From Alphaproteobacteria bacterium (GTDB lineage Bacteria; Pseudomonadota; Alphaproteobacteria; Sphingomonadales; Kordiimonadaceae): a DNA stretch of 33,508 nt. The stretch covers positions 1 to 33,508 of the forward strand of contig JAJFIU010000056.1 in assembly GCA_021774695.1 (NCBI GenBank). Reading direction: 5' to 3'. Made by a program: the position numbers and the translations under genes. Under the pieces are notes generated by a model, which was not told the DNA's origin, ran no database searches, and saw only the letters and a program-made list of their open reading frames with translations. Position 1 is the first letter of the stretch. Each line of letters opens with the position of its first letter. This document shows positions 1 through 33,508 of the stretch, in pieces.

Positions 1-263
1 TCGCGCATGATCTGCGAAAAACCCACGCCGCTGCGGTCACCGGGAATTTCAGTTGCCGCAAGCCAGCCGCCGTTGGCGAACTGAAACAGGTCGTCCTGCG
101 GGCGAGTTGTGCGGTCAAGCGCCGAGAGCGGGTAGCCCCACGGCTCGATCACTGGTGTGCCTGCACCCGCGCTATCTGTTTCACCTGTATCTGTGTTTTC
201 GCCGCTGCAAGCCGCCAACAATCCGGCTATTGCCATTGCTGTGAATGATAATCGGTGTGCCAT
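1..263 (-). CDS. M13 family zinc metallopeptidase lipoprotein, 5' part only
   Basis: This is the first 87 codons of a gene that continues past the left edge. The product starts with a short signal peptide ending in a lipobox (LLAAC, acylated Cys19), so it should be a lipoprotein on the periplasmic side. After a low-complexity linker comes a segment like the N-terminal domain of the M13 (neprilysin/PepO) family: LDRTTRPQDDLFQFANGGW followed by LAATEIP, matching the family pattern D..PQDDFY.YANG.W. The zinc site (HExxH and the downstream ExxxD) would lie outside the window, so catalytic competence cannot be judged. The ATG at 261-263 is preceded by a purine-rich GAAGGGGAAAGG ribosome binding site, which supports this start. 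M13 enzymes cleave oligopeptides in the periplasm. I am fairly sure of the family and cannot name the substrate. Confidence 0.8.
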   Translation of the reverse strand, partial: MAHRLSFTAMAIAGLLAACSGENTDTGETDSAGAGTPVIEPWGYPLSALDRTTRPQDDLFQFANGGWLAATEIPGDRSGVGFSQIMR

Positions 264-454
264 GATACCTTTCCCCTTCGTCGAACTTTTTAATTCCCAA
301 CACCATTAATAGACCGCGCACGGGCGGTTGACCAGTATGACTTGCTGATACTTTAGTTGAGGTAGGGCTGAGACTGCGCTATGCATAGTTCAAGCAGGCC
401 AACATAAGTTAACCCATTCTATTGGCTTGATTATTCAGAGTGTACTTACAGTTA

Positions 455-1138
455 TTACTGAGCAGTTGACTGGGCAGCCGCCTGGGAAAATGCGGTTTCA
501 ACATGCGAAAGGCGTTGACCAATAGCGGTGCAAGTTCCGGCTGGCACATCGCGGCAACCAAGCCACGCATCTGTCAACTTGTTCAGGTGTTTCGCTGCTT
601 TATCAAACCCGCCGGTTTCAATCTCGAGCAAGGCATAATCGGCCCGCGCATCAAAATGTTTGGGATTAAAGCGCATGGCTTTCCGGAAGTTGGCCTTGGC
701 CCATTTTATCTCACCCTGCAGCGCCTGAGACAAGCCTTCCATATAATAAAGGACGGCGATCACTTCGAGCTCTTTTTGATCGGAAAAGCGCAGGTCAACC
801 CGCACGCTGCCCATGTTGGATACGCCCTTAAACTGGCGCAGGACATCGGTGTTATAATTGGCCTGAAACTTCTCCAGCTTGCGCACACGCCGGAACTGTT
901 TTTCGGCTGTCGCATAATCACCGGCGCTAAAAGCTGCAAAGCCCTTACCAATCCGCTTGGACATATGAAGCGGGCCATCAACGATAATTTCTTCATCGAA
1001 AACCCCTGTGTTTAACCGCTTTTCAGCGGCTTGAACGGCAGCTTCCTGAAGGCCGGTGTTGGCAGGGCTCGCGTGCAACGGTGTCAGCGCTAATGCTGAA
1101 AGACACCCTGTAGCAATGAGTAATGTGAACTTTTTCAT
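455..1138 (-). CDS. Exported tetratricopeptide-repeat protein
   Basis: The product is 227 residues with a Sec signal peptide (MKKF, then a hydrophobic stretch and a probable cleavage site near LHA-SP around residue 23). It is therefore periplasmic. Helical repeats of TPR type follow: one near residues 60-90 (AFSAGDYATAEKQFRRV) and two near residues 125-195, including ALQGEIKWAKANFRKAM, FNPKHFDARADYALLEIETG and FDKAAKHLNKL. Cys residues close to the C-terminus (LGCRDVPAGTC) could form a disulphide. The ATG at 1138 is preferred over a TTG two codons upstream. It lies 115 bases downstream of the RND gene on the same strand, with no clear terminator between them, so it may be co-expressed with the pump. 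TPR proteins act as assembly or interaction scaffolds; no specific function can be read here. Confidence 0.7.
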   Translation of the reverse strand: MKKFTLLIATGCLSALALTPLHASPANTGLQEAAVQAAEKRLNTGVFDEEIIVDGPLHMSKRIGKGFAAFSAGDYATAEKQFRRVRKLEKFQANYNTDVLRQFKGVSNMGSVRVDLRFSDQKELEVIAVLYYMEGLSQALQGEIKWAKANFRKAMRFNPKHFDARADYALLEIETGGFDKAAKHLNKLTDAWLGCRDVPAGTCTAIGQRLSHVETAFSQAAAQSTAQ

Positions 1139-1252
1139 AAGCAAAAACCTACCAAATTATCTTCGTGTTGTAAATACTATCAACAATTGGGTCTGTTTCA
1201 GATGTACCCATAGTTTGCATGTAACTCAGGGTTTGGTGCGTTCCAGACTAAC

Positions 1253-4200
1253 CTACTCCGCGGGGATACCCTTGGATTCCTTTTCTTCATAATCCGCCAG
1301 TTCATCAGCCAAAGCCCCGGGCGAGCGGGTGAACTGTGCCAGCGCATCATAAAACACCGGAATGATAAATAGCGTAAAAAAGGTGGCAATCAACACACCG
1401 AAGAAAACCGTGACACCGATGGTGCTGCGGCTGTTGGCCCCTGCCCCGGTCGCCATCATCAAGGGAACTGCGCCCATAGCGGTGGACAATCCGGTCATCA
1501 TGATTGGCCGCAAGCGCGTTACCGAGGAATTGATCACCGCATCGCGTACATTTTGCCCTTCATCGCGCAACTGGTTGGCAAACTCGACGATCAAAATACC
1601 GTTCTTTGCCGCAAGTCCGATCAACATGATTAGCCCCAACTGACTGTAAATATTGAGCGTACCACCCGCCATATAGAGGCCGAACAGACCGCCGAGCACC
1701 GCCAGTGGCACCGTTAACATGATAATGAACGGATGAATGAAGCTTTCAAACTGAGCGGCAAGCACCAAAAACACCACAATAAGCGCCAGAATAAAGATGA
1801 AAATCACATCACCACCAGCCTCTTTAAACTCGCGCGTGGCACCCTTGTAATCGATACTGGATACATCAGGCAGCACATCTCGGACCTTGTTTTCCATCCA
1901 GGTGGTGACATCGCCGATGGTATAACCCGGCGCCAAATTGCCGGAAATGGTTAAGGCGCGCACACGGTTGAAACGCCGCAAATCACCAGCACCTGAATCT
2001 TCCACAACTGAAACAAGATTAGATAGCGGGATAAGCTCGCCGGTTCGGTTTGACGCCACATGGATATTTTCCATATCGAGCGGTTGCCGCCGGTCCGACT
2101 TTTGGGCTTGCAGGATAACGTCGTATTCTTCGCCGCTGTCGACAAAAGTTGTCACGCGCCGTCCACCCATCATGGTTTCCAGCGTGCGGCCGATACTTTG
2201 GATCGAAACCCCGATGTCCGCTGCGCGGGCGCGGTCAATTTGCACTTTAAACTGGGGCTGGGTTTCCCGGTAGTCAGCGTCAACATTTACCAAGCCCGGA
2301 TAATCCCCCAACTCTTCAAACATAACCTGCTTGAACCGGCCTAGGTCATCATAAGTGTCACCGCCAATCACGAACTGAAATGCTTCAGAACCGCCGCCGC
2401 GGCGTGTAAGGCCCGAGGATTCGATCGGTATTGCCATCGCGCCCGTCACATTCGTCAACAGTTTTGGTCGCAGTTCATTGAGAATTTGGGTTGAACTACG
2501 CTCTCTTTCATCCCAGGGGGTCAAAATTAAGAAACCAAAACCACCATTGCCATCAACACGAACCAATATCCTCTCAAGTTCGCCCTTTTCGATATAGGGC
2601 ATTACTTGCTCTTCAATTTTACTTGCCTGGTTTTGCATAAATGCGTGGCTTGCACCCTCGGGGCCCCGGATACGCATGAACAGGGAGCCACGATCTTCTA
2701 CTGGCGCCAACTCGGTTGGCACTTTTTCGAACAGGGCGAAAATTAGTAAAAAGCATGTCAAGAAACAGGCAGTAACCAACAGCTTGTTATTGATGCAGAC
2801 GCGCAGAAATCGCCCGTAGCCACCCTGAATTTTAGCGAATTTCTTGTCAATAAACCTGGCAAAGGCGGGTTTTTTATTGCGACGACGTACAAGTTTTGAG
2901 CACATCATCGGCGTCAGCGTCAATGCCACCAGGCTGGAGAAAACCACTGCGGCGGTCATGGTGATTGCAAGTTCACCGAACAGTCGGCCCACGTTACCTG
3001 ACAGGAAAAAGATCGGCACAAAAACGCCGATCAAAACCAGCGTTGTTGCGACAACAGCAAAACCAACTTGGCGCGCGCCGCGGTATGCCGCAACCAACCC
3101 CGGTTCGCCCTCTTCCACCCGGCGGACTATATTTTCCAGCACCACAATGGCGTCATCCACCACAAGGCCAATCGCCAACACAAGGCCCAGCAAAGTGATC
3201 AGGTTGATGCTGACACCGGTAAGGGACAAAATCCAAAAACTGGCAATGATGCATACAGGCACCGTTACCGCTGGTACAATCACCGTTTTGATGTTGCCAA
3301 GGAACAGATACAGCACCAGCACCACCAGCGACATGGAAACAGCAAGGGTGAAATAAACTTCTGAAATGGCTTTCTCAATGAAAATCGACGTGTCGAACGC
3401 CACCAGCAGTTCCATGCTTTCTGGCAGTGTCTCGCGGATACGCTCCATCTCGGCCTTGGCCCCCAGCGCAACCGAAAGCGTATTACCGGTTGATTGCTTG
3501 ATGACACCGAGCCCGATCACCGGCACACCGTTACCACGGAAGGTGCGTTCTTCGCGTTCAGCAGCAAGTTCCACGTCTGCAATGTCACCTAAACGAACAA
3601 ACCCACCTTCGGCGCCCTCACGGATAACCATTGTTTCAAAATCTTCTGCACGGGCATATTCCCGGTTCAACCGCACAATTGTGTCGCGCTGTATGGATTC
3701 GACAGTACCCGCTGGCAGTTCGACGTTTTCCGCCCGCATAACAGTTTCTATATCGCTAACCGTAATACCGCGTGCAGCCATGGCTTGCCGGTCCAAGTTG
3801 ACCCGGATCGCGTAGCGTTTTTGCCCGCCAATGCGCACACCGGACACGCCGTCTACAACCGAAAGTCGGTCGACAATATTGCGCTCAGCGTAATCGGTTA
3901 ACTGAAGCACATCCATAACCGGGCTGGTCAGATTGAACCAAAGGATCGGCTGCGTATCGTTATCGGCTTTGGCTACCTCCGGCGGTTCAACTTCTTCAGG
4001 CAAATTATTCAGCACCCGGCTAACCCGGTCGCGCACATCGTTAGCGCCGCTGTCGATGTCCCGGTCCAGATTGAATTCAACGGTGATGTTGGACCGACCA
4101 TCGCGGCTGGTGCTCTCAATGGTTTTGATGCCCTGTACACCGGCAATAGCGCTTTCAATAATCTGGGTAACGCGCGTTTCCACTACCGCCGCGTTTGCGC

Positions 4201-4357
4201 CGGGGTAATTAGTGCGAACACTAACAATCGGCGGATCAACATCAGGCAGTTCCCGCACAGGGATATCACCGAAGGAAATAATACCGAACGCAACCAGCAT
4301 CAAGCTGATCACCGTGGCGAAAACCGGGCGTTTAACCGATATGTCGGAAAGAATCAT
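1253..4357 (-). CDS. RND (HAE1-type) efflux transporter, inner-membrane subunit
   Basis: At 1034 residues this is the usual size of AcrB/MexB-like proton-driven exporters. TM1 is at about residues 10-30 (after MILSDISVKRP). The large periplasmic loop starts with the family pattern RELPDVDPPIVSVRTNYPGA. A TM2-TM6 block spans about residues 335-490, and the second half repeats the plan. The proton-relay aspartates are present in TM4 (LAIGLVVDDAIVVLEN, D401/D402), as is the partner lysine in TM10 (GLAAKNGILIVEFANQ, about K918). It overlaps the upstream adaptor gene by 4 bases (ATGA), so the two are translationally coupled. No outer-membrane TolC-like gene is in the window, so the complex would need one from elsewhere. 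The substrate cannot be predicted; hydrophobic drugs, bile salts or metabolites are typical. Confidence 0.95.
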   Translation of the reverse strand: MILSDISVKRPVFATVISLMLVAFGIISFGDIPVRELPDVDPPIVSVRTNYPGANAAVVETRVTQIIESAIAGVQGIKTIESTSRDGRSNITVEFNLDRDIDSGANDVRDRVSRVLNNLPEEVEPPEVAKADNDTQPILWFNLTSPVMDVLQLTDYAERNIVDRLSVVDGVSGVRIGGQKRYAIRVNLDRQAMAARGITVSDIETVMRAENVELPAGTVESIQRDTIVRLNREYARAEDFETMVIREGAEGGFVRLGDIADVELAAEREERTFRGNGVPVIGLGVIKQSTGNTLSVALGAKAEMERIRETLPESMELLVAFDTSIFIEKAISEVYFTLAVSMSLVVLVLYLFLGNIKTVIVPAVTVPVCIIASFWILSLTGVSINLITLLGLVLAIGLVVDDAIVVLENIVRRVEEGEPGLVAAYRGARQVGFAVVATTLVLIGVFVPIFFLSGNVGRLFGELAITMTAAVVFSSLVALTLTPMMCSKLVRRRNKKPAFARFIDKKFAKIQGGYGRFLRVCINNKLLVTACFLTCFLLIFALFEKVPTELAPVEDRGSLFMRIRGPEGASHAFMQNQASKIEEQVMPYIEKGELERILVRVDGNGGFGFLILTPWDERERSSTQILNELRPKLLTNVTGAMAIPIESSGLTRRGGGSEAFQFVIGGDTYDDLGRFKQVMFEELGDYPGLVNVDADYRETQPQFKVQIDRARAADIGVSIQSIGRTLETMMGGRRVTTFVDSGEEYDVILQAQKSDRRQPLDMENIHVASNRTGELIPLSNLVSVVEDSGAGDLRRFNRVRALTISGNLAPGYTIGDVTTWMENKVRDVLPDVSSIDYKGATREFKEAGGDVIFIFILALIVVFLVLAAQFESFIHPFIIMLTVPLAVLGGLFGLYMAGGTLNIYSQLGLIMLIGLAAKNGILIVEFANQLRDEGQNVRDAVINSSVTRLRPIMMTGLSTAMGAVPLMMATGAGANSRSTIGVTVFFGVLIATFFTLFIIPVFYDALAQFTRSPGALADELADYEEKESKGIPAE

Positions 4358-5478
4358 GAGCCTGCTCCCGGTCTGCGACGCCTAGGTTCGCCGCCTTCGC
4401 TGCCTGAACCCTGACCGCCATCGGCTGCCTCACCGGCTTCGCGAATGCGAATTCCTGCCCGCCCAAGCCGCATGGTGCCTTCGATAACTACGCGGTCTCC
4501 CGCGCTAAGGCCGCCGGTCACTTCCACATACCCCGGACGCCGAATACCCAGCGTTACCTGCCTGCGCTCGGCGACACCGTCTTTGGCGACAAAAACATAC
4601 GCGCGACCGCCGGACGGCACTACCGATTCTTCTGGAATCGAAAGACCCTGCCAACTACGGCTAATCACTTCAACCGTCATCAACAGCCCCGGGCGCAAGG
4701 CACGGTCCGTGTTTGGCACTTCGGCACGAACAATAACTGACCGGGTTATCGGATCTACCCGGCTATCAACTGTTTTTACAATACCGTCGAACAATCGGTC
4801 AGGGTAGGCCTCAACTCGAGCCTGAATTATCTGTCCAGTTGCCAGTGTTGCAATGAATCTTTCAGGCACCGAGAAGTCCACATTAATTATGTCGATGTCA
4901 TCAATTGTTGTAATCGGGTTATTCTGGGTTATCAACGAACCTTCGCTAACTTGCCGCAATCCCAGCACGCCGTCAAAGGGTGCAACAATGCGCTGGTCGG
5001 CCATACGCGCTTCAGCGGCAACCAAACGAAAGCGCGCTTCTGCCACCCGTCGGCGCTGTGCATCCAGCGTCGCTGTTGATGCATTACCGCGCGTTACAAG
5101 GTCTTCGGTTCTAGCAAATTGGCTTTGGGCTTCGCTTAGGTTTGCTTTTGCCTCGCTCAGCTGCGCTTGCTCTTCCGCGTCTTCAAGGGAGACCAATAGG
5201 TCGCCTTTTTTAACCATTTGACCGTCTTCAAAGGCAATCTTTCGAATGGTGTCGGAAACGCGTGGTGTTAACACCACAGACTCGCGGGAGCGCGCTGTGC
5301 CCAATGCTTCTACGATATCGCTAAATTCCCGGAGCTCAGCTGCCTGAGTGACAACCGATACAAACCCGCCGCTGCGACGACCGCGTTCACCGCTTACATT
5401 GTCTTGCAGCATCAGCCATCCGGCTGACCCTGCGAGCGCAATAAAAACTACCAATAAAACAATGCGGCCAGACCTCAC
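4354..5478 (-). CDS. RND efflux periplasmic adaptor (membrane fusion protein)
   Basis: The 374-residue protein links the inner-membrane pump to the outer-membrane channel. An N-terminal membrane anchor (residues 5-24) is followed by a beta-barrel/lipoyl half, a coiled-coil hairpin (about 100-165, rich in Ala/Glu/Arg: EDAEEQAQLSEAKANLSEAQ) and the second lipoyl half (IVAPFDGVLGLRQVSEGSLI), which is diagnostic of HlyD/AcrA adaptors. The C-terminus is a Gly/Glu/Arg-rich tail. The start is a GTG at 5476-5478 with an AAGGGA ribosome binding site about 8 bases upstream. No in-frame ATG near it fits better. It is the first gene of the pump operon. A LysR gene lies 173 bases upstream on the same strand and is a candidate regulator. 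Confidence 0.93.
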   Translation of the reverse strand: MRSGRIVLLVVFIALAGSAGWLMLQDNVSGERGRRSGGFVSVVTQAAELREFSDIVEALGTARSRESVVLTPRVSDTIRKIAFEDGQMVKKGDLLVSLEDAEEQAQLSEAKANLSEAQSQFARTEDLVTRGNASTATLDAQRRRVAEARFRLVAAEARMADQRIVAPFDGVLGLRQVSEGSLITQNNPITTIDDIDIINVDFSVPERFIATLATGQIIQARVEAYPDRLFDGIVKTVDSRVDPITRSVIVRAEVPNTDRALRPGLLMTVEVISRSWQGLSIPEESVVPSGGRAYVFVAKDGVAERRQVTLGIRRPGYVEVTGGLSAGDRVVIEGTMRLGRAGIRIREAGEAADGGQGSGSEGGEPRRRRPGAGS

Positions 5479-5608
5479 GGCACAATCCCTTCAAAACCAG
5501 TTAAACTCGTTGTTACTCAATACGTACCCATCATAGGTTAGATCATTGACTTATAACAATTATCATACGTTTCAGGTTAATAGTTACCTTTGAATTCAAT
5601 TTTCCGTG

Positions 5609-5650
5609 TGGCATATCTAAACTAAATATCCGGTTCAAAAAAATATGCCA
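5609..5650. promoter_or_regulatory. Inverted repeat upstream of the efflux operon
   Basis: TGGCATAT at 5609-5616 is mirrored by ATATGCCA at 5643-5650: two perfect 8-base arms separated by 26 AT-rich bases. It sits in the 173-base gap between the end of the lysR gene and the pump adaptor gene. No T-run follows it on the minus strand, so it looks more like a paired operator than a terminator. Which protein binds, if any, is unknown. Confidence 0.35.
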
Positions 5651-5651
5651 T

Positions 5652-6521
5652 TTAAGCCCACTGCTCCCGAACATGATCTGTAAAAGCGGCGGCCATCTCC
5701 ACGGTTTGCTCGGGCAATTCAGACCGGGGCAAAAACAGGCCAAGCCGTCGCTCGTGGTCAAAACCGTTGAGCCGCACCTGACTAACCCGGTCATCAACCA
5801 GACACTGGGGAACAACCGTTCCGCCCACACCGGCGGCAACCATTGCCACCGCTCGGCTGTCATTGGGCGTTCGGTATACCAGCCTAGGGCGAATATTTCG
5901 GTCAGTAAAATACCGGCTGGTCTCGCTAAGCACTTCGCAGCGGCTACGGACAATCATATAGTCTTCCACAAGGTCGGAAGCAGACACCCGGGTTCGGCCC
6001 GCCAGCGGGTGACTATTGGAGACGATAAAAACATAGGGTTCTGACTTAAGCCCAATCGACACAGTGTCTGGCTCGCCGCGGTACAGTGACAGTGCAAAAT
6101 CCAGACTGCGATCCTCAAGGCGGTTTTCCAGCTCCTGTTCGGTGCCGTCAGTAATTTCGATAGCAGCCGCAGGCATCTTGCTGCGAAATGTGGACAGAAG
6201 GTCACCAACCAAACGGTTCGACAAAGTCGATAAGACGCCAACCCGTAGCAACGGCGTTTTACTGGCCTCGTCCAGAACTTGCTGCGCCATATTACATTCA
6301 TGAAGAATTGTTTTGGCGCGCGGTAGCAGGCGAGTACCCGCATCGGTCAGGAACACACGGCGGTTGGTGCGCTCAAACAGGCTATGCCCAACCTGTTGCT
6401 CCAGTTTTTTAATACCGGCGGACAGCGTGGGCTGGGTGACAAAAGTCCGGTCGGCTGCGCGTGTAAAACTACCGGTTTCAACCACCGCAAGGAAATAGCG
6501 TAAAAGATAAATATCCATCAT
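5652..6521 (-). CDS. LysR-family transcriptional regulator
   Basis: About 289 residues, normal for LysR. The N-terminal winged helix-turn-helix covers roughly residues 2-60 (FLAVVETGSFTRAADRTF, then VTQPTLSAGIKKLEQQVG and LFERTNRRVFLTDAG). The rest is a periplasmic-binding-protein-like effector domain of two alpha/beta lobes (LRVGVLSTLSNRLV; VVPQCLVDDRVSQV). The gene diverges from the leucine-degradation operon and lies just upstream of the efflux operon on its own strand, so it may control either. An ATAG-N7-CTAT motif, of the classical LysR type, lies immediately before this start. A further in-frame ATG at 6530 falls inside that motif, so a start at 6521 or 6518 is more likely. The effector is unknown; a leucine-pathway acyl-CoA or acid is a reasonable guess only. 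Confidence 0.93.
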   Translation of the reverse strand: MMDIYLLRYFLAVVETGSFTRAADRTFVTQPTLSAGIKKLEQQVGHSLFERTNRRVFLTDAGTRLLPRAKTILHECNMAQQVLDEASKTPLLRVGVLSTLSNRLVGDLLSTFRSKMPAAAIEITDGTEQELENRLEDRSLDFALSLYRGEPDTVSIGLKSEPYVFIVSNSHPLAGRTRVSASDLVEDYMIVRSRCEVLSETSRYFTDRNIRPRLVYRTPNDSRAVAMVAAGVGGTVVPQCLVDDRVSQVRLNGFDHERRLGLFLPRSELPEQTVEMAAAFTDHVREQWA

Positions 6522-6535
6522 AGACACCATCTATG
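6519..6535. promoter_or_regulatory. Candidate LysR operator (ATAG-N7-CTAT)
   Basis: CATAGA at 6519-6524 and TCTATG at 6530-6535 form a perfect 6-base inverted repeat with a 5-base spacer. Read as ATAG-N7-CTAT, it fits the T-N11-A dyad recognised by many LysR-type regulators. It overlaps the lysR start region and lies about 130 bases from the liuB start, as expected for an autoregulated divergent promoter. Confidence 0.5.
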
Positions 6536-6583
6536 GATTCTATTGTATTATTCGATTTTACCAATAACAAATCTACCGCTATT

Positions 6584-6614
6584 ATTCCAACAATATTTGA
6601 GCATCCATTGGAAT
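6584..6614. promoter_or_regulatory. Inverted repeat upstream of liuB
   Basis: ATTCCAA at 6584-6590 and TTGGAAT at 6608-6614 are perfect 7-base arms with a 17-base spacer. They lie 48-78 bases upstream of the liuB start, in the promoter region of the leucine-degradation operon. The repeat could be an operator half-site pair or part of a 5' leader structure. Confidence 0.3.
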
Positions 6615-6661
6615 GATACCAAGTGCGGGATATATCCGCGCTGTTCACAGGAGAGACTTTT

Positions 6662-8269
6662 ATGTCTGTGCTGCAATCTGCGTTGAATACAGGGTCTGCC
6701 AGTTTTAGCGAAAACGCTGGGCATATGGCCTCTCAAATCGATGATTTGAATGCCAAAATTAGCCAAATATCAATTGGCGGTTCCCAGCGGGCACGGGACA
6801 AACATACAGCGCGCGGTAAACTTTTGCCCCGCGAGCGTATCAACGGCTTGCTTGACCCAGGCTCGCCGTTTCTTGAACTTTCCCAGTTGGCTGCATACGG
6901 CATGTATGATGCAGATATTGCAGCTGGTGGCATCATAACCGGCATTGGCCGGGTATCTGGTACCGAATGTATGATTGTTTGCAACGATGCGACGGTTAAA
7001 GGCGGCACTTATTATCCGGTAACCGTAAAAAAACACCTGCGGGCGCAGGAAATTGCTGGCGAAAACCGGCTTCCCTGCATCTATCTGGTTGATAGCGGCG
7101 GCGCCAACCTGCCAAACCAGGACGATGTATTCCCGGACCGTGACCATTTCGGCCGAATTTTCTATAATCAGGCACAGCTGTCCGCCGCAGGCATACCGCA
7201 AATCGCAGTGGTGATGGGCAGCTGCACTGCAGGCGGCGCTTACGTGCCCGCAATGGCGGATGAGAGCATCATCGTCCAGAATCAGGGTACCATCTTTCTA
7301 GGCGGCCCTCCTTTGGTCAAAGCAGCGACCGGTGAAATTGTTAGCGCCGAAGACTTGGGCGGCGGCGACGTTCATGCGCGAACATCAGGTGTTGTGGACC
7401 ATTTGGCGAAAGACGATGAGCACGCACTGGGTATTGCCCGGCGTATTGTTGCCAAACTTAATCACCGGAAAAACCCGGATATCTTGATTCAGCAATCGGT
7501 TGCACCTTTGTATGACCCGCAGGAAATTTACGGCGTTATTCCGAAAGATGTTCGCCAGCCCTACGATATCCGCGAAGTTATTGCCCGCATCGTTGACGGC
7601 AGTGAATTTGACGAATTTAAAAAGCTCTACGGTGAAACCCTTGTGTGCGGATTTGCCCATCTTCACGGCTATCCGGTTGGCATTGTCGCCAATAACGGTG
7701 TGCTGTTCGCAGAAAGCGCGCGCAAAGGTGCCCACTTTGTTGAACTTTGTGCCCAGCGCGGCATTCCGCTGGTGTTCCTGCAAAATATTACCGGCTTTAT
7801 GGTTGGGCAAAAATACGAAAACAGCGGCATAGCCCGCGACGGTGCCAAAATGGTAACGGCTGTCGCTTGCGCAAATGTTCCCAAGTTTACCATTATCATC
7901 GGCGGCAGCTTTGGTGCTGGGAACTACGGCATGTGCGGTCGGGCCTACCAACCACGATTCCTGTGGATGTGGCCCAACGCCCGCATATCGGTGATGGGCG
8001 GCGAGCAGGCTGCAGGTGTTTTATCCACCGTCAAACGCGACGGACTGGAACTGCGCGGCGAAACCTGGTCAGCGCAAGAAGAAGAAGACTTCAAAGCACC
8101 GATCCGGGAAATGTACGAGTTGCAGGGGCATCCTTATTATGCCAGTGCGCGCTTGTGGGACGACGGCGTTATCAATCCTGCTGACACTCGCCGTGTGCTG
8201 GGGCTGGGCCTGTCTGCCACCATGAACGCCCCAATCGAGCCGACCAAATTCGGCATTTTCAGAATGTAA
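6662..8269 (+). CDS. liuB: Methylcrotonoyl-CoA carboxylase, carboxyltransferase (beta) subunit
   Basis: This subunit transfers CO2 from carboxybiotin to 3-methylcrotonyl-CoA, giving 3-methylglutaconyl-CoA, in cytoplasmic leucine degradation. The 535-residue length equals the usual MCC beta length. Two crotonase-like halves are visible. The N-terminal half has [39 protein letters not shown] and [16 protein letters not shown]; the C-terminal half has [36 protein letters not shown] and [10 protein letters not shown]. The NITGFMVG pattern and the neighbours (isovaleryl-CoA dehydrogenase, methylglutaconyl-CoA hydratase) favour MCC over propionyl-CoA or geranyl-CoA carboxylase. The ATG at 6662 follows CAGGAGAG and is preferred over a GTG 13 codons upstream that lacks a ribosome binding site. 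It is the first gene of the operon; 10 bases separate it from liuC. Confidence 0.93.
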
Positions 8270-8279
8270 TGGGTGTGAA

Positions 8280-9077
8280 ATGACCATGAACAAAGACTTG
8301 ATCATTGAAACTGACAGCCGCGGTGTGGCCACGATTACGCTTAATCGCCCTAGCGTGCACAATGCTTTCAATAATGAGCTGATCGCCGAGCTGCGGTCAG
8401 CCTTTCTGGCGCTTGATGCGGACGCGGCTGTACGCGTGATCTTGCTAACCGGTGCGGGCAAAAGCTTTTCAGCGGGTGCTGATCTGAATTGGATGAAACG
8501 CTCGGTAACCTTCAGCGCCGAGGAAAACCAGCAAGATGCCATGGGTCTTTCCGACATGCTGGCAACCATCAACAATTGCTCGAAGCCCACATTGGCGATT
8601 ATTAACGGCACTGCTTTTGGCGGCGGCGTTGGCCTTGCGGCCTGCTGCGACATCGTGGTGGCGCTCACGAGCGCAACATTCTCGCTGTCCGAAGTTAAGC
8701 TGGGACTGACCCCGGCAACCATATCCCCCTATGTAGTGCGGGCCATCGGCGAACGCGCCGCCCGGCGTTATTTCCTGACCGCAGAGCGTTTTGACGGCAT
8801 CGAAGCGCGGCGCATCGGCCTTGTCCATGAAATTGCCCAAACCGTTGATGAAGCACAAATGATTGCTGACGGTCTGATCGATTACCTTCTGTCTGGTGGG
8901 CCGTTAGCTCAAGCGGATGCCAAGTCGCTGATCAGGATGGTTGTTGGCACAGAGATTACCGACAGTATGCGCGAAAAAACAGCCGAGCAAATTGCCGAAC
9001 GCCGCACCAGCGCCGAGGGTCAGGAAGGTTTAAGCGCCTTTCTTGAAAAGCGTAAACCGAATTGGAGTGCTGAATGA
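8280..9077 (+). CDS. liuC: Methylglutaconyl-CoA hydratase (enoyl-CoA hydratase family)
   Basis: The 265-residue crotonase-fold enzyme probably hydrates 3-methylglutaconyl-CoA to HMG-CoA, the step after MCC. The oxyanion-hole segments are present: GKSFSAGADLNWMK (about residues 60-73) and a second loop, INGTAFGGGVGLAACCDIVV (about 105-125). The catalytic region FSLSEVKLGLTPATISPYV carries the glutamate (SEVKLGL) used by hydratases. The assignment to this substrate rests on its place between the two MCC genes; by sequence alone it is a generic enoyl-CoA hydratase. It overlaps the next gene by 4 bases (ATGA). The first ATG (8280) and a second two codons later are both possible starts; neither has a strong ribosome binding site. 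Confidence 0.87.
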   Translation: MTMNKDLIIETDSRGVATITLNRPSVHNAFNNELIAELRSAFLALDADAAVRVILLTGAGKSFSAGADLNWMKRSVTFSAEENQQDAMGLSDMLATINNCSKPTLAIINGTAFGGGVGLAACCDIVVALTSATFSLSEVKLGLTPATISPYVVRAIGERAARRYFLTAERFDGIEARRIGLVHEIAQTVDEAQMIADGLIDYLLSGGPLAQADAKSLIRMVVGTEITDSMREKTAEQIAERRTSAEGQEGLSAFLEKRKPNWSAE

Positions 9078-11104
9078 TGACGGATGCACCATATAAAATT
9101 CGCAAACTTCTTGTCGCCAATCGCGGCGAAATTGCCTGCCGGGTCATGGCAACATGCCAGACACTGGGCATTAAGACTGTGGCGGTTTATTCCAGCGTCG
9201 ACAAGCAAGCACTCCATGTGCAAATGGCCGACGAGGCTGTTCATATTGGCCCGCCTGCGGCCAGCGAGAGCTATCTGGTAATCGACAAAATCATCGCTGC
9301 CGCCAAGGCTACCGGCGCTGACGCGGTGCATCCGGGCTATGGTTTCCTGTCGGAAAACCCCGGATTTGCCAACCGGTGCGCCGATGAGGGCATCATTTTC
9401 ATCGGCCCCAACGCCGCGTCGATGGACGCGATGGCGCTTAAAGGTGCAGCAAAAGTGTTGATGACAGAGGCGGGCGTACCTGTAGTGCCCGGCTATCACG
9501 GCGACGAACAGTCAATTGAACATTTGGCTGCTGAAGCTGAAAAAATTGGCTTTCCGGTATTGATCAAAGCTGTCGCTGGCGGCGGCGGCAAAGGCATGCG
9601 GATTGTCGAAAAGGCCGCTGACACCAAAGCTGGTATCGAAGCGGCGCGGCGCGAGGGAGAAAATTCCTTCGGTAACGGTAAGCTATTGATTGAAAAACTA
9701 ATTCAAAAACCACGTCATATAGAAGTGCAAGTGTTCGGTGACCACGACGGCAACACCGTTCACTTGTTTGAACGTGATTGTTCGCTGCAACGCAGGCACC
9801 AAAAAGTTGTTGAGGAAGCCCCTGCCCCCGGCATGAGCACCGAGATGCGCCGCGCCATGGGCGATGCTGCGGTAAAAGCTGCACAGGCAATAAACTATGT
9901 CGGTGCCGGCACCGTTGAATTCATCGTTGATGTGGCAAACGGCCTTGCAGATGCGCCGTTTTACTTCATGGAAATGAATACCCGCCTGCAGGTTGAGCAT
10001 CCGGTCACCGAAATGATCACCGGCCAGGACCTTGTGGAATGGCAGATCATCGCAGCTCAAGGCCAGGAACTGCCCCTGTCGCAAGACGAAGTCGATGTAT
10101 TAACGAGCGGCCATGCGGTTGAAGTTCGCTTGTATGCGGAAGACCCCTTCAATGGTTTTCTGCCCTCCATCGGCACAATCGGCATGTTTGACCCCTTCGC
10201 TGAAGTTGCCCCCAACTGCCGCATCGATGCTGGTGTGCGCGCGGGCGACGAAGTTTCCATCCATTATGATCCCATGATCGGCAAATTGATCGCATGGGGC
10301 GAAACACGCACCGACGCCATTCATGCGCTCGTCGATTTGGTTGCTGAAACGCCGATCACCGGCCTTTCCACCAACAGAGACTTTTTACTGCGCGCGCTGC
10401 GTCATCCGCAATTTATTGAAGGCGATGTCCATACCGGCTTTATCCCGGATAATGAGGCGACACTTCTTGAGCCACCTCAGGCGAGCGAACATGACTATAT
10501 GATTGCAGCCCTTGCGGTATGGGCGAACCGCCAAGCGAACAATCAGACAGACCAGTCCGATGACCCGTGGTCTAACCCGGACAGTTTCCGACTGAATTTG
10601 CCGCACAGCGAACAGTTGAAATTTGAGACAAGCGGCGGCGAATGCCTGACCGTAAATCTTGAACAGCGAGGCGAAACTCTGTTGGCTCGTGTTGGGGACC
10701 ATGAACACAGCGCAACCGGCGTAATACTTGCGGGCATAACGTTGACCTTCACTACAGACGGACTGCGCAAGCGTGTATTCGCCGAGGTTTCCGACACAAT
10801 AGTCAGCCTGATCGATGCAGACCGAAGCCTGACCCTCAAGCGCCACGCCCGCGATGGTGGCGGCGACGAGGATGCCGACGGTCCGGGCACTGTCATTGCA
10901 CCGATGCCCGGCAAAATACTCGAACTGAAAGCTGCTGTCGGCGATGTGGTCGAACGCGGTGATCCGCTATTGGTGATGGAAGCCATGAAAATGGAACAAA
11001 CCATCACGGCGCCGAAGGCTGGCACCATCACACAGCTTGATGTCAAGGCAGGCGACCAAGTTGCAGACGGCACCGTTTTGGTCATCGTCGTCGATAACGA
11101 ATAA
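9074..11104 (+). CDS. liuD: Methylcrotonoyl-CoA carboxylase, biotin-carrying (alpha) subunit
   Basis: The 676-residue subunit carboxylates its own biotin with ATP and bicarbonate and passes CO2 to LiuB. Biotin carboxylase N-terminal domain: KLLVANRGEIACRV and HPGYGFLSEN. ATP-grasp domain: GGGGKGMRIV, FERDCSLQRRHQKVVEEAPA and FMEMNTRLQVEHPVTEMITG, which contains the catalytic RLQVEHPVTE. The C-terminal biotinyl domain has VMEAMKMEQT with the biotinylated lysine at about residue 639. Domain order BC-BT-BCCP matches MCC and PCC alpha subunits; the operon context selects MCC. The start overlaps the liuC stop, indicating coupled translation. A 39-base gap separates it from liuA. Confidence 0.94.
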   Translation: MMTDAPYKIRKLLVANRGEIACRVMATCQTLGIKTVAVYSSVDKQALHVQMADEAVHIGPPAASESYLVIDKIIAAAKATGADAVHPGYGFLSENPGFANRCADEGIIFIGPNAASMDAMALKGAAKVLMTEAGVPVVPGYHGDEQSIEHLAAEAEKIGFPVLIKAVAGGGGKGMRIVEKAADTKAGIEAARREGENSFGNGKLLIEKLIQKPRHIEVQVFGDHDGNTVHLFERDCSLQRRHQKVVEEAPAPGMSTEMRRAMGDAAVKAAQAINYVGAGTVEFIVDVANGLADAPFYFMEMNTRLQVEHPVTEMITGQDLVEWQIIAAQGQELPLSQDEVDVLTSGHAVEVRLYAEDPFNGFLPSIGTIGMFDPFAEVAPNCRIDAGVRAGDEVSIHYDPMIGKLIAWGETRTDAIHALVDLVAETPITGLSTNRDFLLRALRHPQFIEGDVHTGFIPDNEATLLEPPQASEHDYMIAALAVWANRQANNQTDQSDDPWSNPDSFRLNLPHSEQLKFETSGGECLTVNLEQRGETLLARVGDHEHSATGVILAGITLTFTTDGLRKRVFAEVSDTIVSLIDADRSLTLKRHARDGGGDEDADGPGTVIAPMPGKILELKAAVGDVVERGDPLLVMEAMKMEQTITAPKAGTITQLDVKAGDQVADGTVLVIVVDNE

Positions 11105-11143
11105 CCACTTTTAAACACTGGAACACACCAGCAAGGACAACAA

Positions 11144-12310
11144 ATGTTTGAATTTCCGCACCTTCAGTTTAACCACGGCGAAGACATTGGCATGCTGCGC
11201 GACATGGTCTCGCGGTTTGCCGAGCAAGAAATCGTCCCGCGCGCCAGCGAAATAGACGAAACTAACAAGTTTCCCGCCGATTTGTGGCAAAAAATGGGTG
11301 AACTGGGCCTGCTCGGCATGACCGCACCGGAAGAGTTTGGTGGCTCAAACATGGGCTACTTGGCACACGTGATCGCGATGGAAGAAATCAGCCGCGCGTC
11401 CGCTGCAGTAGGCCTAAGCTACGGCGCGCACTCAAATTTATGCATTAACCAGATTGTTAAAAATGCCAGCCCAGAGCAAAGGGCACAGTATCTGCCCAAA
11501 CTTATCTCGGGCGAGCATGTGGGAGCACTTGCCATGTCCGAGCCCGGCGCTGGCTCAGACGTTGTTTCCATGAAGTTAAAGGCTGAGAAAACCAATCGTG
11601 GTTACGTTTTGAACGGCAATAAAATGTGGATAACCAACGGCCCGGACGCCGATGTTTTGGTTGTGTATGCAAAAACTGACCTGGACGCAGGGCCACGCGG
11701 CATAACCGCGTTTCTAATCGAAAAAGACATGGATGGCTTCTCAACTGCGCAAAAGCTGGACAAGCTTGGCATGCGCGGCTCCAACACCAGCGAGCTGGTT
11801 TTTGAGGATTGTTTTGTACCCTTTGAAAACCGCATCAGCGAAGAAGGCAGCGGTGTCGGCGTACTAATGTCTGGCTTGGATTATGAGCGTGTTGTGCTGT
11901 CTGGTGGACCATTAGGCATTATGCGCGCTTGCCTCGATACCGTGATCCCCTATGTGCACGACCGTCAGCAGTTCGGCCAGCCCATCGGCACCTTTCAGCT
12001 GATGCAGGGCAAAATCGCCGACATGTATGCCACATGGGGCTCTGCTAGGGCTTATGTTTATGCAGTGGCTCAGTCATGCGACCGCGGCGAGACTACCCGC
12101 AAAGACGCTGCCGCTTGTATCCTGTATGCAGCGGAAAAGGCCACATGGATGGCTGGCGAGACTATACAGGCGCTGGGCGGCAACGGATATATCAATGAAT
12201 ATCCCGCTGGGCGGCTTTGGCGGGACGCGAAACTTTATGAAATTGGCGCCGGAACGTCGGAAATTCGCCGCATGCTGATCGGACGCGAACTGTTCAACGA
12301 AACCAGATAG
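11144..12310 (+). CDS. liuA: Isovaleryl-CoA dehydrogenase
   Basis: This FAD-dependent acyl-CoA dehydrogenase (388 residues) oxidises isovaleryl-CoA to 3-methylcrotonyl-CoA and passes electrons to ETF. Family motifs: [78 protein letters not shown] and [20 protein letters not shown]. The catalytic base is in the unusual internal position typical of isovaleryl-CoA dehydrogenase: [14 protein letters not shown], Glu249 here, the counterpart of Glu254 in the human enzyme, and not in the C-terminal helix used by most acyl-CoA dehydrogenases. That makes the substrate call strong. It is the last gene of the operon, whereas in Pseudomonas liuA is first. A terminator follows. Confidence 0.95.
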
Positions 12311-12336
12311 CAACAGCTATTTGAATGGAATGATTT

Positions 12337-12364
12337 AAGCGGGCTTTGGTCCGCTTTTTTCTTT
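12337..12364 (+). terminator. Rho-independent terminator of the liu operon
   Basis: AAGCGG (12337-12342) pairs with CCGCTT (12351-12356) around an 8-base loop and runs into TTTTCTTT. It begins 27 bases after the liuA stop and separates the operon from the leucine dehydrogenase gene. Confidence 0.8.
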
Positions 12365-12429
12365 AGCCGTAATTGCAAGTAATCGCCTCACACGAAAGCA
12401 TATTTCAAAAAATAGCCAGTTACGGCGCA

Positions 12430-12455
12430 TAAGATTACCCAAACAGGCAATCTTA
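12430..12455. promoter_or_regulatory. Inverted repeat upstream of leucine dehydrogenase
   Basis: TAAGATT (12430-12436) and AATCTTA (12449-12455) are perfect 7-base arms. Inside them a CC/GG pair also matches, giving TAAGATTnCC-N6-GGnAATCTTA. It ends 99 bases upstream of the leucine dehydrogenase start in an otherwise unstructured promoter region. It is a good candidate operator, regulator unknown. Confidence 0.4.
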
Positions 12456-12554
12456 GTAAGTTCATTTCAATTTATTAGTGCCATACTGCCGCCAGTTTTC
12501 CGGTGTAGTGGGCACCGACACACCCAAACGGGACTAACAAGAAGGAAACGGCCG

Positions 12555-13676
12555 ATGTCCGTGTTCGATTCGCGCAGCTTTAAAGACCATGAACAAATTG
12601 TTTTCTGTGCCGACAAAGAAACCGGCCTAAAGGCGATTATTGCGGTTCACTCTACAGCACTCGGCCCTTCTGGCGGCGGTATCCGCTTTTGGGATTATGC
12701 CGCTGTACACAGGAATATTGCCCCCGGCGATGTCGCTGAACAGCGCGGCGAAGAAGATGCTATTTATGATGTCCTGCGCCTGTCGCGCGGCATGTCCTAC
12801 AAAAATGCCATGGCCGGGTTGCGGCTGGGCGGTGGCAAATCCGTTATCATCGGCAACCCCAAGGAAATAGGCACGCCTGCGCTGATGGAAGCTTTCGGCG
12901 GCTATATACAGCGCCTGGGCGGTTCCTACTATGCGGCAGAAGACGTGGGCACCAGCCCCGCGATGCTGGCATCTGTGGCCAAATCAACCAGCTATGTGTC
13001 TGGTTTGGACAGCGGCGAGTTCGCCACAGGCGACCCCTCACCGCACACAGCGTTGGGTGTGTTTGTAAGCATTCAGGCTGCGGTGAAACACCGGTTGGGC
13101 AAGAACGACCTCAAAGGTGTTCGGGTGGCGGTTCAGGGTGTTGGCCATGTGGGCCTTTATTTGGTGGAGCATTTGATCAATGCTGGCGCGAACGTCACCA
13201 TCACCGATATCGTTGAAAGCAATATCGAAGCTGCCAAAGCCATGGGCGACGTTACGGTGGTTGATCCGGCCGCAATTCACGCCGTCGACTGCGATGTATT
13301 TGCACCCTGCGCACTGGGCGGTGGGCTGAACCCAAAAACCATCCCTGACATCAAAGCAACCGTTATTGCCGGTGCTGCCAACAACCAGTTGGAACATGAA
13401 GGCATACAGGATGAAGACCTGCGCCAGCGCGGCATATTATACGCGCCCGATTATGTGGTAAACGCAGGCGGCATTATCTCGGTGGAATCCGAAGTTCACC
13501 GCGAAAAGGTAACCGACGCCGAGCGCGAAGCCAAAGTGCTGCGCATCGGCGACACGCTGGCCACCGTGTTTGATGCCAGCGACAAGCAAGGCAGACCAAC
13601 CGGCCAAGTGGCCAACGAAATGGCCGAAAGCATCATCAGAAAAGCCAGTGAGCGCAAAGCTCTCGCCGCAGAATAA
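12555..13676 (+). CDS. ldh: Leucine dehydrogenase (Glu/Leu/Phe/Val dehydrogenase family)
   Basis: NAD-dependent oxidative deamination of leucine, valine and isoleucine to 2-oxoacids, supplying the branched-chain dehydrogenase encoded nearby. The 373-residue length is near the ~365 of known leucine dehydrogenases. The catalytic region is SYKNAMAGLRLGGGKSVIIG, with lysines at K83 and K95, and the Rossmann fold starts at VAVQGVGHVGLYLVEHL (about residue 193). The segment VVNAGGIISVESE near residue 300 is also typical. Between GGGIRFWDY and YDVLRLSRGM there are about a dozen more residues (roughly 52-65) than I recall in the Bacillus enzymes. The ATG follows AAGGAAA. It has its own promoter region after the liu terminator. 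Phenylalanine or valine dehydrogenase cannot be excluded, but the leucine context is persuasive. Confidence 0.9.
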   Translation: MSVFDSRSFKDHEQIVFCADKETGLKAIIAVHSTALGPSGGGIRFWDYAAVHRNIAPGDVAEQRGEEDAIYDVLRLSRGMSYKNAMAGLRLGGGKSVIIGNPKEIGTPALMEAFGGYIQRLGGSYYAAEDVGTSPAMLASVAKSTSYVSGLDSGEFATGDPSPHTALGVFVSIQAAVKHRLGKNDLKGVRVAVQGVGHVGLYLVEHLINAGANVTITDIVESNIEAAKAMGDVTVVDPAAIHAVDCDVFAPCALGGGLNPKTIPDIKATVIAGAANNQLEHEGIQDEDLRQRGILYAPDYVVNAGGIISVESEVHREKVTDAEREAKVLRIGDTLATVFDASDKQGRPTGQVANEMAESIIRKASERKALAAE

Positions 13677-13700
13677 ATGACCGACCCTTTAAAAGAAGAG

Positions 13701-13731
13701 CCCTGTTGACTTGAATTCAATGGGATTTTTT
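13701..13731 (+). terminator. Probable intrinsic terminator after leucine dehydrogenase
   Basis: CCC-TG-TTGA (13701-13709) pairs with TCAA-T-GGG (13717-13724) with a small internal bulge and is followed directly by ATTTTTT. A longer alternative stem (AAGAGCCC with GGGCTTTT at 13696-13742) encloses it. The position, about 25 bases after the stop codon, fits. Confidence 0.55.
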
Positions 13732-13788
13732 CCTGGGCTTTTCAGAGCACAATGAGGCGATATTACTTCGTCTCACTGGGTAAAAATA

Positions 13789-13837
13789 ACTGGCCTGCTC
13801 AAAATTTACCAAAACTGGATGGTATCAACAGGCCAGT
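13789..13837. promoter_or_regulatory. Widely spaced inverted repeat in the mocR promoter
   Basis: ACTGGCCTG (13789-13797) and CAGGCCAGT (13829-13837) are perfect 9-base arms separated by 31 bases. The dyad lies 44-92 bases upstream of the mocR start. MocR regulators such as GabR and PdxR are known to bind two separated repeats near their own promoter, so autoregulation is likely. A second, shorter dyad (ATTGCA-N7-TGCAAT, 13848-13866) lies between it and the start codon. Confidence 0.5.
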
Positions 13838-13880
13838 AAAGCGCTATATTGCACTGATTATGCAATAGAGAGCTGTACCG

Positions 13881-15410
13881 ATGTTGTTACTGAATCTCGA
13901 TCGAAATGCCGATGAACCATTATTTTCACAAATAATCACCCAATTGAAAAAAATGATTCAAAAAGGCGTGCTTGTCTCCGGCGAAGAATTGCCGTCAAGC
14001 AGGGCACTCGCCGCCCATCTTGGGGTAAATCGTACCACCATTTACCGGGCCTACGAAGAGTTGTGGGCGCAAGGCTATATCGATAGCCACACAGGCGCGC
14101 GGTCGGTGGTGCGAAACCGGTTTTCCCCGCCCGAGGAGGTTGAGGGACAATCGCATGCAACGGTCGATTGGAGCATCCAGCGAAATGAAGGCTGCAATCG
14201 GGGTTTATCGCGGCTTAAAAGTCAGGAAATTGTTAACGACGCAGCGTCTAAATATAATTTTCTGCCGCTTGCACCCGATCCAGACTTTATGCCTGTTCAA
14301 GCATTTCGGAAAAGCCTCAATTTTGTTCTGAACCGGGAAGGCAACACCCTTCTTGGGTACGGCGATCCACACGGCAATCTGTCACTCCGCGAATTTATTG
14401 CGTCCCAGATGCGCCAACATTGCATGACAATCTCCGTCGACGAGATTTTACTGACAAATGGCTCTCAGGGGTCGCTGGATCTGTTACTCCGGCTATTCAT
14501 TGAACCCGGCGATACCATTGTTGTTGAGGCGCCGACTTATTCCGCTGCGATACCTCTTTTCGAGGCGTACGGCGCCCGACTGGTCAGTATAGGTGTTGAA
14601 CCCGACGGAATGAATCTGGACAGACTTGAGGCGGTTCTGAAAACCGACAAACCCAAATTGGTTTATTCAATGCCTAATTTTCAAAATCCAACAGGTATCA
14701 CCACCTGTCAGGCACACCGGGAAAGACTGCTATCCCTTTGTGCAGACCACAAAGTGGCACTGGTGGAAGACGGCTTTGAAGAGGACATGAAATATTTTGG
14801 CAAAGCTGTGTTGCCGGTCAAATCGATGGACCGACAGGGTATCGTCTTCTATCTGGGGACTTTTTCCAAAATACTGTTTCCTGGGCTTCGGGTTGGCTGG
14901 ATCGCAGCCAGCATAGCTGCGATTGACGACCTGACGGCGCTCAAAAAAATATCGTCCATTTCAAGCAACTCTCTCAACGAAGCGGCGCTCGCTCACTTTT
15001 GCGGGCAAGGTCATTATGAACGGCACGTTAAACGGGCCCACCGTATTTATCGCCGCCGAATGCAAGCTGCACTTAAGGCGCTGCGCGAATACCTGCCGGC
15101 TGAATACGGGGCCGTACGTGAACCCCGTGGTGGCTATACGATCTGGATCGAGCTCAAGGGTTGTAACCTTGATGAAGGCGGCATCATTGAGGCCCTTTCA
15201 GAGGCTGGCGTTTCGGTAACCCCTGGCCGTATTTCATTTGTCGAAACACAGGAAAGCGCCAGTTTCCGCCTTTCAATCTCAATGCTTGAGGCAGTGGAAA
15301 TTACCGAAGGTATCCGCATCATCGGCAACACACTGCGAGACCTTGCCATAAAACACCGTCCGCCAGCCGCCCTAAATGCAGCACCCAACTCAGGGAAACC
15401 AGATGATTAA
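13881..15410 (+). CDS. MocR-type regulator (GntR wHTH fused to class I aminotransferase fold)
   Basis: The 509-residue protein has an N-terminal GntR winged helix (about residues 10-78: ELPSSRALAAHLGVNRTTI, YRAYEELWAQGYIDS). A linker of about 45 residues follows, then a PLP-dependent aminotransferase fold (about 125-490). PLP-site residues include the N of PNFQNPTGI, the Asp in LVEDGFEED and the Schiff-base lysine in FYLGTFSKILFPGLRVGW (K330). Proteins of this family use PLP or a PLP-amino-acid adduct as effector and seldom act as aminotransferases. The only gene tied to it is the downstream GNAT, which it overlaps by 8 bases, so that enzyme is the likely target or partner. An upstream dyad suggests autoregulation. 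GabR, PdxR and TauR are relatives; I cannot assign it to any of them. Confidence 0.92.
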   Translation: MLLLNLDRNADEPLFSQIITQLKKMIQKGVLVSGEELPSSRALAAHLGVNRTTIYRAYEELWAQGYIDSHTGARSVVRNRFSPPEEVEGQSHATVDWSIQRNEGCNRGLSRLKSQEIVNDAASKYNFLPLAPDPDFMPVQAFRKSLNFVLNREGNTLLGYGDPHGNLSLREFIASQMRQHCMTISVDEILLTNGSQGSLDLLLRLFIEPGDTIVVEAPTYSAAIPLFEAYGARLVSIGVEPDGMNLDRLEAVLKTDKPKLVYSMPNFQNPTGITTCQAHRERLLSLCADHKVALVEDGFEEDMKYFGKAVLPVKSMDRQGIVFYLGTFSKILFPGLRVGWIAASIAAIDDLTALKKISSISSNSLNEAALAHFCGQGHYERHVKRAHRIYRRRMQAALKALREYLPAEYGAVREPRGGYTIWIELKGCNLDEGGIIEALSEAGVSVTPGRISFVETQESASFRLSISMLEAVEITEGIRIIGNTLRDLAIKHRPPAALNAAPNSGKPDD

Positions 15411-16257
15411 ATTAACACCGACCGATCACTATATGGCCCTACCTGCGTTGCAAGCCGCGAACGCAAACACTTTGTTCGCAGAATCTGTGGCCAAAAATCA
15501 TCTGAACGGGATCATTTATGTCGACCAGTTGGCGGTCCCATCGGTGTTTTATGTCTGCCATCCATATCAAATGTCGTTTCTTTGTGGCCGCTCGGATAAT
15601 GCTGATTTTAACCAAAAATTATTCCGATATCTGACCAACGCAGACGGAAAGAGAAACAGCTATGAATGGCTGCAAACCTACCCCGACACATGGACTATAC
15701 AAATTGAAACCGCCCTCGGTGACAAGCTCATCAAACAACCAACCGGTCAAAATTATGTGCCCGAAATCCACGAAACGGAAGCTATAAAGCATCAAACACT
15801 TCTTTTTGAACGGATAAATTTCACGTTTGATCAACAATTATATAGACAGTTGCGCCCCCGTCTTTGGGCAGGCACTGGCCGCATTGAGAGGACATCGCGC
15901 AAGATGTTCCAATCTTTGTCAGGTTCGGTCGTCCCTCACCGATTCTGGAACGATGCCAATCATTTCGATAAAAATGGTGTCGGCTTTAGCCTGCTGGAAA
16001 ATAATGAGCTCGTTTCAACGGCTTTTGCATCCTGCATGGAAGACGGCTTCCTGGAAATAGGAATAGAAACATCCCCTTTTCACCGCGGGAAAGGCCATGC
16101 CGCGCTTGCCTGTAGGGTGCTTCTTGACTATTGCCTCGCCCATCATCTGGAACCACTCTGGTCATGCCATGGCGGAAACATAGGGTCGATCAAGCTGGCA
16201 GAAAAACTGGGCTTCCGTCAAACCAATAACACGCCCTACTATCGGGTCGGGGTATAG
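15403..16257 (+). CDS. GNAT-family N-acetyltransferase, substrate unknown
   Basis: About 284 residues. The C-terminal third is a GNAT domain: VGFSLLENNELVSTAFA, an acyl-CoA pyrophosphate loop in FHRGKGHAALACRVLLDYC (pattern R.GKG.A) and the closing NIGSIKLAEKLGF. The N-terminal ~150 residues (for example FYVCHPYQMSFLCGR and YEWLQTYPDTW) resemble the front half of the larger GNAT_acetyltran (FR47-like) proteins, but I cannot assign a function. The start at 15403 is preceded by AGGGA and overlaps the mocR stop by 8 bases. An upstream ATG nine codons earlier lies deeper in mocR and lacks a ribosome binding site. Pairing with a PLP-sensing regulator suggests acetylation of an amino acid, amine or vitamin-B6-related compound; that is inference. 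Confidence 0.8.
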   Translation: MIKLTPTDHYMALPALQAANANTLFAESVAKNHLNGIIYVDQLAVPSVFYVCHPYQMSFLCGRSDNADFNQKLFRYLTNADGKRNSYEWLQTYPDTWTIQIETALGDKLIKQPTGQNYVPEIHETEAIKHQTLLFERINFTFDQQLYRQLRPRLWAGTGRIERTSRKMFQSLSGSVVPHRFWNDANHFDKNGVGFSLLENNELVSTAFASCMEDGFLEIGIETSPFHRGKGHAALACRVLLDYCLAHHLEPLWSCHGGNIGSIKLAEKLGFRQTNNTPYYRVGV

Positions 16258-16316
16258 AGCTTTGCTTTGACCCAAAAGCGACATCCCTCCCTTGGGTCTA
16301 TCTGCGAAGAAACCCG

Positions 16317-16382
16317 TTAAATATACAGTGCATGGCCAAGTGCTTTAAGCCAGCTTCCTGGAAACCTTCACTTTGGGTCAAG
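16317..16382 (-). pseudogene. Degenerate second copy of the lpdA 3' end
   Basis: Read on the minus strand, this stretch encodes TQSEGFQEAGL, then after a one-base deletion ALGHALYI and a TAA stop. That is the exact C-terminal pattern of dihydrolipoyl dehydrogenase. The intact lpdA at 18258 ends TQSEGFQEAALKALGHALHI. At the nucleotide level it matches 18259-18319 at roughly four bases in five by eye, including an unbroken 16-base block (CTTCCTGGAAACCTTC). It has no start and no upstream domain, so it is a remnant. It begins about a dozen bases beyond the stop of the Kef antiporter gene. Together with the real lpdA end it forms a direct repeat bracketing that gene. Confidence 0.75.
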
Positions 16383-16393
16383 TAAACGTTGAG

Positions 16394-18094
16394 TCAGGAA
16401 GTGGATTTTGGGGCTATTGCGCGGTAATCATCCGAGCGCAATGCTTTAACCACAGTCCGGATATCATCCTCGTCCGCGTCCAGTGCCCGTGCGACTTCGG
16501 CACCCAAACTGAGACTGGCCTCCAGCGTCTCGGGCACCGTATGAGTTGCGCCGAGCGCCCGCATATCGGCGGCAACAGTGCTATTATGCACCCGCACATA
16601 GGTCGGCAGATGTGGGCATTCCCGTTTTGCACTTGCGAGCATGCGCTCCACCGCGCGCGGATCGTCAATGGTAATGACCAGCAGTGCCGCCTCGGCGGCA
16701 CCAACGGCACGCAATATCTCTGCGCGGGCAGCATCACCGTACACGGCCTGGAACCCTGCTAGGCGCGCAGTTTTTATATGCACCGGGTCGAGGTCAATGA
16801 CCGTAAAGGGAATTTCAAGGTCAGACAGGATACGGCCAATGGTTTCGCCGACCCGGCCGAAACCGGCGATAATCACCTGTTTATCGCCCGTATCTGTGCT
16901 TTCAGTCGGATCAATTTTGGTGACGGTTTCATTGGTCATCCGACGGGCCAACCACACGCCTATTCCGTACAAAAACGGAGTAATCGCCATGGAGAGCGCG
17001 ATCACAGCCGTCAACATTTCTACAAAGGGACCGTCTAAAACGCCTTCGCTGCGGGCGTAAGCAAAAAGCACAAAACCAAATTCACCCGACTGTGCCAGCA
17101 AGGCGCCAACTTTAATCGCCTCAGGCAAGGTATGCTTCATAGCCCGCACCAGTCCCACAATGATCGTTGCCTTGATAGCAACAAGCACAAGAAGGACGAT
17201 TAGAATCATATTGGTTTGTGCGGAAAGGGTTCCAATATTAATACTCATGCCAACCGACATGAAGAAAAGGCCCAGCAAAAGTCCACGAAATGGCTGAATA
17301 TCCACTTCGACCTGATGCCGGAATTCTGACTCCGCCATCAAAAGCCCCGCAATGAAGGCCCCCATCGCCATGGACAGGCCAATGCTGTCCATCAACCAAC
17401 CAAACCCAAGCACGAGAAGCAGCGCGAAACCGGTGAAAACTTCAGGGGTATTATTGGAAGCTACGAGCCGGAACACGGGGTTAATTGCCAGCCTGCCAAG
17501 CACCACAGTGCCTGCAAAAATGGCGACTGTCTCTAGAAACGCGTACCCAAGCGACACACCGACAGGTGCCTCGCCTGCCGCCAGAAGCGGTACAAGCGCC
17601 AAAAGTGGCACAACGGCAATATCCTGCAGTAGGAGAATTGACAGCCCTAACCGGCCCCACTGAACAGATAGCTGCTTTTTCGTCGCTAGTAGCTGAATAC
17701 CAAAAGCCGTGCTGGACAGTGCCATACCCAAGCCTACGAGCGAGGCCTGACCCATGTCCAAGCCAAGAACCCTGTTGGCAAGCACGGCCAATACAAAGCC
17801 GGTTACCAGCACTTGGGCAGAACCTAGTCCGAACACTTGCTTGCGCATAACCCAAAGGCGCGCTGGTTTCAGTTCAATGCCAATGAGGAACAACAGGAAA
17901 ACTACGCCGAACTCACCCAAATGCGCAATCTGTTCGGGGTTGGTAATCAACTCCAGACCCCAAGGCCCAATCAAAACACCGCCTACCAAATACCCAAGAA
18001 TAGCGCCCATACCAAGTCGGCCAAAAATCGTCGCGGCAACAACCGCAACAGCCATCAAGGCTAAAATTTCAAGAAGCATTGTATCATGTGGCAT
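16394..18094 (-). CDS. Kef-type monovalent cation:proton antiporter (CPA2) with TrkA-N domain
   Basis: A 566-residue inner-membrane protein. The first ~385 residues form about 12 transmembrane helices of the Na+/H+ exchanger fold, with the KefB/KefC-like stretch VVFLLFLIGIELKPARLW. The C-terminal RCK/TrkA-N domain starts at QVIIAGFGRVGETIGRIL (NAD-binding GxGxxG) and continues through VYGDAARAEILRA. Such systems export K+ in exchange for H+ and are often gated by glutathione adducts or nucleotides; no KefF/KefG-type partner is visible. The ATG at 18094 is chosen because the membrane domain begins there; an upstream extension to 18211 is not hydrophobic and looks non-coding. It lies 163 bases downstream of lpdA on the same strand, between two copies of the lpdA 3' end, which suggests it was inserted here. 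Confidence 0.9.
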   Translation of the reverse strand: MPHDTMLLEILALMAVAVVAATIFGRLGMGAILGYLVGGVLIGPWGLELITNPEQIAHLGEFGVVFLLFLIGIELKPARLWVMRKQVFGLGSAQVLVTGFVLAVLANRVLGLDMGQASLVGLGMALSSTAFGIQLLATKKQLSVQWGRLGLSILLLQDIAVVPLLALVPLLAAGEAPVGVSLGYAFLETVAIFAGTVVLGRLAINPVFRLVASNNTPEVFTGFALLLVLGFGWLMDSIGLSMAMGAFIAGLLMAESEFRHQVEVDIQPFRGLLLGLFFMSVGMSINIGTLSAQTNMILIVLLVLVAIKATIIVGLVRAMKHTLPEAIKVGALLAQSGEFGFVLFAYARSEGVLDGPFVEMLTAVIALSMAITPFLYGIGVWLARRMTNETVTKIDPTESTDTGDKQVIIAGFGRVGETIGRILSDLEIPFTVIDLDPVHIKTARLAGFQAVYGDAARAEILRAVGAAEAALLVITIDDPRAVERMLASAKRECPHLPTYVRVHNSTVAADMRALGATHTVPETLEASLSLGAEVARALDADEDDIRTVVKALRSDDYRAIAPKSTS

Positions 18095-18126
18095 GATCAA
18101 AATAACTTTTGCTGGATGTGGTTTAC

Positions 18127-18161
18127 GGCAGATATTTTCAATCTGCCTCAATGATAGAGGC
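18127..18161 (-). promoter_or_regulatory. Two overlapping, mutually exclusive hairpins in the kef leader
   Basis: GGCAGAT (18127-18133) pairs with ATCTGCC (18141-18147) across a 7-base loop, and GCCTC (18145-18149) pairs with GAGGC (18157-18161) across another 7-base loop. They share bases 18145-18147, so only one can form at a time in the RNA. They end 33 bases before the antiporter start codon. No U-run follows, so a simple terminator is unlikely; an alternative leader structure or operator is possible. Confidence 0.35.
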
Positions 18162-18257
18162 GGTGACACCCCGCGTAAAGCCAAACACGAGGAATTCCAC
18201 AGCCTCTGCACAATAAAGACTGAAATTCACTCGCTAGCAATAAAAGCCACATGAGAT

Positions 18258-19649
18258 CTATATATGTAGTGCGTGACCCAGCGCTTTGAGCGCCGCTTCC
18301 TGGAAACCTTCGCTTTGGGTAGGGTGCGCGTGGATGGTGCCTGCAATATCTTGCAGGCAAGCACCCATTTCCAGCGCCAGCGAGAAGGCTGCGGACAGTT
18401 CGGCAACACCCTTGCCTACCGCCTGAATGCCCAGCACTAAGTCATTATCATCCCGCGCTACAATGCGCACAAAGCCCGCCTCAGCTTCCATCGTCATGGC
18501 GCGGCCATTGGCGGCGAAGGGGAAAATCCCGATCTTGGTTTTATAGCCCGCGTCTTTGGCCTCATCCGGCGACAGGCCAGCGGTAACAATTTCGGGGTCG
18601 GTAAAGCAAACCGCTGGAATGCAAACCTTATCAAAACGCCGGTTCTGACCAGCGACTATTTCCGCGACCATTTCACCCTGCGCCATGGCACGGTGCGCCA
18701 GCATGGGTTCGCCCGTTACATCGCCGATGGCAAAAACATCGGTCATTGAGGTTCTGCATTGGTCATCAATTGCAATCACACGGCCGCTCATGGTCAAATC
18801 AAGGTCGCTCAAGCCCCAACCTTCGGTTTTTGCCCTGCGTCCTACTGTCACCAATATCTTGTCAGCTGGCAGCTTTTTATCGCCGTCTGCTGTTTCCACA
18901 ACCAACGACGTGCCTGCATCGTTCGCTGATTTGGCTTTTGTATTCAACAACACCTCAATGCCCAGTTTTTTCAGGCTGTCGGCAACCGGTTTCGACAAAG
19001 CTGCGTCATACTGCGGTAAAATCCGTCCAGCAGCTTCAACAACCGTAACTTTACTGCCCATTTTGGCGTAGGCAGTGCCCAGTTCCAAACCGATATAGCC
19101 ACCACCAATGACAACCAGTTTCTCTGGCACGCCGTCCAACGCCAACGCCTCGGTTGAGGAAATGATATTGTCGCCAAACGGCAGCGAAGGAATTTCGATG
19201 AGCTCGGAACCTGTCGCCAGCACCACATGTTTTGCCGTGACCCGAACGGTACCGTCTGCCGTTTTCACATCGCAGGTTTTGCCGTCCACCATTTGGCCCC
19301 AGCCGTTTACTGTCCGGACTTTATTCTTTTTCAACAAGCCACTGATGCCGCCAGTTAACCGGCCAACGATGGCGTCTTTCCAGGCAATGGTCTTTGACAA
19401 GTCCAGCTTGGGTGCACTAGCGGAAATGCCCAGCACATTCTCACCGGCAAAATGCATGGCTTTTTCAAATTCATCAGCCGCATGAATGATCGCTTTGGAC
19501 GGGATACAGCCCACATTAAGGCACGTGCCGCCGTGGGCCTCACCTTCAACGATAACTGTGTCTATTCCCAACTGACCAGCACGAATTGCCGCCACATAAC
19601 CACCGGGACCAGCGCCGAGTACCAATAGATTGCACGTTAGAGTTTCCAT
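18258..19649 (-). CDS. lpdA: Dihydrolipoyl dehydrogenase (E3 of the branched-chain 2-oxoacid dehydrogenase)
   Basis: The 463-residue flavoprotein reoxidises the E2 dihydrolipoyl group with NAD+. FAD-binding Rossmann motif: LVLGAGPGGYVAAIRAGQLG. The redox-active disulphide is in GGTCLNVGCIPSK (Cys43, Cys48). The NAD-binding motif is VIGGGYIGLELGTAYAKMGS and the second FAD segment is MTDVFAIGDVTGEPMLAHRA. The dimer-interface catalytic pair is in HAHPTQSE (about His442/Glu447). All catalytic residues are present and the length is standard. It follows E2 directly, E2 ending at 19650, so it belongs to the branched-chain complex operon rather than being the general housekeeping copy. A broken copy of its 3' end lies beyond the downstream antiporter gene. 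Confidence 0.96.
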   Translation of the reverse strand: METLTCNLLVLGAGPGGYVAAIRAGQLGIDTVIVEGEAHGGTCLNVGCIPSKAIIHAADEFEKAMHFAGENVLGISASAPKLDLSKTIAWKDAIVGRLTGGISGLLKKNKVRTVNGWGQMVDGKTCDVKTADGTVRVTAKHVVLATGSELIEIPSLPFGDNIISSTEALALDGVPEKLVVIGGGYIGLELGTAYAKMGSKVTVVEAAGRILPQYDAALSKPVADSLKKLGIEVLLNTKAKSANDAGTSLVVETADGDKKLPADKILVTVGRRAKTEGWGLSDLDLTMSGRVIAIDDQCRTSMTDVFAIGDVTGEPMLAHRAMAQGEMVAEIVAGQNRRFDKVCIPAVCFTDPEIVTAGLSPDEAKDAGYKTKIGIFPFAANGRAMTMEAEAGFVRIVARDDNDLVLGIQAVGKGVAELSAAFSLALEMGACLQDIAGTIHAHPTQSEGFQEAALKALGHALHI

Positions 19650-20960
19650 CTAACCCTCCATAAACAGGGTGGCGGGGTTCTCGAGCAACAGCCGAACGCG
19701 CTGAATAAACTCAGCGGCATCGTAACCATCGACAATCCTGTGATCAAACGACGACGACAAGTTCATCATTTTACGCGGTACAAAGCCGCCGTCCTGATAA
19801 ACCGGACGAACCACGATCTTGTTAACGCCGACAATAGCCACTTCAGGGCTGTTGATCACCGGCGTTGAAACTACGCCGCCCAACTTACCAAGGCTGGTAA
19901 GCGTGATGGTTGAACCGGTTAGCTCGTCGCGTGAGATGGAGCCATCGCGGGCCGCATCAGCCAATCGTTTAGATTCGGTCGCAAGCCCCCAAACATCATG
20001 GGTTTCCGCGTGCTTGAGCACCGGCACCATCAACCCACCGGGGGTTTGTGCTGCCATGCCGATATGGGCGGCGCCGTATTGGTAAACGATGTCTTCGCCG
20101 TCATCATAGTGCGAGCTAAGCTTTGGGAACTCTTTGATGCCGATAACCATCGCCTTCATAATGAACGGCAGGATAGTCAGCTTCGGCTGATCATCGCGTT
20201 TGCTGCTATTCATATGAGCGCGCAGCTTTTCCAGCTCGGTAACGTCAACTTCTTCAACATAAGTGATGTGCGGGATGCGCTGTTTGGCGTCTTGCATGCG
20301 CTGGGCGATCTTGCGCCTTAGGCCAATAACTTTGATCTCTTCAACTGACGTGTTGGGCGCATTTGTCACTCGCCCGGCCGGTGCAGAAGCGCCTGAGATA
20401 TAGGCATCCAGGTCTTCGTGGCTGATACGGCCCGCTGGGCCAGTGCCGTGCACGTAGGCCAGCTTGATGCCGCCGTCCATGGCTCGTTTGCGCACAGCAG
20501 GCGAGGCAAGCGGTGCTTCACCTTCAGCGCGCGGTGCGCCGGAAGTTGCTGTAGTTGATGTCGGCTTAGATACCACTGCGGCTGGCTTAGGCTTGGGCGC
20601 AGGTGCCGCAACTACCGGCTTTGGCTCAGGTTTTGGTTCAGGTTTCTGTTTCGGCTCCGGTGCAGATTTTGTAGCGGTCGCTGAGGCTTCTGCAGAAATT
20701 GATGCCTCGTTGCCCGCGCCGTCAACCTCGAGCGTAATGATAACGCTGCCAACGGCTGTCATTTCGCCGATTTCACCGCTTACCAACTGCACGGTGCCGT
20801 CAGCAGGAGACGGAATTTCAACGGTTGCCTTATCGGTCATTACCGCTGCAAGCACATCGTCTTCGCGAACAACATCACCGGCTTTCACGTTCCATTCAAC
20901 GATCTCGGCTTCTGTAATGCCCTCGCCCACATCGGGCATTTGAATTTTATACAGGCCCAT
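19650..20960 (-). CDS. bkdB: Branched-chain 2-oxoacid dehydrogenase E2 (dihydrolipoyl acyltransferase)
   Basis: The 436-residue core subunit transfers the acyl group from E1 to CoA. There is one lipoyl domain (residues 1-80, lipoyl-lysine in VMTDKATVEIPSPADG, K44). A flexible Pro/Lys/Glu/Ala-rich linker follows (about 95-135, with short PEPK repeats), then the E1/E3-binding domain (ASPAVRKRAMDGGIKL and GTGPAGRISHEDLDAYI). The catalytic acyltransferase domain ends in FDHRIVDGYDAAEFIQR, containing the active-site DHRxxDG. A single lipoyl domain and the downstream private lpdA fit the BkdB type. The ATG at 20960 overlaps the E1-beta stop (TGATG), so a TTG one codon earlier is not needed. Products are isovaleryl-, isobutyryl- and 2-methylbutyryl-CoA. 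Confidence 0.94.
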   Translation of the reverse strand: MGLYKIQMPDVGEGITEAEIVEWNVKAGDVVREDDVLAAVMTDKATVEIPSPADGTVQLVSGEIGEMTAVGSVIITLEVDGAGNEASISAEASATATKSAPEPKQKPEPKPEPKPVVAAPAPKPKPAAVVSKPTSTTATSGAPRAEGEAPLASPAVRKRAMDGGIKLAYVHGTGPAGRISHEDLDAYISGASAPAGRVTNAPNTSVEEIKVIGLRRKIAQRMQDAKQRIPHITYVEEVDVTELEKLRAHMNSSKRDDQPKLTILPFIMKAMVIGIKEFPKLSSHYDDGEDIVYQYGAAHIGMAAQTPGGLMVPVLKHAETHDVWGLATESKRLADAARDGSISRDELTGSTITLTSLGKLGGVVSTPVINSPEVAIVGVNKIVVRPVYQDGGFVPRKMMNLSSSFDHRIVDGYDAAEFIQRVRLLLENPATLFMEG

Positions 20961-21976
20961 CAAACTGCCTCCATCATGCTTTTAAGCGCTTTGCCAACAC
21001 GGGCCGGGCCGGGGAAATAATCCCACTCCTGCGCGTGTGGATACGGCGTATCGTAACCCGCTACCCGTTCAACCGGCACTTCAAGGTGATAAAAACACCG
21101 TTCCTGAACTTGCGCTGCCAACTCGGCGCCAAAACCAGACGTCAGCGTTGCTTCATGCAGCACCATACAGCGACCGGTTTTCTCCACTGATTTGACAATC
21201 GCATCAACATCCAGCGGCAGCAGGCTGCGCAGATCAATGATTTCAGCGTCGATGCCGGTTTCTTCTTTTGCGGCCTCTGCAACGTAAACCATTGTTCCAT
21301 ATGTCAAAATGGTAACATCAGACCCTTCGCTAAAGATAGAAGCCTTACCGATTGGCACCGTATAGTGCCCTTCCGGCACATCACCCAGCGGATGCTTGGA
21401 CCAGTTTTTGGCAGGGCGATCATGGTGCCCGTCAAACGGCCCGTTATACAGGCGCTTGGGTTCAAAAAAGATAACCGGGTCGTCGTCTTCAATCGCGGAT
21501 ATCAACAGGCCCTTGGCATCGTAAGGGTTGGAGACAATAACTGTTTTCACGCCGGCAATATGGGTAAATAGCGCCTCAGGGCTTTGACTATGGGTTTGAC
21601 CGCCGAAGATACCGCCGCCGCACGGTGTGCGAATGGTAATCGGCGACGTGAACTCTGCCGCCGATCGGTACCGCAAGCGAGCAGCCTCGGATACAATCTG
21701 GTCATACGCCGGGTAGATATAGTCGGCAAATTGAATTTCAACGCAGGGGCGAAGGCCGTAAGCCCCCATACCAATAGCCGTGCCGACGATGCCAGACTCG
21801 CTGATAGGCGCATCAAAAACGCGCGACGTGCCGTGCTTTTCCTGCAATCCGTGGGTACAGCGGAATACGCCGCCAAAATAGCCCACATCTTCGCCGTAAA
21901 CGACAACATTGTCGTCCATGGTCATTTTTACATCCATTGCGTCACGAATAGCTTCAATCATGGTCATTTGTGGCAT
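20960..21976 (-). CDS. bkdA2: Branched-chain 2-oxoacid dehydrogenase E1 beta subunit
   Basis: A 338-residue transketolase-like pyrimidine-binding subunit. It pairs with E1 alpha to bind thiamine diphosphate and decarboxylate branched-chain 2-oxoacids. Visible family segments: VVYGEDVGYFGGVFRCTHGL, FDAPISESGIVGTAIGMGAY, EIQFADYIYPAYDQIVSEAA, FTSPITIRTPCGGGIFGG, DAEIIDLRSLLPLDVDAI and the C-terminal GRCMVLHEATLTSGFGAELA. The glutamate of ISESGIVG is the cofactor-activating residue of the family. The gene is contiguous with E1 alpha (3 bases between them) and overlaps E2 by one base, so the four enzymes are made from one message. Confidence 0.95.
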   Translation of the reverse strand: MPQMTMIEAIRDAMDVKMTMDDNVVVYGEDVGYFGGVFRCTHGLQEKHGTSRVFDAPISESGIVGTAIGMGAYGLRPCVEIQFADYIYPAYDQIVSEAARLRYRSAAEFTSPITIRTPCGGGIFGGQTHSQSPEALFTHIAGVKTVIVSNPYDAKGLLISAIEDDDPVIFFEPKRLYNGPFDGHHDRPAKNWSKHPLGDVPEGHYTVPIGKASIFSEGSDVTILTYGTMVYVAEAAKEETGIDAEIIDLRSLLPLDVDAIVKSVEKTGRCMVLHEATLTSGFGAELAAQVQERCFYHLEVPVERVAGYDTPYPHAQEWDYFPGPARVGKALKSMMEAV

Positions 21977-21979
21977 GGC

Positions 21980-23263
<1,284 letters not shown>

Positions 23264-23497
23264 TAGACCTGAAATCAATCTATTCTTGGTACAACCCCCA
23301 AATAGAAACATCCGTGTTGCTAATAGCGCAAATTCTGCAATTAGAGAAAACAATTGCCCATGTAGACTATAAGAAAGTTGCTAGGCACAGTAACTATAGT
23401 TGAATTTGGGTCACGGGCATTTCCTTTTGATCCACCACACGGGTAGGATACGCAGACTAACCCATGTGATCACCAAACACGACACCCGGAGGCATCT

Positions 23498-23950
23498 ATG
23501 AAAATCTTCATACCTTTTTTGACTTTGTTTATGGCTTTAGGCACGCCTACATATGCCAGCGATAAAGAAGAAATTATGGCAGTAGACCAAGCCTTTAACG
23601 ACATGGCAGCGCGAGTGGGAAACCGGGCTGCCTTCGCGCATTATCTGGCAGTGGATGCGGTCAAACTTGATGGAGGGGCCCATCCCCGGTACGGCCACAG
23701 CGCCATTTTACCGACTTTGGATGAACTGTCGCCGAACGTGAGCCTAACCTGGACACCGCGAGACGGGAAAGTCGCAGCCTCGGGCGACCTTGGTTTTACC
23801 TGGGGCACCTATGTGTTGCGACGGGTGGACGGCGATGAAGCCAGACTTAGCTACGGCAAATACACAACCATTTGGGAAAAACGCGGCGGTGTGTGGAAAG
23901 CAACACTCGACATGGGCAACCCAAGCCCCGGACCCTATCCAACCGACTAA
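23498..23950 (+). CDS. Secreted NTF2/SnoaL-like (DUF4440-type) small protein
   Basis: A 150-residue product with a Sec signal peptide (MKIF, hydrophobic core, cleavage near TYA-SD at about residue 20). The mature part resembles the NTF2-like cone fold of DUF4440 proteins: an N-terminal helix AVDQAFNDMAARVGNRAAF, then the beta sheet with GDLGFTWGTYVLRR and the closing KYTTIWEKRGGVWKATLDMG. Many such proteins bind small ligands or act as accessory subunits; no catalytic residues can be assigned. A strong GGAGG ribosome binding site precedes the ATG. It stands alone between two minus-strand operons; a link to either is not evident. An imperfect AGGCTG/CAGCCT hairpin (23967-23979) lies between it and the convergent maiA. 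Confidence 0.75.
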   Translation: MKIFIPFLTLFMALGTPTYASDKEEIMAVDQAFNDMAARVGNRAAFAHYLAVDAVKLDGGAHPRYGHSAILPTLDELSPNVSLTWTPRDGKVAASGDLGFTWGTYVLRRVDGDEARLSYGKYTTIWEKRGGVWKATLDMGNPSPGPYPTD

Positions 23951-23990
23951 CAACCATTAACAATAAAGGCTGGCAGCCTGATTGAAGGCA

Positions 23991-24635
23991 CTACAGAGCT
24001 GGAGCATCCGGTTGTTGCTCTGGCGCGGCGAAGCGGAACGCATCCAGCGCGTTGCAAGCTGCGTCGATCCGGACAATTTCGGGAAAGGCTTCAAGCGGGG
24101 TTTCATACCGGCGGGCATTATAAAGCTGTGGCACGAGATAAACGTCAGCTAACGTCACTGTATCACCAAAGCAATAAGTTCCGGCTGTGTCAGTAATTAG
24201 GGTTTCAAAAGCAGAAAAGCCTTCCGTAACCCAATGTCGGACCCAGTCAGAAGCAGCATCTGTGTCTGCACCGAACTCGCCTTTAAGGCGTTGTAGTACA
24301 GAAAGATTTTGCAGCGGATGGATATCACAACCGATCAGGCTGGCAAGTTGGCGTACTACAGCGCGGTCCACAGCTCCCTTGGGCAACAACGGAACATCAG
24401 AATATGTCTCCTCCAGATACTCCAATATGGCCGGCGACTGACTGATCGCAACATCGCCGTCGGTAAAAAACGGCACCCTGCCCTGCGGGTTTACCGCAAG
24501 ATACTCGCCACTTTTTTGCTCGCTGATGCCCGGCTTCAGATTGACCGCGATATTCTCATATTCGAGCCCCTTTAATGCCAGCGCAATCCGCACCCGGTAG
24601 GCCGCGGACGACCTGAAATATCCATATAATTTCAC
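23991..24635 (-). CDS. maiA: Maleylacetoacetate isomerase (zeta-class GST)
   Basis: The 214-residue glutathione-dependent enzyme converts 4-maleylacetoacetate to 4-fumarylacetoacetate. The N-terminal thioredoxin-like domain has the zeta-class signature FRSSAAYRVRIALALKGL (Ser-Ser pair at about residues 9-10) and the glutathione-binding NPQGRVPFF and ISQSPAILEYLEE. The C-terminal helical domain includes LIGCDIHPLQNLSVLQRLKG and GDTVTLADVYLVPQLYNARR. The zeta motif and its position beside fahA and hpd make the call firm. It is the last gene of the tyrosine operon, 3 bases after fahA. Confidence 0.95.
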   Translation of the reverse strand: MKLYGYFRSSAAYRVRIALALKGLEYENIAVNLKPGISEQKSGEYLAVNPQGRVPFFTDGDVAISQSPAILEYLEETYSDVPLLPKGAVDRAVVRQLASLIGCDIHPLQNLSVLQRLKGEFGADTDAASDWVRHWVTEGFSAFETLITDTAGTYCFGDTVTLADVYLVPQLYNARRYETPLEAFPEIVRIDAACNALDAFRFAAPEQQPDAPAL

Positions 24636-24638
24636 GGC

Positions 24639-25646
24639 TTAGCCCTGCACTACAGTTTGGTCGATAGCGCCAAAAATTGATTTGCCGTTGTCGTCAAGCA
24701 TCTCGATACGGACCTGGTCACCAAACTGCATAAACGGTGTTGACGGCGCGCCCTCCTCGATTGTTTCGATCATGCGAATTTCCGCGATACAGCTATAACC
24801 AACGCCGCCTTCGGACACAGGTTTGCCCGGTCCATCGTTCAGTTTATTAGAAACTGTACCGGAGCCAATCACTGCGCCTGCACCCAAAGGCCGCGACTTA
24901 GCGGCGTGGGCAATCAACTGGGAAAAATCAAAGGTCATATCAACACCGGAATCCGGCTTGCCGAACATGCCGCCATTCAGATGTGACAGCAAAGGACCAT
25001 GCAATTTATTATCGTGCCAAGCAGAGCCCAATTCTTCAGGTGTTACGCACACCGGGCTGAAAGCGCTGGATGGTTTGGACTGAAAGAAGCCGAAACCTTT
25101 GCCCAACTCGCCGGGTATCAGGCCGCGCAGCGATACATCGTTAACCAGCATCACTAGTTTGATATGGTTACCGGCCTGGTCGGCTGCCACAGCCATTGGC
25201 ACATCGTCGGTAATAACCGCGATTTCCGCTTCAAAATCCACACCCCATCCGTCGGTTTGTGGCACGGCGATGTCACCGTGGGGGTCAAGGAACGTGTCCG
25301 AACCGCCCTGATACATCAACGGATCGGTCCAGAAAGATGCGGGCATCTCAGCACCGCGGGCCCGGCGTACAAGTTCAACATGATTGACGTATGCAGAGCC
25401 GTCTGCCCACTGAAACGCTCGCGGCAGTGGCGATGCGCAGTCGGCCTCAACAAACGCATGTCCTTCGATTGCGCCTGAATTGAGCGATTCGTATAAACCC
25501 CGCAACCGCGGCATTGTCGCATTCCAGTCATCAAGCGCAGATTGGAGTGTCGGCGCTATGCCAGTGGCTTCAGTCATCCGGCTCAGGTCCCGGGACACCA
25601 CAATAAGTTTGCCGTCACGGCCATGTTTTAACGAAGCAAGTTTCAT
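24639..25646 (-). CDS. fahA: Fumarylacetoacetase (FAH family)
   Basis: A 335-residue metal-dependent hydrolase that splits fumarylacetoacetate into fumarate and acetoacetate, the last step of tyrosine degradation. The catalytic domain has VDFEAEIAVITDDVP (metal-binding glutamates), LVMLVNDVSLRGLIPGELGK, FGFFQSKPSSAFSPV, and the closing LGAGAVIGSGTVSN and CIAEIRMIETIEEG. The length matches the short bacterial form rather than the 420-residue eukaryotic one. The ATG at 25646 has an AGGA ribosome binding site; a TTG six codons upstream is not needed. It is 3 bases from maiA and 58 bases from the VOC gene. That gap holds an AT-rich palindrome, so a second promoter here is possible. Confidence 0.93.
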   Translation of the reverse strand: MKLASLKHGRDGKLIVVSRDLSRMTEATGIAPTLQSALDDWNATMPRLRGLYESLNSGAIEGHAFVEADCASPLPRAFQWADGSAYVNHVELVRRARGAEMPASFWTDPLMYQGGSDTFLDPHGDIAVPQTDGWGVDFEAEIAVITDDVPMAVAADQAGNHIKLVMLVNDVSLRGLIPGELGKGFGFFQSKPSSAFSPVCVTPEELGSAWHDNKLHGPLLSHLNGGMFGKPDSGVDMTFDFSQLIAHAAKSRPLGAGAVIGSGTVSNKLNDGPGKPVSEGGVGYSCIAEIRMIETIEEGAPSTPFMQFGDQVRIEMLDDNGKSIFGAIDQTVVQG

Positions 25647-25662
25647 AAATATCCTATAAATC

Positions 25663-25682
25663 AATTAGTTATATAACTTATT
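25663..25682. promoter_or_regulatory. AT-rich palindrome upstream of fahA, resembling the marR operator
   Basis: AATTAGTTAT followed directly by ATAACTTATT forms a 20-base dyad with one mismatched pair. The inner AGTTATATAACT is a perfect 12-base palindrome. The TTAGTT half-site recurs in the larger palindrome between hpd and marR (27486-27507). It lies 16 bases upstream of the fahA start, so it may allow the MarR regulator to control the second half of the operon. Confidence 0.45.
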
Positions 25683-25704
25683 AGCCAACCACGACGTCGC
25701 ATAT

Positions 25705-26256
25705 CTAGTCTTCGGGCTTCGCCGGAAACTCGCCGTCGCCGTGCAGCCAAGCGGCGTGCTTTGGCGCTTTTTTAGTGCGCGCCCATTCTTCCAGCATAGC
25801 CGGAGCGACGCGCTTCAGTTCCTCCAGCATACCGGGTTTAGCGGTATTTGCCGCGAGCTCAAGCCGATGGCCGTTAGGGTCAAAAAAGTAGATTGACTTG
25901 AATATCGTGTGCTCGGTTGGACCAAGAACCTCAATGCCAGCCGCTGTCAGGCGTTCTTTGGCCGCCAGAAGCGCATCCATGTCTTCTACTTCAAAAGCAA
26001 TATGCTGAACCCATTCCGGCGTATTCCTGTCCCGGTCCATGTCTTCCTGGTTTGGCAATTCAAAAAACGCCAACACGTTGCCGTTCCCGGCATCCAGAAA
26101 CAGATGCATATAGGGGTCGGGTTCTCCGGTAGAAGGTACCTCGTCTTCGGCAATGGCCAGCATGAAATCCATATTCAGGTGTTTCTGGTAAAACTCTACC
26201 GTTTCCTTGGCATCGTTACACCGATACGCCACATGGTGAATGCGTTTCAAATCCAT
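25705..26256 (-). CDS. VOC-fold metalloprotein in the tyrosine operon; candidate ring-cleaving dioxygenase
   Basis: The 183-residue protein has two beta-alpha-beta modules of the VOC (glyoxalase/extradiol dioxygenase) superfamily. Candidate metal ligands are His8 (KRIHHVAYRC), His85 (WVQHIAFEVEDMD) and Glu133 (FFDPNGHRLEL). Glu66 (VLAFFEL) is at the place used as a fourth ligand in glyoxalase I. Residues 114-133 (TEH, then IY, then DPNG and E) fit the PROSITE extradiol-dioxygenase pattern as I recall it, with His116 and Tyr123 at the catalytic positions. The gene lies between hpd and fahA, where homogentisate dioxygenase is often found and is absent here. Replacement of HmgA is therefore possible, but a glyoxalase-like or detoxifying role is equally open. 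The C-terminal ~45 residues are Lys/Glu-rich and outside the fold. Confidence 0.8.
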   Translation of the reverse strand: MDLKRIHHVAYRCNDAKETVEFYQKHLNMDFMLAIAEDEVPSTGEPDPYMHLFLDAGNGNVLAFFELPNQEDMDRDRNTPEWVQHIAFEVEDMDALLAAKERLTAAGIEVLGPTEHTIFKSIYFFDPNGHRLELAANTAKPGMLEELKRVAPAMLEEWARTKKAPKHAAWLHGDGEFPAKPED

Positions 26257-26320
26257 CGACTAGCCTTTCTTGTAAAGCCTTCTGTATATAGCGTTCGGGC
26301 AACCGCCGCGAAGCGACCCA

Positions 26321-27409
26321 TCAAGCAGCATCTTCTTTATTCCCAACCACGCCGCGCGCTATCTGATCACGCTCTATAGATTCGAACAGTGCTTTAAAAT
26401 TGCCCTCGCCGAACCCTTCATCCTTTTTGCGTTGAATAAACTCAAAGAATATAGGTCCTATTTGCGTATCAGAGAAAATTTGCAGCAACAAACGCGGATC
26501 GCCGTCCTCGGTTGATCCGTCCAACAATATGCCCCGAGACTGCAGCTGGTCAACTGGTTCGCCGTGGCCCGGCAACCGCTCGTCCAGCATTGCGTAATAT
26601 GTTTCTGGCGGCGCTGTCATAAACGGTACACCGCGTGCTTTTAAGCGGTCCCAGCACTCGATAAGATTATCACAGGAAAAAGCAATATGTTGGATGCCCT
26701 CGCCGTTATATTGCATCAAATATTCTTCAATTTGGCCGCTACCGCCACCTGATTCTTCATTAAGTGGAATGCGGATCAATCCGTCAGGAGCAGTCATAGC
26801 GCGGGACAGCAGGCCTGTATATTCTCCCTTGATGTCGAAATACCGAATTTCGCGGAAGTTGAAAAATGTTTCGTAAAATGTGGACCAATAGTCCATCCGC
26901 CCGCGGTAAACATTGTGGGTCAGGTGATCAATCATTTTAAAGCCGCAGCCTACAGGATGGCGATCAACGCCCTCCAACCATTCAAAATCGATGTCGTAAA
27001 TCGATTGGCCTTCCTCAAACCGATCGATCAAATACAACATTGCGCCGCCAATGCCCTTTATGGCGGGCAACTTGAGCTCCATGGGGCCTGTCGGCACATC
27101 AACCGGCTGAGCACCCAAATCAAGCGCGCGCGCATATGCAAGGCCTGCGTCCTTGACCCGAAACGCCATCCCAGACGCGCACGGACCATGCTCTTCGGCG
27201 AAATAGGCGGCAGGTGATTTGGGCTCATAATTGGTGATAAAATTTATGTCGCCCTGGCGCCAAAGATCCACGTCTTTCGAGCGATGGCGCGCAACTAACG
27301 TGAAACCCATCATTTCAAAAACTGGTTCAAGCAAGCCTTTTTCCGCCGCTGCAAATTCGACAAACTCGAACCCACACAGGCCCATCGGGTTATCAAATAA
27401 ATCTGCCAT
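26321..27409 (-). CDS. hpd: 4-Hydroxyphenylpyruvate dioxygenase
   Basis: This Fe(II) enzyme converts 4-hydroxyphenylpyruvate to homogentisate. The 362 residues form two VOC-type halves. The iron ligands are His162 ([12 protein letters not shown]), His241 ([13 protein letters not shown]) and Glu323 ([20 protein letters not shown]), all at the numbering expected for the Pseudomonas-type enzyme (161/240/322). The C-terminal [15 protein letters not shown] is the gate helix typical of HPPD. The ATG at 27409 follows a TTTGGAG ribosome binding site. It is first in the operon hpd-VOC-fahA-maiA and diverges from a marR gene. A perfect palindrome in the shared intergenic region is the probable control site. 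Confidence 0.97.
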
Positions 27410-27485
27410 GGTTCAACACTCCAAAAAACATGTATAGAAAAGCTGTATAATGATTTTACTTGTCTCAAACATCGTAAGAACACAT

Positions 27486-27507
27486 ATTAGTTTCATGCGA
27501 AACTAAT
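27486..27507. promoter_or_regulatory. Probable MarR operator between hpd and marR
   Basis: ATTAGTTTC (27486-27494) and GAAACTAAT (27499-27507) are perfect 9-base arms with a 4-base ATGC spacer. The 22-base size is typical of MarR-family operators. It lies 31 bases upstream of the marR start and about 80 bases upstream of hpd, overlapping a weak plus-strand promoter-like pair (TTGTCT at 27460-27465, CATATT at 27483-27488). Repression of both directions is the simplest reading. Confidence 0.7.
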
Positions 27508-27538
27508 TGCAACCGCTGTGACCATGTCAGGAGAAAAA

Positions 27539-27982
27539 ATGTCGGACGGCACACTTTTACTATCAAATTTTCTGCCGTACCGGCTTTCGGTTTTGTCAAA
27601 CCGGATCAGCAGGTCCATCGCTGACGGATATGAGGAACGGTTTCAACTATCGTTGCCTGAATGGCGTGTAATGGCGGTTTTAGGGCAAGAACCAAACTTG
27701 TCTGCGGGTCAGGTTGCGGATCGTACTGCGATGGATAAGGTTGCCGTTTCACGAGCGGTTAACAAACTTCTGGAGTCTGGTCGGCTTGAGCGGCATTTTG
27801 CCGATGAAGACCGCCGACGGTCTGTTTTGGCCCTATCTAAAACAGGAAAAGACATATACCGCGATGTCAAACCAATCGCGCTGGGTTACGAATCGAAATT
27901 GCTTGAGCATTTCTCGGAAAGCGAAAAATCGCAGTTGAACACCCTGCTCAATAAACTGGATTCTATCCGGGTTCAGACCTAG
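27539..27982 (+). CDS. MarR-family transcriptional regulator of tyrosine degradation (probable)
   Basis: A 147-residue winged-helix protein of normal MarR size. Helical N-terminus (YRLSVLSNRISRSIADGYEE), then the DNA-binding part: LSLPEWRVMAVLGQEPNLSA, GQVADRTAMDKVAVSRAVNK (recognition helix) and LERHFADEDRRRSVLALSKT (wing with the family DxRR). A C-terminal dimerisation helix follows. An AGGAG ribosome binding site lies 5 bases before the ATG at 27539, which fixes the start. It diverges from hpd with a 22-base palindrome between them, so regulation of the tyrosine operon, perhaps with homogentisate or hydroxyphenylpyruvate as ligand, is likely but inferred. It is convergent with the EAL gene, 12 bases apart. 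Confidence 0.92.
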   Translation: MSDGTLLLSNFLPYRLSVLSNRISRSIADGYEERFQLSLPEWRVMAVLGQEPNLSAGQVADRTAMDKVAVSRAVNKLLESGRLERHFADEDRRRSVLALSKTGKDIYRDVKPIALGYESKLLEHFSESEKSQLNTLLNKLDSIRVQT

Positions 27983-27994
27983 TGGCGAAATTGG

Positions 27995-29068
27995 TCAGAC
28001 AGCGATAAGAATTTGATCAAGGGGTTTGTCCTTTGGAAACCCGATATAATAGCCTTGCAGATAGTCGACCCCAAGGCGGGTGAGAATATCAGCAGTGTCC
28101 ATATCTTCAACACCCTCTGCGATCACTTCAATGTCAGAATCTTTGGCTGAATCAACCAGGTTGGCGATCAGGTTCCACTTTTTCTGGTCCATTTTGAGGT
28201 CATTCACCAAAGACTTATCAAGCTTGATAAAATCTGGGCCCACTTCAACCAGACCAATCAGGTTATTGAAACCGCTGCCGAAGTCATCCATTGCCACACG
28301 AACACCCTGCGCGTGCAATTTAACTACTACTTTTCTGAGGGCATCAACCGACGCCAGCTGCTGACTTTCTACCAATTCAAACACAATTTGCTCGGGCGGA
28401 ATCTCGCATTTGACCAAGACTGCCTGTAGCCACGCATCAAACCCGGCTTCGTTACCGATTGTATGTGGCAGAACATTGACAAATACATCTGTTTGCACGT
28501 TGTTTATCTTGGCGGTACGCGTAGCACTTTCGCCTGCAGCCAAATCCAGCGCATATGACATACCGCACTGTTCTGCCGTGCTAAACAGGCTAGGCGCAGG
28601 AATATCGGTGCCGTCTGTATGCAAGCCGCGCATGAGAAATTCATACCCCAAAACATCGGCACGGTTTTTTGCCCTGACGATAGGCTGCATCAACGAGCGA
28701 TAGCGACGATCCATCAACATGTCGCCCAGCCACCGCGCCAACAATTGTGTTTCATGAAATTCGATGGACCGCAGGCGACCAAAGTCAAACAAGTCAGGCC
28801 GCGCGGAATCGGTCATTAAAATTGAAATCTGGCGTTTCTCTTTTTCATTCAGAAAACTGCTCAATACAGGAAGGCAAGTTTCGAAATCGTCGCACAAGAA
28901 ACAATGGACCCGTTCGTCCCCTAACGGATACTCGATAAAACCTGCTGCCAACATGCGCGATCGAACTCGCGCGGCAAGCCGCCAGTTTTCATACCAAAAA
29001 AAGATATGACCTAAACCATTTACGGGTTGAAATTTATTCACCTGAAACACACGCGTCCCCAAACACAT
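27995..29068 (-). CDS. EAL-domain protein, probable cyclic-di-GMP phosphodiesterase
   Basis: 357 residues. The EAL domain spans about 118-355 and appears catalytically complete: Glu143 in GYEFLMRG (an EFL variant of EAL), Asn198 (FVNVLP), Glu231 (VFELVES), Asp261/Asp262 (MDDFGSGFNN), Lys282 (FIKLDKSL), Glu318 (IAEGVED) and Gln338 (LQGYYIG). Hydrolysis of c-di-GMP to pGpG is therefore expected. No GGDEF or receiver domain and no membrane segment is present. The first ~115 residues (FFWYENWRLAARVR, VHCFLCDDFETCL, ISILMTDSARPDLF) form an unassigned cytoplasmic input region with three cysteines. It lies 37 bases downstream of the asparaginase gene on the same strand, possibly in the same transcript. 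Confidence 0.9.
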   Translation of the reverse strand: MCLGTRVFQVNKFQPVNGLGHIFFWYENWRLAARVRSRMLAAGFIEYPLGDERVHCFLCDDFETCLPVLSSFLNEKEKRQISILMTDSARPDLFDFGRLRSIEFHETQLLARWLGDMLMDRRYRSLMQPIVRAKNRADVLGYEFLMRGLHTDGTDIPAPSLFSTAEQCGMSYALDLAAGESATRTAKINNVQTDVFVNVLPHTIGNEAGFDAWLQAVLVKCEIPPEQIVFELVESQQLASVDALRKVVVKLHAQGVRVAMDDFGSGFNNLIGLVEVGPDFIKLDKSLVNDLKMDQKKWNLIANLVDSAKDSDIEVIAEGVEDMDTADILTRLGVDYLQGYYIGFPKDKPLDQILIAV

Positions 29069-29088
29069 TAATTACCGGCCGGTCATTA
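29069..29088. promoter_or_regulatory. GC-core palindrome just upstream of the EAL gene
   Basis: TAATTACCGG and CCGGTCATTA abut as a 20-base dyad with one mismatched pair and a perfect ACCGGCCGGT core. It begins one base upstream of the EAL start codon, inside the 37-base gap after asparaginase. A regulatory site or a translation-blocking hairpin is possible. Confidence 0.35.
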
Positions 29089-29105
29089 ACGGCGCTGTTC
29101 AGGAA

Positions 29106-30080
29106 TTAAACGTGTTTAACCACGCGTGTAAATTCCTGGCGCCAGTCCGGCTTTTCCAATCCAAGAATAAGTGACAGCAATATTCGAGCTTTTCTTCCGC
29201 TCAACCTTCCTGCAGGCACCAATCCTTTGTTGAGAAGGTCGATTTCTGCGCCGCGGTATCCGTAGGTTCGCTCAAAAACTGAACCTGCACGAACACGGGA
29301 TGCCAAAATCACCGGAATTTTTGCCGCGATAGCAGCTAGTTTTTCCGCGATTTGTTCAGAGACATGCCCTGCACCGAATCCTTCAACAACTAATCCAGCA
29401 TATCCTGCACTCAAAATAGTATCGAAAAGGTTACCGTCGTCATTAAGAACGGCAGGTAACAGAGCAACAGGCGCAAATTCATCAGGAATATCAAAGGTTG
29501 GCGCCGGCTGAACCGGATGTAAAATTACGTTTCCTTCGGTGATCTGCCCCACAGGGCCGCGGATCGGACTCTGAAAGGCCGCTACATTCGAGGTGTGAGA
29601 CTTGGTTACATAAAAGGGGTGGTGGATTTCGTCGTTCATCACCAGTGAGACGGCTGGTCCATTTGATGTAAGTGCGGTTAGCGCTGCCGCCATCAAGTTG
29701 GCCCTGCCATCCGCGCCGGGCTGGGCAGGCGACCGCATCGCACCAGTAAATACCATTGGCGGGGGGCCGCCGTACAACAGGCTCGCCAAAAAGGCACATT
29801 CTTCCATGGTGTCAGTGCCCTGGGTGACCATTATCCCGCTGCAGGAAAGGCTTGCTGCACGTCTGCACAGTTCAGCAATTTCGGAAAAAAGCAGGTTTGC
29901 GCTGCCCTTCAGCGACAGACTTTCTGCAGAAATATCCGCGATTTCAGCCAGCTCAGGCGCGGCTGCGACAATATCATGGGCACCGAAGGTCGGGCGAACG
30001 CCCGACCCTGCATCCAGGGTCGGTGCCATCGAAATGGTGCCACCCAGGCTAAATATATGGAGTTGAGGCTTTTGATTCAT
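29106..30080 (-). CDS. L-asparaginase (asparaginase/glutaminase family), cytoplasmic
   Basis: The 324-residue enzyme hydrolyses asparagine to aspartate and ammonia. Both catalytic triads are visible. Thr15 lies in HIFSLGGTISMA, and Thr89-Asp90 lie in MVTQGTDTMEE with Lys160 in PFYVTKSHTSN. The FTGAMRSPAQPGADGRANLM segment is also characteristic. There is no signal peptide, so the enzyme is cytoplasmic. The true start is the ATG at 30080; the frame stays open upstream to 30437, but that part overlaps alanine dehydrogenase and codes for nothing recognisable. It follows ald by 22 bases, so the two form an operon releasing ammonia from alanine and asparagine. Some family members act on other amides; that cannot be excluded. 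Confidence 0.92.
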   Translation of the reverse strand: MNQKPQLHIFSLGGTISMAPTLDAGSGVRPTFGAHDIVAAAPELAEIADISAESLSLKGSANLLFSEIAELCRRAASLSCSGIMVTQGTDTMEECAFLASLLYGGPPPMVFTGAMRSPAQPGADGRANLMAAALTALTSNGPAVSLVMNDEIHHPFYVTKSHTSNVAAFQSPIRGPVGQITEGNVILHPVQPAPTFDIPDEFAPVALLPAVLNDDGNLFDTILSAGYAGLVVEGFGAGHVSEQIAEKLAAIAAKIPVILASRVRAGSVFERTYGYRGAEIDLLNKGLVPAGRLSGRKARILLSLILGLEKPDWRQEFTRVVKHV

Positions 30081-30102
30081 AACCCCGTGTTTAACGCATA
30101 AC

Positions 30103-31224
30103 TTATGCTGCGCCAATCGCTTCCTTTGCCGGTGTGAACGGCAAGTTTTGATCATTGGCGACTGCTTCGTAGGTGATAGCACCTGCACATACGTTAAGCC
30201 CGGCAAGCAGGTGCTCATCATCCGCCAATGCTTGCCTCCAGCCTTTGTTGGCAATTGCCAAGGCATAGCCAAGGGTAGCGTTATTGAGCGCAAGCGTGGA
30301 AGTGCGCGCGACCCCCCCTGGCATATTTGCAACGCAGTAATGCACCACATCATCAACCACATAAGTGGGGTTCTGGTGGGTAGTCGCCTTGGATGTCTCA
30401 AAACAGCCGCCCTGGTCAATTGCCACATCCACGACAACAGAACCGCGCATCATTTTGGCAATCATCTCACGGCTGACCAGCTTTGGTGCCGCCGCACCGG
30501 GGATCAAAACCGCACCAACCACCAAATCAGAGGCAAGCGCGTGTTCCTCAACAGAATCCTGCGTGGAGAAAATAGTTTTAACCTGGCCTTTAAAAATATC
30601 ATCAAGTTGCTGCATACGGCGAATTGACCGGTCGATGATGGTAACATCGGCGCCCATACCCACTGCCATGCGAGCCGCATTGGTGCCAACAACACCGCCG
30701 CCGATGATCGCAACTTTAGCAGGTGCCACGCCCGGCACGCCTCCCAGCAGCATACCGCGCCCGCCCTGGGCCATCTCCAGCGCATGAGCACCTGCCTGCA
30801 CAGACAACCGACCTGCAACTTCCGACATGGGGGCCAACAGCGGCAACCCGCCAAATCGGTCCGTTACGGTTTCGTATGCAATGGCAACTGCGCCTGACTT
30901 GATCAGCCCCTGCGTCTGCACGGGGTCTGGCGCAAGATGGAGATACGTATAAAGAATTTGGCCTTCACGCAGCATGTCACACTCAATCGGCTGCGGTTCT
31001 TTCACCTTCACAATCATATCTGCTTTGGCAAATATTTCTGCCGCCGTTGGAATTATTGTGGCACCCACCGCCATATACATTTCATTGGGAAATCCAATCG
31101 CGAAGCCTGCATTATGTTCGACAATAACGTCGTGCCCATGAACGATCAGCTCGCGCACCGAAGCGGGGGTCAGACCAACCCGGTATTCATGATTTTTGAT
31201 TTCTTTTGGTACACCGATCAGCAT
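30103..31224 (-). CDS. ald: Alanine dehydrogenase
   Basis: NAD-dependent deamination of L-alanine to pyruvate and ammonia. At 373 residues it is very close to the Mycobacterium enzyme, and the active-site residues fall at identical numbers: Arg15 (EYRVGLTP), Lys75 (IVKVKEPQP), His96 (YTYLHLAPD) and Asp270 ([12 protein letters not shown]). The NAD-binding motif is [20 protein letters not shown]. The start at 31224 is preceded by GGAGAG; an ATG four codons upstream lacks a ribosome binding site. It is first in the operon ald-asparaginase and diverges from an Lrp/AsnC regulator. Regulators of that family commonly activate ald in response to alanine. Confidence 0.96.
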
Positions 31225-31325
31225 GGCACTCTCCATTTAAGGGGAAAAAAGGCCCCCATTCGTTAGTTTTTGACAATCCAGGCCTTGCCCGGTCTCTGTA
31301 TTTTTCGAAATTTACTGCAGATTAT

Positions 31326-31354
31326 TTGACATGTCCTTGCATAGTCAGTCTAAT
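31326..31354 (+). promoter_or_regulatory. Sigma-70-like promoter of the Lrp/AsnC gene
   Basis: TTGACA at 31326-31331 is a perfect -35 hexamer, and TCTAAT at 31349-31354 is a one-mismatch -10 hexamer, with the ideal 17-base spacing. Transcription would start near 31361, giving a leader of about 50 bases to the ATG at 31413. A palindrome just downstream would let the regulator control it. Confidence 0.65.
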
Positions 31355-31367
31355 TTTACTATAAATT

Positions 31368-31382
31368 CACAAGAATCTTGTG
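31368..31382. promoter_or_regulatory. Palindrome at the start of the Lrp/AsnC transcript
   Basis: CACAAGA (31368-31374) and TCTTGTG (31376-31382) are perfect 7-base arms about a central A. The site lies roughly at +7 to +21 relative to the predicted promoter and 31 bases before the ATG. Its 15-base length suits Lrp/AsnC-family operators, and the location suits autorepression. Confidence 0.5.
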
Positions 31383-31412
31383 TTTCATATAAGTTTAATG
31401 AGCATTTCTTGC

Positions 31413-31883
31413 ATGGCAAAATTCGACAAAATTGACGCTACCATTCTTGATGAACTGCAACGCAATGGCCGACTTAGCAATGTTGAGTTGGCCGAACGAG
31501 CGGGGCTGTCCGAATCTGCGTGCCTGAGGCGGGTAAAGGGACTGGATGATAAAGGTGTCATCACCCATTATGCGGCACATCTGGATGCAACGGCTGTCGG
31601 GCTGCCCGGCACCGTGTTTGTTCGGGTTTCCCTGACAAGCCAGCGTGAAGAACAACTTCTTACATTTGAAGATGCAGTTGCCCACGTACCCGAAGTGATG
31701 GAATGTTATCTAATGAGCGGAGACGTGGATTATATCATCCGGGTCGTGGTTAAAGACGCCCCCGACTATGAGCGGGTCCACCATATATTAACCAGCCTGC
31801 CAGGGGTTGACCGTGTGCACTCCAGTTTTGCCCTCAGGACAATCCTGCGCAGAACCCGGCTGCCGCTTTCTCAACGAGTTTAG
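31413..31883 (+). CDS. Lrp/AsnC-family regulator, probably of ald
   Basis: A 156-residue protein of standard size. The N-terminal helix-turn-helix (KIDATILDELQRNGRLSN, VELAERAGLSESACLRRVKG) is followed by a linker strand and the C-terminal RAM/AsnC ligand domain (VFVRVSLTSQREEQL, VMECYLMSGDVDYIIRVVV, LPGVDRVHSSFALR). The G-D-x-D-Y motif typical of the effector pocket is intact. Several starts are possible; the ATG at 31413 puts the HTH at the normal distance from the N-terminus, and the GTG at 31380 lies inside a palindrome. Divergence from ald suggests an AldR-like role with alanine as effector, which is inference from context. It is convergent with the cysteine-synthase-like gene. Confidence 0.92.
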   Translation: MAKFDKIDATILDELQRNGRLSNVELAERAGLSESACLRRVKGLDDKGVITHYAAHLDATAVGLPGTVFVRVSLTSQREEQLLTFEDAVAHVPEVMECYLMSGDVDYIIRVVVKDAPDYERVHHILTSLPGVDRVHSSFALRTILRRTRLPLSQRV

Positions 31884-31932
31884 AGTCTGGGTCGCAGCGG
31901 ACTTAAGGTCCTGCCCCGTAAAATTTGCTAGA

Positions 31933-32931
31933 TTACAACCAGTCCGGAACCGGCAAATCTTTGCTGCGAAGGAATTCAGGATTGAATAGTTTCGATTGGT
32001 AACGCATACCGCTATCACAGAGTAGCGTTACGATTGTATGCCCCGGACCCATTTTTTTGGCAAGCTTGATGGCACCGGCCACATTAACACCTGACGATGA
32101 CCCCACGCACAGGCCTTCCTTCGCCAAAAGGTCAAACGCAATGTGCAGCGCTTCGGTGTCTGTTACCTGAAACGCCTCGTCAATCGGCGCATCTTCCAAA
32201 TTTGCGGTAATTCTGGATTGGCCAATACCCTCAGAGATCGAACTTCCCTCGGATTTCAGCTCGCCAGTAGTATAATAACTATAGAGCGCTGCCCCCATCG
32301 GGTCGGCTAGACCAATGACAATATCTTTATTAAGCGCCTTCAGTCCCATCCCGGTGCCAACCAGCGAGCCACCTGACCCAACAGCGGTGATGAAGGCATC
32401 CACCTTGCCGTCGGTTTGTCGCCAAACCTCTTGCGCCGTGGTTTTGATATGGGCTTCACGGTTAGCGACATTGTCAAATTGATTGGCCCAAATCACGCCG
32501 TGTTGTTCGGTTGCAGCTAATTCCTCAGCGGCACGCCGGGCAACATGCTGAAAATTGCCCGGTTTTGAATAGGGCGCAGCAGGCACAAGTTTCAATCCAG
32601 CACCCATTATTCGCAGGGTATCAATCTTTTCCTGACTTTGGGTTTCAGGCATAACAATAAGCGTGCGGTACCCTTTTGCATTTGCCACAACGGTCAGGCC
32701 GATGCCGGTATTTCCCGCTGTGCCTTCTACGATAAGGCCGCCAGGCTCCAACAGGCCTTTCCGTTCTGCTTCCTCGATGATATTCAGCGCAGGGCGATCT
32801 TTAAGCGAGCCACCCGGATTGGCAAATTCAGCTTTTCCCAAAATCGTACATCCAGTCAGCTCGGACGCATATTTCAATTTTATCATGGGCGTGTTGCCAA
32901 TCGCAGCGATCGCACCGGTCAGATCTGTCAT
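31933..32931 (-). CDS. cysK: Cysteine synthase family PLP enzyme
   Basis: A 332-residue fold-type II PLP enzyme, expected to make cysteine from O-acetylserine and sulfide. The PLP lysine is in ANPGGSLKDRPAL (K44). The substrate loop is IVEGTAGNTGIGLTVVANAK, the phosphate-binding glycine loop is TAVGSGGSLVGTGMGLK, and the C-terminal SSSGVNVAGAIKLAKKMG is also typical. At 332 residues it is about 20 longer than Escherichia coli CysK, and it has EGTAGNTG where CysK has EPTSGNTG. It may therefore belong to the CysK/cystathionine-beta-synthase-like side branch, so the exact substrate is uncertain. The ATG at 32931 is preferred over a TTG four codons upstream. No other cysteine gene is in the window. 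The 227 bases upstream hold only short inverted repeats (for example CAAACC/GGTTTG at 33095-33116). Confidence 0.85.
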   Translation of the reverse strand: MTDLTGAIAAIGNTPMIKLKYASELTGCTILGKAEFANPGGSLKDRPALNIIEEAERKGLLEPGGLIVEGTAGNTGIGLTVVANAKGYRTLIVMPETQSQEKIDTLRIMGAGLKLVPAAPYSKPGNFQHVARRAAEELAATEQHGVIWANQFDNVANREAHIKTTAQEVWRQTDGKVDAFITAVGSGGSLVGTGMGLKALNKDIVIGLADPMGAALYSYYTTGELKSEGSSISEGIGQSRITANLEDAPIDEAFQVTDTEALHIAFDLLAKEGLCVGSSSGVNVAGAIKLAKKMGPGHTIVTLLCDSGMRYQSKLFNPEFLRSKDLPVPDWL

Positions 32932-33158
32932 AGGAATGTCCAATGTTTAAAACTATTGCACGTTAAAGTGCGCATCGTTTCAGCTATTTCAATGGTTCGA
33001 TCAACTAATATTATTGTGATAGCGAACAAAAAATTCTAATCAAAGCTGCCACGCCCGCAATAAGTTGAGTTTGATTCTAACAGCCGGCAAATTGCAAACC
33101 TGCGAGAGCCGGTTTGAGCAGGAAAATATGACCGCATTTGTTGGAAGACAGTAAAATA

Positions 33159-33508
33159 CTAGCTAAGCTCTTCAAGTAGCGCGTCCAGTGGATCAACCGC
33201 AGCTTCGGCTGCAGCTTTTTGCTCTAGCGTCTCGGCTTTGCTCAAAAAGCCCTCAACCAGCTGCTTCGATTCTGACTTGGCGACAGTGTTTTGCACCGTG
33301 TGAATATTTTCGCCCAACACGTCGTTGATCGCGGTTAACAATCGTGTGCGGTTTATTGGCTTGGTCACCACATCCTGCATACCGGCTTGTCGGAAACGTT
33401 CCAACTGCTCGGGAAACGCGTCGGCGGTGCATCCAACGATCGGCAGCGCCGCCTTCGTTTCGTCCATTGCCCGTATCCATTTTGTTGCATCAATACCGCC
33501 CAGAACCG
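33159..33508 (-). CDS. C-terminal receiver domain of a response regulator or hybrid histidine kinase, partial
   Basis: The last ~115 codons of a gene that enters from the right edge. The visible part covers the second half of a CheY-like receiver domain: GGIDATKWIRAM (following the usual MP.MDG loop), LPIVGCTADAFPEQLERFRQ with the conserved switch Thr/Ala, and MQDVVTKPINRTRLLTAI with the conserved Lys of the TKP motif. The phosphoacceptor Asp lies outside the window. A tail of about 50 residues rich in Lys, Glu and Ala follows. A terminal receiver with a GGIDATKWIR-type loop is common in hybrid sensor kinases, so that is the likelier parent protein. The target pathway cannot be told. Confidence 0.85.
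   Translation of the reverse strand, partial: VLGGIDATKWIRAMDETKAALPIVGCTADAFPEQLERFRQAGMQDVVTKPINRTRLLTAINDVLGENIHTVQNTVAKSESKQLVEGFLSKAETLEQKAAAEAAVDPLDALLEELS

Follow-up and report, generated by a model that had tools for sequence, protein, structure and literature searches.

A single-domain VOC protein as the probable homogentisate 1,2-dioxygenase of a bacterial tyrosine operon

The VOC-fold protein of 183 aa encoded at positions 25705-26256 (minus strand) is, judging from its sequence and that of its relatives, very probably a single-domain homogentisate 1,2-dioxygenase that replaces the cupin enzyme HmgA. Its gene lies in a stretch of 33,508 nucleotides (hereafter the window), one contig (C124) of an assembly that comprises 3.80 Mb in 172 contigs and is 90.7% complete. 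A non-orthologous replacement of homogentisate dioxygenase had been suggested in the initial annotation, and it gains support from the title of crystal structure PDB 9u42, from the occurrence of the VOC type largely in genomes without either of two cupin forms, from gene order, and from conserved residues of extradiol type. Many other bacteria seem to use the same VOC enzyme in place of cupin HmgA.

A VOC gene within the tyrosine operon

The operon is transcribed from the minus strand in the order hpd, VOC gene, FAH-family hydrolase, maiA. The homogentisate-forming 4-hydroxyphenylpyruvate dioxygenase gene hpd (26321-27409) is identified by TIGR01263 (389 bits against a cut-off of 277), and the maleylacetoacetate isomerase gene maiA (23991-24635) by TIGR01262 (277 bits against a cut-off of 171). 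The hydrolase between the VOC gene and maiA (24639-25664) is of the PF18288/PF01557 type; no NCBIfam equivalog scored above its cut-off, so its fumarylacetoacetase role is assigned from Pfam and genomic context. An internal ATG six codons in may be its true start. The VOC gene is an open reading frame lying, as first described, between hpd and fahA, and its start codon is directly preceded by a purine-rich stretch that by eye resembles a ribosome-binding site. A MarR-family regulator (PF12802/PF01047; 27518-27982, plus strand) is divergent from the operon, and MarR-type homologues adjoin the operon in many of the relatives whose neighbourhoods were compared. At the other end, a DUF4440 protein is encoded next to maiA (23498-23950, plus strand). 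The observation that this tyrosine operon lacks a cupin HmgA extends to the whole assembly (90.7% complete), where PF04209 was likewise not found.

Gene neighbourhoods were compared at 80 named loci, the best 80 of the 492 named VOC loci in a GTDB scan, with neighbours counted by their BLAST labels. At 41 loci hpd was found no more than 5 kb from the VOC gene, at 57 a fumarylacetoacetase gene of either subtype, and at 67 at least one of the two, while cupin HmgA was found at a single locus (1/80). Nine of the 80, some of them on short contigs, had none of the genes sought within this distance. At 46 of the 80 loci the hydrolase next to the VOC gene is a homologue of the window's PF18288 type, and at 11 of a TIGR01266 type; the TIGR01266 reference, from Ramlibacter (L077), scored 507 bits. 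Linkage to two subtypes of fumarylacetoacetase argues that the product of the VOC enzyme feeds the fumarylacetoacetase step. A setting that speaks against the dioxygenase reading was seen at four loci of family f8 (L018, L020, L021, L022): the VOC gene adjoins what by eye resembles a penicillin-binding-protein gene, or is one gene away from it, and the tyrosine genes are not in this neighbourhood.

Sequence features and known homologues of the VOC protein

Pfam detects only generic glyoxalase families in the VOC protein (best PF00903, 71.7 bits), and the Pfam scan did not find the HgmA_C domain (PF04209). None of the 25 NCBIfam families among the matches listed came near its cut-off (the best reached 41.6 bits where 171 are required); glyoxalase I (TIGR00068) reached 27 bits against a cut-off of 120 and catechol 2,3-dioxygenase (TIGR03211) 40 bits against 320. 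Similarity to the FosB, glyoxalase and epimerase families is weak. That to hpd is marginal (E 0.003 over 28 residues), and we therefore make no claim that the VOC gene arose by hpd duplication.

Residues 114-133 (TEHTIFKSIYFFDPNGHRLE; 25858-25917, minus strand) fit PS00082, the extradiol dioxygenase signature. This match, already pointed out in the initial annotation, is unique among stop-free matches in the six frames of the window, arose in 7 of 200,000 shuffles of the protein, and is kept in all 48 sequences of an alignment of relatives (A2) that includes the window's own protein. Invariant throughout the same alignment (48/48) are His8, Glu66 and His85, together with His116, Tyr123 and Glu133 of the signature. 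His85, His116, Tyr123 and Glu133 align with residues 214, 246, 255 and 265 of catechol 2,3-dioxygenase (PDB 1mpy), which are ligand or second-sphere positions in that enzyme; the alignment covers all proposed triad and second-sphere residues except His8. The earlier proposal that His8, His85 and Glu133 form a 2-His-1-carboxylate triad is consistent with this invariance and with the alignment of the latter two, and the roles given to these residues are putative. The invariant Glu66, at what would be the fourth-ligand position of glyoxalase, is more glyoxalase-like than extradiol-like and counts against the dioxygenase reading.

An AlphaFold2 model of the protein (mean pLDDT 89.4) retrieved PDB 9u42 as its first Foldseek match (E 2.1e-24, 65% identity), the next match having 28% identity. 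This entry, released on 2025-07-23, is titled "Crystal Structure of Homogentisate 1,2-Dioxygenase from Acinetobacter in Complex with Zn ion". Its chain 9u42_A is also the best PDB sequence match (E 3.9e-73), and the chain table names it merely "Glyoxalase". The 182-aa chain shares 65% identity with the window protein over 169 columns, superposes on the predicted model with TM scores of 0.81/0.88, and has the same residues at positions 8, 66, 85, 116, 123 and 133. It differs in that it was crystallized with Zn rather than Fe and belongs to another part of the family tree; the comparison was made by title and sequence alignment. Searches outside the subscription literature found no paper on the 9u42 protein. 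Its depositors had already given the homogentisate dioxygenase function to a close homologue, so the window protein joins a kind that has been deposited before, which reduces the surprise.

A tree of 130 rows separates the 121 rows of the VOC family proper, 9u42 among them, from a sister subfamily with support of 100/100. The window protein falls in a set of 19 rows, one pair of which is identical, all linked to hpd (support 87/91, below the starred level). PDB 9u42 belongs to a mixed set of 44 rows (96/94), in which 17 rows are linked to the monooxygenase, 14 to FAH and two to hpd. The window protein is therefore a 9u42 homologue whose tyrosine context is arguably the clearer one. Members of the sister subfamily (L149-L157) share 43-47% identity with the window protein, and some of their genes adjoin an FAD monooxygenase gene. 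Asp replaces Glu66 in all nine sister sequences printed; the extradiol-type signature is kept in all nine, which were picked partly by that motif. Taken alone, the sister subfamily is not significantly associated with a lack of HmgA (p = 0.17).

Other known enzymes are more distant. L-DOPA dioxygenase (PDB 6on3; Foldseek rank 18) is likewise a small one-domain VOC ring-cleaving enzyme, but it shares only 16-18% identity with the VOC protein and acts on a catechol-type substrate. Catechol 2,3-dioxygenase (1mpy) and HpaD align through their C-terminal domain, with metal-ligand and second-sphere positions matched, but are two-domain enzymes, and the VOC protein lies far below the family cut-off. 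PcpA and LinE are two-domain VOC hydroquinone 1,2-dioxygenases that cleave para-hydroquinones beside a substituent, which is the kind of chemistry that the proposed step would need; neither was named among the displayed sequence-search matches of the VOC protein. Cupin HmgA of either form (PF04209/TIGR01015) has the same predicted reaction and the same place in the operon. It differs in having open frames of ~430 aa or more (long form) or about 376-385 aa (short form), and its fold is unrelated to the VOC fold.

Published work on Acinetobacter touches on the same step. The hmg cluster of A. baumannii AB4353 is described as having a gene for a type I ring-cleaving dioxygenase and no hmgA homologue, and its describers inferred that this gene was only distantly homologous and that its product lacked dioxygenase activity (Fonseca et al., 2020; PMC7646211). 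We liken this gene to that of the window by its published description, not by sequence. The same source relates brown pigment (pyomelanin) to homogentisate that stays uncleaved. In a pyomelanin-producing A. baumannii, a gene called hmgA is interrupted, and supplying the gene abolishes the pigment (Zhao et al., 2022; PMC9431530); because the passages do not identify which protein this hmgA encodes, the finding is not taken as proof here. Nor is the insertion decisive that PMC11945678 describes upstream of a fumarylacetoacetase gene.

Distribution of the VOC type and the two cupin forms

In family f1, to which the window belongs, the VOC gene is present in 28 of 29 genomes, the window's own included; the sole exception (G009) is 76% complete. 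PF04209 HmgA was found in none of the 29, again including the window's own assembly. A class sample of 212 genomes, in which VOC genes were called above 250 bits and hpd above the TIGR01263 cut-off, contains 16 with the VOC gene; all 16 carry hpd and two carry PF04209. In a phylum sample of 347 genomes the VOC gene, called at a score of at least 296 bits (the next group reached at most 185 bits), is present in 43, of which 39 carry hpd. PF04209 is absent from 14 of the 16 VOC-carrying genomes of the class sample versus 18 of the 62 with hpd and no VOC gene (present in 44; p = 3e-5), and among hpd-carrying genomes of the phylum sample it is present in 11 of the 39 that have the VOC gene versus 107 of the 143 that do not (p = 2.4e-7). 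These Fisher p values disregard phylogeny; the genomes, being related, are not independent observations, and some of them occur in both samples.

Beyond these samples, the genomes of 50 of the 80 best named loci were searched. Among them, 48 carry hpd, six carry PF04209, and 43 carry hpd without PF04209, including species of Alteromonas, Psychrosphaera, Microbulbifer, Massilia, Duganella, Comamonas, Maricaulis and Novosphingobium. As evidence against replacement, PF04209 occurs alongside the VOC gene in 12 of the 43 VOC genomes of the phylum sample, two of these matches being weak (G464, 112 bits; G447, a 61-position fragment). The survey of VOC genomes for hmgA that had been proposed at the outset, once run, places the long cupin in a minority of them, and with none found in the window's own assembly the refuting outcome named there did not occur.

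The 18 genomes of the class sample with hpd and neither VOC gene nor PF04209 were considered as plain counter-examples to replacement and rejected as such, ten of their hpd neighbourhoods holding a short cupin HmgA gene, in one case cut off by the contig end. PF04209 misses or barely detects this short form, and the two proteins scanned (376 and 385 aa) scored 93 and 80 bits with TIGR01015 against a cut-off of 511. Its profile matches homogentisate dioxygenases in the PDB, and its genes lie near hpd, fah or maiA (L112, L114, L116, L117, L119, L120, L121, L124, L126, L030). Automatic annotation may miss it.

A model built from an alignment of ten short cupin HmgA sequences (A3) was run on 80 genomes, 18 without and 62 with the VOC gene. 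The former, which have hpd and no PF04209, were picked from 53 such genomes in the class and phylum samples, and four of them had supplied sequences to the model; it finds a short cupin HmgA in 15 of the 18, with a weaker score in G461 (217 bits). The latter, which also lack PF04209, were picked from 85 genomes of the family, class and named sets, with the order relatives and all other phylum-sample genomes set aside, and none of the 62 yielded a short cupin HmgA. Thus, the VOC type and the short cupin occurred together in none of the genomes tested with A3, and the VOC type excludes the long cupin in most genomes. One genome of family f8 (G041) has a VOC gene together with a short HmgA gene, the latter beside fah and maiA (L030). 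Three genomes (G044, G331 and G467) carry hpd yet lack all three homogentisate dioxygenase types tested; the hpd neighbourhoods of two of them were compared (L111, L158), and the sister VOC subfamily is present in G331 and G467.

Reaction, alternative readings and significance

In the proposed pathway, Hpd would make homogentisate and the VOC enzyme would cleave its ring between the carbon that carries the carboxymethyl group and the hydroxyl-bearing carbon next to it, yielding maleylacetoacetate, after which MaiA and then the FAH-family hydrolase would finish the pathway. A metal, most likely Fe(II), may be held by His8, His85 and Glu133 and would bind a homogentisate hydroxyl and O2, while Tyr123 and His116 would have second-sphere roles like those in catechol 2,3-dioxygenase. 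Glu66 could be either a fourth ligand or an acid-base residue. More speculatively, and we would rather bet against it, the one-domain VOC class may keep Glu66 as fourth ligand or main acid-base residue, in a 2-His-2-carboxylate ring cleavage unlike that of known extradiol enzymes.

The protein might instead be a ring-cleaving dioxygenase that works by the same mechanism but acts mainly on another hydroquinone, for example one made by the flavin monooxygenase encoded beside it in many relatives, with homogentisate as a secondary substrate. We regard this as improbable for the window protein, which sits among the 19 exclusively hpd-linked rows of the tree and in an assembly that has HmgA of neither type. 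The idea draws on the 23 of 120 labelled family rows in which the VOC gene adjoins a homologue of the PRK08132-type FAD monooxygenase (NF006002 was matched by the three members scanned); such an arrangement is found at L130, L131, L132, L134, L136, L137, L141, L142, L143 and L145. It draws also on six of the 12 phylum-sample genomes with both the VOC gene and PF04209, where the VOC gene adjoins such a homologue (G412, G440, G491, G536, G545, G551). Four phylum-sample genomes have the VOC gene and no hpd: G455, G472 and G481 have the monooxygenase homologue next door, with fumarylacetoacetase also near in G472 and G481, and in G447 neither gene was found within the 9 kb fetched. HmgA lies in the same cluster as the VOC gene at L130-L133, and HmgA or fumarylacetoacetase is near at some of the monooxygenase-linked loci, the latter pointing to homogentisate there too. 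The monooxygenase-linked copies likely serve a pathway in which homogentisate is produced from a different aromatic compound, such as 3-hydroxyphenylacetate, but action on a different hydroquinone is possible.

An auxiliary role, in which the protein is a glyoxalase, epimerase or quinone-rescue enzyme and an undetected dioxygenase cleaves homogentisate, would account for the presumed fourth-ligand position of Glu66, the weak family similarities noted above, and the coexistence of PF04209 in 12 of 43 phylum-sample VOC genomes. It is a very improbable reading given the 9u42 title, the largely separate occurrence of the VOC type and the two cupin types, and the 43 of 50 named genomes with hpd and no PF04209 match. 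Least credible of all is that the VOC gene is incidental and that hmgA sits in the missing part of an assembly that is 90.7% complete and split into 172 contigs. The initial annotation had allowed that hmgA may lie elsewhere; the assembly, at this completeness, contains neither the long form nor, by A3, the short one, and we rejected a copy hidden in unassembled DNA, as two same-genus relatives (G008 and G013, each 100% complete and in one contig) also lack both HmgA types.

With a single-domain VOC homogentisate dioxygenase as the preferred reading, a textbook pathway now appears to have three enzyme types for one of its steps, two of them cupin forms and the third a VOC form. Beyond 9u42, the analysis adds how broad the replacement is, that a second cupin form is poorly detected, and that a curated model is missing. 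As the VOC protein matches no NCBIfam family above cut-off and only generic Pfam families, genomes with the VOC type look as if their tyrosine breakdown ends at homogentisate. Correct naming of this type would improve pathway predictions and bears on pyomelanin phenotypes, and the enzyme is a small and tractable example of oxygen chemistry apparently carried out at a glyoxalase-like site.
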